DNA of 64,000 nt from Acidobacteriaceae bacterium (GTDB taxonomy: Bacteria > Acidobacteriota > Terriglobia > Terriglobales > Acidobacteriaceae). A model generated the notes under the pieces. The model made no database searches. It was not told the origin of the DNA and saw only the letters and a list, made by a program, of their open reading frames with translations. Shown one piece after another: positions 1-64,000 of the stretch (its first letter is position 1; each line of letters opens with the position of its first letter). The position numbers and the translations under genes are program-made. The stretch covers positions 1 to 64,000 of the forward strand of contig PKUV01000059.1 in assembly GCA_003131315.1 (NCBI GenBank). The letters run 5' to 3'.

Positions 1-450
1 AACTAATGGGACGATGCACTAGATCGTCCTGAAAAAACTGCTGAGGTCCTACGCTGGGGCTGGTATAACACAGGCGACATTGCTGCGATGGACGAGGATG
101 GGTTCGTCCGCATCACTGATCGCATGAGCCGGTTCAGCAAGATTGGCGGAGAAATGGTTCCTCATATCAAGGTCGAGGACAAGCTCCACGAAATAAGCGG
201 CGCAACCGAACAGATCTTCGCCGTAACGGCTGTGCCCGACGACAAGAAAGGCGAACGCCTGATCGTGTTGCACACCTTGCCAGAAGACAAATTGCAGGGA
301 TGCCTCGCCCAACTGAGCGAATCAGACCTTCCGCCACTTTGGAAGCCGCGGTCCGATCAATTCGTGCACGTGGAATCGTTGCCATACCTTGGCACTGGAA
401 AGCTCGATCTGCGGCGCTTGAAAGAAATCGCGGCGGGAGCCTCGGCATGA
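1..450 (+). CDS. C-terminal part of an AMP-forming acyl-ACP/acyl-CoA synthetase (Aas-like), 5' end outside the window
   Basis: The reading frame from about base 19 encodes the C-terminal subdomain of the adenylate-forming (ANL) superfamily. The A8 signature reads GWYNTGDIAAMDEDGFVRIT, followed by a hinge (TDRMSRFSKIGGEMV) and a near-terminal catalytic-type lysine in YLGTGKLDLRRL. The family activates fatty acids with ATP to acyl-adenylate and then to a thioester; GGEMV and the compact C-terminus fit the acyl-ACP synthetase half of Aas-type enzymes. In bases 3-17 the homologous frame is one base out of register (LMGRC, then LDRPEKT in the next frame) and the downstream frame has a TAA at 4-6. 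One extra base near 18 would explain this: either an edge sequencing error or a real frameshift. Substrate is not determinable. Confidence 0.75.
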
Positions 451-546
451 GCGGAGCTGCAACTCAGGATGAAGTTGCCAATGATTACCGGCGAGATCGT
501 AGCACAGAATTCGTTTCGCTTTCAGCCCCCGCACTCGCACCTCCAC

Positions 547-584
547 AAAAGAAAATCGGGCAGATCAGGATACCTGTCTGCCCG
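547..584 (-). terminator. Rho-independent terminator of the alpha-galactosidase gene
   Basis: On the minus strand an inverted repeat (CGGGCAGA ... TCTGCCCG, arms 557-564 and 577-584, with a further inner CAGG/CCTG pairing) is followed by a T-rich tail that reads as AAAAGAAAA at 547-555 on the plus strand. It lies about 38 bases past the stop codon at 622, where a terminator is expected. No T tract follows in the plus direction, so it should act on minus-strand transcripts only. Confidence 0.7.
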
Positions 585-621
585 CGATCCCGCCATCCTC
601 ACCGAACTTACCCACCAAACA

Positions 622-2877
622 TTACGGCTGCGAACTGACCTCCAGCAGCAGGTGATCCTTGAACTCCGCCGCCAGTTTCGCCACACCGTTGGCCGCCGCG
701 TCCACCGTGCCGAGTTCTTTGGCCTCGCTGTAGTCACTCACCCGATACTTCCCGGGCTTCAATCCGCGCAGTTCGACTTCGCCTTCCCAGCCTGCCGTCG
801 ATGCGAAAAACGCGTAGTACATTTTGCCGTCTTTCGCGATCGCATATCCCTCGGGCGCGTCGTAGCCGGTCACATAAAGGTCCCTGAACTCGCCCTTCGA
901 AAGCATCTTCTCGTTGTACAACCCGATCCACTTCTTCCAGCGCTCTTCTTTCGCAGCGGTCAGATTGACGTCCTTGAATTTTGGACCGGGATCAGGCCAG
1001 ACGAACTTTGTCCCCACCACGCCTCCGGCTCCAATCGTGGAAGCGAAATCATCGCCATGTTCTTTCCAGTCTTTCCCCACTTTGGTCATTGCAGACAGTT
1101 CGACGTGATCGCCGTAGACCGCAGATTCGGGCCCAAGCAAAGCCTTATACATTTTGATCCGCCGCCGCACCTGCACCGCCCCCACCGGATCGGCGGTCAC
1201 CGCCTGGTCCATAAACGGCAACCAGGCCAGCGATGGCGGCGTGCCGCAGGGACAGCTCTGGGTCACGCTCTGCGGCTTCAGCGCGCGCGTCGTCTGGAAG
1301 ATTTCCTTGTAGACATCCCCCATCGCATTCACCGAATCCTGCGGCGACTTGTGATGGTGCGCCGGGTTGTAGCAGGCCGGAACGCTGTAGATGTTGTCCA
1401 GCTTGCTGCCGTCGAATCCCCAGTCGCGAATGAATTTTTCCGTCAGCTGCTTATGATACGCCCGCACCTCCGGCACCGCCGGACAGAGCGCGGCCAGACC
1501 ACGTGTGATGTGAGCGTGCTTGCCACTCTTGTCGAGAATCAGCCAGTCGGGATGATCCTGAACAACCTTCGAGACAACGTACTTGTGGGATTCCCACCGC
1601 CCCTCGCCATCTTCCACGCCGAGCGGCAGCCACCAGATCTGCGCCAGCATGCCTTCCTTATGGAAATCATCGGTCATCTTTTTGATGGAATCGCCGGGGA
1701 AAGTCTCGTTGCGCGGGTTCCAGTCGCCATAGGTGTCGAACCAGCGATCGTCGAGCGTCGCCCACTTGATGCCCATCTCCTTCAGCTTGGGAATTGTTCC
1801 GGTCATCTGCGCGGGCGTCACGTTGAACTCGTATCCCCAGCCGCACCAGCTCACGTTGTAGGCTTCGCTCGACGGCTTCGGCAGTTCCCAGCCTTCCTTC
1901 TGCAGCACGCTTGACCAGATCCGCAGCGGTTCATAGAAGTCGCCCGCAAAGACCGAGACGAAACTGCGCGGAGTGGAGTACGTCTCGCCCGGCTTCAGCG
2001 TGATGTTGGCGGCAAAGTCCACCTCGGCATTCACGCGTCCATCGATTCCCACTTTTGCCGGGATCGCGGCGGAAATCGGAATCGTCTCCACGTGCCCGAC
2101 CGCTTCGCCCATCTGGCGCGTCCAGAAAGCCACCACCGGAATCCCGCCACCATAGCCGCCTTTGACCATTTCTCCCATGACGTTTGGCTGGGAAAAAGTC
2201 GGCGTCAGCTTCACGACATCATCCTTTCCCCAGTCGTAGCTCGCGCCATGAAATGACCACATTTCCCACGGCTTTGCCTTCGCGTCGCCCAGCCGCGCGT
2301 TCAACCGGCGCCGCTGATTCACGCTTTTTTCGATTGTGACTTCGCTGGCGCCCGTGTTCTTGTATTCCACCGTGCTCAGCAAAATGTTCGGGAACTTGTC
2401 ATAGACTTCGAGCGCCAGCACGCGCTGCAAATCCGTCCCCGATGGCCCGAGCAGACGCGCCGGAATCTCCACCCGCTTCCCGGCTCCCATCTTCCCGATC
2501 GCTTCGTGCACCTGCGCCTGCTGGAAATCGAGAGTGAAATGCACATCCTTGCCCCCAACGCGCACAAAATCGCTGTCGGCGGGAGCGCCGACGTTGGGCT
2601 CGTCGAGCGAAAGCTTCTGCCCGTCTTTAAGCAAAGACGCCTGCACATAACCATCGGGCGTCACCTGAAACTCGGCCGCGCTCGTCGTCAGCACCACCGG
2701 CCCGCCCGCCTTAACCTCCACCTTGATCGCGGAAGGCTGGGTGGGCTCTGGCTTGGCGGTCGCAATCTTCAGCGACGACTTCAGAGGCGACTGCGGCAAC
2801 TTCGAGCAAGCCGTCAGCAGGAGTGTGAGACCGAGCGCCGTACAGACCAGCGCAGTCCTGTGTTTTCTTGCGATCAT
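622..2877 (-). CDS. Lipoprotein alpha-galactosidase-like glycoside hydrolase (clan GH-D, GH27/GH36 type)
   Basis: A 751-residue exported glycosidase. The start is ATG at 2877, just after an AAAGAGG ribosome site; the longer frame lacks a signal. The N-terminus (MIARKHRTALVCTALGL..LLTACSK) is a lipoprotein signal with lipobox LTAC, so it is probably membrane anchored. An N-terminal beta-sandwich half precedes a TIM barrel with WGYEFNV, GIKWATLDDRW, WWLPLGVEDGEG, GFDGSKLDN (the Asp after KL is the likely nucleophile), SCPCGTPP and TADPVGAVQ. Clan GH-D enzymes hydrolyse terminal alpha-galactosides. It is divergent from the TonB receptor at 3105 and closely similar to the protein at 15908-18148. 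Substrate linkage is not visible from sequence. Confidence 0.85.
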   Translation of the reverse strand: MIARKHRTALVCTALGLTLLLTACSKLPQSPLKSSLKIATAKPEPTQPSAIKVEVKAGGPVVLTTSAAEFQVTPDGYVQASLLKDGQKLSLDEPNVGAPADSDFVRVGGKDVHFTLDFQQAQVHEAIGKMGAGKRVEIPARLLGPSGTDLQRVLALEVYDKFPNILLSTVEYKNTGASEVTIEKSVNQRRRLNARLGDAKAKPWEMWSFHGASYDWGKDDVVKLTPTFSQPNVMGEMVKGGYGGGIPVVAFWTRQMGEAVGHVETIPISAAIPAKVGIDGRVNAEVDFAANITLKPGETYSTPRSFVSVFAGDFYEPLRIWSSVLQKEGWELPKPSSEAYNVSWCGWGYEFNVTPAQMTGTIPKLKEMGIKWATLDDRWFDTYGDWNPRNETFPGDSIKKMTDDFHKEGMLAQIWWLPLGVEDGEGRWESHKYVVSKVVQDHPDWLILDKSGKHAHITRGLAALCPAVPEVRAYHKQLTEKFIRDWGFDGSKLDNIYSVPACYNPAHHHKSPQDSVNAMGDVYKEIFQTTRALKPQSVTQSCPCGTPPSLAWLPFMDQAVTADPVGAVQVRRRIKMYKALLGPESAVYGDHVELSAMTKVGKDWKEHGDDFASTIGAGGVVGTKFVWPDPGPKFKDVNLTAAKEERWKKWIGLYNEKMLSKGEFRDLYVTGYDAPEGYAIAKDGKMYYAFFASTAGWEGEVELRGLKPGKYRVSDYSEAKELGTVDAAANGVAKLAAEFKDHLLLEVSSQP

Positions 2878-3104
2878 GAGTAACCTCTTTCTTTGATGTC
2901 CTACCATCCGTGGCTCCGCCAGCCTCTGCAACCGCGTTTCCGGCGGTTCGCCAAAATATCGCAGTTGACAAACGCTACCAAACGAAAGTAAAAGTAATGG
3001 TTCGTAATATTACACCGAAAGCTCGTAGTTCCAGCACCCGAATTTTCGCCTGGCTCAACCAGGCCGCTGGCGAACATTCGAGTTTAGCGCCCAGGAGCCT
3101 CGCC
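2878..3104. promoter_or_regulatory. Divergent promoter region between glycosidase and TonB receptor, with a 10-bp palindrome
   Basis: The 227-bp gap separates two outward-facing genes. A TTGACA box at 2965-2970 is followed at 18 bp by TAAAAG (2989-2994), a plausible plus-strand promoter for the receptor. Just downstream, GTAATATTAC at 3004-3013 is a perfect palindrome in a position suited to repressor binding. The controlling protein is unknown; one of the two DeoR-family regulators in the window is a candidate. Confidence 0.35.
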
Positions 3105-6100
3105 ATGTCCATCCTTGTCCGTCGTCTGCAAACTCTCTCGGCCCTCTTTCTTCTTATGGTCCTTACCGTCGCCACGCCGCTATGGGCGCAAAAAGATGCC
3201 GGAGCCATTGTAGGCCTGGTGCGCGATTCGAGCGGCGCGGTCGTCACCGGCGCGAAGGTCACCGTGACCGACGTGGAGCGTGGCATTCAGTCGACTTTCA
3301 CCACCAATGAGGCGGGGGAATATGTCGCCAGTCCGCTCCGGATCGGTCGCTACACTGTCACCGTCGAGAAGCAGGGATTCAAGAAGGAAGTTGCTGGCCC
3401 GGTGCAAGTGAACATCCAGGATCGCGTCGGCGTGGATCTGAAGCTTGAGGCGGGCGCGGCAACGGAAGTGGTCACGGTCACCGGCGAAAGTGCCCAACTC
3501 GAAACCGAGACCTCCGAACTTGGCCAGGTGGTGGACAGCCGGCGCATCAACGCGCTTCCCCTGAACGGGCGCAACTACGCCCAACTCGCGCTGCTCGGCA
3601 CTGGCGTCGCTCCCGCCGAGCCCGGATCGCGTGTCGAAACTACGTTCGGATTCAGCGCCGGCGGCGCGCGCTCGCTGCAAAACAACTTCCTGCTCGACGG
3701 CGTCGACAACAACGCGAATCTGGGCGACGTCCTCAACGGCTCCGCTTATGTGATCCAGCCTGCGGTGGACGCCATCGCCGAGTTCAAGGTCGAGACCAAT
3801 GCCTACAGCGCCGAATTCGGCCGCGGCAATGGCGCTATCATGAACGCCGTCATCAAGTCCGGTACGAACCAGCTTCACGGCGACGTGTGGGAATTTCTGC
3901 GCAACGAAAAAGTTGATGCTATCAACCCCTTCGACCAATTCGGGCAGCAGCCTTACAAGCAAAATCAGTTCGGGTTTACGCTGGGCGGACCCCTCGTCAA
4001 GAACAAGATGTTTCTTTTCGGGGACTACGAAGGCCTGCGCATTCGCCAGGGGCTGCCGCAGCTGTCCACGGTTCCTCCGCAAAACGAGATTAACGGTCAA
4101 GGAGATTTCTCCGCGCTCCTTTACAACACGCCCTCGGGCAATCCTACGTTTGCGCAGCAGATTGATCCGACTACCGGGCTCACAAACGGGATCACGGCCG
4201 TCGACTGCAACGGCAACCCGACATATTTGGGAGAGATCTTCAACTCGCGCCAGGCAAATTTTAACGCGGGAAATGCCAACGGATACTGCGGCGTCCCGAT
4301 CGGAGGCTACGCCTCCGGCGGACTGCCAACCAATATTCTCCCGGCTGGTATCGCATGCCCGCCCACGGGCCCGTGCATCAACCCGACGCTGGGGGCGAAT
4401 CTGGCTGCGCTGTTTCCCGCGCCCAATGCCCCTAAGTTCGGCCCCCAAGCCTTCCTTTCCGACCCCAAACGTACCGAAACGGAGAACAAGTTCGACACTC
4501 GCTTCGACTACACCCTCAGCCACAAAGACAATTTCTTCGCCCGTTTCAGCTACGGCAACGACAGTACTTTCCTGCCCTCGCCCTTCAGTAACTTTCTCGA
4601 CGGCGGCGGCTTTCAGGATGGCTACAGCCAAAACACGGCCGAGGGTCTGGCTGCCAGCGAGGTCCACAGTTTTAGCAACAACCTCATCAATGAAGTCCGC
4701 TTCGGCCTCAACCTTCTGCATTCTCACCGCTTCAATCTGAATTACAACGTTGACGTCTCGAAACAACTCGGCTTTCCAGGAGTTCCGTTTGGTCCCGAAC
4801 TCGGCGGTCTGCCTTCGATCGGCATCAGTAATGTCGCAGGCATTGGCGCCTCCGGATACCAGCCCTCCAAGGAACAGCAGCACAGCTACGTTTTTACCGA
4901 TAATCTGAGCTGGATCCACGGACGCCACGCCGCGAAGTTCGGCGCCGAACTGCGCTTCGAGCAGTTCACCATATACCAGCCGGCTCAGGCTCGAGGCAGC
5001 ATGAGCTTCGGCAACGAGTTCACCGACAATCCCGCCTCACCCGGATCCGGCGGCGAGGCCGTCGCCACCTTCCTGCTCGGCATTCCCGACGGAGGAAGCA
5101 TTACCAGCCTCCACAACGTCATCTATAACCGGCAGATTTACGCGGTCTATGGTCTCGACGACATCAAAGTAACTCCGCGCTTCACATTGAACCTGGGTTT
5201 GCGCTACGAACTCTTCACCACCATCAAGGAGGCGAACGCCCAGGCGGCCACCTTCGATTTCAACTCGCTCTCACTGATCGTTCCCAGCGGACAAAACGCT
5301 CAATTAACGCCCACCCTCGGCACCGAGCTCACCATGCAGCGCAACGGTTCCCGCGGACTCATCCGTCCCGACCTCAACAATTTCGCGCCCCGCATTGGCT
5401 TCTCTTACCAATTGAGCGACAAGCTCGTTCTCCGCAGCGGCTATGGCATCTTCTATGGCGGACAGGAAAACGGCCCATTCTCCAATCCCAGCCCCGGGTT
5501 CAATCCACCATTCTTTTCTTCACAGGTGTTCAACCCGCCGTGTAGCGTGCCTTTCGCAAATTCGAATTTTCCGGCCAGCGATTGCTCAATCTCGACCGCG
5601 AACTCCGGATTGCCGTTGAACGTCCTGGCGAATGGCTTTCCCGCGAACTCGCTCAGCGACCCAAATTCGCCCAGCCTATACTCCATCGACCCGCACCTGG
5701 TCACGCCCTACATGCAACAGTGGCACCTCGGTCTGGAGTACCAATTGCCCGCCAACACCGTTCTCGAAGTCTCCTACGCCGGCTCTCGCGGATTGAAGCT
5801 CTTCGCTTTCTACAACGGGAACCAGCCCACTCCCACCACGGATGCATCGGAGCCCAACGCGCCGCGGCGCCCCGCCCACAACAACAACTGGCCCGGCGCT
5901 AATGGCCCTTGCGATGCGAATCCCACGAATAACTACGCGGATGCTGCCAATTGCAACCCGGCGCTCGATACCGGTATCGCCACCTTCCGCTCGAATACGC
6001 AGTCCAACTACAACTCACTGCAGGTTCGCCTGGAGAAACGCTACTCTCATGGACTCCAGTACGAAGTGGCTTACACCTTTGCGCATGCTCTGGATAACGC

Positions 6101-6806
6101 CTCCAGCGCCAGCCTGGGATCGGTGAACAACGGAGATTTCCGCGACCAGACCAACCCCAACCTGGAATACAGCAATGCCGACTTCGACGTGCGCCACCGC
6201 CTCGTGTTCAGCTATACCTACGACTTGCCCTTCGGTCGTGGACGCATGTTGGCCAAGAACGCTTCCGGCTTCGTGAACCAGATTCTGGGCAACTGGCAAA
6301 TGAACGGCGTCTTTTCCGCCGCCACCGGCAATTACTACACCGCTACCGACACCTCCGGGGTTTCCAATTCCGAGTGCGGCGGTTTTGTCGGCTACAGTTG
6401 CACACGCCCCAACCTGGTCGGCAATCCCAACGCCAGCCCGTGCATCCCCGGAACGCTGTTCAACACCTGCGCCTTTGCGCACAACACGGCCCAGGGAACA
6501 TTCGGCAATGCCGGGCGCAACATCATCCAGGGCCCCGGATACAAGACCTGGGACACCGCTCTGGTCAAACAGTTTCCGATTTCTGAGCAAAAGCATTTCG
6601 AATTCCGCGCGGAAATCTTCAACGTGCTTAACCACGTGAACTATTTGTTTGGAAATTTTGGCGCGATCAGCGTCGAGCCCACGCCCGTGGAACTTGATCC
6701 GAATAACATCAATACTCTGGCTAACCCTCGGGCGAGCAACTTCGGATACCCCTTGGCTGCGCGCGCGCCGCGACAGATCCAGTTCGCGCTAAAGTTCTAT
6801 TTCTGA
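3105..6806 (+). CDS. Oar-like TonB-dependent outer-membrane receptor
   Basis: A 1233-residue outer-membrane receptor starting at ATG 3105 behind a CAGGAG ribosome site; the open frame extends upstream but that part has no signal peptide. A signal peptide (residues 1 to about 28, ending PLWAQ) is followed by a carboxypeptidase-regulatory-like beta-sandwich (about 30-110, VVGL/IVGLVRDSSGAVVTGA and TNEAGEYVASPL), a plug domain (LPLNGRNYAQLAL, FLLDGVDNNAN, EFGRGNGAIMNAVIKSGTN) and a long beta-barrel ending in FALKFYF with the terminal Phe typical of outer-membrane proteins. Such Acidobacteriota receptors are thought to import oligosaccharides or other nutrients with TonB energy. Divergence from a glycosidase lipoprotein supports sugar uptake. 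Confidence 0.88.
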   Translation: MSILVRRLQTLSALFLLMVLTVATPLWAQKDAGAIVGLVRDSSGAVVTGAKVTVTDVERGIQSTFTTNEAGEYVASPLRIGRYTVTVEKQGFKKEVAGPVQVNIQDRVGVDLKLEAGAATEVVTVTGESAQLETETSELGQVVDSRRINALPLNGRNYAQLALLGTGVAPAEPGSRVETTFGFSAGGARSLQNNFLLDGVDNNANLGDVLNGSAYVIQPAVDAIAEFKVETNAYSAEFGRGNGAIMNAVIKSGTNQLHGDVWEFLRNEKVDAINPFDQFGQQPYKQNQFGFTLGGPLVKNKMFLFGDYEGLRIRQGLPQLSTVPPQNEINGQGDFSALLYNTPSGNPTFAQQIDPTTGLTNGITAVDCNGNPTYLGEIFNSRQANFNAGNANGYCGVPIGGYASGGLPTNILPAGIACPPTGPCINPTLGANLAALFPAPNAPKFGPQAFLSDPKRTETENKFDTRFDYTLSHKDNFFARFSYGNDSTFLPSPFSNFLDGGGFQDGYSQNTAEGLAASEVHSFSNNLINEVRFGLNLLHSHRFNLNYNVDVSKQLGFPGVPFGPELGGLPSIGISNVAGIGASGYQPSKEQQHSYVFTDNLSWIHGRHAAKFGAELRFEQFTIYQPAQARGSMSFGNEFTDNPASPGSGGEAVATFLLGIPDGGSITSLHNVIYNRQIYAVYGLDDIKVTPRFTLNLGLRYELFTTIKEANAQAATFDFNSLSLIVPSGQNAQLTPTLGTELTMQRNGSRGLIRPDLNNFAPRIGFSYQLSDKLVLRSGYGIFYGGQENGPFSNPSPGFNPPFFSSQVFNPPCSVPFANSNFPASDCSISTANSGLPLNVLANGFPANSLSDPNSPSLYSIDPHLVTPYMQQWHLGLEYQLPANTVLEVSYAGSRGLKLFAFYNGNQPTPTTDASEPNAPRRPAHNNNWPGANGPCDANPTNNYADAANCNPALDTGIATFRSNTQSNYNSLQVRLEKRYSHGLQYEVAYTFAHALDNASSASLGSVNNGDFRDQTNPNLEYSNADFDVRHRLVFSYTYDLPFGRGRMLAKNASGFVNQILGNWQMNGVFSAATGNYYTATDTSGVSNSECGGFVGYSCTRPNLVGNPNASPCIPGTLFNTCAFAHNTAQGTFGNAGRNIIQGPGYKTWDTALVKQFPISEQKHFEFRAEIFNVLNHVNYLFGNFGAISVEPTPVELDPNNINTLANPRASNFGYPLAARAPRQIQFALKFYF

Positions 6807-7002
6807 TAAGAGGATTCGAAGAACTGGAGGGTATTTCATCTTCGGGCCAAAGCTGGGCTCGCTGTTCCCAGCCATTCAGACGATGCGACCGCAATCCCCT
6901 TGATTGGTTTCGACTTTGTTACGTTTTATTTCGAGATGTATATCGGGCTTGCGTTGGCCACTCGCTAGCGGCACGGAGAAGATTCCCGGAGGCAGGCCCG
7001 AC

Positions 7003-8208
7003 ATGATAAAGGGGATCGTAATGACAGCTCTGCTCCTGGCTTTCGTCTCTGGATCAGAGGGTTCTGCCCAACAAACCGGCATCGGCTACAAACCCGCCAC
7101 CGATGCCGACAGCAAGAAGACCATCCTGCTCAAGGACTTTCACCCCGAGCCCGCGCTTCATGCCGCAGCGCACGAAATCCGGCGCGCGAAGTTTCCCGTG
7201 ATCGACGTGCACACCCACACCAACGACGCCGTCGGCATCGGAGACCGAGTCGATCCCGAAGAAATGGTCGCCCGCATGGACCGCCTCAACATCAAGACCA
7301 TCGTCATCCTCACCGGCATGTGGGGCGACAAACTACAGACCATCATCGATGACATGGTCAAACCCTATCCCGGACGGTTCTTAGTGTTCACGCAGTTTGA
7401 CTGGTCCAAGATCAACGATCCGAATTTCAGCCAGCTCATGGTGCGCCAGATCGACGATTCCGTTGCCCGCGGCGCGCGCGGGCTGAAAGTTTTGAAAGAA
7501 CTCGGCCTCGGCGTACGCGATGCGAGCGGCAAGCTGATCCCGATTGACGATCCGCGCCTCGACCCGGCATGGGAAGAATGCGGGAGGCTTGGCATCCCCG
7601 TGTTTATTCACGTGGCTGATCCGGAAGCATTTTTTCACCGCATCGACGCTCGCAACGAGCGCTACGAAGAGCTCATCGATCATCCGGATTGGAGCTTCTA
7701 CGGCCCGCAGTTCCCTTCCCTGCAAGAGTTGCTCGCCGAGCGCGATCGAGTGTTCGCCAAGCATCCGCATACCACGTTCGTCGCTCTGCATTTTGGCAAC
7801 TGGCCGGAGAGCCTGGATTTCGTCGAACAAACGCTGCAGAAGTTTCCGAACGTCATGATCGAAACCGGCGCGCGCGAAGGTGAACTCGGACGCCAGCCGC
7901 GTCGGACACGCGAAATCTTCATGAAGTATTCCGACCGCATCATGTTCGGCACCGATGAAGGCGCGGGAGAGGCAATGTACCAGAACTATTTCCGCTGGTT
8001 CGAGACCGAGGACGAATACTTCCCTTACGCGCAATATCCGCTGCAAGGGCGCTGGATGATTTACGGCCTGGGTCTGCCCGATGACGTGCTGGAAAAGGTA
8101 TACCACCGCAACGCGGAGGCGCTGTTTGCGCGGCTCAAGGGTGCGAAACAGGGCGCTGGGCGAGGCATTTCGGGCGAAACAACCGCCGGGATGCGCGCCG
8201 CTAAATAG
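7003..8208 (+). CDS. Secreted amidohydrolase-family protein (amidohydrolase_2 type)
   Basis: About 401 residues. ATG 7003 has GGAGG ten bases upstream; ATG 7021, behind AAAGGGG, is the alternative. The N-terminus (MIKGIVMTALLLAFVSGSEG) is a probable signal peptide. The metal-binding HxH motif is present in VIDVHTHTNDAV, and later His/Asp-containing segments (FIHVADPEAFF, VALHFGNWP, IMFGTDEGAGEAM) follow the strand order of a metal-dependent TIM-barrel hydrolase or decarboxylase of the COG2159 type. It stands between the TonB receptor and the DeoR regulator, all on the plus strand, so a role in processing a sugar-derived or lactone-like compound is possible. Substrate is unknown. Confidence 0.75.
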   Translation: MIKGIVMTALLLAFVSGSEGSAQQTGIGYKPATDADSKKTILLKDFHPEPALHAAAHEIRRAKFPVIDVHTHTNDAVGIGDRVDPEEMVARMDRLNIKTIVILTGMWGDKLQTIIDDMVKPYPGRFLVFTQFDWSKINDPNFSQLMVRQIDDSVARGARGLKVLKELGLGVRDASGKLIPIDDPRLDPAWEECGRLGIPVFIHVADPEAFFHRIDARNERYEELIDHPDWSFYGPQFPSLQELLAERDRVFAKHPHTTFVALHFGNWPESLDFVEQTLQKFPNVMIETGAREGELGRQPRRTREIFMKYSDRIMFGTDEGAGEAMYQNYFRWFETEDEYFPYAQYPLQGRWMIYGLGLPDDVLEKVYHRNAEALFARLKGAKQGAGRGISGETTAGMRAAK

Positions 8209-8234
8209 CCCTTGACAATTCCCGCGGCCATCGA

Positions 8235-8264
8235 CGAAAGTTACTATTCGAAACAAATCGAAAC
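8235..8264 (+). promoter_or_regulatory. Putative DeoR-family operator: three CGAAA direct repeats before the regulator's start
   Basis: CGAAAG (8235-8240), CGAAAC (8249-8254) and CGAAAC (8259-8264) lie immediately before the start codon at 8268. DeoR-family sugar regulators such as AgaR and UlaR are known to bind direct repeats with a TTTCG/CGAAA core. The position suggests autoregulation. The assignment is inferred from family behaviour, and two of the spacings (14 and 10 bp) are unequal. Confidence 0.4.
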
Positions 8265-8267
8265 ATC

Positions 8268-9044
8268 ATGCCTTCGAACGGTCTACTTAACGAAGAACGC
8301 CGCCGTGAAATCCTTGCGGTCCTGCACCGCGATGGACGCGTGCTCGTCAAAGACCTCGCCCGGCATTTCCGTATTTCGCAGATCACGATCCGTAAAGACC
8401 TGGAGTTCCTCGACGGACAGGGCGTCATCCAGCGCACCCACGGCGGCGCGCTGCCCGTGCAAGCCGGGGCCCTGCTCGATCCAACGCTGCGCGAGAAAGA
8501 GAAGCTCCACCGCAAGCAGAAAACGCAGATTGCCCGCGCCGCAGTCCGCCTGGTGGAAGAAGGGCAGTCCGTGTTGCTCGATTCCGGAACGACGACGACG
8601 GCCATTGCGCGCGCCCTGAAAGGCAAGGCGCGGCTCACCGTGATCACCAACGCGATCAACATCGCGGCGGAGTTGGCTGGCACGCACATTGAAGTGATCC
8701 TGACCGGAGGCACGCTGCGCAAAAACTCGTTTTCCCTGGTCGGTCCCCTGGCCGAGCGAACTCTGCGCCAACTCAGCGCCGACATCTTGTTCCTGGGCGT
8801 CGATGGCTTCGACACCAAGGCCGGGCTTTTCACTCCGAATTTGTTGGAGTCCGAAGTGAACCGGGCTATGGTCGAAATTTCCCGCAGGACGATAGCGGTT
8901 TGCGACTCGAGTAAGTTCGGCCGTCGCAGCCTGTGCAACATCACGCCGGTCTCGGCGGTCCATCAAGTGATTACCGACAAGGAGATACCGAAGGCAGATT
9001 TGCACGCGCTGAAAGAGGCAGGAGTGAAGGTCACGCTGGTGTAG
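8268..9044 (+). CDS. DeoR/GlpR-family sugar-responsive transcriptional regulator
   Basis: 258 residues with the standard DeoR layout. An N-terminal winged helix-turn-helix (LLNEERRREILAVLHRDGRV, FRISQITIRKDLEFLDGQG, then the wing RTHGGAL) is followed by a sugar-phosphate sensor domain with VLLDSGTTTTAIARAL, TVITNAINIAAEL, VILTGGTLRKNSFSLVGPLAE and CDSSKFGRRSL. Family members repress sugar-catabolic genes and are released by a phosphorylated sugar. There is no clear ribosome site before ATG 8268, where repeated CGAAA boxes sit. It heads a run with a SIS isomerase and a PfkB kinase, whose phosphosugar is the probable effector. Confidence 0.88.
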   Translation: MPSNGLLNEERRREILAVLHRDGRVLVKDLARHFRISQITIRKDLEFLDGQGVIQRTHGGALPVQAGALLDPTLREKEKLHRKQKTQIARAAVRLVEEGQSVLLDSGTTTTAIARALKGKARLTVITNAINIAAELAGTHIEVILTGGTLRKNSFSLVGPLAERTLRQLSADILFLGVDGFDTKAGLFTPNLLESEVNRAMVEISRRTIAVCDSSKFGRRSLCNITPVSAVHQVITDKEIPKADLHALKEAGVKVTLV

Positions 9045-9092
9045 GCGGAACAATCGTAGAGCTTAGAACTAGTTCGGAGTTGAACAGACCCC

Positions 9093-10175
9093 ATGAAATC
9101 GACAGAAATCACGAAACATGGCCAACACACGCTGAGCGAGATTTTTTCCCAGCCCCAGTGCTGGAACGCGTGTCTCGCCCAGTTGGCAGCCAGCGCGGAA
9201 CTGCGTGCGGCCATTCAACTCGCGCGACCCGGAGCGGAGTGGATTTTTGTGGGTTGTGGGACCAGTTACTATCTCGCGCAGGCTGCCGCATCGAGCTTCA
9301 ACTATCTCAAGTTACCGGCACGGGCTGTCCCCGCTTCTGACTTGCTGATGTATCCCGCGCTCACTCTGCACGCCGGACGGGATTATATTCCGGTCGTGAT
9401 TTCGCGCTCCGGCCGCACGTCGGAGACAGTCCGCGCCGCGCAGATGTTGGAGAAGGATCACAATCTTCGCACCATGGCCATCACCTGTGCCGACGGCCAA
9501 CCGCTGGAGCCGGCATGCAGCGTGACATTGAAACTTCTCGACGCCGACGAGCAGAGCACGGTCATGACGCGATCGTTCACGTCCATGCTGCTGGGGCTGC
9601 AATACCTCGCAGCAACCGTCTCTGGCAATGATGCGTACCGTCGCGCGTTGATCGATCTCCCGCAACAGGTCGAGCCGCTTCTAAAAAATGTTCCGCAGCG
9701 TCTGCGGTTGTTTGTCGAGTCTCGCAGTTTCTCCGATTTTGTCTTCCTGGCGCAGGGCCCCTTGTTCGGCATTGCCTCGGAGTGCATGTTGAAGGTGACC
9801 GAATCCTCGTGCACCTATGCCCAGGTATTTCATTCTCTCGAGTTCCGTCACGGTCCGAAATCGATCGCAGGTCCGGAAACGCTGATCACGTTCCTTATGT
9901 CGGGAACCTCCTACGACGCGGAAGTGGAGTTACTCGAAGAAATGAAAGCTCTTGGGGCGGCCACCATGGTAATTGCGAATCGCGTCGAAAGCCGGGCCCA
10001 GCGTGCCTCCGACTTCGCCATCGAACTTGGCCTCCAGTCGCCCGAGTATGTGCACCCCGCGGCGTTCACGATTTGGGGTCAACTGTACGGCGTTTACTAC
10101 GGCCTCGAAAAGGGCCTCAATCCCGACTCGCCGAAAAACTTGACGCGCGTGGTCGAACTCGCGGACGTCCGCTAA
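9093..10175 (+). CDS. SIS-domain sugar-phosphate isomerase/deaminase (AgaS / GlmS isomerase-domain-like)
   Basis: 360 residues with two SIS domains and no glutaminase domain. The first has the phosphosugar loop (WIFVGCGTSYYLAQAAASSF, PVVISRSGRTSETVRA); the second spans roughly residues 195-340 (FLAQGPLFGIASECMLKVTE, EFRHGPKSI). The HGP signature is shared with the isomerase half of GlmS and with AgaS/FrlB proteins, which isomerise or deaminate ketose/aldose 6-phosphates or deglycate fructosamine phosphates. It is followed after 52 bp by a PfkB kinase and preceded by a DeoR regulator, a typical amino-sugar or ketose pathway arrangement. The exact substrate cannot be read. Confidence 0.82.
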   Translation: MKSTEITKHGQHTLSEIFSQPQCWNACLAQLAASAELRAAIQLARPGAEWIFVGCGTSYYLAQAAASSFNYLKLPARAVPASDLLMYPALTLHAGRDYIPVVISRSGRTSETVRAAQMLEKDHNLRTMAITCADGQPLEPACSVTLKLLDADEQSTVMTRSFTSMLLGLQYLAATVSGNDAYRRALIDLPQQVEPLLKNVPQRLRLFVESRSFSDFVFLAQGPLFGIASECMLKVTESSCTYAQVFHSLEFRHGPKSIAGPETLITFLMSGTSYDAEVELLEEMKALGAATMVIANRVESRAQRASDFAIELGLQSPEYVHPAAFTIWGQLYGVYYGLEKGLNPDSPKNLTRVVELADVR

Positions 10176-10181
10176 AACCAG

Positions 10182-10213
10182 CAGTTAGCACTTAGCATTT
10201 GGCACTTAGCGCC
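10182..10213 (+). repeat. Short imperfect tandem repeat (TTAGCACTTAGC-like)
   Basis: The gap between the SIS and PfkB genes contains GCAGTTAGCACTTAGC followed by ATTTGGCACTTAGC, overlapping copies of a degenerate (T)TxGCACTTAGC unit. Related intergenic heptamer-like strings occur at 47339-47357 and 60845-60890 in this window. Confidence 0.45.
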
Positions 10214-10227
10214 AAGAGGCTTGCTTT

Positions 10228-11169
10228 ATGTCCACGCTCGATATTGCGATCGCCGGGGAGATTAATCTTGACCTGATTCTCTACGGCCTGCCTGAGCAGA
10301 TGGCCACGGAGCGCGAGTTGCTCGCCAGCGGCTTTACCATCACGCTCGGCAGTTCGTCGGCCATCCTGGCGCATAACCTGGCCGCGCTGGGCAGCCGCGT
10401 GGGGTTTGTCACCAAGGTCGGCGGCGATTCTTTCGGAACCCTGGCCATGGAACGCCTGCGGGAACGCGGTGTGGACCTGGCGGGCGTCGCGCGTGGCGCC
10501 AAGTCCGGCGTAACGCTCATTCTGCCCCACGGACCCCAGCGCCACATCCTCACCTATCCGGGCACAATCTCCGAGCTGCGCTTTGAGGATCTCGACCTGG
10601 ATTATCTGGCATCCGCGCGCCACTTCCATATGTCGTCGCTGTTTTTGCAGCGCGAACTGTTGCCGCATGTGCCCGAACTTTTTCGGCGGATGAAGTCGGC
10701 CGGCCTGACCACCTCGCTCGACACCAACGACGATCCCGACGACCGCTGGGACAGCGTCCTCGGAGAGATCCTGCCTCACGTGGACATCCTGCTGCCGAAC
10801 GAGCGCGAAGCAATGAAGATGTCCGGGGCTGACGATGTGGAAACCGCGCTCTCGCGGCTCGCACAAAAGGTGGGAACTGTCGTGGTCAAAATGGGCGCCA
10901 GCGGAGCCGTTGCTATTCGGGATGGGCACCGATTCAGCGCACCAGCCGTGCCGGTAACGGTCATCGATCCGATTGGCGCAGGTGACAGCTTCGACGCCGG
11001 GTTCCTCCACCAATTTCTGCGCGGAGCGGATCTCGCGACGTGCCTGGCCTACGGAAACCTGTGCGGAGCATTCTCCACCACCGGCTGTGGCGGCACGGAA
11101 GCGTTCCGCGACGCAGCCCGAATGCAAGAATTTTTCCGCCGGCACCACGCCGGCAATCAAGCGGGATAG
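10228..11169 (+). CDS. PfkB/ribokinase-family carbohydrate kinase
   Basis: 313 residues with the PfkB fold. The N-terminal sugar site (AIAGEINLDLILYGLP, TLGSSSAILAHNLAALGSRVGFVTKVGGDSFG) and the C-terminal signature DPIGAGDSFDAGFL carrying the catalytic Asp are both present, along with VVVKMGASGAVAI. The family phosphorylates the terminal hydroxyl of ketoses or ketose phosphates using ATP. The SIS isomerase just upstream suggests that the two act in sequence, for example ketose 6-phosphate to bisphosphate ahead of an aldolase; an aldolase-family gene lies on the minus strand at 19360-20008. Confidence 0.85.
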   Translation: MSTLDIAIAGEINLDLILYGLPEQMATERELLASGFTITLGSSSAILAHNLAALGSRVGFVTKVGGDSFGTLAMERLRERGVDLAGVARGAKSGVTLILPHGPQRHILTYPGTISELRFEDLDLDYLASARHFHMSSLFLQRELLPHVPELFRRMKSAGLTTSLDTNDDPDDRWDSVLGEILPHVDILLPNEREAMKMSGADDVETALSRLAQKVGTVVVKMGASGAVAIRDGHRFSAPAVPVTVIDPIGAGDSFDAGFLHQFLRGADLATCLAYGNLCGAFSTTGCGGTEAFRDAARMQEFFRRHHAGNQAG

Positions 11170-11287
11170 ATTCTTGGCTCTGCACAAGAATCTGGACTCA
11201 TGTGCATAGTATGCGGCTTTCTGGAGAACGGGGAATTCCGTCTTGTTAGCCGCCAAGCGTTGCGCTTTCAAGAGCAAGACAAACTCT

Positions 11288-12639
11288 CTACTGCTCGTCG
11301 ACAGGGATATCGAAGCTGACCAGTTCACCACGAAATCCGCGCGTCCGCACCGCGCCGTAGCCTAAGCCAAGCAGCATCGAGGTGGCACCCAGCATATTGG
11401 CGCGCGGGTTTAAGTTCCACCACAAGAGAAGACAGATTAGAAATCCCATCACGGGGGGGATCAGATCGCCCAACCGTTTTGTTTGCGAACGGATGTAGTA
11501 GTGAACCAATGACGATGCATTCACTCCCATGAAAGCGATCAGAGCACCGAAATTCAGTAGATCGACGCCGCGTGCGAAATCGATTGGGAGGGCGCCAATA
11601 AGGGCCAGCGCTCCGGAGAAGATGATGTTGTTTCGTGGAATCTGGCGCTTGGCATCGATGGCACCAAAGAATTTCTTTGGAATGGCGTTTCCCCGCCCCG
11701 TGGCGTACAGCAGTCGAGCCGCTCCGATTTGCGATCCCATACCCGAACCCACGGTTGCGACGAGCAGAGTTCCGTTGACCAATTGCAAAAGCCAAGGGCC
11801 GCCCGCCAGTCCCGCAACATGAACAAATGCGGTTACCACATTGGGGAAAGGGCGGGCAACGGGCCAAACCAACTGCGCCGCATAGACCTCCAGCGCTGCT
11901 AGTACGCCTGTGACCAGACACACCAGAACGGTCGCCAGCAAAATGTGCGCCGCGGGTTCTGTGCTTCTTCTGAAAGAGTCGAGATGCCATCGAATCCGAT
12001 GTAGGTCAAGACGGCGAGCGAGGTTCCACCCAAAACCGATTTCACTTGAAAAGTATTGGGATCGTAGAAAGGCCGGGCGAAAAACCAGCTGGTGTCGTGA
12101 GAGTGTCCGAAGACGTAGTGCGCCGCTACCACGAAAAAGACCGCAATCACCATGCCCATAGCTATGGCCAGACCTTCGTTAATACGCGCCGTCGTCTGGA
12201 TTCCAAAGAGGTTCAACCCGGTAAACAACATTGCAAACAATGTAGCTGCCACCACATAGGGAAGTCCGGGAACAAAGTTGCGCGCCAACTGAGCGCAGAG
12301 AATGGTACAGATCAAAGGATTGAGCAGGTAGTCCATCACCATGCCCCACCCGGTGACAAATCCGAGCGCCGGATGAATCTCACGCCCGACGTAGGTGAAC
12401 GCCGATCCCGCGCTGGGATAAGCTCGCGCCATTCGTCCGTAACTGATCGCCGTAAAAAGCATCGCCACCATGGCGATGAGCACTGCCGTGACGACGTGTC
12501 CGTTCGCGCGCTGGCTCACCACACCAAAAACCGGCATGGGAGCCGTCGGCTGGATAACGACGATGCCGTACAAGACAAGATCCCAAAGCCCAAGTGTCCG
12601 GCGCAGCGTTGGCACAGATCTGGAGGTTACATCCGTCAT
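11288..12639 (-). pseudogene. Frameshifted APC-superfamily amino-acid/sugar-acid permease
   Basis: Two minus-strand frames together form one permease. The N-terminal part (from ATG 12639) begins TLGLWDLVLYGIVVIQPTAP and carries helices with FTGLNLFGIQTT and TYIGFDGISTLSEEAQNPRR. The C-terminal part continues in another frame with LLATVLVCLVTGVLAA and SGMGSQIGAARLLYATGRGN through GRGN, INFxG-like segments, to the end at 11288. The register changes near 11941-11946, where adding one base restores AQNPRRxILLATV, the expected family sequence. This is either a real one-base deletion or a sequencing error. APC permeases import amino acids by proton coupling. It is the last gene of the minus-strand catabolic run. 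Confidence 0.8.
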
Positions 12640-12674
12640 TCATCTCTCTCGAAGCATGAAGCGAGGGCGCATTC

Positions 12675-12896
12675 TTACTTTGGCAGTGTGTTACACGACC
12701 AATCCGAACGGTCAATATCTTCGCCATCGCCTTCCGCAACCTGGGCCAAAACTTCTCCGGTCGAAGGGTCATAAGTTGCAAACGTCTTGCCCGAGGCTGC
12801 GTCCACCCATTTGCCGTCGATCAGCATTTTCTTGGAGCCGCTGAGAAAGGCGGTGACTCTACGGTCTATAACCGGCTGTGCGAGTACGGTGGTCAT
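12675..12896 (-). pseudogene. N-terminal stub of an NAD-dependent aldehyde dehydrogenase
   Basis: The frame starts at ATG 12896 behind AGGGAG and encodes about 62 residues of a typical aldehyde dehydrogenase N-terminus ([37 protein letters not shown]). After about base 12710 it changes to an unrelated 11-residue tail and stops. The NAD-binding and catalytic Cys/Glu regions (over 400 residues) are missing and are not found elsewhere in the window, so a large internal deletion has removed them. Its place between a permease and a fucose-isomerase-like gene suits a lactaldehyde/glycolaldehyde dehydrogenase that once belonged to this sugar operon. Confidence 0.78.
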
Positions 12897-12938
12897 GACT
12901 TGGGTTCTCCCTGAAAAGTTGCCATGCGTCCATTTCTC

Positions 12939-14321
12939 TTAGAGCAATATTGGTTTGATCCCGGTCAATTCGCAGAAATCCGCCAGCGCGGAGTACAGAT
13001 GCGTACCGTAGCCGAGACACGCATATTCATTGGTCCAGTTCTGCAGAAGCGCTTCCATATCGCAATGCACGGCAACAAATCCGTGCGGCCAGAATGGGAT
13101 GCCGCATTCTTCGAGGCGCTTCTGGACCTGTTCGCGCGGCGGCTCGAAAATGCTGGCGCGCGTGATGACCATGCGGAACTCTCCGTTTACTCTCCCGAGC
13201 CGCGCAAGGACACCTTCTCCAACTTTGCAGATCAGCTTGACCGAAAGGCCACCCGCATCGCCCTCTGTCGGAATGCCGTGTTCCGCGAATCCGGCAGGAC
13301 CGAGGTTGCTCTGCAGGGAGGGCGGACAGGCTCCATCGCCGATGATCTTGATCTCTTTCTTCTTCTTGTCGATGTGCTGAAGGTCCCCGTAGTACACCCG
13401 TTCGCTGCTCAGCTTGGTGAGTAACAAAACCGTGAGTGCTGTGTTGAAGTCGCCCAGGGTGGAGGTCCCATAGCCGTCCTCTAACATCATGCTCTGAGCA
13501 AAGCAGGTGGCGGAATAGTTGTCGCCGAGTCCCGGAAATGACTGGATGGTATAGAAGTCAAACTTCTCTTTGTCGACCATCTTCTTGAGGGCGAGATAGA
13601 GACGGATGGATCGCTCGTTGACGGCGTTACCTTCCGGCGCGGCGCCGAAGAGAGCTTTTAGACGCGGCTGCAGTGCGGCAATTTCCTGCGGGGTTACATT
13701 CTCCGCAGTGCGCACCAGTTCGGTGGTATCGCGGTAGTCAATGTCGACTCCGAACATGCGCATCCATTGCGATGGATCGGCGGCGCCGCAGGTCTGCCCC
13801 ATTCCGCGGCCCCCGAACGCACCAAGTGTGGACATATTCAAAAGGCTTTTGAGATGAGCCGCACGGGCGAAGGCTGTGATCTTCTCCATCGTTTCTGGTT
13901 CCGCTGCTTCGCCGTACACAAATTTGTGGGGCACACCGATTTCGAGCAGGCCTCCGTGCATGACCAGACCACCCACGGGCCGCCATCCCTGCGAACCGGG
14001 ATGCGTCCAGAGCAGCAGACCTTTTCCGGTCGCGGAGTAATCGCGGAGGGCACCCACCAGATGCGCCGCCCACACCCAAGTGCCGGAAAAGAGAATGACG
14101 GCATCGACCGCGTCGTCGTCCTTCATCGTTTTCATGGCGACGCGAGCTTCTTCTTTGCTGGCGATTACGATGGGGTACTCCACCAGTTGAACGCCGCCGG
14201 CGGTCAGGGCTTTCTTGGCGTTTGCTACGATGGCGGGATCGATGAAGGGTTGGCCCATGGGATCTTTGAGGCCATCTTTGTGTACGCCGTAAACAATGAA
14301 ACCCACTCTAGGTTGAATCAC
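12939..14321 (-). CDS. L-fucose/L-arabinose isomerase superfamily protein
   Basis: 460 residues resembling the L-fucose/L-arabinose isomerase superfamily, which interconverts aldoses and ketoses with a divalent metal. Recognisable segments are RVGFIVYGVHKDGLKDP, VDAVILFSGTWVWAAHLVG, GLLLWTHPGSQGWRPVGG, FYTIQSFPGLGDNYSATCFAQSMMLEDGYGT (a Glu/Asp-rich metal region) and the C-terminal HGFVAVHCDMEALLQ. It is shorter than classical FucI (about 590 residues) and nearer AraA-like or uncharacterised members. It lies 47 bp downstream of the FGGY kinase, the standard pairing of sugar isomerase with ketulokinase. Substrate is not assigned. Confidence 0.72.
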   Translation of the reverse strand: MIQPRVGFIVYGVHKDGLKDPMGQPFIDPAIVANAKKALTAGGVQLVEYPIVIASKEEARVAMKTMKDDDAVDAVILFSGTWVWAAHLVGALRDYSATGKGLLLWTHPGSQGWRPVGGLVMHGGLLEIGVPHKFVYGEAAEPETMEKITAFARAAHLKSLLNMSTLGAFGGRGMGQTCGAADPSQWMRMFGVDIDYRDTTELVRTAENVTPQEIAALQPRLKALFGAAPEGNAVNERSIRLYLALKKMVDKEKFDFYTIQSFPGLGDNYSATCFAQSMMLEDGYGTSTLGDFNTALTVLLLTKLSSERVYYGDLQHIDKKKKEIKIIGDGACPPSLQSNLGPAGFAEHGIPTEGDAGGLSVKLICKVGEGVLARLGRVNGEFRMVITRASIFEPPREQVQKRLEECGIPFWPHGFVAVHCDMEALLQNWTNEYACLGYGTHLYSALADFCELTGIKPILL

Positions 14322-14368
14322 TCGTCCTCCAATATTTCTGCGATGCTGAATTCTTCTTCGTGCTGGAC

Positions 14369-15883
14369 TTAGTTGTCATGGATGTCGCTTAACGCTGCGC
14401 GCACCACGCGGTATTGCCGAACCTGACGTGCATAACTCGCGGCGAGGGCCGCATCCGGAGTTACCACTTCCCCTTCGTGAACCAGCCGGTCCACGGCTTC
14501 GCGAATGCTTGCAAACTCGCCGATGGCCAGCCCAGCTAGAATTGCGCCGCCGAGGCACACGGCCTCCTGGCATTGCATTTCGTGGAGACGGCAGCCGGTG
14601 AGCGCCGCCCGCAGTTTGAGCCCCAGAAGCGAGCGCGTGCCCCCGCCAATCACGCGGATGTCTTGAAATTCTCCGACTGTTTTAGCCAGCAGGTCCGTCA
14701 TCTGGGCCAACTCACAAGCGACGCCCTCGAGGATGCCTTTGTAAATTTGAGTGCGTTCGGTACTTGGATCAAGACCTGCAATGACACCCCGGGCGTGGGG
14801 GTTGAAATCTGGATTACAGGTGCCAATGAGGTGAGGCGTGACGCACAGACCCGTTGGTCCCGGGGGTGCGTTAGCTTCCAGAAATGCGTAGTGACCGGCT
14901 TCCCCGCCGTTCTGTTTTTCTTGTCCTGCGCGGGCCGTGGCGCTATTGCCGTACAGAAGATCGTGAAACCACTTCATCATGATGCCGGACGGAAAGTAAG
15001 CGATGGTTACATATCTTTCCGGGACTACATGGCAATAAGTGTTGAGGGAAGCGGCGAGCGCCGCATCTTGCAGACTGGGCGCTTCCGTGGCGGCCAGGAC
15101 GCACTCGTAGGTTCCAATCGAATCCATGACGTGTCCTGTTTCCAGAACGCCCGTGCCGAGAGCGCCGCAAGGCTGATCATGTCCGCCGATGACAACCGCG
15201 ATCCCAGAGGTCAGCCCGAGCTGGCCGGCTACCGTGGCGGTCAGTTGGCCCGCTACGGTGCCCGCAGGGACAGGGATGGGCAGACGTTCTTCGTTGAGTT
15301 CCGCTGCAGCCAGGATTTCTTGCGACCAGCGGCGGGCGCGAATATCAAAGGCGAGAAAACGCGAGGCGAGAGAATGGTCGATGTACGGAGGCAGGCCGAG
15401 CTGCAGCAGGATGTAATCCGTTACGCTCACGAAGCGGGTGGCGGCGGCAAATACTTCGGGCTGATGCTTTCGCAGCCAAAGAATTTTCAGGAGAGTGTAC
15501 GAAGGATGTGGAACCTGACCCGTGATTTCGAAGAGCTTTTTTCGCCCGAAGATTTTTTCGATCCAGGCGGCCTCGTTGGTGGCGCGGCCATCCATGTTGA
15601 GAATTGCGGGAGCCACCGCCTCGCCGCAAGCATTGACCGGGACAAAAGTCTCGCCGTGCGAGCTGAGACACAGGGCGCGGACCGGATCGCTAAGGTCTTT
15701 CGCAACTTGCTGCACGCAGGTGCAAACTGCGCGCCAGAAATTCGCGGCATCCATTTCGGCATGGGCGGGGTGAGGAAATTCCGCCGTATAGCTGACCGCG
15801 GCGCTGGCCAGAATCTGACCGCTGGCGGCAAAAACGACAGCCTTGCACGCACTTGATCCGATATCGACAGCCAGCAGGCTCAT
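14369..15883 (-). CDS. FGGY-family carbohydrate kinase (xylulokinase/fuculokinase-like)
   Basis: 504 residues, the normal FGGY kinase length. The N-terminal actin-like domain opens with LLAVDIGSSACKAVVF and continues with LCLSSHGETFVPVN and LNMDGRA; a conserved GGHDQPCGALGTG segment precedes the C-terminal domain with GILEGVACELAQM, VIGGGTRSLLGLKLRAALTG and AVCLGGAILAGLAIG (adenine/phosphate loops). Such kinases phosphorylate ketoses or polyols with ATP. It sits between the GH-D glycosidase (25-bp gap) and the isomerase-like gene in the same direction, so the three are probably cotranscribed and process one sugar. Confidence 0.85.
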   Translation of the reverse strand: MSLLAVDIGSSACKAVVFAASGQILASAAVSYTAEFPHPAHAEMDAANFWRAVCTCVQQVAKDLSDPVRALCLSSHGETFVPVNACGEAVAPAILNMDGRATNEAAWIEKIFGRKKLFEITGQVPHPSYTLLKILWLRKHQPEVFAAATRFVSVTDYILLQLGLPPYIDHSLASRFLAFDIRARRWSQEILAAAELNEERLPIPVPAGTVAGQLTATVAGQLGLTSGIAVVIGGHDQPCGALGTGVLETGHVMDSIGTYECVLAATEAPSLQDAALAASLNTYCHVVPERYVTIAYFPSGIMMKWFHDLLYGNSATARAGQEKQNGGEAGHYAFLEANAPPGPTGLCVTPHLIGTCNPDFNPHARGVIAGLDPSTERTQIYKGILEGVACELAQMTDLLAKTVGEFQDIRVIGGGTRSLLGLKLRAALTGCRLHEMQCQEAVCLGGAILAGLAIGEFASIREAVDRLVHEGEVVTPDAALAASYARQVRQYRVVRAALSDIHDN

Positions 15884-15907
15884 GAGATTCCGCTTGGAAC
15901 GCTTCCC

Positions 15908-18148
15908 TTACTGCTTCTGGACTTCGAGCAGGAGATGATCTTGAAAGTGCGTGGGCAGTTCTCCGCGCGCACCGTCCACGGTTCTCAGTTCTTTGCCGTT
16001 TTCGTAATCTTGAACATGGTACGTGCCCGGCTGTAGCCCGCGAAGCTGGAGCGTTCCCTTCCACGGGGAGGTTGCGAAAAAGGCGTAGAACATTTTCCCG
16101 TCTTTTTCAACGGCGTATCCCTCGGGCATGTCGTAACCGGTCGTGTAGAGGTTGCGGAACGTTCCCCGGGAAAGAGCTTTCTCGTTGTAGAGATCGATCC
16201 ATTTTCTCCAGTACGCTTCTTTTTGCGGCGTCATCTCTACGGATTTGAACTTCGGGCCATAGGCAGGCCAGGTGAACTTGGTCCCAATCACGCCGCCGGT
16301 TCCCAGCGTCGACGCGAAGTCGCGGCCGTTGTCCTCTTCATGCTGGGTGTTGGCTCCCACGATGCGGGTGAGTTCGACATGGTCACCGTAGACGGCGGCG
16401 TCAGGCCCCAGCAGTGCCTTGTACATCTTGATGCGGCGGCGTACCTGCACCGCGCCCACGGGATCTGCGGTCACGGCCTGGTCAATGAAGGGCAGCCATG
16501 CCATGTTCGGCGGTGTACCGCAGGGACAGGCTTGCGTAACGCTCTCCGGCTTGAGCCCGCGAGTGGTCTGGAAAATGATGTTGTAAATCTCCCCCATCGC
16601 GCGGGTGGAATCCTCCGGGGACTTGTGATGGTGCTTGGGGTTGTAGCAAGGCGGCACGCTGAACGAGAAATCCAGCTTGTGCCCGTCGAATCCCCAGTCG
16701 CGTACGAATCGCTCCGTGAGCTGGCGATAATATTGCTGGACTTCTGGAATCGCCGGACACAATCCAGCAAAACCCGAGGTCAACTTGGCATGCTTGCCGT
16801 TCTTGTCGAGAATCAACCAGTCTGGATGGTCGCGCACTACATCGGAAAGTTTGTAGGGGCGCCCATCGAGAATGTCTTTGCCCTGTCCGTCTTCGGCGAC
16901 GATAGGAATCCACCAGAGCGTGAGTTTGATCCCCTCCTGGTGGAATGTATCGACCATTTTCTTGATGCCATCTTCGCCGATGTCGGGGCGCGGCTGCCAA
17001 TCTCCGCGATTGTTGAACCAGCCTGCATCGAGTGTGGCCCACTTCAGTCCCAGTTCTTTTAGCTTGGGAATGGTACCCACAATCTGCGCGGGCTTGAATT
17101 GAAGTTGATAGCCCCATCCGCACCAATTTGCTTCGTAGTCGGCGTTTGTGGGGGCCGCGTTTTTTACACCTTGCGCGGCCAAAGCTCGGGAGTAGAGGCG
17201 GAGGGGCTCGTAAAAATCACCTCGGTAGACGGCTAGGAACGTCAGCGGGGTGGAATAGGTTTCTCCCGGCTGTAAAGCCATCTTCGGATTCAGTTGGACT
17301 GAGGCATCGGTGCGGCCGTCGGCTTCCGTGCGGACCGGGATGGACAAGATCAGCGGAAGAGTCTCCACGTGTCCGATCGCTTCACCAATGTTCTTACTCC
17401 AGAACGCAACTACAGGGAGGCCGCCACCGGTGCCCGGGGAACCCTGAATGATCTGCTCCATCGGATTCGCCCGCGAAAAACCCTTCCCAATCTTTATCAC
17501 ATCGTCCTTACCCCACTTCTCGCTGGAGCCGTGGAAGGACCACATGTCATAAGGAGATGCCATGGGATCCGTGAGTGAGGCGCTCAGCCGGTGCGCTTGC
17601 ACGGTCACGGCGTCGAACGCGGCGGGCTTGGATCCGGCATTCTTGTAGGTCGTCGTGCTGAGCGCAAGCGCCGAGAAATCGTCGTAGAGCTCAATTGCGA
17701 TCTTCTTTTCAATCTCCGGACGAGAAATACTCTTGCCCGTGATTTCAACTCGCTTGCCGGTTGCTCCAAGTCTGTGACTCGCTTCGGAGATTTTGGCGTT
17801 CGCGAGGTCGAGCGAAAAGTCATTGAGTTCTTTGCCGTCGATGACAACCGATTCCGCGCTGCCAGTGCTCGTGGGATCATCCAGCGTGAGCCGCTCGGTC
17901 CCGCTCTTGAGATAGCCCCGCAGATAGCCTGTCGGCAGAAGGACGAACTCCGCATCTGCGGAATTAATTTCGATCTCTGCGGATTCGACGATGGAAACTG
18001 TGATCTTTGAAACAAGCGGTGGCGCAGCCTGAGGAGTGCGATGGTCCTTTGGCTGATCGTGAGTCTGGCAACCGAACGCAATGGAGATTACGCTCAGGAG
18101 CAGAGCCATCGGCAGCGCCGTTGTTTTTCCCGAGTATGCCGACGTCAT
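15908..18148 (-). CDS. Second lipoprotein alpha-galactosidase-like glycoside hydrolase (clan GH-D)
   Basis: 746 residues, clearly paralogous to the protein at 622-2877 along its whole length. The N-terminus (MTSAYSGKTTALPMALLL ... IAFGCQ) has a lipoprotein signal with lipobox AFGC. The catalytic barrel shows WCGWGYQLQFKPAQI, GLKWATLDAGWF, WWIPIVAEDGQGKD, GFDGHKLDFSFSVPP (nucleophile Asp after HKL), ACPCGTPPNMAWLPFIDQAV and TADPVGAVQVRRRIKMYKAL, shared with its paralog. Within a cotranscribed sugar-catabolic run it should release the hexose that the mutarotase-like protein, isomerase, kinase and aldolase then handle. Whether it cleaves the same linkage as its paralog is unknown. Confidence 0.85.
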   Translation of the reverse strand: MTSAYSGKTTALPMALLLSVISIAFGCQTHDQPKDHRTPQAAPPLVSKITVSIVESAEIEINSADAEFVLLPTGYLRGYLKSGTERLTLDDPTSTGSAESVVIDGKELNDFSLDLANAKISEASHRLGATGKRVEITGKSISRPEIEKKIAIELYDDFSALALSTTTYKNAGSKPAAFDAVTVQAHRLSASLTDPMASPYDMWSFHGSSEKWGKDDVIKIGKGFSRANPMEQIIQGSPGTGGGLPVVAFWSKNIGEAIGHVETLPLILSIPVRTEADGRTDASVQLNPKMALQPGETYSTPLTFLAVYRGDFYEPLRLYSRALAAQGVKNAAPTNADYEANWCGWGYQLQFKPAQIVGTIPKLKELGLKWATLDAGWFNNRGDWQPRPDIGEDGIKKMVDTFHQEGIKLTLWWIPIVAEDGQGKDILDGRPYKLSDVVRDHPDWLILDKNGKHAKLTSGFAGLCPAIPEVQQYYRQLTERFVRDWGFDGHKLDFSFSVPPCYNPKHHHKSPEDSTRAMGEIYNIIFQTTRGLKPESVTQACPCGTPPNMAWLPFIDQAVTADPVGAVQVRRRIKMYKALLGPDAAVYGDHVELTRIVGANTQHEEDNGRDFASTLGTGGVIGTKFTWPAYGPKFKSVEMTPQKEAYWRKWIDLYNEKALSRGTFRNLYTTGYDMPEGYAVEKDGKMFYAFFATSPWKGTLQLRGLQPGTYHVQDYENGKELRTVDGARGELPTHFQDHLLLEVQKQ

Positions 18149-18181
18149 GGGCCAAATCCCCTGGTACCGTTTCCAACAAGA

Positions 18182-19372
18182 TCAGAGAAACTTTTTCACC
18201 GGCAGAGCGAACTTGCGGCCGCTCTTGATTTCAGTGACCACAGCCTTCTTACCGTGCAACGCAAAGCCCGCGACGCCTTGAAAGCTGGTTGGCACGTTGA
18301 GCAATAGAATCATGAAGCGAACTTTGGCTTCGGCCTTCGCCGGCAACCAGCGATAGGTCGTCTCGCCGAATAGCGGGCCTTGCGTCACGGTCTCGCGCCG
18401 CGGAATCGCGAACGGCGTTGAGCTGAACTCGAGTCCCCGGCAGAACGTGCGGCCCCGCCACGGTGCGCCTTGCAGGTAGAACCGCTCTTCCCAGTTCCCC
18501 ACCCAAGGAAAGTCCCTGCGGCGAAATGCATAGACGACCAGCAAGCCCAGCCGGGCGTTGCAGGCTGCGACGAATCCGATTTCCAGTCGTGGATCGACAA
18601 GCTGCGCCGTGTAGTGGCTGAAATCACGGTCCGGGGTTGTACGCAGATTCGCGTGGCCTTTGCCTTTCAGGGGCGCCAGTGGCCAGCGAAACTCCGCCTC
18701 GGGACGGATAGACATCGACGAACTGTAGCTCGCGGGGCACACCTTCGCCATCGTGGCGGCCATGTCAAAAGTCGTGACGCCGCTCTCGACAAACGGCGGA
18801 CCGAACGTCACATGCTCGTTCCAGGAAATCGGACGATCCAAGGTGCTGAGACTTACCGCGCTCTCCTCGCAATAAACCACCGGGTCCAACGGATCGACGG
18901 AAAGCGTGCGGATGAAGCGAATCTGCGACTCCGGGAGTGTAACCCCGTATTTCAACGTGGGCGGTGCGTTGATAATCTTATGCACTTTCCATTTCAGAGC
19001 CGGAGCTTCCCCGTGCGTGCTGTGGCCCGCAGCGGTCTCTTCCGCGGACGGCGGACCGAAATGATCGAAGCTCAGGTTGTGGCCGGCAATGCCCGCCAGC
19101 AGGCGGCCGTCCGGCATCGGACCATAGGTACGCTTGTGCTTCCCAGCCTTGTAGTCGGTGGGGTCGATAGTCTTCCACGGCGGCTTCCAGAGCGGATTCA
19201 CCCCATCATGCCGGTTCGAGATGAGTTCGCAGATATGACCGCCGCCTTCGAGCACGGATATGTGGCCCCAATCGGCGGTGATGCGGTACCCCGCGCGTCC
19301 ATCCAAGACATCCGCTCGGCGAGAGACAGGCTTGTTCCGTGATTGGATCACTTGCACCCCTATCCCTTGCAC
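18182..19372 (-). CDS. Galactose-mutarotase-like (aldose epimerase-type, DUF4432-like) protein
   Basis: 396 residues without a signal peptide. The start is taken as GTG 19372, giving a 13-bp overlap with the aldolase gene; GTG 19357 (VQVIQSRN) is also possible. The beta-sandwich pattern (AGYRITADWGHISVLEGGGHICEL, LWKPPWKTIDP, LAGIAGHNLSFDHFG, THGEAPALKWKV, WNEHVTFGPPFVESG) resembles uncharacterised aldose 1-epimerase relatives in which HVTFGPPF is characteristic. Such proteins interconvert sugar anomers or bind sugars. The gene lies between an aldolase and a glycosidase in one operon, consistent with handling the released sugar. Activity is inferred only. Confidence 0.62.
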   Translation of the reverse strand: MQGIGVQVIQSRNKPVSRRADVLDGRAGYRITADWGHISVLEGGGHICELISNRHDGVNPLWKPPWKTIDPTDYKAGKHKRTYGPMPDGRLLAGIAGHNLSFDHFGPPSAEETAAGHSTHGEAPALKWKVHKIINAPPTLKYGVTLPESQIRFIRTLSVDPLDPVVYCEESAVSLSTLDRPISWNEHVTFGPPFVESGVTTFDMAATMAKVCPASYSSSMSIRPEAEFRWPLAPLKGKGHANLRTTPDRDFSHYTAQLVDPRLEIGFVAACNARLGLLVVYAFRRRDFPWVGNWEERFYLQGAPWRGRTFCRGLEFSSTPFAIPRRETVTQGPLFGETTYRWLPAKAEAKVRFMILLLNVPTSFQGVAGFALHGKKAVVTEIKSGRKFALPVKKFL

Positions 19373-20008
19373 TGCTTTCTATCTTCCGTCTTATTCAAGA
19401 TGGCGCGAGCCTGTTGCAGGAACCCGCCCATATCTTCTGACTGGAAGACGTTGCGCCCGAAGAAAACTCCAGCGGCTCCGGCAGCCATGGCGCCGCGCAC
19501 CACATCGAGAGCGGCCGCGTTCCGGCTGCCGCCTAAGACAAGTATCGGAATGGGGCAGGTTGCGATCACCGAACGCATCAATTCGACATCACCCGCATAG
19601 TCCGTCTTGATCATATCGGCACCCAGTTCGGCAGCCATGCGCGTATGCGGGCTCAGCCACTTGGGATCTGCAGGATTTGCGACATTCTTCCCCCGGGCCA
19701 GCGTCTCGACGATCAAAGGGATTCCCGCACGCTCACACTCGCGCGCTACTTGCGCGTTGCGGGCAATTTCCTTGGATTCGAAATCCGCGTCTCCCGTGCC
19801 CACCACCATATACGTTAGGACGGCGTCCGCGCCCGCCCGGAGCGCCTCTTCCGGGGTTGCCAGCATACAACTGCGCAAATCTCCGCTACCGCCCTCCGCC
19901 AGGCTGGTCCATACAGTGGTCCAGTCAATGCGCGCAATAATCGCGGGCGTGCGTCCCGGGCGGAAGGCCCCGCAACACTGGGAACACTGCCGTCGCGATG
20001 TGACGCAT
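19360..20008 (-). pseudogene. Class I aldolase (DhnA/LsrF/LacD-like), probable 5' frameshift
   Basis: The intact frame encodes an (alpha/beta)8 aldolase C-terminal two-thirds: PEEALRAGADAVLTYMVVGT, IPLIVETLARGKN, GADMIKTDYAGD with the likely Schiff-base Lys in IKTDY, PILVLGGSRNA and GAAGVFFGRNVFQ. The homologous frame continues upstream as GAFRPGRTPAIIARIDWTTV but has no ATG. An ATG with AAGGA upstream occurs at 20008 in the next frame (MRHIATAVFPVLRG). One added base in the C4 run at 19968-19971 would join them as VLRGAFRPGRTP. So the gene is frameshifted, or a base is missing from the assembly. The family cleaves ketose (bis)phosphates; it fits the kinases of this locus. Confidence 0.68.
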
Positions 20009-20108
20009 AGGTTCCTTCTTAGCCCCGATGGATCGTCCCGGGTGGCACGGGCGGCGGGAGGCTTCCGCTCCCTTCCGGCCGTCCACGCACCTGAACTCGC
20101 TTCAGTTC

Positions 20109-20717
20109 CTAGAACTCGAACTTGAGCGCAAACTGCAACTGACGAGGCGGACGAGCCGCGGTGAGCGTCGCAAAACCCGGACCATCACGGACGGTTGCAT
20201 TGTTAGCGTTTTCCGGTCCCGACTTCGCAGTCTGCGGATTCGTGCGATTGAAAAGGTTGAAGAACTCGCTGCGAAACTCCACCCGAGCCGTCTCGCCAAT
20301 TTTGAAGTGCTTGAAGATGGTGAAGTCCCAAATCTGGTATCCGGGCCCAGGAATCGTGTTGCGCCCGGTATTGCCAAAAGAGCCAGCTGGTGGATTGGCA
20401 AAGGCGCAGGGATTGAACCACGTCGTCAATGTGTGAAGGTGATCCGCTGCCGATCCGCCCTGCGAGATCGTCTTCTGACACGCGGGATCGGGGTTGGCCG
20501 CCACCGGACCTGCCACGAACGGATTCGCCACTTGATCCGGACGTTGCGAGCTGCCAACGTTCCCGCCATTGTCAGAATTCGAGAACCCAAGCTGATCCGT
20601 AACCGTGAACCAATTCCCTATCGAAAGGGACGTAATCCCCCCTAGTTGCCAGCCGCCGATCATCGCATTGGTGACGCCGCCGGCCTGACCGGCGAACTTC
20701 TTCCCGTGTCCAAACGG
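20109..20717 (-). pseudogene. C-terminal stub of an Oar-like TonB-dependent receptor
   Basis: Only the last 200 or so residues of a barrel remain. Homology starts at PFGHGKKFAG, normally followed by the last strands, and includes GGWQLGGITSLSIGNWFTV, WFNPCAFANPPAGSFGNTGRN, GPGYQIWDFTIFKHFKIGE, EFRSEFFNLFNRTN and the terminal RPPRQLQFALKFEF, the same ending as in the intact receptor at 3105-6806. Upstream the open frame continues to 20828 but encodes no receptor sequence and lacks signal, regulatory-like and plug domains, so about 1000 residues have been lost. The break lies just before the DeoR promoter. A functional receptor cannot be produced from it. Confidence 0.85.
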
Positions 20718-20925
20718 CTCGCTCTTTGGACCCGGGGCCGCCCGTCTTACGCGAGGCCCGACAAAACAATCATAAACGATCCATATCGTACATATATACA
20801 TTACAAACGAGCACGACTTTAATGACAATATGTCTCTTTGTCAAGCAATAGTTTCTCCGCCGTCCCGTGGCGGTGTTATGCTGTCAGGCTGGAACCGATT
20901 GTTTTCACTTTGGAGTTTTTTATTC

Positions 20926-21738
20926 ATGCTGGCTGAAGAGCGCCGCTTCCGCATTCGCGAAATGCTTTCGGTCGACCGCACGGTCAATGCCTCGGAACTG
21001 ACGAGGACACTGGGGGTTACAGCGGCTACCGTCCGGCGCGACCTGGCTGCTTTGGAGCAGGAAGGCGTTCTGGTACGCTCCCATGGTGGAGCGGCGTCTC
21101 ACGCTCCGAGCACGAACTTCCAGCCCTCTTACGAGGCCCTCGGGCGCGTCAACAAAGAGGAAAAGCAAGCCATTGCCCTCGAAGCCGAGCGCATGATTCT
21201 GGATGGTGACACGCTCTTTCTCGAGGGCAGCACCACGGTGTATGAGCTGGCCCGGCGCCTACAACATCGCAAACGCCTCACTGTCGTCACCAATTCGCCG
21301 CTGATTCTCTGCCAGTTGCAGCGCTGCCCGAACATCAATCTCATGTGTACCGGCGGAGATCTCCAGAAGGATGTTTTCTATCTGTCCGGTCTCTGGGCAC
21401 AGAGGTCGATTAGCGAGATTCGAGTCGACAAGGCAATCCTGGGAGTGAGCGCGATCGATCCCACCTACGGCGTCTCTACTGCCAGCTCGGCTGAAGCCCA
21501 AATCAAGAAAATGCTGCTCAAAGTAGCCCGGGTACGCATCGCCCTAGCGGATCACAGCAAGTTCGGCAACCAGGCGTTTGCGTATGTCGGGCCCGTCACT
21601 GATTTCAACACCTTGATCACCGACTCTGGAACCGATGCCAAACACGTCGATGCTCTGCGCGAGAGTGGCGTCGAAGTGGTAGTGGCAGAGCAGGCGCCAG
21701 CGACAAAGGAACCGCGGGTTCCGCGCAAATCGCGCTAA
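20926..21738 (+). CDS. Second DeoR/GlpR-family transcriptional regulator
   Basis: 270 residues starting at ATG 20926, with TGGAG ten bases upstream; the longer frame from 20830 adds residues atypical of the family. The helix-turn-helix (MLAEERRFRIREMLSVDRTV, LGVTAATVRRDLAALEQEG, wing RSHGGAA) precedes the effector domain (LFLEGSTTVYELARRL, VVTNSPLILCQL, MCTGGDLQKDVFYLSGLWA, LADHSKFGNQAF). Family members are sugar-phosphate-responsive repressors. It is divergent from the minus-strand catabolic operon and so is the likeliest regulator of it, while the DeoR at 8268 accompanies the SIS/PfkB set. Its 3' end overlaps the convergent frame at 21617 by 122 bp. Confidence 0.86.
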   Translation: MLAEERRFRIREMLSVDRTVNASELTRTLGVTAATVRRDLAALEQEGVLVRSHGGAASHAPSTNFQPSYEALGRVNKEEKQAIALEAERMILDGDTLFLEGSTTVYELARRLQHRKRLTVVTNSPLILCQLQRCPNINLMCTGGDLQKDVFYLSGLWAQRSISEIRVDKAILGVSAIDPTYGVSTASSAEAQIKKMLLKVARVRIALADHSKFGNQAFAYVGPVTDFNTLITDSGTDAKHVDALRESGVEVVVAEQAPATKEPRVPRKSR

Positions 21739-22186
21739 CGCTGGCGCTGGGCTTGGTTGGCCCCGCATCATCATGTTGTTCAACGAGGCTTTCGGCGCGC
21801 GCTCGGATCTTCCTTTGGTCGGTCTTTAATTCCTTAATCGTCCTTGCAATGCCTTCCAGTTCCTTCTGAGGCCTTCTGGTGCTCTCGCGAGCCTCGGTGT
21901 CCCTATACATATCTGTAAGTGCTCTTTTGTTCTTCTTAGTCGCTCTTGTTCTGGATACTGCGGAAGCAGACAGCATCGGTTTCGATTTCGAACGTGTGAG
22001 CACAAAGTCGTTCACTGTGCTCGTGCCCACCTTGAGGCCACAAGCTTTCTTGAGCACCTGTGTGATTTCTCGATAGCTGTGGCCGCGCTTTCGCATCTCG
22101 GTGATTAGCTCACTGTGGGGTTCCAAACGCGAGCGCGACTCCTTCGCTGGCAGGCTGTTGAGTATGGCTTCGAATCTGGTGTCCAC
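21617..22186 (-). CDS. Plasmid-like helix-turn-helix protein of unknown function
   Basis: About 189 residues from GTG 22186, which has a strong GGAGGAA site; a TTG start upstream is less likely. The N-terminal third (RSRLEPHSELITEMRKRGHS, YREITQVLKKACGLKVGTST, VNDFVLTR) resembles the resolvase-like HTH of small proteins commonly encoded on conjugative plasmids and integrative elements. A basic, charged, probably coiled-coil stretch follows (KELEGIARTIKELKTDQRKI). The last 40 or so residues are read from DNA antisense to the DeoR gene and look non-native, suggesting that the original 3' end was lost at an insertion or deletion junction near 21740-21770. It lies 400 bp from the tRNA array. Confidence 0.5.
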   Translation of the reverse strand: MDTRFEAILNSLPAKESRSRLEPHSELITEMRKRGHSYREITQVLKKACGLKVGTSTVNDFVLTRSKSKPMLSASAVSRTRATKKNKRALTDMYRDTEARESTRRPQKELEGIARTIKELKTDQRKIRARAESLVEQHDDAGPTKPSASVSAICAEPAVPLSLAPALPLPLRRHSRAEHRRVWHRFQSR

Positions 22187-22332
22187 GATTTCCTCCGAAT
22201 GCGCCTGGAGAGATGGATTCCGGCGAAAGGCCGTTACCGATAACAGACGCCGAACAGGAGCCAAAGGGATGGCCGGACAATCGCCGGATATGAACCGGAT
22301 GTGCGCCGGGCGGCATTTCAGGTCGCGCTTGC

Positions 22333-22369
22333 GACACCGGACCTAACGCGGAGCGTTAGGGATGGTGTC
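22333..22369. repeat. Two-tier inverted repeat (hairpin) upstream of the tRNA array
   Basis: Outer arms GACACC (22333-22338) and GGTGTC (22364-22369) enclose inner arms CCTAACGC (22342-22349) and GCGTTAGG (22353-22360), with symmetrical 3-nt internal loops and a GGA apex. There is no following T tract, so it is not an obvious terminator. It could be a binding or processing site of the mobile element. Confidence 0.6.
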
Positions 22370-22467
22370 TCTTTGGAAAACGAAGTGCTTTTTCTGGACA
22401 GCAACTGCGGCGACGAATCTGCATCAGTCGTGAATGGCCGACGCACAGGGCCGAGCGCCGAAAATGC

Positions 22468-22497
22468 GTGCACTGGTGCACAGTTTCATGCTACATT
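22468..22497 (+). promoter_or_regulatory. Possible promoter of the tRNA array with a GTGCAC pair
   Basis: GTGCAC occurs twice (22468-22473 and 22476-22481), separated by TG, and is followed by TGCTACATT (22489-22497), which matches an extended -10 element. No good -35 box is seen. It lies about 90 bp upstream of the first tRNA. Confidence 0.35.
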
Positions 22498-22588
22498 GAC
22501 GTTGTGAAGCGCCTGCTTCAATTTCGATCGTCATTACGACTCCGTCGATCCCGACTGAGTTATTAACTCCTGCACAATTTCTAGCTTC

Positions 22589-22665
22589 AGGCCCGTGACG
22601 GAACTGGCATACGTAGCTGCCTCAAGAACAGCCTTTTGTGGGTTCGACTCCCACCGGGCCTGCCA
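22589..22665 (+). tRNA. tRNA-Leu(CAA)-like, with short variable region
   Basis: Acceptor AGGCCCG/CGGGCCT pairs fully, followed by G and an encoded CCA (22663-22665). The D-arm is leucine-like (ACGGAACTGGCATACGT) and the T-arm is GTGGG-TTCGACT-CCCAC. The anticodon loop CTCAAGA gives CAA at 22623-22625, on a stem with one mismatch (31-39). The variable region is only CTTTT, whereas bacterial tRNA-Leu normally has a long arm; the discriminator is G rather than the A expected for Leu. It may be a degenerate or non-standard tRNA. First of five tandem genes. Confidence 0.65.
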
Positions 22666-22685
22666 CAGTTCTTTGACAATTCAAC

Positions 22686-22787
22686 GGAGAGTGGGCCGGA
22701 CGGTAAGGCACCAAGTCTGCTAGTCCTGTTGGTTAAACCCAGGCTCTCGCAAGAGGCTAACGGGTTCAACTCCCGTACTCTCCGCCA
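22686..22787 (+). tRNA. tRNA-Ser(GCT)-like, 102 nt, abnormal anticodon arm
   Basis: Acceptor GGAGAGT/ACTCTCC, discriminator G and encoded CCA (22785-22787) are intact, as are the T-arm ACGGG-TTCAACT-CCCGT and a Ser-like D-arm (GCC/GGC). The best anticodon is GCT at 22719-22721 in CTGCTAG. The anticodon stem pairs poorly in the normal register, but CCAA (22711-22714) pairs with TTGG (22729-22732), leaving a 14-nt loop. A variable arm with CTCT-CGCA-AGAG is present. The gene is about 12 nt longer than usual, suggesting an insertion. Identity is tentative. Confidence 0.5.
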
Positions 22788-22790
22788 TGC

Positions 22791-22879
22791 GGAAGGTACT
22801 GCTGAATGGCCGGCAACTGGTCTTGAAAACCAGGGCATCGTGATGAGCGATGGGCGTTCGATTCGTCTACCTTCCGCCA
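22791..22879 (+). tRNA. tRNA-Ser(TGA)
   Basis: Acceptor GGAAGGT/ACCTTCC, discriminator G and encoded CCA (22877-22879) are present. The anticodon stem CTGGT/ACCAG encloses CTTGAAA, anticodon TGA. A serine-type long variable arm folds through CATCG and CGATG. The T-stem contains two G-T wobbles. At 89 nt it is the most canonical member of the array; it starts 3 nt after the preceding gene. Confidence 0.85.
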
Positions 22880-22884
22880 AGTTT

Positions 22885-22975
22885 GCACAGGTGCGTGAGC
22901 CAGGCTGAAACGAACCGGCTGTAACCCGGTTTCCCCAAGTGGGACGCGGAGGTTCAAATCCTTCCCTGCGCACCA
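22885..22975 (+). tRNA. tRNA-Tyr(GTA)
   Basis: The anticodon arm ACCGG-CTGTAAC-CCGGT gives GTA for tyrosine. The long variable arm (TCCCC..GGGAC), T-arm GGAGG-TTCAAAT-CCTTC, discriminator A and encoded CCA (22973-22975) fit bacterial tRNA-Tyr. The acceptor GCACAGG/CCTGCGC has one A-C mismatch at the third pair. Spacing from the previous tRNA is 5 nt. Confidence 0.82.
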
Positions 22976-22979
22976 GAGT

Positions 22980-23056
22980 GCCAGCGTGTGCGAATTGGAA
23001 TAGCAGCCTGTCTTAGAAACAGATGTTTGAGAGTTCGAATCTCTCCGCTGGCACCA
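22980..23056 (+). tRNA. tRNA-Leu(TAG)-like, with short variable region
   Basis: Acceptor GCCAGCG/CGCTGGC, discriminator A and encoded CCA (23054-23056) are sound. The D-arm (TGC-GAATTGGAATA-GCA) and anticodon loop CTTAGAA (anticodon TAG) are leucine-like, and the T-arm is GAGAG-TTCGAAT-CTCTC. The variable region is only about 5 nt (TGTTT), instead of the long arm of bacterial tRNA-Leu, giving 77 nt. It starts 4 nt after tRNA-Tyr and closes the array. Confidence 0.72.
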
Positions 23057-23311
23057 GACTTTTCTTGATCGATAGTGCTTGGTTGTGGGAGTCTGCAGCC
23101 ATCCGAATTTGCTCCGTGTTTTGGCGACTCTCCATTAAACCACCTGCACCTCAGGTGGCCGCCGGACTAGCTTCCGAATGGCCGACAATACATCCGGAAT
23201 TCTCATACCTTGGGCACCGAGGAGCGGGCAAAATCCGGGTTGCCATATGTAAGCCCGTTATCCGTCCATGTGACTCGTACCTGAGCGCCATGGGCGTCGA
23301 ATGTGGCTAAG

Positions 23312-24550
23312 CTATTCAGAGGCAATGACAATCGGTAGTAAGAACTGGCCCGGATTCGCCGGGTCTTGGAGTCGAATAACAATTCCGCTGTCGGCGATCA
23401 CCAAGTCCGGCTTGTTGTCGCCATTCATGTCGCCAACGGCCACCCAGGCGATCACGCCGTTTCCCGCATAGTTCATCGCCGGCTGAAACCTCCCCGAGGT
23501 GAGAGGATCCTGAAGCAGCACCGAGACACTGCTCCCGCTGAACTCGCCGCTGTTTGCAACTGCAATGTCGGACTTGCCATCTCCGTTGAAGTCGGCCGCC
23601 GCCACGACACTCGAGCGGATACCGCTTGCGTAATTTGTGGCTGGGAGAAAAACTCCCGGGGCGACAGGACTCTGGAGAAGAACCGAAAGACTGGCCGTTG
23701 AGCCGTCATCGGGGGTTCCAAGATTCGCGATGGCGAGATCCGGGCGGCCATCGCCGTTGAGATCATGGACGGCTATGAAGATAGGCTGTGCGCCCGCAGC
23801 ATAATTTGCCGGACTGAGAAAACTTCCTGGTGATGTCGGATCCTGCAGATAAACGCTGACACCGGAAGTCGTAGCTACCAGATCAGCCTTGCCGTCTCCA
23901 TTCAAGTCGGCAATCGCGACCGCCGATGTCCCACCGGATCCAACACTGATGGTGCTGGCCCCCAAGAATTGTCCCGGCGCAGCGGGATTCTGCAAGAGAA
24001 TTGAAATGCCAGTGGTATCCGCGACAGCCAGGTCTGGCTTTCCGTCACCGTTTAAATCCCCAATGGCTACAGCCACCGGCGAAAAACCTGTTGGATAGCT
24101 CGCTGCGGAAAGAAAATGGCCCGGATTGGCGGGATCCTGCAAAAGAACCGAGACGCTGCTTGATCCCGTGCCATCTACGTTCATGATTGTGTTGGCAGTA
24201 ACGATGTCTAAATTACCGTCACCATTCAAATCGCCAATCGCGAGCGCGACCGGATCGTTCCCGACGTCGTAGGTCACAGGGGAGAGAAAATTCCCGGGAC
24301 TGGCAGCATCCTGCAAGTAGATCGCGACTACGCCTGGGTGAGGTGGCGGGCCCGCCATCGTCGAATAGGACGCAACAATGTCGAGTTTGCCGTCACCGTT
24401 CAGGTCGGCCACAGCCACGGACCAGTACATGTTAAATGGCGGCAGCACGACGGTTCCTCCGCCGGCGCCCGCACCGCAAGAAGCCAGGCCTCCCAGGGCG
24501 AGGATAGCGATAAGCATGACGAGCATGTGAACCGGCCGGAATTGCGACAT
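23312..24550 (-). CDS. Lipoprotein with FG-GAP/VCBS beta-propeller repeats
   Basis: About 412 residues from ATG 24550, which follows GGGAGG; the frame extends to 24649 without a signal. The N-terminus (MSQFRPVHMLVMLIAILALG, then GLASCGAG) is a lipoprotein signal. The body has about seven repeats of roughly 50 residues, each with a calcium-binding-like DLNGDGKxDIV motif followed by VLLQDPxxPGxFL, as in integrin-type FG-GAP propellers. It probably resides on the cell surface or outer membrane in a binding role. Such proteins are abundant in Acidobacteriota; partner and ligand are unknown. No coupled gene is adjacent (the next on the same strand starts 220 bp away). Confidence 0.8.
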   Translation of the reverse strand: MSQFRPVHMLVMLIAILALGGLASCGAGAGGGTVVLPPFNMYWSVAVADLNGDGKLDIVASYSTMAGPPPHPGVVAIYLQDAASPGNFLSPVTYDVGNDPVALAIGDLNGDGNLDIVTANTIMNVDGTGSSSVSVLLQDPANPGHFLSAASYPTGFSPVAVAIGDLNGDGKPDLAVADTTGISILLQNPAAPGQFLGASTISVGSGGTSAVAIADLNGDGKADLVATTSGVSVYLQDPTSPGSFLSPANYAAGAQPIFIAVHDLNGDGRPDLAIANLGTPDDGSTASLSVLLQSPVAPGVFLPATNYASGIRSSVVAAADFNGDGKSDIAVANSGEFSGSSVSVLLQDPLTSGRFQPAMNYAGNGVIAWVAVGDMNGDNKPDLVIADSGIVIRLQDPANPGQFLLPIVIASE

Positions 24551-24770
24551 ATTCAGACCTCCCATGGATACAAGTTGCTTCTTACCGAAACAGCAACGCT
24601 CTCCACCACGGCACAAGACACTCTCCGATGAAGGTGCTCCGCCAGCCACTCACTCTGACGAGCCAACTAATATTTGGCTGTCTCTGCACGTTCGATGTCT
24701 TCACGCAGAACGTGGATCATGTCGAGCTTGACGGAAATGTCCCACTCTAAGAGTTTCGTCCAGCCGCTAC

Positions 24771-26270
24771 TCAGTTCTCATACCACGCTGGATAAAACAT
24801 TCCGCCAGGCGATTCGCGTCTTCGGTGGAATGCTCCGGGAAACATCACCGGTATCGCGCGCTGAAAAATGTGCCGCGTGATGCCCCGGCGCCGGGCATTG
24901 CGCGCCAAAAGGCCGGCCAACATTCTGTGGGCTCTCTGACGGGGCCAACAGAACAGATAACTCCACGCGATCTCAGAGGAAAGCTGCGCCATCGGCTCGT
25001 CTGAGCCCAGCCGGGGAAGGAAGTCAAAGGTTCGGAACTTCTCACCCGTGGAGTCCCACATTTGCGGTTTCCAGTATGGTGTTCCGGGCAGCGGAGTAAA
25101 CGGGATAAAGAAGATCTCGTCCAGCGGCAGCTGCTCAGCACTTTGGAACAACGACCGCACACTTTCTGCTGTGTCCCAGGGAAGACCATAAATGAAACTT
25201 CCGATCGTAACCACCTCGGGATACTTCGCATACAGAATCTCTAGCGCACGAGTCGCCTCGCCGTTGAGATTCCCCTTGCCAAGCCGAGCAAGCTCTGAAG
25301 GTTCCAGTCGCTCGATCCCAAGATAAGCTTCGTTCCACCCAGACTGGCAACAGAGTTTCAGAGCACCTGAAGCATCGTCTCGAAGGACGTAGTCTGCTCG
25401 GACCCAGGCACTCTGCCCAATGATTCGATCTTCGCGCAACAGAAGTTCAGACAGACGGGCTGCCGTCCGCGGGTCGGCATTGAAGCACGGATCCACCCAG
25501 CCCAGATACCGCCGCTGGAATCGATCCATGAGAATGCGGACCTCCTCCAGCAGACGCTCAGGAGATTTGACACGCAGGCAGGGCACTGCATGATCGGCCT
25601 CAAAGCGCCCCATCTGTCTCCACAGGACACAAAATTGACAGGCGTGAGAGCAGCCGCGTCCCAACTCGATGGCGGCAAGGCTCGGGTGATTCCGGCTCCT
25701 GCCTCCGTATCTTTCTACCGGGAGGAGGTCGTAAGCGGGAAACGGAAGCCTATTAAGATCGGCCAGGAGTTCGCGCTGGCCGGTAAAGATAACTTCTTCA
25801 CCCTCCACAAAGGAAATGCCCGCGACCGCGCGAAGCGCTTTCGGATTATTCTCCTGCAAGGCCTGCGCCAGTTCGACGATAGTCAGTTCGCCTTCGCCGT
25901 GAACGACAACGTCGATCAGGCCGGTGGCGAGGACCTGGGAAGCTACATGGGAGAAGAAACATCCGCCCGCTACCACCCGTGCTCCCAGTTCTTTCGCAAG
26001 CCTCGCGATCCGAAGTCCCTCGACGCAACTCACCGCCTCTTCTCCAATTCCGATGTAATCCGGCTGCAACTGTCGTAGTTGTTGGGTAAGCGTACTCCAC
26101 CCCATCGACAAGGCGGGAGCGTCCAAAATTGCGACGCGCAAACCTGGCACGTGCTCTCGCAGTGCGGCTGCGAGTGAGGCGAATGCCAGCGGTGGCCAGA
26201 ACGCTGTGCTGGGACCGTTGAAAGGCCACAGCGGGCGAGGCGGGCGCACGAAGAGGAATAATGGCTTCAT
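24771..26270 (-). CDS. B12-binding-domain radical SAM protein
   Basis: 499 residues from ATG 26270; the start is fixed by an ATGA overlap with the upstream DUF2085 gene. An N-terminal cobalamin-binding-like Rossmann domain (about 1-150, LRVAILDAPALSMGW, QPDYIGIGEEAVSCVEGLRI, VVAGGCFFSHV, VVVHGEGELTI) is followed by the radical SAM barrel with the CxxxCxxC cluster motif in ELGRGCSHACQFCVLWRQMG. Later segments SAWVRADYVLRDD, YLGIERLEPSELARLGKGN and FIYGLPWDTAESV are typical of the family. Members perform methylations or rearrangements on unreactive carbon or modify peptides and lipids. Substrate is not evident. Confidence 0.85.
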   Translation of the reverse strand: MKPLFLFVRPPRPLWPFNGPSTAFWPPLAFASLAAALREHVPGLRVAILDAPALSMGWSTLTQQLRQLQPDYIGIGEEAVSCVEGLRIARLAKELGARVVAGGCFFSHVASQVLATGLIDVVVHGEGELTIVELAQALQENNPKALRAVAGISFVEGEEVIFTGQRELLADLNRLPFPAYDLLPVERYGGRSRNHPSLAAIELGRGCSHACQFCVLWRQMGRFEADHAVPCLRVKSPERLLEEVRILMDRFQRRYLGWVDPCFNADPRTAARLSELLLREDRIIGQSAWVRADYVLRDDASGALKLCCQSGWNEAYLGIERLEPSELARLGKGNLNGEATRALEILYAKYPEVVTIGSFIYGLPWDTAESVRSLFQSAEQLPLDEIFFIPFTPLPGTPYWKPQMWDSTGEKFRTFDFLPRLGSDEPMAQLSSEIAWSYLFCWPRQRAHRMLAGLLARNARRRGITRHIFQRAIPVMFPGAFHRRRESPGGMFYPAWYEN

Positions 26271-26818
26271 TCCGATTGAGTGACAGATCGCGAGCGAAGT
26301 GTCCGAAATGTTCCGGGAAGAACAGCGAGATTCACCGCGGTGAGCACGCAAAGAGCTGCGAATCCGAGAACTCCTAGGCCGGTTAGGACAAGAGCTGAAA
26401 GACCGCCGCCCAAGCGCACCGTTAAGAGCAGCAGCGGGAGCAGAGTTGCGATCAGCAACAGGTAGGCTCGGGTTCGCCAGGCGGTGTCGGCTTTCCAAGC
26501 TTGCCACGCGGTGAACGGGTTCAGCGCGAGATAGTAGACGAGCCCGAAGCCAAACAGCGCCCCGGTCAAAGTTCGCGTCAGACCGCCGTGAGCGACGAAA
26601 TGAAATCCAAACGGAATCATGACAAGCATGAAGATGCCGTGAACCCAGTAGAGGAATACAGTGGGGCGCAGGCGAAGAATCAGGATCAGGATCAATGCGC
26701 AGAATGCACCGACGTACAATCCGGCACACCTCTGACAAAACGGCAACGTCTGGCCGCCGAGCACCCAGCAGTGTTGCTGGCCGCAGATATGAGAAAACAG
26801 TTCTCGCAAGAAAATCAT
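26267..26818 (-). CDS. DUF2085 membrane protein
   Basis: 183 residues from ATG 26818, which overlaps the preceding stop codon by ATGA. The N-terminal cytoplasmic segment has the family's conserved Cys/His pattern (FSHICGQQHCWVLGG and LPFCQRCAGLYVG), possibly a metal site, then four or more hydrophobic helices (ALILILILRL, YWVHGIFMLVMIPFGF, LTGALFGFGLVYYLAL, AYLLLIATLLPLLLLTV, LVLTGLGVLGFAALCV). Function of DUF2085 proteins is unknown. Its stop overlaps the start of the radical SAM gene by ATGA, so translation of the two is coupled, suggesting a shared process at the membrane. Confidence 0.8.
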   Translation of the reverse strand: MIFLRELFSHICGQQHCWVLGGQTLPFCQRCAGLYVGAFCALILILILRLRPTVFLYWVHGIFMLVMIPFGFHFVAHGGLTRTLTGALFGFGLVYYLALNPFTAWQAWKADTAWRTRAYLLLIATLLPLLLLTVRLGGGLSALVLTGLGVLGFAALCVLTAVNLAVLPGTFRTLRSRSVTQSE

Positions 26819-28110
26819 TGCTGTACCTTCGGTACCGGAACAGCAGCAGCCGGCTGGCGGGGGATCGGTACTCGCTGTAGTGGCCGAGCAGAGTCGCGCA
26901 GGTCGATGAGGAACAGCGCCCGATCGTGATCGTCGAGAGTTCCTTTGCCGAGTACGGCGGGCGTAGCGGCGATCCAACGGCCGTCCGGAGACATTGAAAT
27001 CGGCATGCCCAGCCGGAAGATGGTCTCGAAATCGGCGTTCAGCTCACTTCGAATGGAAGCAATTTTCGTCAGGCGGGCACGGCCTCCGTCTGGGGGAATT
27101 TCGGCGAGCCAGTACTCCAAAGCATCTTTCTGCTCGCCAGTCATGAGCGCGGAGGCATAGAGCGTTCTACCGTCCGCCGACCAGATCAGATTTCCGAGTT
27201 TGTAAGGTCTCGCACCCAGGTCGGGAGCGAGCGCACGAACGATCCCCTTGTTTTCCTCCGCGAATAATATCTTGTCCGAATCTCCATCCTTCCCCACTCC
27301 GATCATCGCCACGCCGGATCCGTGGGGCCAGAGAATTGGATGTGCATCCTGAACACCGAGCGCGGCCAAGTCCCGGGCCCAGAATGTGAAGGAGGGCTTT
27401 AAGGTAAAGTTCTCAAGCTGGAGTTGGCCGACTTCGCTGCCCTCTTCCTCCTTGTCAGCGTCACTGACGTTGCGTGTAACCTTTCGCTGGTAATAAATCT
27501 GACCATCGTGCTCGGAGAGTGCGACCCCATTGAATTCGGAGAGTTTGGCGGGGAGTTTAAACTCCTGTGACTCAACTTCCCCCGTTTCCAGGTCAACCCA
27601 GCGCAGGTCCTCGCCTGCGAAGTACACCTTCCCGTTCACCTGGGGATAGGAGAAGAGGCAACCTTCCGTGAAGCCCAAGTTGTAGACCTGCAAGGGCAGG
27701 CTCGACTTAACAGGAATCGAGATCAGCTCGCAGCCGCCATAGGAGGAGCCACCTGGAATGATGCGGTAGATCCCGACCAAGGCTCGGGTGCCGTCGTTTT
27801 GCCATTTCGGGTACAGCGCCAGTTCTCCTTCTTTGGTCGTAGGCTCGGTGAGGATGGTTGAGACAGCACCGGTTGCGCGATCATAAAGTGCGACGGCGGT
27901 TCGGGAGTTCTCGACGTCGCGGTACGCAAACAGGATTTGTGAGCCGTCAGGACTCCAGGCAGGACCTCCAACACAGGCCACGATGAAAATCATCCATCCC
28001 GCCAGCCCGACAACCAGAAGAATCACGTGAAGCCATCGAGCAGACTCACGTCCGAGACTTTGCGAGGAAGTTGCCGGAGAGACGTACCTCGTGCTGTTTC
28101 CCTCACTCAT
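26815..28110 (-). CDS. Membrane-anchored TolB-like beta-propeller protein
   Basis: 431 residues. A single N-terminal membrane segment (WLHVILLVVGLAGWMIFIVA) is followed by a periplasmic or extracellular PD40/WD40-like propeller. Repeats of the type GPAWSPDGSQILFAYRD, LYPKWQNDGTRALVGIY, LIWSADGRTLYASAL and ISMSPDGRWIAATP are characteristic of TolB-type sheets. The C-terminus is Pro/Val-rich. The stop codon overlaps the DUF2085 start by ATGA, making it the first gene of a three-gene coupled operon with the radical SAM protein. A binding or scaffold role is plausible but not demonstrated. Confidence 0.75.
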   Translation of the reverse strand: MSEGNSTRYVSPATSSQSLGRESARWLHVILLVVGLAGWMIFIVACVGGPAWSPDGSQILFAYRDVENSRTAVALYDRATGAVSTILTEPTTKEGELALYPKWQNDGTRALVGIYRIIPGGSSYGGCELISIPVKSSLPLQVYNLGFTEGCLFSYPQVNGKVYFAGEDLRWVDLETGEVESQEFKLPAKLSEFNGVALSEHDGQIYYQRKVTRNVSDADKEEEGSEVGQLQLENFTLKPSFTFWARDLAALGVQDAHPILWPHGSGVAMIGVGKDGDSDKILFAEENKGIVRALAPDLGARPYKLGNLIWSADGRTLYASALMTGEQKDALEYWLAEIPPDGGRARLTKIASIRSELNADFETIFRLGMPISMSPDGRWIAATPAVLGKGTLDDHDRALFLIDLRDSARPLQRVPIPRQPAAAVPVPKVQQ

Positions 28111-28457
28111 GAGGCCACCTCGTATTGCGCCCGATGAGGCGCGAGGAAGAGGCAGAAACGGTTTACCAATACAAGGGAAGGAGCGTCATCTGTTCTGCTC
28201 AACGCTAGATCGCTTCCCGACAGCTGGCTGTGATGATGGTCACACTGCGCTCTGCCACTCGCGTCGCGAACTTTCCGTCGTGCATCCCTCGGAGCGCGAT
28301 TCTGTTGTCTATGTGGTCGGAAATGCTCGGAGTGTGACATGTGGCGAAATGTCGGAGATGCAGCCCCAACCTCGGACTCATGGAAGAAGTTTGGGCTCAC
28401 AAAGTCACCACGGTTCGCCTTCTGCAGAGGTAAAATGAGCTGTTTAGCACAAAGCCG
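28111..28457. other. Divergent intergenic region without a gene
   Basis: The 347-bp region separates the TolB-like gene (minus) and a sigma-factor gene (plus). Short frames here look like shadows. Promoters for both are expected but I see no convincing pair of boxes or any repeat. Confidence 0.4.
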
Positions 28458-29060
28458 TTGCCTCCCGTGCCGGAGATGGCCACCGAATCTACTTCACCGG
28501 ATATTGTCCCGACGAAAGAAGAACGGTTAGTCGTACGCATTCGGGGCGGTGGCCCGGCTGCCGAAGAAGAACTGGTCAATACCTACCGGCGTGCGGTGCT
28601 CCTGATTGCAACCGTTCGCACGCGTGATCGCGATGCCGCCAACGATCTGAGCCAGGAGATTCTGATCGCGGTGCTCAAGGCACTGCGCGCGGGTCAGATC
28701 CGGGAGAGCGAGAAGCTTGGCGCCTTCGTTCAGGGCACAGCTCGCAACATCATTAACAACTATTTACGAAGTCGGGCGCGGCATCCCGAAAGCGACCTCG
28801 CCACGGTCCAGCTCCGGGCTAGCGACCCGATCGAGCAACTGGAATCCTCCGAACGGCAGCGCCTGGTTCGACAAGAACTGGCAAAACTGAGCATAGCGGA
28901 CCAGCAGATCTTGCTACTTTCCCTGGTCGATGGCCATTCGCTCGCCGAGGTGGCCCACCGCCTCAACCTATCACACGACGCTGTACGTGCACGTAAGTCT
29001 CGGATGGTTAAGAGGATGATAAATAAATTTGTGAGGGTGTCACAGAAGTGCGGTTCGTGA
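28458..29060 (+). CDS. ECF-type sigma-70 family RNA polymerase sigma factor
   Basis: 200 residues (ATG 28476 is an alternative start). Region 2 is seen in AAEEELVNTYRRAVLLIATV and RDAANDLSQEILIAVLKALR, with FVQGTARNIINNYLRSRARH; region 4 helix-turn-helix in LSIADQQILLLSLVDGHSLA and HRLNLSHDAVRARKSRMVKR. There is no long region 1 or 3, as in extracytoplasmic-function sigma factors. It directs RNA polymerase to a set of stress or envelope genes. The downstream gene (24-bp gap) encodes a membrane protein with a zinc-finger anti-sigma-like start, its likely inhibitor. Confidence 0.85.
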   Translation: MPPVPEMATESTSPDIVPTKEERLVVRIRGGGPAAEEELVNTYRRAVLLIATVRTRDRDAANDLSQEILIAVLKALRAGQIRESEKLGAFVQGTARNIINNYLRSRARHPESDLATVQLRASDPIEQLESSERQRLVRQELAKLSIADQQILLLSLVDGHSLAEVAHRLNLSHDAVRARKSRMVKRMINKFVRVSQKCGS

Positions 29061-29084
29061 CCACTTCACAGTAGTGCACGGGTT

Positions 29085-30245
29085 ATGAACTGCCAGAATG
29101 TCGGCGAAGACGGAATCGCGGAAAAGTACCTGAAGGGTGAGCTGCAAGAGCCCTTGCAGGACGAGTTCGAAGTGCACATTCTGGAGTGTGACCGGTGTCT
29201 TCAGCTGGTCGAAACGCTGGATGAAATGCGCACGACTCTGGCCGATCGCGCCCACGAAATTCGCGCTCGGTCCACGCAGCCGGTGTTCCGATTTCGGTTC
29301 TGGACTTTAGCGACCGCTACGGCAGTGATTGTTTTCGCCGGGTTAGGCACGGTACAGTGGTTCAGAGTACATCACCAGGCCAGCGGGCAGTCAGTTGCGC
29401 AGCAACCGCCGACACCGAATGAGAACCGGGAAACTGGTCGCGTGAATTCGTCTCTGCCGGGCGAGGGTCCCCAGGAAACCCGTGAGAGATCCGTTTCTGC
29501 CGCCAGACCGCAGAAGACTCCCAGCCCGGGAGGCGGGGCAGCGCCCCGGTCTGAACTGGACCTCGGTAAGCATGAGCCGGAGCCCGCGGTGCCGACTCCC
29601 CCAGCCGACCAGATCAAGCGCCCTCCACCTGACAATCAAGAAGCCAAAGTTAGCCCGGCACTGCCTCGCGGCAGTACGCCCAAGGTCCGGGCGCCAACCC
29701 TGTCACCTGAGCAAGCGGTCGAGCTATACAAGCTAGGAATGGTTGAGGCGCCGCCCTACGCATTCTCCGGCTTCGCCTCGTCTGGGAAACAACCGAGGAA
29801 GATCACATCCGAGGGTGCAGCGGCCGGCGGTTCCCCGGCTAGCACTGGTCGAGCGTTATTCCAGAAAGCTATGGTCGCCTATGTTGAGGGGCGCTATCGC
29901 GACGCAAGCGATTCGCTGGAGGGCGCGGCCGAAGGAGAGCCCAAGGCTCCGGACGTCAACTTCTACCTTGGTGTTTGCCGGCTTCTGCTGGGACATCCCG
30001 ACGATTCGATTCAACCTTTGAAGAAAGTAATCGACGACGCTAAGTCGCCGCTGCTTCAGTCCGCGCATTTCTACCTCGCGAAAACTTACTTGCAGAAGGC
30101 TGATCTAAAACAGGCCGAAACTGAACTTCAGGCTGCCAGCGATCTGCCGGGTCGATTGCAGACTGCCTCCAAGTCTCTGCTGAAGCGCGTGCACAATCTC
30201 CGCTCGGCGTTGGAAGGACCGCACCAGCCTACCGCGCCGCGGTAA
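29085..30245 (+). CDS. Putative anti-sigma factor with C-terminal TPR repeats
   Basis: 386 residues. The N-terminus (EKYLKGELQEPLQDEFEVHI, LECDRCLQLVETL) has the HxxxCxxC of the zinc-binding anti-sigma (ZAS) fold. A single transmembrane helix (FWTLATATAVIVFAGLGTV) leads to a long Pro/Ser-rich linker and then TPR-like helices near the C-terminus (ALFQKAMVAYVEGRYRDASD, DVNFYLGVCRLLLGHPDDSI, AHFYLAKTYLQKADLKQAET). Position after the sigma gene supports regulation of that factor; the periplasmic TPRs may sense or bind a protein ligand. This domain union is known in some Acidobacteriota but the signal is unknown. Confidence 0.75.
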   Translation: MNCQNVGEDGIAEKYLKGELQEPLQDEFEVHILECDRCLQLVETLDEMRTTLADRAHEIRARSTQPVFRFRFWTLATATAVIVFAGLGTVQWFRVHHQASGQSVAQQPPTPNENRETGRVNSSLPGEGPQETRERSVSAARPQKTPSPGGGAAPRSELDLGKHEPEPAVPTPPADQIKRPPPDNQEAKVSPALPRGSTPKVRAPTLSPEQAVELYKLGMVEAPPYAFSGFASSGKQPRKITSEGAAAGGSPASTGRALFQKAMVAYVEGRYRDASDSLEGAAEGEPKAPDVNFYLGVCRLLLGHPDDSIQPLKKVIDDAKSPLLQSAHFYLAKTYLQKADLKQAETELQAASDLPGRLQTASKSLLKRVHNLRSALEGPHQPTAPR

Positions 30246-30382
30246 GCGGCAACGCCGATGCCCTTCGCGGTTACTGTTTGGGTGGACTTTCTGAAACCGG
30301 GACGGTGTAATGTGCTGTCTGCGACCACGCGGACGCAGCGAGTGCAACCAATACGACCAAGCTTTCGAGCTGCCGACTGGGC

Positions 30383-33300
30383 CTACGCATGTACCGGCCC
30401 CTCAATGCTGAGCGGTTCAACCTGCCTGGGACCTTGCTTTGTCAGTGCCGGCTTTACCTCGAAGTTCCACTTCCAGATTGCGAAAACCGGCGGATAAATA
30501 ATGAGTTCCATCAGGAACGAGGTGATGATCCCGCCGATCATGGGAGCAGCAATGCGCTTCATCACGTCACCTCCAGCGCCGACAGACCACATGATCGGCA
30601 GCAGTCCGAATAGCATGCAGGCCACCGTCATCACCTTGGGGCGTAGACGTTTGACGGCCCCTACCACGATGGCTTCCCGCAGATCATCCCAGCTGTTCAT
30701 TCGCCCCTTGCTGATGGCGTCGTGGTAGGCAAGATCCAGGTACAGCAGCATGAAGACAGCGGTCTCAGCGTCCACCCCGAGCAGCGCGATGAGCCCGACC
30801 CATACTGCAATACTCATGTTGTAGTTCAGGAGGTAAAGGAACCAGATCGCGCCAATCGCTGAGAACGGCACAGCGAGGAGAATGATGAAGGTCTTCACCG
30901 TGGATTTGGTGTTGAAGTACAGCAGCAGGAACACGATGAAAAGCGTGATCGGTACCACCATCTTCAGGCGCTCTTTCACGCGCTCCATCGATTCGTACTG
31001 GCCGCTCCAGACCAGTTGATAGCCGGCGGGGACGCTAACCTTTTCCGATACGATTTTCTTGGCTTCTGTGACATAGCTGCCGATGTCGCGCCCCGAGACA
31101 TCGACGTAGACATACCCACTGAGCCGGCCATTTTCATCGCGGATCATACCGGGCCCGGTCTTCAGCGAGATGTCGGCAATCTGCGCCAGTGGGATCTGTG
31201 CGCCGGAAGGCGTATTGACCAGCACTCGCTGCAACGCATCGATGTCGCTCCGGTAGTCACGTAAGTAGCGGACATTGACCGAGTACCGTTCCCGGCCCTC
31301 AATCGTAGTGGTCACCGGCTCACCGCCCACGGCGGACATCAGAACGTCATTGGCATCGTCCACAGTCAATCCGTACCGTGCGAGCTGATCGCGTTTGAGG
31401 TCGAAGTCCAGAAAATACCCGCCGGTCGTCCGCTCAGCAAACACGCTGGTTGTACCGGGGATGTCCTTCAGCGCCATCTCGATTTGTCCGCCGACTTTCT
31501 CGATTTCGCTCAGGTCGGAACCGAGCACCTTGATGCCGAGCGGCGTGCGCACACCGGTGGTTAGCATGTCGATACGCGCCTTGATCGGCATAGTCCAGGC
31601 ATTCGCGATCCCCGGCATGGTCAGCGCATCGTTCAGACCTCCGGGGCCATAGATCAATTCCTGAGTGGTCTTGTGGTCCGGCCAGAAGCGACCGAGTGTG
31701 CCCTGGAACCAATTGGGAGCCCACTTCGAGTACCAGCGTTCGCGCTTCGGCCAGTCGGTTTGGGGCTTTAGGATAATCACGGTCTCCATCATCGAGTAAG
31801 GTGCAGGATCGGTGGCACTCTCCACACGCCCGGCCTTACCGAATACGCGGTAGACCTCAGGGAAGCTCTTAATGATCTTGTCTTGCACCTGAAGCAGCCG
31901 TGAAGCTTCCGTTACGGACATGCCGGGCAAAGTCGTAGGCATGTACAGTAGAGTGCCCTCATCGAGCGGCGGCATGAACTCCGAGCCGAGCTTGAAGAAC
32001 ACCGGCACGGTCAGCGCCATGGCAATGACGGCGGCGGCAATCGTCTTCCACTTGTGCTCCAGCACGAACTCGACTACGGGGTGGTAGAGCTTCATCAGCG
32101 GACGGCTGATTGGATGGTTGTCCTCGCTGTGGATCTTGCCGACCAGCACCGCATTGACGATCTTCGCCAGCCAACGTGGACGAAACTGAAAGTCGTCCAT
32201 GCGGGTGAACAACAACCGCATGGCCGGATCGAGCGTGATGGCCAGCACTCCCGCGATCGCCATTGCAAAAGTCTTGGTGAATGCCAGTGGCTTAAACAGG
32301 CGACCTTCCTGCGCTTCGAGCGTGAACACCGGCAGGAAGGCGACGGCGATGACGAGCAGCGCGAAGAAGCTGGGCCCGCCGACTTCCTTCACGGCCGAGA
32401 TCACGACTTGGCGATAGTCGCCAGGCCGCCCTTCCGCATTCCAGTGCTCAAGCTTCTTGTGTGTCTGCTCGACAACTACGACTGCCGCATCAATCATGGC
32501 TCCGATCGCGATGGCGATTCCGCCGAGCGACATGATATTGGCGGACATGCCGCTCATCTGAATGGGAATAAACGCCAGGATCACGGTGACCGGAATCGTA
32601 ACGATGGGAATGATGGCACTGGGGAAGTGCCACAAAAAGATCATGATCACCAGGCTGACGATGATCAGTTCTTCGATGAGTGTGTGCTTCAGGTTTTCGA
32701 CTGAGCGATCGATCAGGTCGGATCGGTCATAGGTGTTAACGATCTTCAGTCCCTTTGGCAGCGTGGGCTCGATGTCCTTGATCCTTTGCTTGACGCGCTC
32801 GATCACCTTCTGCGCGTCCTCGCCGAACCGCATGATGACGACACCGCCGACCGCTTCCCCTTGGCCATCCAGCTCGCCAACGCCACGCCGAATGTCGGGC
32901 CCGAAGGTCACTGTGGCAAGGTCCTTCACCAGTACAGGCGTGCCGGTTTGCGGGTTCGACATCACGACGACGTTGCCAATGTCATCGAGCGATTTGATGT
33001 AGCCGCGCCCTCGCACCATATACTCGCGACCAGACATTTCGACCAGCCGGGCGCCGACATCGTTGTTGCTCTTCTGAATGGCGGCCACGACCGTATTGAT
33101 CGGGATCTTGTAGCCAAGCAGCTTGTTGGGATCGATGTTGACCTGATACTGTCGAACAAAGCCGCCCAAGGGCGCCACTTCCGCGACTCCGGGCACGGAT
33201 TGCAGCGCGTAGCGCAGATACCAATCCTGGAAACTCCGTATCTTCTCAATGCTGTATTGTCCAGTGGTATCGACCAGAGCGTACTGATAGATCCAACCGA

Positions 33301-33703
33301 CGGCGGTCGCATCCTTTGCCAACTCAACGTCGACGCCTTTCGGCAGACGTGGGACGACGGAATTCAGATACTCAAGCGTGCGCGAGCGTGCCCAGTAAAT
33401 GTCCGTGCCTTCCTCAAAAATGATGTAAACGTAGGAGTACCCGAAATCCGAGAAGCCGCGGATATCCTTCACCTTGGGCAAGCCCAGTAACGCCGAGGCG
33501 ATCGGATACGTAACCTGATCTTCCATGATGTCCGGGCTGCGGTCCCACTTGGAGTACACAATTACCTGCGTGTCCGACAGGTCGGGGATCGCGTCCAGCT
33601 TCGTGTTCTTCAGCGAATGCCAGCCAAGCAGCACGGCCGCGCCGGTGAAAAGGAGCACTAAGAATTTGTTCTTTGCGCAGATGTCGATAATTCGATCAAT
33701 CAT
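30383..33703 (-). CDS. cusA: CusA/CzcA-type heavy-metal RND efflux pump
   Basis: 1106 residues, the full length of HME-RND permeases with 12 membrane helices and two large periplasmic loops. Typical segments include KFLVLLFTGAAVLLGWHSLK, DLSDTQVIVYSKW, the fourth-helix signature GAMIDAAVVVVEQTHKKLEH, GSEFMPPLDEGTLLYMPTTL and WVGLIALLGVDAETAVFMLL. It pumps Cu+/Ag+ or divalent metals from periplasm or cytosol through an adaptor and TolC-like channel using proton flux. It is last in the minus-strand operon after TolC-like, adaptor and NosL-like genes; the ATGA overlap at 33700-33703 couples it to the NosL-like gene. Cu+/Ag+ is favoured by the neighbours, not proven. Confidence 0.9.
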   Translation of the reverse strand: MIDRIIDICAKNKFLVLLFTGAAVLLGWHSLKNTKLDAIPDLSDTQVIVYSKWDRSPDIMEDQVTYPIASALLGLPKVKDIRGFSDFGYSYVYIIFEEGTDIYWARSRTLEYLNSVVPRLPKGVDVELAKDATAVGWIYQYALVDTTGQYSIEKIRSFQDWYLRYALQSVPGVAEVAPLGGFVRQYQVNIDPNKLLGYKIPINTVVAAIQKSNNDVGARLVEMSGREYMVRGRGYIKSLDDIGNVVVMSNPQTGTPVLVKDLATVTFGPDIRRGVGELDGQGEAVGGVVIMRFGEDAQKVIERVKQRIKDIEPTLPKGLKIVNTYDRSDLIDRSVENLKHTLIEELIIVSLVIMIFLWHFPSAIIPIVTIPVTVILAFIPIQMSGMSANIMSLGGIAIAIGAMIDAAVVVVEQTHKKLEHWNAEGRPGDYRQVVISAVKEVGGPSFFALLVIAVAFLPVFTLEAQEGRLFKPLAFTKTFAMAIAGVLAITLDPAMRLLFTRMDDFQFRPRWLAKIVNAVLVGKIHSEDNHPISRPLMKLYHPVVEFVLEHKWKTIAAAVIAMALTVPVFFKLGSEFMPPLDEGTLLYMPTTLPGMSVTEASRLLQVQDKIIKSFPEVYRVFGKAGRVESATDPAPYSMMETVIILKPQTDWPKRERWYSKWAPNWFQGTLGRFWPDHKTTQELIYGPGGLNDALTMPGIANAWTMPIKARIDMLTTGVRTPLGIKVLGSDLSEIEKVGGQIEMALKDIPGTTSVFAERTTGGYFLDFDLKRDQLARYGLTVDDANDVLMSAVGGEPVTTTIEGRERYSVNVRYLRDYRSDIDALQRVLVNTPSGAQIPLAQIADISLKTGPGMIRDENGRLSGYVYVDVSGRDIGSYVTEAKKIVSEKVSVPAGYQLVWSGQYESMERVKERLKMVVPITLFIVFLLLYFNTKSTVKTFIILLAVPFSAIGAIWFLYLLNYNMSIAVWVGLIALLGVDAETAVFMLLYLDLAYHDAISKGRMNSWDDLREAIVVGAVKRLRPKVMTVACMLFGLLPIMWSVGAGGDVMKRIAAPMIGGIITSFLMELIIYPPVFAIWKWNFEVKPALTKQGPRQVEPLSIEGPVHA

Positions 33704-34194
33704 TGCAATTGGGCCTCCGCCAGCACCTCTGGTAGGCTCCGCAAAACGCCACCGTTCTGGGCCAGAAACGCTTCTGCTGCTTTTCGGTCGCTGAACGCGA
33801 ATGTGCCGGGGGAGCAGCGATCGAATGCCAACTGTTCCGCGTGCTTGGATTCATCCATCTTGGACATGTCGTGTTGGCACGCAATCACGCGGCTATCCTC
33901 GACAAACCACGCTCCTTCTGGGCTCACCATCTTTCCCGTGAGATAGTCCGTCACTTCGATCAGCCGTAGTGGCTTCTTCTCCTGTCGTGCCTCCGTCACC
34001 GCACAGTGCGCACAGCAGACGTTACGCCGCTTTCCGCCGACTTCAGCCACGACATGTGCTTTCGGATTGATGTGACGTTGGCAGAATCCGCATTCCGTCT
34101 GCGAGCGGTGGTTCATAAGCAAGTAACCGCCCGCAAACAGGCCCGCGACTACGATCACGGCGATCGCCGAATAAATCGAAGCTTTCTTTGCCAT
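33700..34194 (-). CDS. NosL-like membrane-anchored copper-binding protein
   Basis: 164 residues. An N-terminal membrane anchor (IYSAIAVIVVAGLFAGGYLL) is followed by a Cys-rich segment (ECGFCQRHINPKAHVV, RRNVCCAHCAVTEAR) and a NosL-type fold (GKMVSPEGAWFVEDS, ACQHDMSKMDESKH, GTFAFSDRKAAEAFLAQNGG). NosL proteins bind Cu(I) and deliver it to periplasmic partners. Here the gene lies between the adaptor and pump genes and overlaps the pump start by ATGA. It probably hands copper to or senses copper for the CusBA complex rather than serving nitrous oxide reductase, which is not encoded nearby. Confidence 0.75.
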   Translation of the reverse strand: MAKKASIYSAIAVIVVAGLFAGGYLLMNHRSQTECGFCQRHINPKAHVVAEVGGKRRNVCCAHCAVTEARQEKKPLRLIEVTDYLTGKMVSPEGAWFVEDSRVIACQHDMSKMDESKHAEQLAFDRCSPGTFAFSDRKAAEAFLAQNGGVLRSLPEVLAEAQLQ

Positions 34195-34204
34195 AGCAAT
34201 CTCC

Positions 34205-35500
34205 TTAGTGCTGCATCCCGCTCATTGCGCTCTTCAGACGGCTCTCGGAATCAATCAGGAAGTTTCCAGAGGTCACGATGGTCTCCCCTGCGTTCAGGCC
34301 AGACAGAACGACCACGTTGCCTTCGAGCTTCGCGCCCATCTGGATCATGCGCGGTTCGAACACGCCGCCGTCGTGGACGACAAACACGTACTGTTTGTCC
34401 CCGGAATCCATGATTGCCTCCTGGGGTACCACAATCTGCTTGCCGTAGTTGATCTTCAACTGCACGTTGGCGAACATTTGCGGCTTCAAGTCGAAATGTG
34501 GGTTCGGAAACTCGATGCGTACTTTTACGGTGCGGGAAACGGGATCGACGGTCGGGTAGATGTAGGCGATTTTCCCGGTGTAGGTCCTCCCAGCGTAGTA
34601 GCTGAGCTGCATGTCCGCTGTCTGGCCCACTTTCACAAACGGCACTTCGTACTCGTACACGTCCGCGTTCACCCATATCGTGGATAGATCGCTGATCGAA
34701 TACAGATCCATATCCGGGGTGACGGCGGTTTGCGGAAAAGCCTTGCGGTCGGTTACGAAGCCACTGACGGGCGAGTAGAAAGTCAAAGTCTTCGTGACCT
34801 CACCGGTCTCGTCGAGCTTTTTGATTTGCTCGTCGCTGATGTCCCACAGTTTGAGGCGTTCACGGGTGGAACGCAGCAGGGACTGGGATCCCTGCGAAAC
34901 TTCGGGGAATTGCGAGGTGCCCAGATCCTTCGCGCCGCGCTTCGCAATCAGGTATTCCTCTTCGGTGGCCACAAGGTCCGGGCTGTAGAGCGTGAAAAGT
35001 GGTTGGCCTTTTTTGACGAGTTGCCCGATGTAATCGACGTAACCCTTGTCGATGTACCCGTTGACCTTCACGTGGACATGCGCAAGCTTGGTCTCATCGC
35101 TTGTCAGCTGACCAGTTGTACGCACGGTTCGCACCAGAGACTTCCGTTCGACAGTCCCGGTCCTTACGCCGATCAGTTGCTGCTTGTCGGGTGCGATTTT
35201 GACAGAGCCAGCGGGCATCGCCGCTGCGCTTGTCGCACTGCCCCTCTGAGAAGTGGCGTCCTCCGCGTATTGGGGCACCAGGTCCATTCCATCCGGCGCT
35301 TTTCCGGGTTTGTCGTAATGATGCTGCGGATTCATCGCGTCATACCAATAAAGAACTTTGTGTGCGCTTCCCGCGGCTGTCGTCTGTGAGGCGGAATGCT
35401 GGTGTTGGAAGATGGCTGAAACCCTTCCGCCGAAGGTCACTGCCACCGCCAAAGCGATTGCGGCCCCGAGTGCCAAAACTCCTAGAACTTTGCGAGGCAT
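34205..35500 (-). CDS. cusB: CusB-type periplasmic adaptor of heavy-metal efflux
   Basis: 431 residues. After a signal/anchor (GVLALGAAIALAVAVTFGGR) comes the heavy-metal-binding domain (YWYDAMNPQHHYDKPGKAPD then GMDLVPQYA) with Met, His and Asp, followed by the HlyD-like barrel-sandwich and coiled hairpin (VNGYIDKGYVDYIGQLVKKG, LFTLYSPDLVATEEEYL) and a membrane-proximal domain (VPQEAIMDSGDKQYVFV). CusB connects the RND pump with the outer-membrane channel and passes Cu+/Ag+ to CusA. Gene spacing: 4 bp after the TolC-like gene and 10 bp before the NosL-like gene. Confidence 0.88.
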   Translation of the reverse strand: MPRKVLGVLALGAAIALAVAVTFGGRVSAIFQHQHSASQTTAAGSAHKVLYWYDAMNPQHHYDKPGKAPDGMDLVPQYAEDATSQRGSATSAAAMPAGSVKIAPDKQQLIGVRTGTVERKSLVRTVRTTGQLTSDETKLAHVHVKVNGYIDKGYVDYIGQLVKKGQPLFTLYSPDLVATEEEYLIAKRGAKDLGTSQFPEVSQGSQSLLRSTRERLKLWDISDEQIKKLDETGEVTKTLTFYSPVSGFVTDRKAFPQTAVTPDMDLYSISDLSTIWVNADVYEYEVPFVKVGQTADMQLSYYAGRTYTGKIAYIYPTVDPVSRTVKVRIEFPNPHFDLKPQMFANVQLKINYGKQIVVPQEAIMDSGDKQYVFVVHDGGVFEPRMIQMGAKLEGNVVVLSGLNAGETIVTSGNFLIDSESRLKSAMSGMQH

Positions 35501-35504
35501 TGCT

Positions 35505-36860
35505 TTACTCTCCTCCTGCCGGGTGCTGGTTGCCAGGCTGCACGACCGTCGAAGTCAGTTCCACCCCGACCATGCTCTCCATGCGTGCCAGCGAAGATTG
35601 GTAGTTCGCCAGCTCGCGGTAATAATCGATTTCGTAATTCAAAACTGTCGAGAAATTTCCTATAACGCTGAGGAAGTCGACTGTGCCAACCTGGTAGGCA
35701 GACATCGAAGATTCCAGCGCCAACGATGACTGCGGCACCACGCCCTGAGAGAACAAGCGCAGAAGTTCATCCGAGGCCTTCGCCGCCAGGTATTGCTGTT
35801 TGAGTTCGAAATTCAACTCATTCTGCCGATTGTCGCGACTGCCCTCGGCTGAAAGTCGCTCTTCCGTGGCCTGCCTCACTGCCTCGCGTTGCTTGCTCTT
35901 GTAGAAGACCGGGACGTTTATGGTGAACGTCATCCCGTGCATGTCAGGCATCATGGGACGCTGCTGGTACATGTATCCAACGCTCAAGTCGGGATAGTAA
36001 TCCTTCTGTGCCAAGTTCACTGCGAGCTGGTTGCGCTCAATCATCTGCTGCTCGCGGTGAAGGCCGGGATCATTCTGCCGCGCTAGTCTGTACAGGTCGT
36101 CAAGCGAATAGTTCAGAGGGGACCGCTCGATATTTTCGGCTGGTGGGAGTAGTGCTTCAGGACTACGTGCCAGCAGGGTGTTCAGGCGTGCCTGCGAAGC
36201 ATTTCGTTGCTGTTGCAGCACGGTGAGCCGCTGTAGCAGTAGTGAAATCTCGACTTGTGATCTGAGAACGTCCTGCTGAATGCCTTTGCCAACGCGATAA
36301 CGGGCTTCGGCGATTTGGGACAGCTTGGTTAGCAGATCCTTGTCCTTCAGAGTGGTCTGAATCGCTCTGTCATAGAACCAGTATTCGAAATAGGCCGTCT
36401 TTACATTTACCGTTACGCGCCGTCGAACGGCCTCAAGGTCCGAAGATGCGGCATCGGCCTCCTTCGAAGCAATCTCACCGCGTAGCTTCAGCTTGCCGGG
36501 ATAGGGCAGCATCTGCATTGCGCTCACCTCGCGATAGCTTGAGGGGTCTCCCGTTTGAATAGAGAACGGTCGAATGTTGCCCATCCAGCCGACGCCGACA
36601 CTTGGGTCAGGTAGCGCCTTGGCTTGCGGTACGCGTCGCCGCTGCGCTTCCACCGTATGAAAAGCGCTCTGAACCGCCGGATTCTTTTGCAGAGCTTCGC
36701 GAACTAGGTCTTCGAGGCCGACGGGTGACGGTCCAGCAGGTTGTGTGGGGGTGCCGGTCGCAGGTGTTTGGAGAGTTACCGCGACCGGAAGCTGTTGTGC
36801 GCCACTGAGGCCCGGCCATAAACAACCGAACGCAATCAGAGTGAATACTTTCCTGATCAT
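35505..36860 (-). CDS. TolC/CusC-like outer-membrane efflux channel
   Basis: 451 residues with a signal peptide (VFTLIAFGCLWPGLSGAQQL). The two OEP repeats are visible: GLEDLVREALQKNPAVQSAF...QRRRVPQAKALPDPSVG and the second at LDDLYRLARQNDPGLHREQQ with NLAQKDYYPDLSVGYMYQ. Long alpha-hairpins separate them, as in the trimeric TolC tunnel. It would export metal delivered by CusBA through the outer membrane. The unit lies first among the Cus genes proper, with the small metal-rich secreted protein 92 bp upstream. Confidence 0.87.
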   Translation of the reverse strand: MIRKVFTLIAFGCLWPGLSGAQQLPVAVTLQTPATGTPTQPAGPSPVGLEDLVREALQKNPAVQSAFHTVEAQRRRVPQAKALPDPSVGVGWMGNIRPFSIQTGDPSSYREVSAMQMLPYPGKLKLRGEIASKEADAASSDLEAVRRRVTVNVKTAYFEYWFYDRAIQTTLKDKDLLTKLSQIAEARYRVGKGIQQDVLRSQVEISLLLQRLTVLQQQRNASQARLNTLLARSPEALLPPAENIERSPLNYSLDDLYRLARQNDPGLHREQQMIERNQLAVNLAQKDYYPDLSVGYMYQQRPMMPDMHGMTFTINVPVFYKSKQREAVRQATEERLSAEGSRDNRQNELNFELKQQYLAAKASDELLRLFSQGVVPQSSLALESSMSAYQVGTVDFLSVIGNFSTVLNYEIDYYRELANYQSSLARMESMVGVELTSTVVQPGNQHPAGGE

Positions 36861-36951
36861 AAGAATGCTTCCTCTTGCTCTGTCAACGCTAGGAATACAT
36901 GTTTGATCCTAGGCAATCACGATTGAAAGGGGGTGAGCAAAAAACGACAGA

Positions 36952-37335
36952 CTAGATCAGAAAAGTGCAGAAGACGGACTGGGGGGAGGGACACGATGCT
37001 CGGGCGAGCGGATCAGGCGGTTCGGCTTTTGTCAGAACTGTTGGGATATCCAGAGCCGAGGCGATGAATGTTGGAGCCACGCGAGAGCTACTATCGCTTG
37101 GAGCCTGAGGCATCGAAGCGGGCGTCGGTCTGGCAGCAGAGACTCGGCAACAGGAGCCATTTGCGGGTGCTTCTTGAATGGTGACCGAAGGCGCATGCCC
37201 GCTCATCATCGGGCAATGGGGCCTGCAATGCTCGGCCGGCGCCATGTGCAACCAGCACGAAGCCACCGCCGAAACTGGCATAACGAATACAACCACTACC
37301 AGCGCCCAAGCGACGAGTTTGAACCGACACGTCAT
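36952..37335 (-). CDS. Small Cys/His/Met-rich secreted protein heading the Cus operon
   Basis: 127 residues with a signal peptide (FKLVAWALVVVVFVMPVSAV). The mature N-terminus is dense in soft-metal ligands: CWLHMAPAEHCRPHCPMMSG and later GSCCRV; two more Cys lie at the C-terminus (ASCPSPQSVFCTF). No known domain is recognised. Its place at the start of the copper-type efflux operon, behind a CRP-like palindrome, suggests a periplasmic copper- or silver-binding protein analogous in role (not sequence) to CusF. Confidence in the frame comes from signal peptide and context; function is inferred. Confidence 0.62.
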   Translation of the reverse strand: MTCRFKLVAWALVVVVFVMPVSAVASCWLHMAPAEHCRPHCPMMSGHAPSVTIQEAPANGSCCRVSAARPTPASMPQAPSDSSSRVAPTFIASALDIPTVLTKAEPPDPLARASCPSPQSVFCTFLI

Positions 37336-37372
37336 GCTGTTATGAAGGATACTACTGGCGGCCGCCCTCCCT

Positions 37373-37394
37373 GGCTGTGACGCAAGTCACAGCC
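37373..37394. promoter_or_regulatory. CRP/FNR-type palindromic operator upstream of the Cus operon
   Basis: GGCTGTGAC-GCAA-GTCACAGCC is a perfect 9-bp inverted repeat and contains TGTGA-N6-TCACA, an exact match to the CRP-family consensus. Its centre lies about 48 bp upstream of the first operon gene (ATG at 37335). A CRP/FNR-family protein is the likely binder; none is encoded in the window. Confidence 0.6.
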
Positions 37395-37602
37395 GCGTGT
37401 CGGGGCAGCCTGCACCGCACACCACTTCATACGCAGTGGCCCACGGCATATGGGAGGCCGTACCGATATGGGCTGAGCGATGCAAACCCACGTCTTGACG
37501 GTGAGGAATTGAAGAGGATTCGCGATCAATCATTCTTTTCTCACTCCAAAACCTACATCGCGAGCCCCGTTTCAACTCCGGCTATGGGGATGCGTCAGAT
37601 GA

Positions 37603-38037
37603 ATGCACTGGAACCCTAATGGTGAGGAACCACGCCAATTCGGAGACATTGTCTCAGGCGTGTTCACGCCCGTGCTCGCGAAGCACTCAAAGTCGTTCTC
37701 ACTTATCGACTGCATCTCGGTCGGCGTTGACCGGATGCAGCGAAACTTCGAGCCGATGCGAAAGCAGGTGGAAGCATGGCAGGGAAGTGAACTCACGGAC
37801 GTCACCGTCAAGGTGGTCATCTACGAGGCGTTCATCGAGGGCACGCTCGAAGCTCCAAAAGACCTTGCGCGTCGAGTGCATGACCTCTACTTCGAGCCAA
37901 AATACGAGGAGTTCCGGCCGCGAACGATCCGGAGTCTTTTCAAATGCGGTTACGCCTTGAAAGAACTAGATCCCATCTCACAATTCAAGGCTACGGCCAA
38001 GCTCGGGCGGTTTCTTGAAGGTGTGAGCGCGTGGTGA
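37603..38037 (+). CDS. Hypothetical protein (possible DUF932-like fragment)
   Basis: 144 residues, no signal peptide or membrane helix. I do not recognise it securely. The C-terminal half (VTVKVVIYEAFIEGTLEAPK, DLARRVHDLYFEPKYEEFRP, RTIRSLFKCGYALKELDPIS, QFKATAKLGRFLE) is reminiscent of the end of DUF932-type proteins found on phages and plasmids, which would make this a truncated C-terminal piece. Composition is balanced and codon use is coding-like. It is unrelated to the flanking Cus and his operons and may mark a foreign insertion between them. Confidence 0.45.
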   Translation: MHWNPNGEEPRQFGDIVSGVFTPVLAKHSKSFSLIDCISVGVDRMQRNFEPMRKQVEAWQGSELTDVTVKVVIYEAFIEGTLEAPKDLARRVHDLYFEPKYEEFRPRTIRSLFKCGYALKELDPISQFKATAKLGRFLEGVSAW

Positions 38038-38170
38038 TCCCCGAAAGCGGCACCATGAAGAACGCTTGTGAACCCGTGCCCCAGCCCTGAACATTAATGT
38101 TTGTCGATCAAAACCCCTGGGCTCCGGTGTGAACCACTTTTCCCTTTGTATAGCTATTCTCAGAAACAGA

Positions 38171-38200
38171 TTGACAACCATATCTCTACTGCCCTAGTAT
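38171..38200 (+). promoter_or_regulatory. Promoter of the histidine operon
   Basis: TTGACA (38171-38176), an 18-bp spacer and TAGTAT (38195-38200) form a good sigma-70-type promoter. The predicted start of transcription falls near 38207-38211, immediately at or before the ATG of the leader peptide at 38211, so the leader mRNA may be leaderless or have a very short 5' end. Confidence 0.6.
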
Positions 38201-38210
38201 CATGCCCACC

Positions 38211-38282
38211 ATGACTCCGCTGACCCATCGCCATCACCATCATCACCATGCGATGAGCGTGTCGGCGGGGGACCACGGATAA
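38211..38282 (+). CDS. hisL: Histidine leader peptide (hisL-like)
   Basis: A 23-codon open frame, MTPLTHRHHHHHHAMSV followed by SAGDHG and TAA at 38280-38282. Seven His codons occur within eight codons (38226-38249), with an eighth near the end. A further ATG at 38202 would extend it by three residues but lies too close to the -10 box. Ribosome stalling at these codons when charged tRNA-His is scarce would cover attenuator segment 1 and allow antitermination of the downstream his operon. Confidence 0.88.
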   Translation: MTPLTHRHHHHHHAMSVSAGDHG

Positions 38283-38342
38283 CCAAGAGCACTTATAGGA
38301 AATCCAAGCCCGCTGGCGCAGAACTCGCGCAGCGGGCTTTTT
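38215..38342 (+). promoter_or_regulatory. Four-segment his transcription attenuator with intrinsic terminator
   Basis: Segment 1 (38215-38224) pairs with segment 2 (38261-38270) in 10 bp. Segment 2 extended (38259-38269) pairs instead with segment 3 (38309-38319) in 11 bp, the antiterminator. Segment 3 (38306-38319) pairs with segment 4 (38327-38339), giving a 13-bp GC-rich stem with one bulged G and a run of five T at 38338-38342, the terminator. The His codons lie between segments 1 and 2 and the leader stop codon lies just after segment 2, so a stalled ribosome frees segment 2 and a terminating ribosome masks it. Confidence 0.85.
38306..38342 (+). terminator. Attenuator terminator of the his leader
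   Basis: AAGCCCGCT(G)GCGC, loop AGAACTC, GCGCAGCGGGCTT and then TTTTT. All positions pair except the bulged G at 38315. It is located 48 bp before hisI and is the default stop for transcription when histidine is plentiful. Confidence 0.88.
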
Positions 38343-38390
38343 GCTTTTGTGCGAGCGCTGAAAATCTGACACCGAGATTAGGAGGGTTCG

Positions 38391-38747
38391 ATGGAGATCG
38401 ACTTCGACAAGATGCAGGGCCTGGCGCCTGCGGTCGTTCAGGATGCGGGCACCGGGGAGCTGCTGATGGTGGGCTTTATGAACCGGGAAGCGCTGGATAA
38501 GACTTTGCACACTGGGTTCGTGACGTTCTACAGCCGCACTCGCCAGACACTGTGGACCAAGGGAGAAAGCTCCGGCAATCGTCTGCAGGTGGTTGCCGCC
38601 TGGACCGATTGCGACCGGGATACCGTCCTGCTGCGCGTCCGTGTGCTGGGCGAGGGCAAGGTCTGCCACACCGGGACGCGCTCCTGCTTCACGCAGGAAC
38701 TTCCTCTGGGAGCCGCGCTGGTTGGGCAAGAGAGGGCTGAGCGATGA
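38391..38747 (+). CDS. hisI: Phosphoribosyl-AMP cyclohydrolase
   Basis: 118 residues starting behind AGGAGGG. Family motifs are complete: [51 protein letters not shown] (metal Asp cluster) and the zinc Cys in [12 protein letters not shown]. It opens the purine ring of PR-AMP in histidine synthesis. The protein is only the cyclohydrolase; the pyrophosphohydrolase HisE, fused to HisI in many bacteria, is absent here and must be encoded elsewhere. The stop overlaps the hisG start by 4 bp. Confidence 0.95.
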
Positions 38748-39613
38748 AACTGCGACTGGGCATCCCCAAAGGAAGTTTGCAGGAAGCGACGTTGAGCCTG
38801 TTCACGCGCGCCGGACTGCGCGTGTATACCAACGCCCGTTCTTATTTCGCCTCCACGGATGATCCCGATATCGAATGCCTGCTCATTCGTGCCCAGGAAA
38901 TGGCGCGGTACGTCGAACATGGCGCGCTGGATGCGGGCTTGACTGGCCTGGACTGGGTGCTCGAAAGCGGCCTCGATGTAGTCAAGGTCCGCGACCTGAT
39001 CTATGCCAAACAAAGCATGGGCAGGGTCAAGTGGGTGCTGGCTGTCCCGGAGGATTCGGGCTTCCAGAAACTCGAAGACCTTGAGGGTCGAATCATTGCC
39101 ACCGAGCTCGTCAGTTTCACCCGCAATTATTTCGCGAGCCGGAACGTTCCCGTTCGGGTCGAGTTCTCCTGGGGCGCAACCGAAGTCAAGCCACCGTTAC
39201 TGGCAGACGCTATAGTCGAGGTCACGGAGACGGGTAGTTCACTGCGCGCCAATCACCTGAGAATCCTCGAAACAGTTCTCGAGTCCAACACGCAACTGAT
39301 CGCGAACAAGGCCGCCTGGGCCGATCCATCGCGGCGGGAAAAGATTGAGAACCTGGCCGTCATGCTCAGCGGGGCTATGGCCGCGCATGGGCGGGTGGGC
39401 CTGATGCTCAACGTGCGCAAATCAGACTTGCCCGCGGTTCTCGGTCTTCTGACCGCGCTGAAAAATCCGACCGTCGCGCCCCTGGCCGATGGCGAGTGGG
39501 TCGCGGTGAACACGGTGATTGAGGAGCACACCGCCTGGTCGCTGATTCCGAAGCTGAAGCAAGCCAACGCTCAGGGCATCGTCGAATATCCGCTGAACAA
39601 GGTGGTCATGTGA
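38744..39613 (+). CDS. hisG: ATP phosphoribosyltransferase (long form)
   Basis: 289 residues, the long hexameric form with C-terminal ACT-like regulatory domain, so no HisZ subunit is needed. Seen are [53 protein letters not shown], the PRPP-binding [17 protein letters not shown] and the regulatory part [20 protein letters not shown]...[15 protein letters not shown]. It catalyses the first committed step, ATP plus PRPP to PR-ATP, and is expected to be feedback inhibited by histidine. Overlaps both neighbours by a few bases. Confidence 0.95.
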
Positions 39614-40887
39614 TGCGCAATGACAACGACGTGATGCGCATTGTCGAAGGCCCCAAGCAAGCTCGTCTTGTGACTGCGCTGGCCGAGCGCGGTGCGACCG
39701 ATCTGGCAGAGGTCGAGCCTGCAGTCCGCCGCATTGTGCGTGACGTCCGGCGTAACGGCGATCGCGCAGTACGCCGCTACGCCACACGTTGGGACGGATT
39801 GGGCAAGAGCGAGCCGCTCCGCGTTTCCGAGGATGAACTCCACGAGACTTGGGAGCAAACTGATCCAGATCTGCAGGACGCGATCAAGCAGGCTGCGGGC
39901 AACATTCGTCGCTATGCGGAGTGGCAAGCGCCCAAGGACAAAGAATGGCGGCGCGAAATTCAGCCTGGCGTCTCGGTGGGCCAATTGGTGCGCCCTCTGG
40001 AATCGGTGGGGTGCTATGTCCCGGGCGGCCGCTATCCTTTGCCTTCTACTTTGCTCATGACCGTGATTCCCGCGCAGGTCGCCGGTGTCAGGCAGATTCG
40101 CGTCGCGTCTCCGCGCCCGGGCAAGGCAACCTTGGCGGCGGCGGCGTTCCTGGGCGTGCGCAAGTTCTACCGAGTCGGCGGCGCACAGGCCATCGCTGCC
40201 CTTGCCTATGGAACTGAAGACATCCCGCGCGTGGACAAGATCGTCGGTCCGGGCAACCGATACGTGACCGCGGCCAAGAAGCTGGTAGCTTTCGATTGCG
40301 CGATTGAATTCCTGGCTGGTCCTACTGAAGCTGTCATCATCAGCGAAAGCGGCGATCCGGCTTGCATCGCTTCCGACCTGGTGGCGCAGGCGGAACACGA
40401 TCCCGACGCGTTGTGCATCTTCATAACAACTTCACGTGCGTTAGCGAAAACAATCCAGAACGAAGTGCGGACGCGCACGCGCGCCAATCCGATTGCCGCC
40501 CAATCACTCTCCCGCCGCGGCGCCATTCTTCTGGTCGCCTCTCTTGAACAGGCTGTCGAGATAGCGAATCGCATCGCGCCCGAGCATCTCACACTCCCGG
40601 CCGAGCTGGTGCCGCTAGTGCAGCACGCGGGCGCGGTTTTCCTGGATGAGTTCACGCCCCAGGCCGCGGGGGATTACGTCTCCGGACCGAACCATGTGCT
40701 GCCCACGGCTGGGATGGCCCGTGTGCGTGGCGGCCTCAGCGTGCTCGATTTCGTCCGCGTCATTGCCTGCCAGCAAGTGTCCCGCGCAGGAATCCGCCGC
40801 ATCGCGCCGCCGGGCATTACGCTGGCCAATGCCGAAGGCTTGACGGGACACGCGGAGGCATTCCGAGTGAGGCGCTCCCATGCTTGA
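39613..40887 (+). CDS. hisD: Histidinol dehydrogenase
   Basis: About 424 residues from ATG 39613 (TGATG junction with hisG; GTG 39610 would add one Met). Recognisable are LVRPLESVGCYVPGGRYPLP, VGGAQAIAALAYGTEDIPRV, IVGPGNRYVTAAKKLV, FLAGPTEAVIISESGDPA, LVAQAEHDPDALCI, and the zinc/active-site region IAPEHLTLPAEL...GPNHVLPTAGMARVRGGLSV. It oxidises L-histidinol twice with NAD to L-histidine. Length and motifs are normal. The downstream hisC start lies inside the last codons (8-bp overlap). Confidence 0.95.
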   Translation: MRNDNDVMRIVEGPKQARLVTALAERGATDLAEVEPAVRRIVRDVRRNGDRAVRRYATRWDGLGKSEPLRVSEDELHETWEQTDPDLQDAIKQAAGNIRRYAEWQAPKDKEWRREIQPGVSVGQLVRPLESVGCYVPGGRYPLPSTLLMTVIPAQVAGVRQIRVASPRPGKATLAAAAFLGVRKFYRVGGAQAIAALAYGTEDIPRVDKIVGPGNRYVTAAKKLVAFDCAIEFLAGPTEAVIISESGDPACIASDLVAQAEHDPDALCIFITTSRALAKTIQNEVRTRTRANPIAAQSLSRRGAILLVASLEQAVEIANRIAPEHLTLPAELVPLVQHAGAVFLDEFTPQAAGDYVSGPNHVLPTAGMARVRGGLSVLDFVRVIACQQVSRAGIRRIAPPGITLANAEGLTGHAEAFRVRRSHA

Positions 40888-41956
40888 GGCTCGCGAAGCG
40901 GTAAGAAATCTGCACGCTTATCGGCCCCCTTTGGCTGGCCGAACGGGACTGCGTCTCGATTTCAACGAGAGCACAGTGGGGTGTTCGCCAAGTGTGTTGG
41001 CCCGGCTGCGGTCGCTCGATTCCGAACTGCTGGCTCGCTATCCCGAGCGCGAGCCGGTTGAAAGCGAGATCGCGGGTTTTCTCGGACTCGATCCGGCGCA
41101 GGTTCTGCTCACCAACGGAGTCGACGAAGCGATTCATTTGCTTTGTTCCACTTATCTCGATCCCGGGGACGAAGCCCTCATCGTCGTGCCCACCTTTGCC
41201 ATGTACGCGATCTTCGCTCAGGCCGAAGGCGCGCGCGTTGTCGAAGTGCGTGCAGGCGACAACTTCACATTTCCGGCAAAAGACCTGCTCGCTCAACTCA
41301 GCCGGCGCACGCGGCTCATCGCGGTGGCGAATCCTAACAATCCGACCGGAGCCGCGGTCGCAGGCAATGTCCTCATTCAGATTGCCCAAGCAGCGCCGCA
41401 AGCTGCCGTGCTCGTCGATGAGGCGTACTTCGAATTTCACGGAGAAACGCTGATTGACCGCACTCGGCAGATCCAGAATCTTTTCGTGGCGCGAACTTTT
41501 TCCAAGGCCTACGGACTCGCCGGTTTGCGAATTGGCATTCTTGCGGGAGAAACCCGGCAGATGGCGATGGTCCGCCGCGTTGCCTCGCCGTACAGCGTCA
41601 ACGCGGCCGCCCTCGCAGTGCTGCCGGAGGCTCTTCAAGATCAGGAGTATGTCAGCCGCTATGTCGCGCAAGTGCTAAACAACCGCGAGAGATTGCAGCA
41701 GGAACTTGGCCATCTCGGATTGCATTACTGGCCGAGCCACGCCAATTTTGTGCTCGTACGCATTGGCTCAGCCCATACGGATTTCGTTCGAGCCCTGCGC
41801 AACCGCGGAATTCTGGTGCGTGACCGGCACTCCGACCCAGGCTGCGAAGGCTGCGTCCGGCTGACCGTGGGATCGGACGAACACACGCAGACTCTCATCG
41901 CTGCTCTGCAAGACGTGGTTGAGCAGCTGGGGCTGCAATCTGAGGTGCGGGCGTGA
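40880..41956 (+). CDS. hisC: Histidinol-phosphate aminotransferase
   Basis: 358 residues of the fold-type I PLP aminotransferase family. [84 protein letters not shown] and the PLP lysine in [17 protein letters not shown] are all present. It transfers the amino group from glutamate to imidazole-acetol phosphate. Its 3' end overlaps hisB by 4 bp (GTGA), indicating translational coupling. Confidence 0.94.
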
Positions 41957-42540
41957 GGAAAGCCAAGCTGCATCGCAAGACCGCGGAAACAGAAATTCGA
42001 ATTGCCCTCACCATTGAGGGCCGTGGCAAGTACGAAGTCTCCACGGGAATCCGTTTTCTTGACCACATGTTGGAGTTGTTCACGCGGCACGGTGGGTTCG
42101 ACTTGAAACTCGCCGCTCTGGGCGACTTGGATGTGGATCAGCACCACACTGTGGAAGATGTCGGAATCAGCCTGGGTGAGGCGTTCGACCGCGCACTGGG
42201 CGACCGCCGCGGCATCCTGCGAGCCGGCTATTTTCTGATGACCATGGACGAAACTCTCGGTTTGGCGGCAGTGGACTTTGGAGGCCGCGCGGTGGCCGTG
42301 GTTCAGACCAGGGTCCGCGCGACGCGGGTCGGCGACCTGCAAACGGAACTGGTGTGCGACTTCTTTGAGGGTTTCGCCCGCGGCGCGCGCGCGAATGTTC
42401 ATGCGCGTGTGCTTTACGGGCGCTCCAGCCATCACAAGATCGAAGCGCTCTTCAAGGCTTTTGCACGCGCTCTGCGCGTGGCCTGCTCCCGCGACCGCCG
42501 CCTGGGACACATGCTGCCGAGCACCAAGGGGCTTCTATGA
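41953..42540 (+). CDS. hisB: Imidazoleglycerol-phosphate dehydratase
   Basis: 195 residues, the monofunctional form without a histidinol-phosphatase domain. The two manganese-binding His/Glu motifs are intact: [40 protein letters not shown] and, in the second half, [20 protein letters not shown] and [20 protein letters not shown]. The start codon is GTG within the hisC stop. Because the phosphatase is missing, a separate histidinol-phosphatase (HisN or PHP type) must exist elsewhere in the genome. Confidence 0.95.
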
Positions 42541-43130
42541 TCGCCATCGTGGATTACGGCGCGGGCAACCTGAATTCGGTGAAGAAGGCGTTTGACTATC
42601 TCGGCGCCGAAGTCGTCGTAACCACGCAACCTGAAATCGTGACCACCGCGGACAAGATCGTTCTCCCTGGCGTCGGGCACTTCTCCGCGTTGATCGGCCT
42701 CGACAACGCGGGCTTGCGAGACGCCTTGCTGCGAGGCGCGAGTGCCGGCAAGCCATTCCTAGGAATCTGCCTGGGAATGCAGTGGCTGTTCGAGGGCAGT
42801 GACGAGGCGCCCCAGTTCGCGGGGGCAGGAATTTTTGCCGGTAGATGCCGGCCGTTTCCGTCATCGGTGAAATCGCCGCACGTCGGATGGAACTCGCTGG
42901 CGGTCCGGGAAGGCTCGCGCTTGCTGCGTAACGTCGCACCCGACTCCTTTGTCTACTACACCCATTCTTTTCAAGCGCCGGTGGTTGCCGCCACCACGGC
43001 GGCGACCGAATACGGAGCGCAGTTCTCCGCCGCCGTCGAACAAGAAAATGTTTTCGGAGTGCAGTTCCATCCGGAAAAATCGTGGACCGTGGGGCTTCTC
43101 ATACTCAAGAATTTCTGCGAGGTTCGATAA
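42537..43130 (+). CDS. hisH: Imidazole glycerol phosphate synthase, glutaminase subunit
   Basis: 197 residues, class I glutamine amidotransferase. [31 protein letters not shown], the nucleophile Cys in [17 protein letters not shown], and the catalytic His/Glu in [12 protein letters not shown] are present; [16 protein letters not shown] is subunit specific. It releases ammonia from glutamine and channels it to HisF. It overlaps hisB by ATGA at the start and adjoins hisF directly. Confidence 0.95.
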
Positions 43131-43892
43131 ATGCTGACCAAGCGCATCATCGCCTGTCTCGATGTGGACGACGGCCGCGTCGTGAAAGGAGTGCAGTTCG
43201 TGAATCTGCGCGACGCCGGGGACCCGGTGAAATGTGCCGCTGCTCACGCCCGCGATGGCGCAGACGAAATCGTTCTGCTCGACATCACGGCCACCAGCGA
43301 TAAGCGCCAGACGATGCTCGATGTGGTCTCGCGCACGGCGCGCGGTTTGTTTATTCCGTTCACGGTCGGCGGAGGAATTCGTGAACTCTCCGACGCCGAG
43401 GCCGTGTTCGAGGCAGGCGCCGACAAGATCGCCATCAACTCGGCCGCGGTGAAGGACCCGACGCTGATCGGAAAAATCGCTGCTCGTTTTGGCTCGCAGG
43501 CGGTAGTGGTGGCCATCGATGCCAGGCGGGTGAATGGTGGTTTCGAGGTGTTCGTTGCCGGAGGGCGCATTCCCACAGGCCGCGACGCGCTGCTATGGGC
43601 GCGGGAGGCTGCCGCTTGCGGTGCAGGAGAAATCCTGCTCACTTCAATGGACCGCGACGGGACCCAATCTGGTTTTGATTGCGAGTTGGTGCAGACGGTG
43701 GCCGACGCAGTTTCCATTCCTGTGATCGCGTCGGGCGGTGCCGGGTCGGCGCGAGACTTCATTGACGTGTTCCGCAGCGGGCGCGCGGACGCGGCTTTGG
43801 CCGCTTCCATTTTCCATTTCGGTATCGAGAACATTGCACAATTGAAACGCGAACTACACGCTGCCAACGTGCCGGTGAGGTGGCCATGCTGA
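43131..43892 (+). CDS. hisF: Imidazole glycerol phosphate synthase, cyclase subunit
   Basis: 253 residues, (beta/alpha)8 barrel. The first-strand Asp lies in [20 protein letters not shown] and the eighth-side Asp in [15 protein letters not shown]; phosphate loops occur in [18 protein letters not shown] and [14 protein letters not shown]. It converts PRFAR and ammonia to imidazole glycerol phosphate and AICAR together with HisH. The position before hisA is the reverse of the more usual hisA-hisF order. Confidence 0.95.
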
Positions 43893-44560
43893 TTCCGTCG
43901 ATCGATCTAATGGGCGGCAAGATTGTGCAGTTGGTCCAGGGGGAGAAGAAGAAACTGGAGTTCGACAACTTCGACTACTGGATCGAGCGCTTTTCCAGGT
44001 ACCCCATAGTCCAACTCATCGACCTGGACGCAGCGCGCGGCGCCGGTGACAACCGGTCGTTGGTGAAGCAGATCGTCGGCCAACTGAATTGCCAGGTTGG
44101 CGGCGGCATTCGCAGCCTCGAAACTGCACAGGAACTTCTGAACCTGGGGGCGCGCAAGGTCATCATCGGCTCCGCGTTGTTGACCGAAGGCCGGATCAAC
44201 CAGGAGCACGCTCGCGCACTGGCCGACACGCTCCCGAGGACGGCACTAATGTTTGCTCTCGACTCCCGAGGAGGCCGAGTTGCGATTAACGGCTGGCGGA
44301 AGCAGACATCCGTCACTGCCTTCGACATGATTCGAGAATTAGAACCGTTCTGCGAAACCTTCCTCTATACCCACATCGACACGGAGGGCTTAATGGGCGG
44401 AATTCCGATGGAGGCGGTTCATGTCATCCGGCGCGCCACTACCCGACACCTGGTGGTCGCCGGCGGTATCACCGAACAGCAGGAAATCGACAGCCTCGAC
44501 GCGCTGGGAATTGACGCCGTTGTGGGAATGGCGTTGTATGCCGGAAAAATTCGCGGTTGA
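43886..44560 (+). CDS. hisA: Phosphoribosylformimino-AICAR phosphate isomerase
   Basis: 224 residues from ATG 43886, overlapping hisF by 7 bp (GTG 43880 is possible but less likely). The barrel motifs are [20 protein letters not shown] (catalytic Asp), [65 protein letters not shown] (second Asp) and [20 protein letters not shown]. It performs the Amadori rearrangement of ProFAR to PRFAR. It is the last gene of the operon; no clear terminator follows in the next 200 bp. Confidence 0.93.
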
Positions 44561-44765
44561 AAAGCTGTAGTTTGCCGGAACTGAAGACCGCCATGTTTAG
44601 TTCTAAGCCGCTCGTTGTGATTTCGGGAAAACGCACCAGAGGCTGCCGTGCGAGGCGAGTTGCTCGCCCCTCCTCGGTGATTTCGCGAGCTCTAATCGGA
44701 TTGAGACATGGTTCTCCGCCAAGACCTAAATGATGAAACAGAAAGCCGAGGACTCCAGGCCGGAA

Positions 44766-45520
44766 TCACTTCACGCCGCGATCGTGTGGCGATGATGCAG
44801 CCCACCGAGTCGAGGCAGGTGAGATGATCTTGCTTGGGCTTGGTGGCGCCGCAAGCTTGCTTCTCCCTGCTGGCGTGTCCTTCGCGAGTCCGAGATGAAT
44901 CCGGTCGTCGTGGTAGTAGAGCACGTACTCAGACATCAGCCGTTTGAGATGCCGATTATTCAGCACTATGACGTGGTCAAGCGGTCAAGCAAGTCTCGTC
45001 GGCAACTTCCAACCCAGCGCTCAGCAACGCCGTTCTGCCACGGACTCCGAACGGCAGTGCGGATTGGCTGGCTTCCGATGTGCCTCACAGCCGAAGCCAC
45101 ATCGGCTCCAAACTTTGAGTCTCGGTCGAACAGCAAGAATCGGTGCGGCTGTTTGTCGGTCCACGCTTCTCGCAATTGCTGTGCAACCCAGAGAGCATTG
45201 GGATTTCGCGTCACATTGAAGTGCAGGATCTTACGCCGGTCGTGACCAATGACGAAAAAGCAATACAGAACACCAAACGTGAGCGTTGGGACTGTGAAGA
45301 AGTCCATCGCAGCGATTGCCTCGCGATGATTCCTGAGGAACGTCAGCCATCGCTTCGCGGGATCTGGATCTCGCGGGGCTCGCCGAACCCATCGCGAGAC
45401 ACTCCTTTCCGACAGATCGAAACCCAGCTTGAGCAGTTCGCCGTGAATGCGCGGCGCTACCCAGGTCGGATTCTCGGCAACCATACGAAAGATCAAGCCG
45501 CGAACCTCTTTGCTGACACG
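44766..45520 (-). pseudogene. Remnant of an rve-type (DDE) IS transposase, frameshifted
   Basis: On the minus strand the integrase core spans RVSKEVRGLIFRM, ENPTWVAPRIHGELLKLGFD, the first Asp in AAMDFFTVPTLTFG, the second in FLLFDRDSKFGADV and the Glu in SPWQNGVAERWVGSCRRDLL. The frame then breaks and continues as NNRHLKRLMSEYVLYYHDDR and HLGLAKDTPAGR. The break coincides with a perfect 8-bp tandem duplication, GGTCAAGC twice at 44975-44990; removing one copy restores RDLLDHVIVLNNRHL. The N-terminus is also lost: homology stops at about 45520, where a TPR gene begins. No inverted-repeat ends were found. Not functional. Confidence 0.82.
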
Positions 45521-45524
45521 TATC

Positions 45525-46114
45525 AGCGGTATTCCCTCTACTTGATGGCAATGGGGCAGATTCAGGACAGCTTCGCGAGAATCGAGAAGGCGCGGGAGCT
45601 TGATCCGCTCTCGATCAGCATCAACTTCAGCCTGGGGTGGCGTCTCTACATGGCCCGCCAATACGATCACGCCATCGAACAACTGCGCAACACGCTTGAA
45701 ATGGACCCCTCTTATGAGCTTGCCCATCTGGTTGTAGGGCAGGCTTACGAAGAGAAGGGGGAGTACGCGCTCGCGATTCCCGAATTGCGTAAGGCGGTTG
45801 AGTTGTCCCATGGAACACCGTTGATGATTTCAGCGCTGGCCCATGCCTATGCTCGTTCCGGGAACAGGACGGAAGCGGAGAAATTGCTCGCCGAACTCGT
45901 TACCGAGTCGAACAAACAATATGTCTCACCCTATTACTTCGCAGTAGTGTATGCGGGGTTAGGCAAGAACGAGCAGGCGATCAACTGGCTCGAAAAAGCG
46001 TTCGCGGATCGGTCCAATGGACTCGTTTTCATGAGAATGGAGCCGGAACTCGACGGACTGCGTTCCAATCCGCGTTTCATTGCCTTGCAGCAAAAGCTCA
46101 ACCTGCCCAGGTGA
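45525..46114 (+). pseudogene. C-terminal TPR fragment, truncated at the IS junction
   Basis: The open frame reaches back to 45143, but that portion is antisense to the transposase. TPR-like sequence begins at YSLYLMAMGQIQDSFARIEK and continues with ARELDPLSISINFSLGWRLY, QYDHAIEQLRNTLEMDPSYE, AHLVVGQAYEEKGEYALAIP and FAVVYAGLGKNEQAINWLEK to EPELDGLRSNPRFIALQQKL. Such sequences are the C-terminal half of CadC-like winged-helix/TPR proteins. The N-terminal part is missing, so this is a fragment produced by insertion plus deletion. Confidence 0.7.
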
Positions 46115-46460
46115 TCGGGTGATCGTGCCGAGTCCGGCAGTAGACGCGCCCGCCCTCGCCGATGGTTGCGAGGAATGCATGGGCATCGAAATCGCGCCTC
46201 TTCTTGGCCGCTACACTTGGACTTATGGCTTTACGTTCTGTTTGGAGTGTCGGTTCGATTGGGGTTGGGCGAGCGACTTTCCTTCTGCGTGGAGAACCGT
46301 TGGGTTGGCGAGCAGGAGACATAGGCACCTCCTTCGGGCCGAAAACAACGATTCCACTTTACCACTTTCCTGGACAGCGTAAATATCCGCGCCGAACGGC
46401 CGGTTACGACACAAACGCCGTCGCAGCGAGCGCTCGTCCCGTCTAAATTGTTGGGAGTTT
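46115..46460. other. Gene-free stretch upstream of tRNA-Ala
   Basis: The 346 bp between the TPR fragment and tRNA-Ala contain short open frames on both strands with no recognisable protein features. I see no repeat or RNA gene in it. Confidence 0.4.
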
Positions 46461-46536
46461 TGGTGGACCTGGTCGGGATCGAACCGACGACCTCTTCCAT
46501 GCCATGGAAGCGCGCTCCCAGCTGCGCCACAGGCCC
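46461..46536 (-). tRNA. tRNA-Ala(GGC)
   Basis: Read on the minus strand: acceptor GGGCCTG/CAGGTCC with one G-T pair, discriminator A and encoded CCA (46463-46461). The D-arm is GCGC-AGCTGGGAGC-GC, the anticodon arm CTTCC-ATGGCAT-GGAAG with anticodon GGC, and the T-arm GTCGG-TTCGATC-CCGAC. The 76-nt cloverleaf is canonical. Confidence 0.93.
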
Positions 46537-46643
46537 ACTGTTTCAATTCTCGCTTAGGTTTGTCGCGGCGTCAAACTCGACTCGGGTCGTCGAACTCAAC
46601 TAGGATATGGTTGGCAAAACACTAAGGAGACAATCGGAGCCCC

Positions 46644-47330
46644 ATGTCGAACTCGCGGAATATTCTCGTTCGGTCACTTTTCTGTTTCATCGCTGTGCTT
46701 GCGGCGGCTACGGCGGGCGCGCAAGACGCGCAGCCGCCGGTCGCTTATGCGTCGGTTAGCGAACTGAACGGCATCCTGACGCAATTGAAGCAGACGGCGC
46801 AGAGCATGCAATCCGATCTCGGAAAGACGCGCATCGAGAAATGGAAGACCGACGGTGCGACCAAGCGACAGACGCTGGCGAATGTGGAGTCCATCCAGCG
46901 CAACTTGCAGTCGGCGCTGCCGGAAACGATTGCGCAACTGAACAACGCGCCGGAAGATCTGGGCGCGAGTTTCAAACTCTACCGCAACCTCGATGCGCTG
47001 TATGACGTCTTTGGTTCGGTGGTGGAATCGGCGGGAGCATTCGGATCCAAAGATGAGTTTCAGAGCCTGGGCAACGACATGACCGGACTCGAGAGCGCGC
47101 GTCGTGCGTTTGGCGAGCGCATGCAGAAACTGGCCGCCAGCAAGGAAGATGAGTTGACGCGTTTGCGCGCGCAGGTCAAGACGCTGTCCGCAGCGCCACC
47201 TCCGCCACCGAAGAAGATCGTGGTGGATGACACCGAGCCTCCGAAGAAGCCGGCGAAAAAGAAACCGGCGAAACCGAAGTCGCCGGCGACAACAACGGAC
47301 GCTCCGCCGACGGCTTCGCCGACGAAGTGA
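46644..47330 (+). CDS. Secreted coiled-coil protein with a basic Pro/Lys tail
   Basis: 228 residues. A signal peptide (SLFCFIAVLAAATAGAQD) precedes a mainly helical domain (SELNGILTQLKQTAQSMQSD, SIQRNLQSALPETIAQLNNA, MTGLESARRAFGERMQKLAA, KEDELTRLRAQVKTL) and a low-complexity tail alternating Pro, Lys and Ala (PPPPPKKIVV, KKPAKKKPAKPK). No enzyme motif is seen. The tail could bind nucleic acid or peptidoglycan. Standing alone, it follows tRNA-Ala divergently. Function unknown. Confidence 0.65.
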   Translation: MSNSRNILVRSLFCFIAVLAAATAGAQDAQPPVAYASVSELNGILTQLKQTAQSMQSDLGKTRIEKWKTDGATKRQTLANVESIQRNLQSALPETIAQLNNAPEDLGASFKLYRNLDALYDVFGSVVESAGAFGSKDEFQSLGNDMTGLESARRAFGERMQKLAASKEDELTRLRAQVKTLSAAPPPPPKKIVVDDTEPPKKPAKKKPAKPKSPATTTDAPPTASPTK

Positions 47331-47862
47331 CGAGGGGCGGCATTTGGCACTTGGCTCGCGGCGGCGGGAAAAGTCGGATGTCGATGCCCAGCCCCTGTAG
47401 GGGCGGTCTGATTTCGAAGAACTAGCGGCATCGCTAAAGCTAAAGCGATGCCCTGATACGAAACCCGAGTTTTTCCGTAACCCTGCTGGCGGGCTGCTGA
47501 AAAACTCGTCTTGCTGACTCGGTGACGACTCAGCGGCAGCCCCGGCAGAGGACGACCACGGGGCCTAGAGGCCTCGTCTGAGAGCGCCGAAACGCGGCCC
47601 TGAAGGGCCGCTCTTCCACGGTGCCCCCATCATTCTGCGGTGGCGAAAGGAACGAAGCCGAGCTGCGCTCGGCTTGGACGGGCGGGACGCCCGTCCCTCC
47701 ACGAAGCATTTGTGTTGCAAATACTGGACTTGCCACTGGAACTCTACGGGGCGCTTCGGAGTCTAAGTAATTAGGCGGGGAGGGTCGTCCGGCGCAGCTT
47801 CTTCAAGAATTAAGATTCCCGCCTGGGGCTCGAGTGACTCTATAATTGAGGGCAACGCCACC
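47331..47862. other. Repeat-rich intergenic region
   Basis: The 532-bp region holds a full copy of the MITE-like repeat (47361-47489) and further palindromes typical of dispersed acidobacterial repeats, for example GCCGAGCTGCGCTCGGC near 47658 and GGACGGGCGGGACGCCCGTCC near 47677. No gene is seen. The sigma-factor promoter should lie near its right end. Confidence 0.5.
47361..47489 (+). repeat. MITE-like palindromic repeat, copy A
   Basis: Contains the family core CCCAGCCCCTGTAGGGGC and GGCATCGCTAAAGC(TAAAGC)GATGCC, with an internal 6-bp duplication, and ends CGAGTTTTTCCG. The left end is GCGGGAAAAGTCG. Confidence 0.65.
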
Positions 47863-48612
47863 ATGGCGGGAGCTACTACATTGGGCGATCTTGCCAGCGC
47901 TATCGGGGCCCGAACTGAGGAATCCGCCGTCATTGCTGAACTGAAGGCGGGTTCGGAAGAGGCCTACTCCTGGTTGATCGGCGAGTTTCATCAGCCGATC
48001 TACGGGCTCATCTACCGCATCGTGAATGATCCGTCGGACGCGGCGGACACTACGCAAGATGTGTTTCTGAAAGTCTTCCGCGGAATGAAACATTTTCACG
48101 GCGAGTCGAGCCTCAAGACTTGGATTTACCGCATCGCGCTGCACGAGGCGGCCAATCGGAGGCGCTGGTGGTTCCGGCATAAGGCACAGGAAACGCCGAT
48201 TGATCCCGTCGCAGCGGGGGAATACGAATATTCCGGAGAAGAGCGACTGGTCGACCGGGGCGAGTCTCCGTTTGAAAAGTTCGCGCATACCGAGGTGCGC
48301 GCTGCCGTGGATCAGGCTCTGCAACAGGTGCCTGAACCGTATCGGACTGCGTTGATTCTTCGCGATCTGGAAGAAATGTCGTACGAGGAGATCTCTGAAC
48401 TTTTAGCGATTTCGCTGGGAACGGTGAAGTCCCGCATCACGCGCGGGCGCGCTGCGCTGCGCAAGAAATTAACGGGATATGTCCGGGAAGTGGGTCCGGA
48501 GTTAGGGCTGGCCGTTCCTGCCGACGAGCCTGCCGGCGAGCGGCAGAACGGCGCAAGCCAAAGTTCGCGTGAAGGTTCGCGTGGTGGCAGAGAGGTTGAG
48601 GTGACGCAATGA
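47863..48612 (+). CDS. ECF (RpoE-like) RNA polymerase sigma factor
   Basis: 249 residues. Region 2: EEAYSWLIGEFHQPIYGLIY, NDPSDAADTTQDVFLKVFRG, MKHFHGESSLKTWIYRIALH, EAANRRRWWFR. Region 4: LQQVPEPYRTALILRDLEEM, SYEEISELLAISLGTVKSRI, TRGRAALRKKL. The C-terminal extension is Glu/Gly-rich. It overlaps the anti-sigma gene by ATGA (48609-48612), the usual coupled arrangement for envelope-stress sigma factors. Confidence 0.92.
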   Translation: MAGATTLGDLASAIGARTEESAVIAELKAGSEEAYSWLIGEFHQPIYGLIYRIVNDPSDAADTTQDVFLKVFRGMKHFHGESSLKTWIYRIALHEAANRRRWWFRHKAQETPIDPVAAGEYEYSGEERLVDRGESPFEKFAHTEVRAAVDQALQQVPEPYRTALILRDLEEMSYEEISELLAISLGTVKSRITRGRAALRKKLTGYVREVGPELGLAVPADEPAGERQNGASQSSREGSRGGREVEVTQ

Positions 48613-49280
48613 ACTGCGCTGAGATCAAGAAGTTGTTCTCGCCGTATCTCGACGGCCAGGTGAGCGGGTCGGAAATGCGCGCGGTCACGCGCCATGTAGA
48701 ACAGTGCACCGGTTGCGCGCGGGAATATGCCGCGATGCAGCGCACGCAACAGTTGCTTTCGAGTCTGGGTCCGAAGAAGGCTCCGGCCGACCTGGCGTTA
48801 AAGTTGCGGGTGGCGATTTCGCACGAGGCGGCACAAGCGCGGCGTCCGCGGTTTGAAGGTGTGCTGGTGAGGCTGGAGAATGCTCTCAACGCATTCATGG
48901 TTCCGGCGACGGCGGGGTTGGTCAGCGCGGTGTTGTTTTTCGGACTGCTGCTTGGCTTCTTTGCCTTGCCGGCAGAACTGCGGGTCAGCAGCGGAGACGT
49001 TCCGCTGATGCTGTACACCGGGCCTCAACTCGAACAGTCGGCGTTCGGCACATCGCTCGGCAATATGGGCGACGATGCAGTGGTGATTGAAGCCTACGTG
49101 GATGCCAATGGCCGAGTCGAGGATTACCGCATCCTGTCGCAACCGGACGACGCCCAGGCGGTGCTGCCGCAGTTGAAGAACCTGCTGATTTTCACGACCT
49201 TCCATCCGGCGCTTTCCATGGGACGGCCGACGGCGGGGACGGCGGTGCTGTCGTTTTCTAAGATCAGCGTCAAGGGGTAG
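48609..49280 (+). CDS. Zinc-finger anti-sigma factor with a C-terminal TonB-like domain
   Basis: 223 residues. The N-terminal zf-HC2/ZAS domain (EIKKLFSPYLDGQVSGSEMR, VTRHVEQCTGCAREYA) carries the HxxxCxxC zinc motif that holds ECF sigma factors. A membrane helix (ATAGLVSAVLFFGLLLGFFA) leads to an exported part ending with VIEAYVDANGRVEDYRILSQ and FTTFHPALSMGRPTAGTAVL, resembling the TonB C-terminal fold. It should sequester the sigma factor encoded just upstream. The TonB-like end is unusual for an anti-sigma and may sense an envelope ligand. Confidence 0.82.
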   Translation: MNCAEIKKLFSPYLDGQVSGSEMRAVTRHVEQCTGCAREYAAMQRTQQLLSSLGPKKAPADLALKLRVAISHEAAQARRPRFEGVLVRLENALNAFMVPATAGLVSAVLFFGLLLGFFALPAELRVSSGDVPLMLYTGPQLEQSAFGTSLGNMGDDAVVIEAYVDANGRVEDYRILSQPDDAQAVLPQLKNLLIFTTFHPALSMGRPTAGTAVLSFSKISVKG

Positions 49281-49317
49281 CGAAAGAAGTCGATTGTCGA
49301 TGCCCAGCCCCTAAAAG
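49279..49317 (+). repeat. MITE-like repeat, truncated left end (copy B)
   Basis: GCGAAAGAAGTCGATTGTCG followed by ATGCCCAGCCCCTAAAA matches the left third of copy D and then diverges. A separate 9-bp palindrome, CCCAGCGCT-GA-AGCGCTGGG, lies at 49373-49392. Confidence 0.55.
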
Positions 49318-49575
49318 ATTGTGCGCGAGGACTGGGCCGTCCCTCCGGGACTTGAATCCTCTCTTCTACTTTCCCAGCGCTGAAGCGCTGGGCTAAACTG
49401 GCTCGCCCCTCCGGGGCTGGACTCTGGATTCGCTCTGGCGTCAGGAACTGCCGCAATATTCCATCCAGGACGAGCAGAGTCGTGCAATCTCCCCACATCT
49501 TCAGTACATCTTCGGTACTATTCGGTTTGACCGCGAATTGACCAGTTCGTACACTATTTTCTAGCTCATCCATCT

Positions 49576-51111
49576 ATGCCTGAGATCAGAAGTGGTTTCC
49601 TGGGACAACGGGTTCGACTGGCGTTCGCTCTAAGCCTGGCGGTCGTGCTGGTGGTGGCGTCCGGCTTTGCGCAGAATAGGCCGCAGGTGTCTCTGGAAAC
49701 CAGCGAGACGCTGTTCACGGTGCTGACGGCCATCAACACTTGCGGCTATGACCAGGAGCTGAATTCCTCCGACCCGCTGCGCACGCAAATTCGGTCGGAA
49801 GTTGCCAAGGCGGTGGAGAATACCGCCAGAGTTCAGGACGTGGTCGGTCCGATGTGCTTGTTCTACCGGCAGCACCAGATAGGGGATGCCTCACGCGAGC
49901 TGTCCCAATTTGTATCGCTGGCGCTCTATCTGGAGGAGCCGCCGGATTTCACGTTGAAAGTGAAGCAGGCGGAGCTGCCACCCGACGCCGCAGTGGTGGC
50001 GGGCATGGTGCCGCTGATGCAGGCCTTCTACGAGAAGATCGGATTGCACGCCATCTGGGAGCGGCACCGGGCGCGGTACACGGAGTTGACCGAGATCTAT
50101 CACGCTCCGCTGGCGAAGATGACATTCGACACCGAGATCTATCTGAAGCTGCCATCGGCGGGGTACCTGGGACGGCAGTTCACCGTCTATCTGGATGCGA
50201 TGGGCGCGCCGGCGCAGACCAACGCGCGGAACTATGCGTCGGATTACTACGTGGTGATTTCGCCGACGTCGGGCACGGCGATCAAGATGCAGCAGATCCG
50301 GCATACGTATCTGCATTATCTTCTGGATCCGCTGGCGATGAAAAACGGCGGCTCGTTCAAGCGGCTGGAACCGTTGCTCGACGACGTGAAGACCGCTCCC
50401 ATGGACGAAGCTTTCAAGAGCAACATTTCGCTGCTGGTGACCGAATGCCTGGTGCGGGCGATTGAAGAGCGATTGACCAAGATTCCGGAGGCGGAGCGAG
50501 CCCAGAGTATCGACGAAGCCGACAAGGAGGGGTACGTCCTAACGCGCTATTTCTACGACGCGCTGGGCAAGTTCGAAAAAGATCCCGCGGGCATGCGCAA
50601 CGCTTATGCGGACCTGGTCGGCTCGATTGACGCCGGCAAAGAAAGGAAGCGGGCATCGCTGATCCAGTTCTCGGGTGAGGCGGCGCCCGAGCTTCTGCAC
50701 CTGGCTGGCCGCCGGAACGAGCACCTGCTGCTGAACGCGGAGCGGCGGCTGGCGGCTGGCGATCCGGAAACTGCACAGAAACTGGCGCAGCAGGCGCTCG
50801 ATGAGCAGGAAGAAGATTCGGGACGCGCGCTATTTATTTTGGCGGAAGTCGCCACCGCGAATCGGGACATGGATGGGGCGCGCACCTACTTTGAACGAGC
50901 GCTGCAGACGGCCCATGAACCCAAGGTGATCGCGTGGTCTCATATTTATCTGGGACGCATTTATGATTTAAGAGAGGATCGGTTCGCCGCCCTGGACCAA
51001 TATCGGGCGGCGTTGAACGCGGTGGGCGGAGCGCTTCCGGAAGCGAAGCAGGCGGCGCAGCGGGGGCTGGAGCAGCCGTATGAGCCTCCCGTGGCGAAGC
51101 AGCCGGAGTGA
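49576..51111 (+). CDS. Secreted TPR-containing protein
   Basis: 511 residues with a signal peptide (LAFALSLAVVLVVASGFAQN). The central domain (LLHAIWERHRARYTELTEIY-like helices, VYLDAMGAPAQTNARNYASD, QQIRHTYLHYLLDPLAMKNG) is conserved in appearance but I do not recognise a named family; the HTYLHYLLDP segment contains two His but no HExxH. The C-terminal quarter contains TPR-like helices (ALDEQEEDSGRALFILAEVA, RDMDGARTYFERALQTAHEP, SHIYLGRIYDLREDRFAALD). Probably periplasmic. Function unknown. Confidence 0.68.
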   Translation: MPEIRSGFLGQRVRLAFALSLAVVLVVASGFAQNRPQVSLETSETLFTVLTAINTCGYDQELNSSDPLRTQIRSEVAKAVENTARVQDVVGPMCLFYRQHQIGDASRELSQFVSLALYLEEPPDFTLKVKQAELPPDAAVVAGMVPLMQAFYEKIGLHAIWERHRARYTELTEIYHAPLAKMTFDTEIYLKLPSAGYLGRQFTVYLDAMGAPAQTNARNYASDYYVVISPTSGTAIKMQQIRHTYLHYLLDPLAMKNGGSFKRLEPLLDDVKTAPMDEAFKSNISLLVTECLVRAIEERLTKIPEAERAQSIDEADKEGYVLTRYFYDALGKFEKDPAGMRNAYADLVGSIDAGKERKRASLIQFSGEAAPELLHLAGRRNEHLLLNAERRLAAGDPETAQKLAQQALDEQEEDSGRALFILAEVATANRDMDGARTYFERALQTAHEPKVIAWSHIYLGRIYDLREDRFAALDQYRAALNAVGGALPEAKQAAQRGLEQPYEPPVAKQPE

Positions 51112-51161
51112 AGCAGGTTTCAGAGTTTCAAGGTTTCAGGGTTTCAAGGTTGCTGGCCTGT

Positions 51162-51270
51162 GCAGGCTGCGTAATAGTTCGATTTTCGATGCGCGGCCCC
51201 TGAAGGGGCGGCTGATTTCGGAGAATTAGCGGCATCGCTAAAGCGATGCCCTGATACGAAAACGGAGTAG
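51162..51270 (+). repeat. MITE-like repeat, copy C
   Basis: Carries GCAGGCTGCG, GCGGCCCCTGAAGGGGCGGC and GGCATCGCTAAAGCGATGCC with CTGATACGAAAACGGAG. The right inverted end is degraded. It is preceded by short GGTTTCAAGG-type repeats (51118-51150). Confidence 0.6.
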
Positions 51271-51344
51271 GGCCGGACAGCCGAGGGCGGCTGTCCCTAC
51301 GTGATTAAATCTGACGTACAAAATTTTGCATTATGGGAGACAGC

Positions 51345-52247
51345 ATGAAGCGAGCAGCAGTCATTCTGGGGATACTGAGTTTAGGGATACTGAGCATCGC
51401 GGTTTGGGCCGAAGCCCAGACGAGCGGACAGCCGGCGCAGCAGAATCCACCGGCAGCGGGTCAGGCGGCGCCAGCGCAGGGTACGACTCAGAGTGGCACG
51501 ACGGCGCCAGCGGGAAAACGTCCACCGCAAGCCAAGACCCAGCCGGAGTTTGATGCCTGGAAGGCGGCAGCGGCAAGCACCGATGTTGCCGCGCTGGAGA
51601 AGGCGTCTGACGATTTTGCTACCAAGTTCCCAGACAGTGAACTTCGCGTGCTGCTCTATAAGAACGCGATGCGACTCTACCAGAATGCCAACAACGCTGA
51701 GAAGACCGAGGCCATGGGCCGCAAAGTGCTCGGCTTTGACGGGGACGATCCCGAGGCTCTGGTAATCGTCGCCGAGGTAATCGCCGAGAGAACGCGCGAC
51801 TCGGATATCGACAAAGATCAGCGTTTCGGCGAAGCAACCTCGAATGCCCAGAAGGCCACGCAGACCGTTGACACCGACGTCCAAGTCCCGGCGGGCACGC
51901 CGCAGGAGAAGATCGACGCCTACAAATCGCTGCTGCGCTCGAACGCGTATTCGATTCTCGGTACCATTGAGTTCAAGAAAGAGAATTACCCGGCAGCGCA
52001 GGAGAATCTGCAGAAGTCTATCGACGCGTTCCCCAGTAACCCGGACCCCGTGGTCGTTCTCCGCCTGGCGCTGTCGCTGGATAAGCAGCAAAAATATCCG
52101 GAGGCGCTCAAGGTGGCCAACCGCGCCGTGGAAATGACGCAGGACAACACCGTGATTGGAACTCCGGCGCGCCGGGAACGCGACCGCTTGCAGCAGCTCA
52201 CCGGAGGCGCGGCCCCGGCCCAACCGCAGAGCCCGCCGAAGAACTAA
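51345..52247 (+). CDS. Secreted TPR protein with a Gln/Ala/Pro-rich N-terminal linker
   Basis: About 300 residues; ATG 51345 is preferred over 51333 because GGGAG lies seven bases upstream. The signal peptide (RAAVILGILSLGILSIAVWA) precedes a low-complexity linker of Gln, Ala, Pro and Thr. The folded part contains TPR units: ALEKASDDFATKFPDSELRV, YQNANNAEKTEAMGRKVLGF, NAYSILGTIEFKKENYPAAQ, ENLQKSIDAFPSNPDPVVVL and QKYPEALKVANRAVEMTQDN. It is likely a periplasmic scaffold. No partner is obvious; the next gene, rnc, is separated by a repeat. Confidence 0.72.
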   Translation: MKRAAVILGILSLGILSIAVWAEAQTSGQPAQQNPPAAGQAAPAQGTTQSGTTAPAGKRPPQAKTQPEFDAWKAAAASTDVAALEKASDDFATKFPDSELRVLLYKNAMRLYQNANNAEKTEAMGRKVLGFDGDDPEALVIVAEVIAERTRDSDIDKDQRFGEATSNAQKATQTVDTDVQVPAGTPQEKIDAYKSLLRSNAYSILGTIEFKKENYPAAQENLQKSIDAFPSNPDPVVVLRLALSLDKQQKYPEALKVANRAVEMTQDNTVIGTPARRERDRLQQLTGGAAPAQPQSPPKN

Positions 52248-52252
52248 CCCCT

Positions 52253-52377
52253 AGCAGGGTGCGGAAAAAGTCGATTGTCGATGCCCAGCCCCTAAAGGGG
52301 CGTCTGATTTCGAGGAGATTACGGCATCGCTAAAGCGATGCCCTGATACGAAGCCCGAGTTTTTCCGCAGCCTGCCA
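52253..52377 (+). repeat. MITE-like palindromic repeat, best complete copy (D)
   Basis: Terminal inverted repeats are CAGGGTGCGGAAAAAGTCG (52255-52273) and CGAGTTTTTCCGCAGCCTG (52356-52374), matching at 17 of 19 positions. Inside are the hairpins GCCCCTAAAGGGGC and GGCATCGCTAAAGCGATGCC. There is no coding capacity. The element lies 3 bp past the stop of the TPR gene and could also act as a terminator. Confidence 0.72.
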
Positions 52378-52406
52378 GGGGCCGAAGGGCATGGCCCCGC
52401 TTAGTG

Positions 52407-53195
52407 ATGAAGTCACGCGAAATCATGGCGCTGGAAGAAAGCCTGGGTCACCACTTCCAGCGCCGGGAACTGATCGAGCAAGCGCTTACCCACAGCTCGC
52501 AAGCGCGCGAGGTGGAGGCGCTGGGCGCGGGCAGCGGTTCGTCTGGCGGCGGGGATAACGAAATACTCGAGTTTCTGGGAGACGCCGTGCTCGGGCTCGT
52601 CACCAGCGAGGCGCTGTTCCACCGCTTCCCCGAATTTCAGGAAGGGCACCTTTCCAAGCTGCGTGCTCATCTGGTAGGGCAACGGCATCTGCTGCGGGTG
52701 GCCGAGCAGCTTCAGATTGGTCATTACATGCGTCTGGGCCGCGGCGAAGAAAAAAGCGGTGGCCGCAACAAGGCAAGCCTGCTCGTGGACGCACTGGAAG
52801 CGATCCTGGCTGCGCTCTATCTCGACGGCGGATGGCCGGTGGCGCGAGACTTTATCGTGCGCGTGATCGTGGGGCCGGAACTGGCCCACATGAAACTGGA
52901 GACCAGCGCCATTCCGGTGATGGATTTCAAGTCCGCGTTGCAGGAAGCACTGCAGGCCAAAGGAGGACCGCAGCCGGTTTACGCCCTCGTGAAGGAGGAA
53001 GGTCCCGAACACAAGAAGACTTTTACGGTCGAGGTGAGACTGCCGGAACCTGAGATGGGGCAATTCGTGGGGCGCGCCCAGGGCGCGACCAAAAAACGGG
53101 CCGAACAGGAAGCGGCGCGGCAGGTCCTGGAGCACCTGGCAACGTTGCCCGGGGGACGGCATCCGAATGCCGCAAAAGACGACGGCGCGTCGTAG
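52407..53195 (+). CDS. rnc: Ribonuclease III
   Basis: About 262 residues; ATG 52407 is chosen, with GTG 52404 and ATG 52425 possible since no strong ribosome site is seen. The nuclease domain carries the signature NEILEFLGDAVLGLVTSEAL (canonical NERLEFLGDAVL; Arg replaced by Ile) and LLVDALEAILAALYLDGGW with the second acidic pair. The C-terminal double-stranded RNA-binding domain contains DFKSALQEALQAKGGPQPVY and GRAQGATKKRAEQEAARQVL. It processes rRNA precursors and structured mRNA. The 3' neighbour is signal peptidase I, separated by repeat E; an rnc-lepB association is common in bacteria. Confidence 0.93.
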   Translation: MKSREIMALEESLGHHFQRRELIEQALTHSSQAREVEALGAGSGSSGGGDNEILEFLGDAVLGLVTSEALFHRFPEFQEGHLSKLRAHLVGQRHLLRVAEQLQIGHYMRLGRGEEKSGGRNKASLLVDALEAILAALYLDGGWPVARDFIVRVIVGPELAHMKLETSAIPVMDFKSALQEALQAKGGPQPVYALVKEEGPEHKKTFTVEVRLPEPEMGQFVGRAQGATKKRAEQEAARQVLEHLATLPGGRHPNAAKDDGAS

Positions 53196-53206
53196 TCCTG
53201 TCTTAA

Positions 53207-53302
53207 CAGGCTGCGGAAGAACCTAGGTTCGTATCAGGGTATCGCTTTAGCGATATCGAAAGCTCTTCGGAGTCAGACGCCCCTTTAGGGGCTCGGCATT
53301 GA
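53207..53302 (-). repeat. MITE-like repeat, inverted copy E
   Basis: The family appears here in the opposite orientation: CAGGCTGCGGAAGAACCTAG, CGTATCAGGGTATCGCTTTA with GCGATATCG, then GACGCCCCTTTAGGGGCTCGG. Its far end has been lost where the first signal peptidase gene begins, so it forms the immediate upstream region of that gene. Confidence 0.62.
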
Positions 53303-54064
53303 ATGCCAATTGTTATGTCATGGAGCGAGAAGATTTCCGTTGGGGATTGGCCCGCGACTATTCAGTCGGTCGCGGGAACGATCGTGATCGCCGTTTTTGT
53401 GGTTACCTTCCTCGTGCAGGCGTTCACCATCCCTTCGGAATCCATGGAGCAAACGCTGCTGATTGGCGACTACCTGCTGGTGGATAAGTTTTGCTACGGC
53501 GACAGCGGCGGGTGGAACCGTCTGGTACCCTACCGCAACGTCCGGCGCGGTGACATCATCGTCTTCCATTATCCTGTGAATCCTGCGCAGGACTTCGTGA
53601 AGCGAGTGGTGGCCTTGCCCGGAGATCGCCTGCGCCTCATCAACAAGCGCGTCTACATCAACGGCGTTCCCGTGCAGGAGCCCTACGTGCAGTACCTCAC
53701 CGCGCTCCGCAATTTCTATCGCGACGACTTTCCGCGCACCGATTCTCCCGACTACGGAGTGGATGCAAAATGGTGGAAAGAAATGCCGAAGCTGGTGGAA
53801 GACCACCAGTTGATTATCCCCGAGGGCCACTATTTTGTGCTGGGTGACAATCGCGATGACAGCCAGGACAGCCGGTACTGGGGATTCGTGCCGCGCGAAA
53901 ATATTATCGGGCGGCCGCTGTTGATCTACTGGTCGTCGGGCAATGTGAACAATGATCTTCCCGGATCGCCAACCGTGGGTGATAGACTTTATCACCTTGC
54001 CTACGCGGTAACTCATTTGTTCCAGATAACGCGCTGGGAACGTACTTTCAGGCTGGTGCGCTGA
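53303..54064 (+). CDS. lepB: Signal peptidase I (first of two)
   Basis: 253 residues (ATG 53315 is an alternative start; neither has a good ribosome site). One N-terminal membrane helix (VIAVFVVTFLVQAFTI) is followed by the catalytic serine in PSESMEQTLLIGDYLLVDKF (Ser47), the general-base lysine in FVKRVVALPGDRLRL and the box GDNRDDSQDSRYWGFVPREN. It removes signal peptides at the periplasmic membrane face. The usual SMxPTL motif has Gln where Pro is common. A segment of about 40 residues is inserted between boxes D and E. The next gene is a paralog 13 bp away. Confidence 0.93.
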   Translation: MPIVMSWSEKISVGDWPATIQSVAGTIVIAVFVVTFLVQAFTIPSESMEQTLLIGDYLLVDKFCYGDSGGWNRLVPYRNVRRGDIIVFHYPVNPAQDFVKRVVALPGDRLRLINKRVYINGVPVQEPYVQYLTALRNFYRDDFPRTDSPDYGVDAKWWKEMPKLVEDHQLIIPEGHYFVLGDNRDDSQDSRYWGFVPRENIIGRPLLIYWSSGNVNNDLPGSPTVGDRLYHLAYAVTHLFQITRWERTFRLVR

Positions 54065-54077
54065 TGCAGATTCGCTG

Positions 54078-54896
54078 ATGAAGCTCGCTGAGAAGAAATC
54101 CTCTAGACGGATGGCAAACGTGCCGAAAAAAGAAAAAGAAGAAGTCGTTGTGGACGAAAAGCCGCGCGAGACGACGGTGGAATTTCTGGCCTCGCTGGCG
54201 GGAGTGCTGGTCACCGGCCTGTTCATCATCACGTTTGTGCTGCAGGCGTTTGAGATTCCCTCCAGTTCCATGGAGGACACGCTGCTCATCGGCGACCACG
54301 TATTCGTGAACCGGGAGCAGTTCGCGCCGGCGACGCGTTGGATGGGGCCGCTGATGCCCTATCGCGATATCCGCCGCGGCGACATTGTTGTGTTCCTGTC
54401 GCCGGAGGAACAAGGTCTGTTTGTGGTGAAGCGGATCATGGGCGTTCCTGGCGATCGCATCCACTTGCGCGATGGCGTCGTCCACCGCAACGGCGAGAAA
54501 CTGGTTGAGCCGTACGTCCAGCACAAACTGGCGGATTACAACCCCTACCGCGACAACTTCCCTGCCGTGCCGCCTTCGGAAATGTACGGGGTAAGAAACG
54601 AAAAATGGCAGCAGGAACTGCCTTCGCATCTGGAGGGCGGTGACATCGTCGTGCCTCCGGACAGCTACTTTGCCATGGGCGACAACCGCGATGTGAGTTA
54701 CGACAGCCGTTACTGGGGGTTTATTCCGCGGAAGAACGTCATCGGACGTCCCATGTTCGTTTACTGGTCATTTATCACCCCGGCAGACCAGTACCAGATG
54801 CGCAGCGCGGGCGACCGGCTGGGCTTCGTGGCGCACATCATCATTCACTTCTTTGATGAAACGCGCTGGTCGCGAACCCTCAGGATCGTGCGGTGA
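54078..54896 (+). CDS. lepB: Signal peptidase I (second of two)
   Basis: 272 residues. A charged cytoplasmic start (KLAEKKSSRR, KKEKEEVVVDEK) is followed by the membrane helix (LAGVLVTGLFIITFVLQAFE), catalytic Ser in IPSSSMEDTLLIGDHVFVNR, Lys in VVKRIMGVPGDRIHL and GDNRDVSYDSRYWGFIPRKN. It is paralogous to the preceding protein; tandem signal peptidases may divide substrates or levels of expression. Its stop overlaps the GTG start of the AsmA-like gene (GTGA), so the two are coupled. Confidence 0.93.
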   Translation: MKLAEKKSSRRMANVPKKEKEEVVVDEKPRETTVEFLASLAGVLVTGLFIITFVLQAFEIPSSSMEDTLLIGDHVFVNREQFAPATRWMGPLMPYRDIRRGDIVVFLSPEEQGLFVVKRIMGVPGDRIHLRDGVVHRNGEKLVEPYVQHKLADYNPYRDNFPAVPPSEMYGVRNEKWQQELPSHLEGGDIVVPPDSYFAMGDNRDVSYDSRYWGFIPRKNVIGRPMFVYWSFITPADQYQMRSAGDRLGFVAHIIIHFFDETRWSRTLRIVR

Positions 54897-57514
54897 AATT
54901 TCTGCGGTCCGAATTTCTGCGTTCCAGGCGCGGGGTAGCTGCGGTCGCGGCTCTCGTGCTGATCCTGTTTCTGTTCCGGCCCGGCGTGTACAAGTTGCGA
55001 AACCGGATTTCGAGTTCTATCGGAAGCGCTCTGGGGCGCAGGGTCGAACTCGACAACGTGCGTTTGCGTCTTCTGCCGCGGCCAGGCTTTGATCTTGAGG
55101 GGCTCGTCATCTATGACGATCCCGCATTCAGCGCGGAACCGATGATCCGCGCGCAGGACGTTTCCGCGGCGATCCGGTTTCGTTCCCTGCTCCGCGGGCG
55201 GATCGAGATCGCCACCCTGAGCGCGACCGAGCCCAGCATCAACCTGGTGCGCAACCACGAAGGCCACTGGAACCTGGCGAGCCTGCTCCTGCGCAACGCG
55301 CAAATTCCTGCGGCTCCGACCGAAAAACCCGCTTCCGAGCGCCGCCCGGCATTCCCGTACCTCGAAGCCAACGGCGCTCGCATCAATTTCAAGCTGGGAC
55401 AGACGAAGAAGTCCTACGCGCTCATGGATGCCGACGTCGCGCTCTGGCAGGATTCGGAAAATTCCTGGAGCGCGCGCATCAAGGCCGAGCCCGTGCGCAC
55501 CGATTTTAATCTCACCGATACCGGGCTGCTCCAGATCAACGCCACGTGGCAGCGCGCTTCCAGCTTGCAGTCGACCCCGGTGCAGATCGCCGTGCAATGG
55601 CAGAATGGGCAACTCGGACAGATCACCAAGTTGCTGAGCGGAAAAGACCGGGGCTGGCGCGGCGGAGTGAATTTCGCGGCGAATTTGTCCGGCACTCCGG
55701 AAGCACTGCTGATCGAGAGCCAGACCGCAATCGAAGATTTCCATCGCTACGACATTGTTGGCAGCGAGAACGTGCGCATGGCAACCAGTTGCTCGGGACG
55801 GTACAACGTCGTCACCAGCACACTTGCCGACCTGCTGTGCGAATCGCCGGTAAGTGGCGGGACCCTCCGCCTGCGCGGAACTTTTGCTCTGGTCGCACAA
55901 CTACCCACCTATGATCTGACGCTGGAGGCCGAGAAGGTGCCGCTGACCTCCGTGGTTCGATTGCTGCGTCAGGCGAAAAAGCAGATCCCCGGCGATCTCA
56001 CTGCGACTGGATTGCTGAATGCGGAGTTCCGCGCAACGCGCAACGTTACCGGGGCCGCAGGGCACGACTTATTGCAGCAATGGAGCGGGAGCGGCTCGGC
56101 GACCAACGTGCACCTGTCGTCGAATGTGGGGAATGCGGGGAAAGATGAGGTTGCCTTCGGCACGATTCCACTGGCCCTGGTTTCACGGACCATAGTACCC
56201 GCCGATTCGCAGCGGGGCAGGCCCGGTCATCCGAGGACACAAGAACAACAAAAGGAGCAGGAGCCTGCGGAACCTCACCTGCGGATTGGGCCGGTCGAAC
56301 TGGCGATGAACGCTTCCGCGCCGGTGAACGCCGGCGGGTGGATGTCCACTGCCGGCTATCGTTTTTTTCTGCGCGGCGACGTGGAGCTGAAAGACCTATT
56401 TCGTCTGGAGAACGTTCTGGGCTTGCCGGTAGCTCGCCCGGCGGCGGAAGGCGCGGCCAAGTTGGATGTGAGCGTCTCCGGGCCGTGGCAGGGATTTGCA
56501 CCTGCCGTCACCGCTGGGACCGCTCAACTGCGCAACGTGCGCGCCGAGATGCACGGCCTGAACACGCCGATTGAGATTAGCTCGGCAACCATGTCTCTCG
56601 CTCCGGACGTGGTGTTGATGGAGAAGATTTCTGCCCGTACTGGAAACACGCATTGGAGCGGCGGGATTACAGCGCCCCGCCATTGCGCCGTTCCAACTTG
56701 CGTGTTTCAGTTCGATCTCACGGCCGACCAGCTTTCGACTGGAGATCTCGCCGAATGGTTCACACCGCATCCTGCCAAACGTCCGTGGTACCGCATCTTG
56801 AATTCCAGCGAGCCGCAGGGCGGCTCGCCACTCCTCGCGATTCAGGCGCGCGGCAACCTGCACGTCGGGCGATTAGGATTGAAGAGGGTGTTCGCCACTC
56901 AGGTTGCAACGCAAGTGGAAGTGGATCACGGCAAGGTCACACTGACTGCTCTGCGCGCACAACTGCTGCAGGGCACGCATCAGGGGAACTGGACGATTGA
57001 TGTGTCGAGTCACGACGCGTCCACTCAGCCCGTGCGCTATCACGGCACCGGCACGTTGCACGACATTTCGCTGGCGCAGGTGGGCACGTTGATGAACGAT
57101 GAGTGGATTGCCGGAACGGCCGACGGGAATTTCGATCTGGAAGGATCGGGAGACAGCTTTCGTGAGCTACTGGCGCACTCCGACGGCAAGTTGCAGTTCG
57201 TGATGCGGAACGGCAGCCTGACACATATTGAAATTCCGGGCTCGCCCCTGCCTCTGCCGGTGCATCGGTTCGCCGGAGAGCTGCATCTGAAGAAAGGCGT
57301 TTGGGATCTCTCCGCAGGAAGACTGGAATCGCGCGACGGCATTTATCGGGTAAGCGGAACGGCTTCCCCGAGCAGCGGTTTCGACTTCGTGTTGACGCGC
57401 GGTGACGTGCAATCGTGGACGCTCACCGGGACGCTCGCTGAGCCGCGCGTCGCGCCGTTTGATCGAACGGAAGCCAAGCGTGCGGAAGCGGACGCGAAGA
57501 CCGTCAAACCATAG
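54893..57514 (+). CDS. AsmA-like outer-membrane biogenesis protein
   Basis: 873 residues beginning at GTG 54893. One N-terminal membrane helix (GVAAVAALVLILFLFRPGVY) anchors a large periplasmic protein. The AsmA/chorein-like N-terminal pattern is seen in LGRRVELDNVRLRLLPRPGF, DLEGLVIYDDPAFSAEPMIR, DVSAAIRFRSLLRGRIEIAT and GHWNLASLL; the C-terminal AsmA region includes YHGTGTLHDISLAQVGTLMN, GDGNFDLEGSG-like and KLQFVMRNGSLTHIEI. AsmA-type proteins affect lipid transport or assembly of the outer membrane. It is cotranslated with signal peptidase. No known substrate. Confidence 0.82.
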   Translation: MKFLRSEFLRSRRGVAAVAALVLILFLFRPGVYKLRNRISSSIGSALGRRVELDNVRLRLLPRPGFDLEGLVIYDDPAFSAEPMIRAQDVSAAIRFRSLLRGRIEIATLSATEPSINLVRNHEGHWNLASLLLRNAQIPAAPTEKPASERRPAFPYLEANGARINFKLGQTKKSYALMDADVALWQDSENSWSARIKAEPVRTDFNLTDTGLLQINATWQRASSLQSTPVQIAVQWQNGQLGQITKLLSGKDRGWRGGVNFAANLSGTPEALLIESQTAIEDFHRYDIVGSENVRMATSCSGRYNVVTSTLADLLCESPVSGGTLRLRGTFALVAQLPTYDLTLEAEKVPLTSVVRLLRQAKKQIPGDLTATGLLNAEFRATRNVTGAAGHDLLQQWSGSGSATNVHLSSNVGNAGKDEVAFGTIPLALVSRTIVPADSQRGRPGHPRTQEQQKEQEPAEPHLRIGPVELAMNASAPVNAGGWMSTAGYRFFLRGDVELKDLFRLENVLGLPVARPAAEGAAKLDVSVSGPWQGFAPAVTAGTAQLRNVRAEMHGLNTPIEISSATMSLAPDVVLMEKISARTGNTHWSGGITAPRHCAVPTCVFQFDLTADQLSTGDLAEWFTPHPAKRPWYRILNSSEPQGGSPLLAIQARGNLHVGRLGLKRVFATQVATQVEVDHGKVTLTALRAQLLQGTHQGNWTIDVSSHDASTQPVRYHGTGTLHDISLAQVGTLMNDEWIAGTADGNFDLEGSGDSFRELLAHSDGKLQFVMRNGSLTHIEIPGSPLPLPVHRFAGELHLKKGVWDLSAGRLESRDGIYRVSGTASPSSGFDFVLTRGDVQSWTLTGTLAEPRVAPFDRTEAKRAEADAKTVKP

Positions 57515-57570
57515 GGCGGCTGTCGGCTCCTAAGCTTTTAGCCTCACCGCTCAAATTCTCGACATTTGGC

Positions 57571-57652
57571 TTGTCATCCTGAGCGAAGCGAAGGATCTGC
57601 TGTCTTTTGCAGTGAGAAAAAAGCAGGTCCTTCGCTTCGCTCAGGATGACAA
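57571..57652. repeat. Long inverted repeat (TCATCCTGAGCGAAGCGAAGG family), copy 1
   Basis: Arms of 31 bp (57571-57601 and 57622-57652) pair with only one wobble position. The element sits between two convergent genes and could act as a bidirectional terminator. A second copy lies at 61474-61555 with a different loop. Confidence 0.8.
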
Positions 57653-57686
57653 TGTGGGTTATGCCACGAACTTGCGGGACACGACG

Positions 57687-59381
57687 CTACGGTGTGTAGC
57701 CCGCGCCTCGCAACACTTTTCCCGGCAACGCGCCGGTCATCTTTCCGTTCTCGATCACGGGAACTCCGTTGATGAGCACATACTCCATGCCTTCCGACAG
57801 CCGGTTCGGATCGTCAAAAGTTGCCAGGTCACGCACCGTCTCGGGATCGAACACAACCACGTCTGCCCACATTCCCTGCTTCAGCACGCCGCGATCCGTG
57901 AGCCTCATGCGCTGGGCGGGCAGCGCCGAGAACTTGCGGATTGCCTCCTCCAGAGTCAGCTTCTTTTCTTCTCTAACGTATTTACGCAGGATGCGCGGGA
58001 ATGTGCCGTAAGCTCTGGGGTGTGGGTGCTCCTCGCCGAGGATGCCGTCGGGCGACGTACCGGAAGAGTCGTTGTCCACGGAAACCCACGGCTGCTGCAG
58101 GGCCAGCGCAACGTCGGGCTCTGACATCCCGAATACCGCGCAATCGGTGAACGCCTTATCTTCGATGAGCAGATCGAAGAGCGTGTCCATCGCATCTTTG
58201 TTCAGAATCTTCGCGACTTCCGTGAGCCGCTTGCCCTGAAACTTTTTCAGCGCGGGATTCTGGACCACACTGATCATCACGTCCTGCGGCCCGCTGATCT
58301 CGTCCCACTCGTTGTCCCAGTCTTTGGACGGCGTCTCCATGTCTTTCCGAATGCGGGCGCGGGTTGCGGGATCTTTGAGCCGCTCAATCAATTTGGCATC
58401 GCCGCCGTCATGCGCCCACGCGGGCACGAAGGCCGACATGCTGTTGAACCATGCGGTGTAGGCGTAGGTGTCCGCCTCCACGTCAACGCCCTCGGCGCGC
58501 GCCTTGTTAACTCGCGCCACCAACTCGGGCATGCGTCCAAAGTTGGCCTTGCCAGCCACCTTGAAATGCCAGATCTCCACGGGAATGTGTGCTTCCCGAC
58601 CGATGCGAACGGCTTCGTCGATCGACTCGAGGACGCTGTCACTCTCGTTGCGCATGTGGGTCGCGTAGATTCCGCCGAACTTCGAAGCTTCCGAAGCCAG
58701 CGCAATAATCTCTTCGGTCTTCGCGTAGGGCGCGGGCGCGTACATCAGCGACGTCGAGACTCCGACGGCCCCGTCGCGCATGGCGTCTCGAACCAGAGCT
58801 TTCATTTTTTCGAGTTGCTCGGGCGTGGGCTGCACATCGGCGTCGCCCAGCACCATTCGCCGCACCTGAGTCGCGCCCACGTAGCTGGCGAGATTGATGC
58901 CCACGCCTTGCTTTTCCAGGCGCGAGAAATATTGACGGAACGTCCGCCAGTCGGGATTGATCTTGTAGTGTTCGTAGCCGGGGCGATCGTTCGCAATGAT
59001 CGCATCGTTTAACGGAGCGGCGGATCCTCCCTCCCCGGTGATCTCGGTGGTGATGCCCTGATAGATCTTCGAAGGCAAGCGCGGATCGACCAGGATCGTC
59101 GTTTCCGACTGGCCGAGCATGTCGATAAAGCCGGGAGCAACGACTTTGCCCTTGGCGTCAACGGTACGCTTACGTGCGGCGGTAGAAAGATTGCCGATGG
59201 CGGCGATGCGGCCGTCGCGGATTCCGATGTCGCCTGAGTACCAGGGAGAGCCGGTGCCGTCCACGATGTGTCCGTTGGTGATGACAAGGTCGAAGGGCGA
59301 GTCGGCGGCCCGATCGGCGGCAAAGGCAAAGGTGGAGACGATCAGCAAAAGTGCCAGCGTTAGACGGCGAGTTGCGGTCAT
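57687..59381 (-). CDS. Secreted N-acyl-D-amino-acid deacylase-like amidohydrolase
   Basis: 564 residues with a signal peptide (LTLALLLIVSTFAFAADRA). It matches the D-aminoacylase family: DLVITNGHIVDGTGSPWYSG, KGKVVAPGFIDMLGQSET, GITTEITGEGGSAAPLND, DGAVGVSTSLMYAPAPYAKT, YATHMRNESDSVLESIDEAV and VEIWHFKVAGKANFGRM. The HxH metal pair normally found after PGFID is replaced by MLGQSE; this is a variant I associate with an acidobacterial subfamily. Its reaction may be a deacylation or lactone/urea-type hydrolysis. The 3-bp overlap with the upstream permease gene indicates cotranscription, suggesting import of the amino acid produced. Confidence 0.83.
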   Translation of the reverse strand: MTATRRLTLALLLIVSTFAFAADRAADSPFDLVITNGHIVDGTGSPWYSGDIGIRDGRIAAIGNLSTAARKRTVDAKGKVVAPGFIDMLGQSETTILVDPRLPSKIYQGITTEITGEGGSAAPLNDAIIANDRPGYEHYKINPDWRTFRQYFSRLEKQGVGINLASYVGATQVRRMVLGDADVQPTPEQLEKMKALVRDAMRDGAVGVSTSLMYAPAPYAKTEEIIALASEASKFGGIYATHMRNESDSVLESIDEAVRIGREAHIPVEIWHFKVAGKANFGRMPELVARVNKARAEGVDVEADTYAYTAWFNSMSAFVPAWAHDGGDAKLIERLKDPATRARIRKDMETPSKDWDNEWDEISGPQDVMISVVQNPALKKFQGKRLTEVAKILNKDAMDTLFDLLIEDKAFTDCAVFGMSEPDVALALQQPWVSVDNDSSGTSPDGILGEEHPHPRAYGTFPRILRKYVREEKKLTLEEAIRKFSALPAQRMRLTDRGVLKQGMWADVVVFDPETVRDLATFDDPNRLSEGMEYVLINGVPVIENGKMTGALPGKVLRGAGYTP

Positions 59382-60736
59382 GAGTTTCTTTCCTCGTCAG
59401 TTTTTCCTGTCGCAAGCTGTGTGCCGCGCGGGCGGCCAATCAACGTGCCAAGGATAATCCAGAGCCCGAGCACAAGCCACTCCCAGCCGGAAAAGTGTCC
59501 CGGCACAAATGGCACAAACTTCATCAGCACCATCGCCAAACCAACCAATGCGCCCAGCAGAGCGATCAAGCAGTCGGCGATTCGGGGCCTCATCCACAGA
59601 TAGGCGGCGCACACCGCAAACCATCCGGTAGCGGAAGCGACCGATCCGACCTCAGAGATCGGAACCAGAATCGCGCTGCCGAGAAACATGCACAAAGCGG
59701 TGGCGACGCCAACCCAGACGACCGCCGCGGCAGGGGTTTGATTCCGCGGATGCACGCTGGCCAGTCGTGCATCCACCAGCCCACGCCGTCCCATGGCAAA
59801 CAACAAGCGGCTGGCGGCGATAAAATTTCCGTTGAAAACCTTGAATAGCGAAAGCAACGCGGCACTCAGAATGATGCTCACGATCCAGCGCGAGCCGACG
59901 GCATGCTGAAAAGCAACCGCAGTCATGAATGGTTCCCCGGTCAGCGAACGCCACGGCGCGACGAAGCCCACCGCCGCGATCACAATGATGTAGAACACGG
60001 CGCCGACGATGATCGCCGCGAAGATGGCGCGAGAAAATCCTTGTGCGCGAAATTGGGGATTGGCTTCCTCGGCAGCCTTCGTCACCGATTCATATCCCGT
60101 CATGTAGTAAGGGACGATCTGCAGCACCAGCAAAATGGAGACGAACGGAGTGTGCGTGAATAAAGGCGGAAAATTGGCTGGCGATCCGCGCGTGACGCCA
60201 ATGGCGACGAAGATCACGAAGAGCGCAAGCGTGCCGAACGTGCTCCAGTTTTGAAAGGTGGCGCTCAGCCGGATGCCACGATAGTTCACCACCGTGACCA
60301 ATGCCGTGAGCGCGAGCCCGATGGCCAGGTGCGGCAAGTAAATGGGCTTTCCCGCCACGCGGTACAACTCGATGGAATCGAGCGCGGGGAAGATGTAGCC
60401 GGCGATGCGGCCGACGGCCACGGCCTCCCACGGGCAGACGATGAAGTAGGCGAGCAGCATCATCCATCCGGTAAAAAAGCTGACCGGCCGCGGGAAAACT
60501 TTCGCGGTATAGGCCACCTCGCCCGATGCGTCGGGCATGGCCATCACCAACTTGCCATACACATAGCCGATGGGCAGCAGAAGAACACCGCCAATCGCGA
60601 AACCAAGAATGCCGCCCAGCGGGCCGCCGCGCAGCAGCCAATCGTCCATGACGACCAGCCAGCCCACGCCCACCATCGTTCCCCAGCCAAGGGAGAAGTA
60701 ATCGGTGATGCGCAATTTGCGGGCGAGATGCGTCAT
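59378..60736 (-). CDS. APC-superfamily amino-acid permease
   Basis: 452 residues with 12 predicted helices. The N-terminal family region LRITDYFSLGWGTMVGVGWL, FAIGGVLLLPIGYVYGKLVM and ASGEVAYTAKVFPRPVSFFT, the segment QIVPYYMTGYESVTKAAEEA and MGRRGLVDARLASVHPRNQT are characteristic. It uses proton symport to import amino acids or related compounds. The stop overlaps the D-aminoacylase start by 4 bp (ATGA), so the pair probably forms a unit for recovering N-acyl-D-amino acids or similar material. Confidence 0.86.
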   Translation of the reverse strand: MTHLARKLRITDYFSLGWGTMVGVGWLVVMDDWLLRGGPLGGILGFAIGGVLLLPIGYVYGKLVMAMPDASGEVAYTAKVFPRPVSFFTGWMMLLAYFIVCPWEAVAVGRIAGYIFPALDSIELYRVAGKPIYLPHLAIGLALTALVTVVNYRGIRLSATFQNWSTFGTLALFVIFVAIGVTRGSPANFPPLFTHTPFVSILLVLQIVPYYMTGYESVTKAAEEANPQFRAQGFSRAIFAAIIVGAVFYIIVIAAVGFVAPWRSLTGEPFMTAVAFQHAVGSRWIVSIILSAALLSLFKVFNGNFIAASRLLFAMGRRGLVDARLASVHPRNQTPAAAVVWVGVATALCMFLGSAILVPISEVGSVASATGWFAVCAAYLWMRPRIADCLIALLGALVGLAMVLMKFVPFVPGHFSGWEWLVLGLWIILGTLIGRPRGTQLATGKTDEERNS

Positions 60737-60844
60737 CGGCTGGGATCAAGAATTTCGAGTGTCCAAGAAAAGAACTGGCGGAGGTGTTGCTGGTGTGGAA
60801 ATGAGAATCCAAAAGACCCGGCAGGCGGCTTCTGAACAAAATTC

Positions 60845-60890
60845 AGCTGACAAACCTGAGACCTAACACCTGAGACCTGACAACTGATGT
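60845..60890. repeat. Degenerate heptamer repeats (CCTGAGACCTGA type)
   Basis: AGCTGACAAACCTGAGACCT followed by AACACCTGAGACCTGACAACTGA contains two perfect ACCTGAGACCT units and related pieces. Similar intergenic strings appear at 10182-10213 and, in coding sequence, at 62418-62446. Confidence 0.5.
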
Positions 60891-60942
60891 TGGGCTCCAT
60901 GGACGCGAATTATAAAGCATCGCGCCCGTGAGTCCGGCTTAC

Positions 60943-61323
60943 TCAGGCGACCGCGAAGCGCGGCGGGCATTCCTTCCCCCGCAAAATGCAGATTGCTTCT
61001 TTCAGGGAAGAAATCTCAAACACCGATGTGAGATGCGTGGCCTCGAGCATTCTGCGGAAGAAAACCGGCGGACTGACCAGCTTCATCGTCGCCGAGTTCT
61101 GCATTGCCCAACGGCGCACCTGCAGCAGGGTTCCCAAGCCACCCGCATCCAGTTGCTCGACCTCGGAAACATCCAGCACCAGCACCCGGACACGCTCGAG
61201 TTGCTCGATCCGGCGCCGGAACTCGTCGAGCGCTGCCCCGCGCACCATGCGTCCCGAGCAGTTCACGACCGCCACATCCTGCAAGCATTCGATTTGATAT
61301 TGGAGTTCCATATGTCTATTCAT
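60943..61323 (-). CDS. STAS-domain protein lacking the phosphoacceptor serine
   Basis: 126 residues forming a single STAS domain as in anti-sigma-factor antagonists (SpoIIAA/RsbV): VAVVNCSGRMVRGAALDEFR, VRVLVLDVSEVEQLDAGGLG and TLLQVRRWAMQNSATMKLVS. The motif that usually reads DSSG is DAGG here, so the conserved phosphorylated serine is absent. It may bind a partner constitutively or belong to a structural STAS group. No kinase or sigma gene adjoins. The gene stands alone between a permease and an ABC permease gene on the same strand. Confidence 0.8.
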   Translation of the reverse strand: MNRHMELQYQIECLQDVAVVNCSGRMVRGAALDEFRRRIEQLERVRVLVLDVSEVEQLDAGGLGTLLQVRRWAMQNSATMKLVSPPVFFRRMLEATHLTSVFEISSLKEAICILRGKECPPRFAVA

Positions 61324-61473
61324 ACGAACCAGCCTTGACGTCTGTTGATACGAACCATCCCAGGAAAAAGTTCCGTGATCTGCTGTCCTTCAATTGGACG
61401 TGGAAAAGGGAAAACAGTTATCAGCGGCAAAGCAAGTCTTTGAATGTTGCGGACACGTAAATTCATCACACGG

Positions 61474-61555
61474 TTGTCATCCTGAGCGAAGCGAAGGATC
61501 TGCTTTCTTGTCAGTGCGTGAGACAGCAGGTCCTTCGCTTCGCTCAGGATGACAA
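61474..61555. repeat. Long inverted repeat (TCATCCTGAGCGAAGCGAAGG family), copy 2
   Basis: Arms 61474-61504 and 61525-61555 are the same 31-bp sequences as in copy 1, again with the single wobble, and a different 20-nt loop. It lies 19 bp past the stop of the ABC permease (minus strand) and could end its transcript. Confidence 0.8.
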
Positions 61556-61574
61556 GTGCGATTTATGCCACGAA

Positions 61575-62459
61575 CTACAACCCGGCTTCAATCCGGGATC
61601 TTGGGTCTAGAAGGTCGCGCAATGCATCGCCGATAAAGTTGAAGGCCAGGACCGCGAACATCACCGTCACCGCCGGGAAGAGCACCAGATGAGGAGCATC
61701 GAAGAGGTGCGAGCGAGCGTCGTTCAGCATCGATCCCCAACTCGCGGTTGGCGGCGGCACGCCTAATCCCAGGAAGCTCATCGTCGCTTCGGCCAGAACC
61801 GCGCCCGCCATTCCGATTGCCGCCTGCACAATCACCGGCTGAATGATGTTGGGCAGGATGTGCCTGGTAATGATGTGGAGATCTCCGGCGCCGAGCGCCC
61901 GCGCCGCTTCGACAAATTCGCGTTCGCGCACCGCCAGCACCTGTGCGCGCACCAGGCGGGCGTAGCCCACCCATCCTCCAATCGACAGAGCAAGAATGAG
62001 GTTGAAAATGCCAGGGCCGCGGAAGGCCACGAAGGCGATCGCGATGAGAATGCCGGGGAACGAAAGAAACGCATTCATCAACACGACGTTGACGAAGCGG
62101 TCGATGCCCCCGCCGTAGTATCCGGCAAGGCTGCCGATGATGAGGCCGAGCAGAAGCGAACACGCCACCACGCTGCTGCCCACAAACAGAGAAATACGCG
62201 CGCCCCAGATCAGGCGAGAGAGGATGTCGCGTCCAAGTTCATCGGTTCCGCACCAATGCTGCGCCGAGGGCGTTTGCAAGCGGTTTGGAAGATCGATATG
62301 GGCGGGATCTTGCGGAGCAATCCAGGGCGCGAAAATCGCGGAGAACGCGAAGACGGCAAACAAGATGACTCCGACGGCCGCCAAGGGATTGTGGCGGGCG
62401 ATGCGGGTGGTACGGCTCAGTTGCCAGTTGCTGGTTGTCAGTTGTGCGTTGGTGACCAT
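61575..62459 (-). CDS. Peptide/nickel-type ABC transporter permease (DppC/OppC family)
   Basis: 294 residues. After a short cytoplasmic start comes LAAVGVILFAVFAFSAIFAP, then the conserved HWCGTDELGRDILSRLIWGA, the binding-protein-dependent transport signature region EFVEAARALGAGDLHIITRH ILPN, and the terminal RSRIEAGL, typical of DppC. It forms half of the membrane channel for di- or oligopeptides. No DppB, ATPase or binding-protein gene lies in the 460 bp upstream, so it is isolated here. The first 14 residues (NAQLTTSNWQLSR) are translated from a repeat-like CAGTTGCCAGTTG tract, so a later start is possible. Confidence 0.85.
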   Translation of the reverse strand: MVTNAQLTTSNWQLSRTTRIARHNPLAAVGVILFAVFAFSAIFAPWIAPQDPAHIDLPNRLQTPSAQHWCGTDELGRDILSRLIWGARISLFVGSSVVACSLLLGLIIGSLAGYYGGGIDRFVNVVLMNAFLSFPGILIAIAFVAFRGPGIFNLILALSIGGWVGYARLVRAQVLAVREREFVEAARALGAGDLHIITRHILPNIIQPVIVQAAIGMAGAVLAEATMSFLGLGVPPPTASWGSMLNDARSHLFDAPHLVLFPAVTVMFAVLAFNFIGDALRDLLDPRSRIEAGL

Positions 62460-62922
62460 CGAATCTTGAATTCTTGTCTCTGCTGTGTGCGGTCCCTTTT
62501 CCGCTGCGGTCTTGAAAGGCGCCGCTGGTTGTTGTCCGTGGGGTTACCCCCTCCCCCCCTCCCGCTCGGTCTATTGGAATGATGATGTTAGCGGGAATTT
62601 CCCGCCAAAGTCTTCAACGAAAATGACTTAGATGCAAAGTATTGAGCGAGTGGGAGTTAGCAGCCAAGAAACGCCTGCACAGGCGACTGTCGCTTGTAAA
62701 GTATTCATTCCAGATACATTACATTCACAGTATCGAAAATAAACGGTTTATCGTGACAGCCTGTCTCTCTTCTGGCGCATGACCTCGCCGGGGTCTCGCG
62801 GGGAAAGATGTCAAAGATCGCTGTTGGTGCGCCGCCTCCTGAGAAGCGGAAAGCTGGCAGAAAACTCGTTTGCTGTATTTCTATTTTAGCAGGCGGAGTC
62901 AAGCTCTAAATCGGCGTGGGCT
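62460..62922. other. Gene-free region upstream of the AbiEii-like gene
   Basis: No supported gene is found. It contains a short palindrome GCGGGAA-T-TTCCCGC (62591-62605), a C/T-rich tract near 62550-62570, and an AT-richer segment (62690-62750) that may hold promoters for the plus-strand gene. A 65-codon minus-strand frame at 62705-62902 has no recognisable features. Confidence 0.4.
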
Positions 62923-63897
62923 ATGCGTCGGCATCCCACGTCTCGAAAATCGAAACGTGGAACCCGGCAAGACACCCAGAGCGTGATGGCGTGGCTTGAT
63001 GGGCGAGAGATCGTGTGCAAGTATCGCTCTATGGCACAGGTCCCTCTGGATTTTCAAGCCATCAGGAGAATTGCTATCACAGCCCTGTTTTCTGACGACG
63101 TTCTGTTCGAAAAGGTGGTTCTTAAGGGGGGAAACGCCCTCAATCTTGCGCTGGGCTTGAGCGACCGCACATCGCTGGATTTGGATTTCTCTATCGAGAA
63201 TGATTTTGAGGATATTGAGGACGTGCGAAAGCGCATATCCGAAGCTCTCCGTCGGCGTTTTGGCTCAGCAGGATACGTAGTGTTTGATTTTAAGTTCGAA
63301 CGGAAGCCCAAGGAATTGCGAGAAGGGGCCAATCCGCGCTGGGGCGGGTACATGGTCTCATTCAAGTTGACGGACCAAGAGAAATACGAAAAGCTGGCGG
63401 GTAATATTGATGCACTCCGTCGTGATTCGCTCGTTATTGGGCCGAATCAACAGCGCGTTTTCACTATCGACCTGAGCAAGTGTGAATACGTCCAGGGCAA
63501 AAGAAAGGTAGAGATCGACAACTACTCTGTCTACGTTTACTCATCTGAGATGATCGCAGTGGAAAAACTTCGTGCGATCTGTCAACAGATGCCCGAATAC
63601 GCACTGAAACCTTATCCGACTCCACGAGCCAGGGATTTCTTCGATATTCACCTAATCGTCTCGCGGACAGGAGTGGATCTAACTTCGGCGGAGAATTTGG
63701 AACTGACACGTCAGATCTTTGCGGCGAAAGAAGTGCCACTGCGTCTATTAGCAAGTATAGGTGCGTTCCGAGAATTCCACCGTCCGGATTGGGAGAGCGT
63801 GAGAACTTCCACTAAGGCGCACTTGAAGGAGTTTGACCACTACTTTGATTTCGTGGTTAACGTCGTCAGCTCAATGAAATCCCTTTGGAACGTATAG
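62923..63897 (+). CDS. AbiEii/AbiGii-type nucleotidyltransferase (toxin family)
   Basis: 324 residues; ATG 62986 or 63031 (AQVPLDFQAIRR) could be the true start, since the first 35 residues are basic and unconserved. The nucleotidyltransferase signature is VVLKGGNALNLALGLSDRTS followed by LDLDFSIENDF, giving the GG and DxD of the MNT fold; later parts SEMIAVEKLRAICQQMPEYA and PRARDFFDIHLIVSRTGVDL match the AbiEii family. AbiEii proteins are toxins of phage-defence or toxin-antitoxin loci, transferring nucleotides to tRNA or other targets. The partner AbiEi regulator is not visible upstream. It overlaps a convergent gene at its 3' end. Confidence 0.78.
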   Translation: MRRHPTSRKSKRGTRQDTQSVMAWLDGREIVCKYRSMAQVPLDFQAIRRIAITALFSDDVLFEKVVLKGGNALNLALGLSDRTSLDLDFSIENDFEDIEDVRKRISEALRRRFGSAGYVVFDFKFERKPKELREGANPRWGGYMVSFKLTDQEKYEKLAGNIDALRRDSLVIGPNQQRVFTIDLSKCEYVQGKRKVEIDNYSVYVYSSEMIAVEKLRAICQQMPEYALKPYPTPRARDFFDIHLIVSRTGVDLTSAENLELTRQIFAAKEVPLRLLASIGAFREFHRPDWESVRTSTKAHLKEFDHYFDFVVNVVSSMKSLWNV

Positions 63898-64000
63898 GCG
63901 CCAGTCGGCAATGTATTCTGTGTCTCGCAAATCGTAGGTTAGGTAGAAGTCGTATTGCAGTCCGAGGTCTTTCAGTCTGCTGTATAGCTTCTCTGGATAC
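63871..64000 (-). CDS. C-terminal part of an unknown protein, running off the window
   Basis: On the minus strand an uninterrupted frame of 42 residues runs from the window edge to TGA at 63871-63873: YPEKLYSRLKDLGLQYDFYL, then TYDLRDTEYIADWRLYVPKG and FH. Composition, rich in Tyr, Leu, Asp and Lys, looks like genuine protein. It converges on the AbiEii-like gene and overlaps its last 27 bp. I do not recognise the family; it might be part of the same accessory module. Confidence 0.5.
   Translation of the reverse strand, partial: YPEKLYSRLKDLGLQYDFYLTYDLRDTEYIADWRLYVPKGFH

Follow-up and report, generated by a model that had tools for sequence, protein, structure and literature searches.

Long tRNA operons and array units, such as Anabaena trn and those of Mycobacterium, are dense and redundant, have spread horizontally, cover all amino acids and in some cases lie on plasmids, as set out in the parts of PMC5966550 and PMC10272220 considered here. 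Translational stress derepresses the Anabaena plasmid trn operon and also rtcB, which lies apart from it on the chromosome and is controlled by the same repressor (PMC10272220, same part). Phage arrays, found in jumbo phages, XacN1 and T5-like phages, combine tRNAs with PNKP/Hen1, RtcB or TROVE genes (excerpts of PMC7824862 and PMC5852040), and the survey of jumbo phages reads the joint presence of tRNAs and RNA repair as serving to counteract attack on translation (PMC7824862). Soil Acidobacteria are a reported source of allo-tRNAs and of irregular polycistrons of tRNA genes (Mukai et al. 2017, as reviewed in PMC7609411); the allo-tRNA section of that review describes 8/4 Ser tRNAs, UAU genes and polycistrons, and mentions neither a complete set nor a class II operon, repair genes or an origin of transfer. 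Two further systems are related in part: bacterial repair operons containing Pnkp/Hen1 and RtcB, and the anti-defence islands of plasmid leading regions, where protective genes lie beside oriT and where the excerpted text of PMC11541004 stresses genes readable from the incoming strand.

Here we describe a tRNA array in a 64,000-nt stretch of DNA (the window) from Acidobacteriaceae bacterium GCA_003131315.1 (contig PKUV01000059.1), whose 6.0 Mb assembly in 194 contigs is labelled G000. On balance we judge it likely that this array is operon B of a portable tRNA set which comprises two operons and RNA-repair genes, is carried by MobF-type elements of Terriglobia and probably counters tRNA-targeting attack. 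The anatomy of the set is well supported, and its function is suggested by sequence. The odd composition of the array would then be explained, because the array would be one of the two operons that make up a mobile tRNA set. Like the long tRNA operons, the set is dense, redundant and mobile; unlike them, it segregates Leu, Ser and Tyr genes in an operon of their own, has repair genes built in (RtcB lies inside operon A, in contrast to the separate Anabaena gene) and has a predicted oriT beside the module in five loci. It differs from phage arrays in its carrier, a relaxase-bearing bacterial element, and in its strict split by tRNA identity. With the soil allo-tRNA polycistrons it has in common an 8/4 Ser tRNA, a UAU gene and an origin in Acidobacteria, and it offers these irregular polycistrons a genomic home. 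The module uses the same enzyme families as the bacterial repair operons, which here mostly lack tRNA arrays, and its genes beside oriT are tRNA genes transcribed away from it, in contrast to the leading-region islands. The combination of tRNA arrays and RNA repair, so far joined in jumbo phages according to the part of PMC7824862 considered, is thus tied here to a relaxase-bearing bacterial element with a predicted oriT.

Five tRNA genes of unusual shape

The array and the region upstream of it comprise the following features, with tRNA structures as predicted by the programs named and all coordinates referring to the window.

21617-22264, minus strand: open reading frame of 215 aa without a Pfam match; in genome G011 its homologue lies across an oriT-like element from a MobF relaxase gene
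22335-22380, plus strand: predicted MobF oriT, with a hairpin at 22342-22360 followed by GGTGTCT at 22364-22370, predicted nick after 22370
22486-22588, plus strand: operon B leader, with an extended -10-like TGCTACATT at 22489-22497 and two hairpins, kept in loci with unrelated flanks
22589-22665, plus strand: tRNA-Leu(CAA), class I shape, 5-nt variable region, G73 and not A73, one anticodon-stem pair broken (ARAGORN, Rfam)
22668-22681, plus strand: boxA-like GTTCTTTGACAATT between the first two tRNAs, a weak candidate from alignments of loci
22686-22787, plus strand: tRNA-Ser(GCU), anticodon arm enlarged by a 14-nt insertion (Rfam tRNA model, alignment to relatives)
22791-22879, plus strand: tRNA-Ser(UGA), 8/4 cloverleaf like that of selenocysteine tRNA, G73, all pairs intact (ARAGORN, Rfam)
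22885-22975, plus strand: tRNA-Tyr(GUA), long variable arm, A-C mismatch in the acceptor stem (ARAGORN)
22980-23056, plus strand: tRNA-Leu(UAG), class I shape, 5-nt variable region, A73, one anticodon-stem pair broken (ARAGORN, Rfam)

The first-pass annotation had reported five closely spaced, CCA-encoding Leu, Ser and Tyr tRNAs, both Leu genes being without a long variable arm, and this description holds. The genes follow one another in the order Leu-CAA, Ser-GCU, Ser-UGA, Tyr-GUA and Leu-UAG with gaps of 20, 3, 5 and 4 nt, and CCA is encoded at the end of all five. ARAGORN finds four of them and misses Ser-GCU, which was detected with the Rfam tRNA model (30.1 bits, E 4e-4). In G001, G002 and G003 the corresponding gene is an 88-nt tRNA-Ser(GCU), and the window gene with its insertion is probably inactive. 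Ser-UGA scores 40.6 bits (E 1.6e-6) against the Rfam tRNA-Sec covariance model, below the gathering score of 47, and its 8-bp acceptor stem and 4-bp T-stem form all 8+4 pairs; the other four tRNAs were modelled as 7/5. Ser-UGA is thus the only member with the 12-bp acceptor branch of allo-tRNAs, which takes an 8/4 or 9/3 form; its anticodon is a Ser anticodon, where allo-tRNAs have serine identity and mostly a non-Ser anticodon.

Canonical tRNA genes for the same amino acids sit elsewhere in the genome. G000 contains six such Leu genes of 85-89 nt with five anticodons (UAG, UAA, CAG twice, CAA and GAG), as well as Ser genes for GGA, UGA, GCU and CGA and a Tyr gene for GUA. The window tRNAs are therefore not the sole chromosomal copies, and the array is not the host's own tRNA set. 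Both window Leu genes are 77 nt long with a 5-nt variable region (ARAGORN), and those of the cassette in general measure 77-78 nt and lack the ordinary bacterial long variable arm. Across the loci compared, tRNA-Leu genes of arrays fall at 74-78 nt and those outside arrays at 85-89 nt, with none intermediate.

Loss of the variable arm does not prevent charging of E. coli tRNA-Leu variants that retain A73, and an A73-to-G73 change can turn Leu identity into Ser (both from the part of PMC9976931 considered). A73 is present in window Leu-UAG and in both Leu genes of the seven other complete loci, while window Leu-CAA carries G73. By analogy with the E. coli variants, the short-arm Leu tRNAs of relatives are plausibly leucylated. 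The first-pass annotation had also raised altered charging, which the data do not demonstrate; among the eight complete copies, A73 is lost from window Leu-CAA only.

Short-arm tRNA-Leu genes also occur in other mobile DNA. In a phage collection, 12 records match the cassette, all within the Leu-CAA interval and over at most 13% of the query, and a phage origin of the window copy was rejected, the collection resembling this interval only. Salmonella phage S124 and Aeromonas phage AhP_Mru1, both Demerecviridae, have 77-nt tRNA-Leu genes, and an array on the Nostoc plasmid pCENA543c (L036) has short-arm tRNA-Leu(CAA) and tRNA-Leu(UAG), as does the cassette. A gapped short-arm tRNA-Leu pattern identified 33 stretches in 32 viral contigs. 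ARAGORN found 89 Leu genes in these, of which 59 measure 74-79 nt and 30 at least 80 nt; the stretches were chosen by the short-arm pattern, so that 59 of 89 gives no rate. Viral arrays hence mix short- and long-arm Leu genes. Among the matches listed in a literature search there was no description of short-arm tRNA-Leu in mobile elements, and an earlier mention is possible; the excerpted text of PMC10264068 does not describe it.

Spread, conservation and decay of the cassette

The array belongs to a cassette of ~580 bp present at 12 loci in Terriglobia (Acidobacteriota), in several genera and two families. It is complete at eight loci (G000-G003, G282, G421, G431 and G433) and partial at four (G010, G017, G322 and G432). 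A scan of the genus found it complete in 4 of 24 genomes and as a fragment in two more, leaving out 13 of 19 matching genomes in which a short tRNA stretch, the Tyr interval or another, matched and was taken for a canonical tRNA. A scan of 399 genomes of the class found complete copies in G000, G282 and G421, the latter two belonging to other genera, and a truncated copy in G322, of another family (94% over 235 bp). These class-scan copies share 88-96% identity with that of G003; left out were 28 of 35 matching genomes with the Tyr interval only, and G158, G206 and G372, whose matches are limited to parts of the Ser-UGA and Tyr stretch. A pattern scan of genome contigs returned eight contigs, five of them with loci known from the other scans and three with new loci (G431-G433), the carriers being metagenome-assembled Terriglobia, Acidobacteria, Acidobacteriaceae or Candidatus Angelobacter. 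All named cassette carriers are metagenome-assembled, and the loci, being of common ancestry, do not represent independent events.

With the cassette or a piece of it in 6 of 24 genus genomes, the array is not conserved at one locus in all relatives. Compared at the DNA level, the window and the five other genus loci have only the cassette and short pieces in common, and flanks are mostly unrelated among the cassette loci. A wider comparison of flanks revealed a Pnkp gene or its end in G002, G003 and G282, a metallophosphatase gene in G002 and G282, a nucleotidyltransferase/HEPN pair in G003 and G282, and an RtcB gene in G001, G282, G421 and G322. Sequence beyond the shared cassette ends, upstream or downstream, is common to subsets of loci only. 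In G010 (L040 9682-10040) the cassette breaks within Leu-CAA into a G003-like nucleotidyltransferase stretch, downstream of a tRNA-Glu-like gene.

Several candidate identities were rejected. No terminal repeat was seen by eye at the shared ends, as would suit a small transposon. No plasmid copy was found, with ten plasmid records matching over at most 21% of the cassette, nine of them cyanobacterial in the tRNA-Ser interval and one from Methylibium in the Tyr interval. A conserved ~1.4-kb neighbour considered as an insertion sequence proved to be RtcB.

The leader is predicted to be structured (RNA fold of the G003 homologue, z -3.72). The motif GTTCTTTGACAATT, which we tentatively take to be a boxA in name and role, is the only exact match in the G000 genome; a common rRNA-leader signal was not supported, as none of four one-mismatch sites was tied to rRNA.

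The window copy shows signs of decay, with 6 of 115 stem pairs broken in four of its five tRNAs. The corresponding numbers for the seven other complete loci are 0, 1, 1, 1, 1, 2 and 2 of 115. Among the eight loci, both bases have been replaced at three pairs, namely Leu-CAA 10:26 (window) and Ser-GCU 61:77 and Ser-UGA 49:59 (both G421), which is evidence of selection on structure. These data bear on the view that the cassette is a non-functional passenger, selfish or neutral debris spread by hitch-hiking. Such debris could resemble the decaying window copy, the decayed fragment in G017 and the truncated copies in G010 and G322, but the seven complete copies that keep 113-115 of 115 pairs, the two-sided changes, and a leader and gene order conserved while most flanks differ make this view very improbable.

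A second operon and the split by amino acid

In six of the complete loci a second, convergent tRNA operon (operon A) lies on the same contig as the cassette. ARAGORN finds 25 tRNAs in G002, 24 in G433, 24 in G431, 22 in G421, 23 before RtcB and then a Pro gene in G282, and five up to the contig end in G001. There is not one Leu, Ser or Tyr gene in operon A at any of the six loci. In G431 (SZAS KAN-5), three more genes were detected with Rfam: one for Phe, another with the anticodon CAU and one for UAU that is allo-tRNA-like. With these, 17 amino acids are represented in operon A, and Leu, Ser and Tyr in operon B, together all 20. The 27 other array tRNAs of G431 include no Leu, Ser or Tyr gene; by our arithmetic, five class II genes placed randomly among 32 would be partitioned in this way with a chance of 1 in 201,376. 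The identity bias that drew attention to the window array is thus real and not due to chance, as the same five genes recur in the same order in eight complete loci and the partition is strict in G431.

G003 has only a tRNA-Pro-like piece within the 20 kb examined, and G000 gave no DNA match to the operon A and RtcB query. No plasmid copy of operon A was found either, five records matching over about one tRNA length. The window cassette is redundant with the chromosomal set and horizontally transferred, as are the described array units. With five tRNAs it falls below the 20 by which such units are defined, whereas G431, G433, G282, G002 and G421 have more than 20. A mobile supply of the tRNAs, one of the explanations offered in the first-pass annotation, is supported by the 12 loci, the other genera and family, the mostly unrelated flanks, the predicted oriT and the MobF gene; the set is not limited to class II by design, as fuller elements pair the cassette with a second operon and so provide for all amino acids.

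Three related arrangements were observed. A single 30-tRNA array in G158, of another family (L105 9656-13543), has contiguous Ser, Leu and Tyr genes, including four short-arm Leu genes. G419 (L145 55-2757) has twelve tRNA genes, none for Leu, Ser or Tyr, directly upstream of Hen1, and part of this stretch is 85% identical to G431 operon A. Elsewhere in the window's own genome (L092, G000:C42:5110-5250) there is a UAU-anticodon tRNA with a long variable arm that resembles the allo-tRNA(UAU) reported from soil Acidobacteria.

Under standard wobble rules, which we take to apply, operon B reads all Ser and Tyr codons and the Leu codons CUN and UUG, leaving UUA alone unread. UUA is also the rarest Leu codon (29 of 11,102 codons in 20 window ORFs that we picked), and hence there is no sign of rare-codon supply. 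A broader form of this idea, which has been proposed for phage arrays and does not involve tRNA attack, is that the set frees translation of the element from dependence on the tRNAs of the recipient. It would account for the coverage of all 20 amino acids in G431, and it has parallels in the 56 tRNAs of phage XacN1, argued to serve codon supply and host range (excerpt of PMC5852040), and in the response of the Anabaena plasmid trn operon to general translational stress (part of PMC10272220). We regard it as unlikely: the five anticodons of operon B duplicate canonical G000 genes, and codon supply does not predict repair genes inside and beside the tRNA operon.

Predicted transfer origin, repair genes and possible function

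The window region 21817-22379 shares 82% DNA identity with G011:C103, from a genome without the cassette. There, an oriT-like element lies ~60 bp upstream of a TrwC-family relaxase match found in two pieces, from a gene that may be broken, and the homologue of ORF 21617-22264 is on the other side of the element. The predicted oriT folds as DNA with z -3.6 (22335-22400). Its hairpin and GATGGTGTCT lie upstream of the cassette in five loci (G000, G003, G282, G322 and G433), the stem being CCTAACGC/GCGTTAGG in G000 and CCTAAGCC/GGCTTAGG in the other four; in all, the hairpin is kept in six loci with two stem variants. No such element was detected close to the cassettes of G001, G002, G421 and G431. 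The exact motif occurs in 3 of the 399 class genomes, all three cassette carriers. A search for a hairpin plus TGTCT around other MobF genes gave no convincing further oriT candidate.

A MobF relaxase gene is present on the cassette contig in G282 and G433, and as a fragment in G432; the window's contig has no TrwC-family relaxase gene. The whole module lies between the oriT-like element and the MobF gene in both G282 (199.4 and 180.9 kb, respectively) and G433 (47.3 and 68.6 kb), with the same relative orientation of element and relaxase gene as in G011. No type IV secretion gene was found among the ORFs tested around G282 and G433, and the element may therefore be only mobilisable, or incomplete. 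The window copy, consisting of an accessory gene, the predicted oriT and operon B, is an orphan remnant, presumably left behind by an element, its tRNAs apparently decaying without their partner genes.

The nick site of R388 follows a hairpin and ends in TGTCT. If nick polarity is as in R388, operon B would enter the recipient early and be transcribed away from the predicted oriT, and second-strand synthesis would therefore be needed. Given the assumed polarity, this direction misfits transcription from the incoming single strand.

At least one RNA-repair gene lies near the cassette in 9 of the 12 loci, with RtcB situated inside operon A. In G282, RtcB is followed by tRNA-Pro, a barstar homologue, Hen1, two RlaP genes and Pnkp; G002 has RtcB, Hen1 and the end of Pnkp, and G433 has RtcB, Hen1 and a full Pnkp. 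RtcB is present in G421 and G431, RtcB DNA in G001 and, at the break, in G322, Pnkp in G003, and a TROVE/Ro60 gene adjoins the partial cassette in G432. No repair gene was found among ten window ORFs tested, nor Hen1 in the G000 genome; none was found in G010 (three ORFs and DNA comparison) or in G017 (DNA and protein comparison). Hen1 itself is present in 44 of the 399 class genomes, and tRNA clusters adjoin it in 3 of 41 regions (G282, G419 and G260), these being 40 regions plus L101 of G282, some cut by contig ends or with Hen1 fragments. A general link between Hen1 and tRNA arrays is thus not supported, and the repair link is typical of the cassette and not of Hen1. In G260 (L163 9414-9571), tRNA-Lys(CUU) and tRNA-Asn(GUU) lie ~30 nt upstream of Hen1. 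In G003 (L039 34-3993), an open frame fuses an AcrB-like transporter piece to Pnkp, perhaps at a deletion junction.

On the other side of the cassette, the genes in G282 and G433 are of defence type. G282 (L101 10794-16984) has a Hhe/PDC-S37-like helicase-nuclease gene and then a PDC-M05 nucleotidyltransferase/HEPN pair, divergent from operon B, while in G433 AbiEii lies beyond the cassette on the side opposite the repair genes.

From this gene content we infer that the set is expressed, charged and used under tRNA attack. After transfer, or when nucleases of the host or of rivals cut tRNAs, the element would supply replacement tRNAs, and its repair enzymes would mend broken ones, so that element genes could still be translated. 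The odd shapes (armless Leu and 8/4 Ser) may be tolerated by host LeuRS and SerRS and may be poorer targets for enzymes recognising host class II tRNAs. This shape-based evasion fits at most three of the five tRNAs, because Ser-GCU and Tyr have ordinary long variable arms, and the mixed arm types of viral arrays, where 30 of 89 Leu genes are 80 nt or longer, also speak against it.

The irregular shapes could also mean that the tRNAs do not serve translation and work as bait or sensor of the repair machinery linked to them, a role resembling that of the tRNA-like Y RNAs found next to RtcB and Ro60. The TROVE/Ro60 gene adjacent in G432 would suit this role. The Salmonella RtcB operon responds to damaged tRNA, and the tRNA-like domain of a Y RNA has been suggested as a competitive inhibitor of anticodon nuclease (both in the part of PMC7790460 considered); moreover, allo-tRNA-like polycistron members reported from soil metatranscriptomes were not chargeable by E. 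coli enzymes (excerpt of PMC7609411). We nevertheless consider such a role doubtful, and less probable than codon supply, since the full anticodon partition, the CCA ends, the near-intact stems in seven loci and the kept A73/G73 point to selection for decoding and charging.

We therefore retain the replacement set with RNA repair as the preferred reading. A wider generalisation can be offered only tentatively, and we would not expect all of it to hold. Bacterial conjugative elements may carry a complete replacement tRNA set, split by identity class and placed with repair enzymes beside oriT, and this would act as an anti-defence module when immunity targets tRNAs. Class I-shaped tRNA-Leu and 8/4 tRNA-Ser might then form a lineage common to phages, plasmids and conjugative elements, missed by nucleases that target host tRNAs and still charged by host synthetases.

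Some further genes were observed at these loci. Alpha-2-macroglobulin-like genes lie within operon A in G433 (L199 9717-15782) and near the cassette in G001 (L037 1410-6191) and G322 (L103 46-2337). Elsewhere in the window, ARAGORN finds an ordinary tRNA-Ala(GGC) at 46461-46536 on the minus strand, and positions 49373-49418 match the sRNA family Acido-Lenti-1 (Rfam RF01687, 52.3 bits), the name of which fits an acidobacterial origin.
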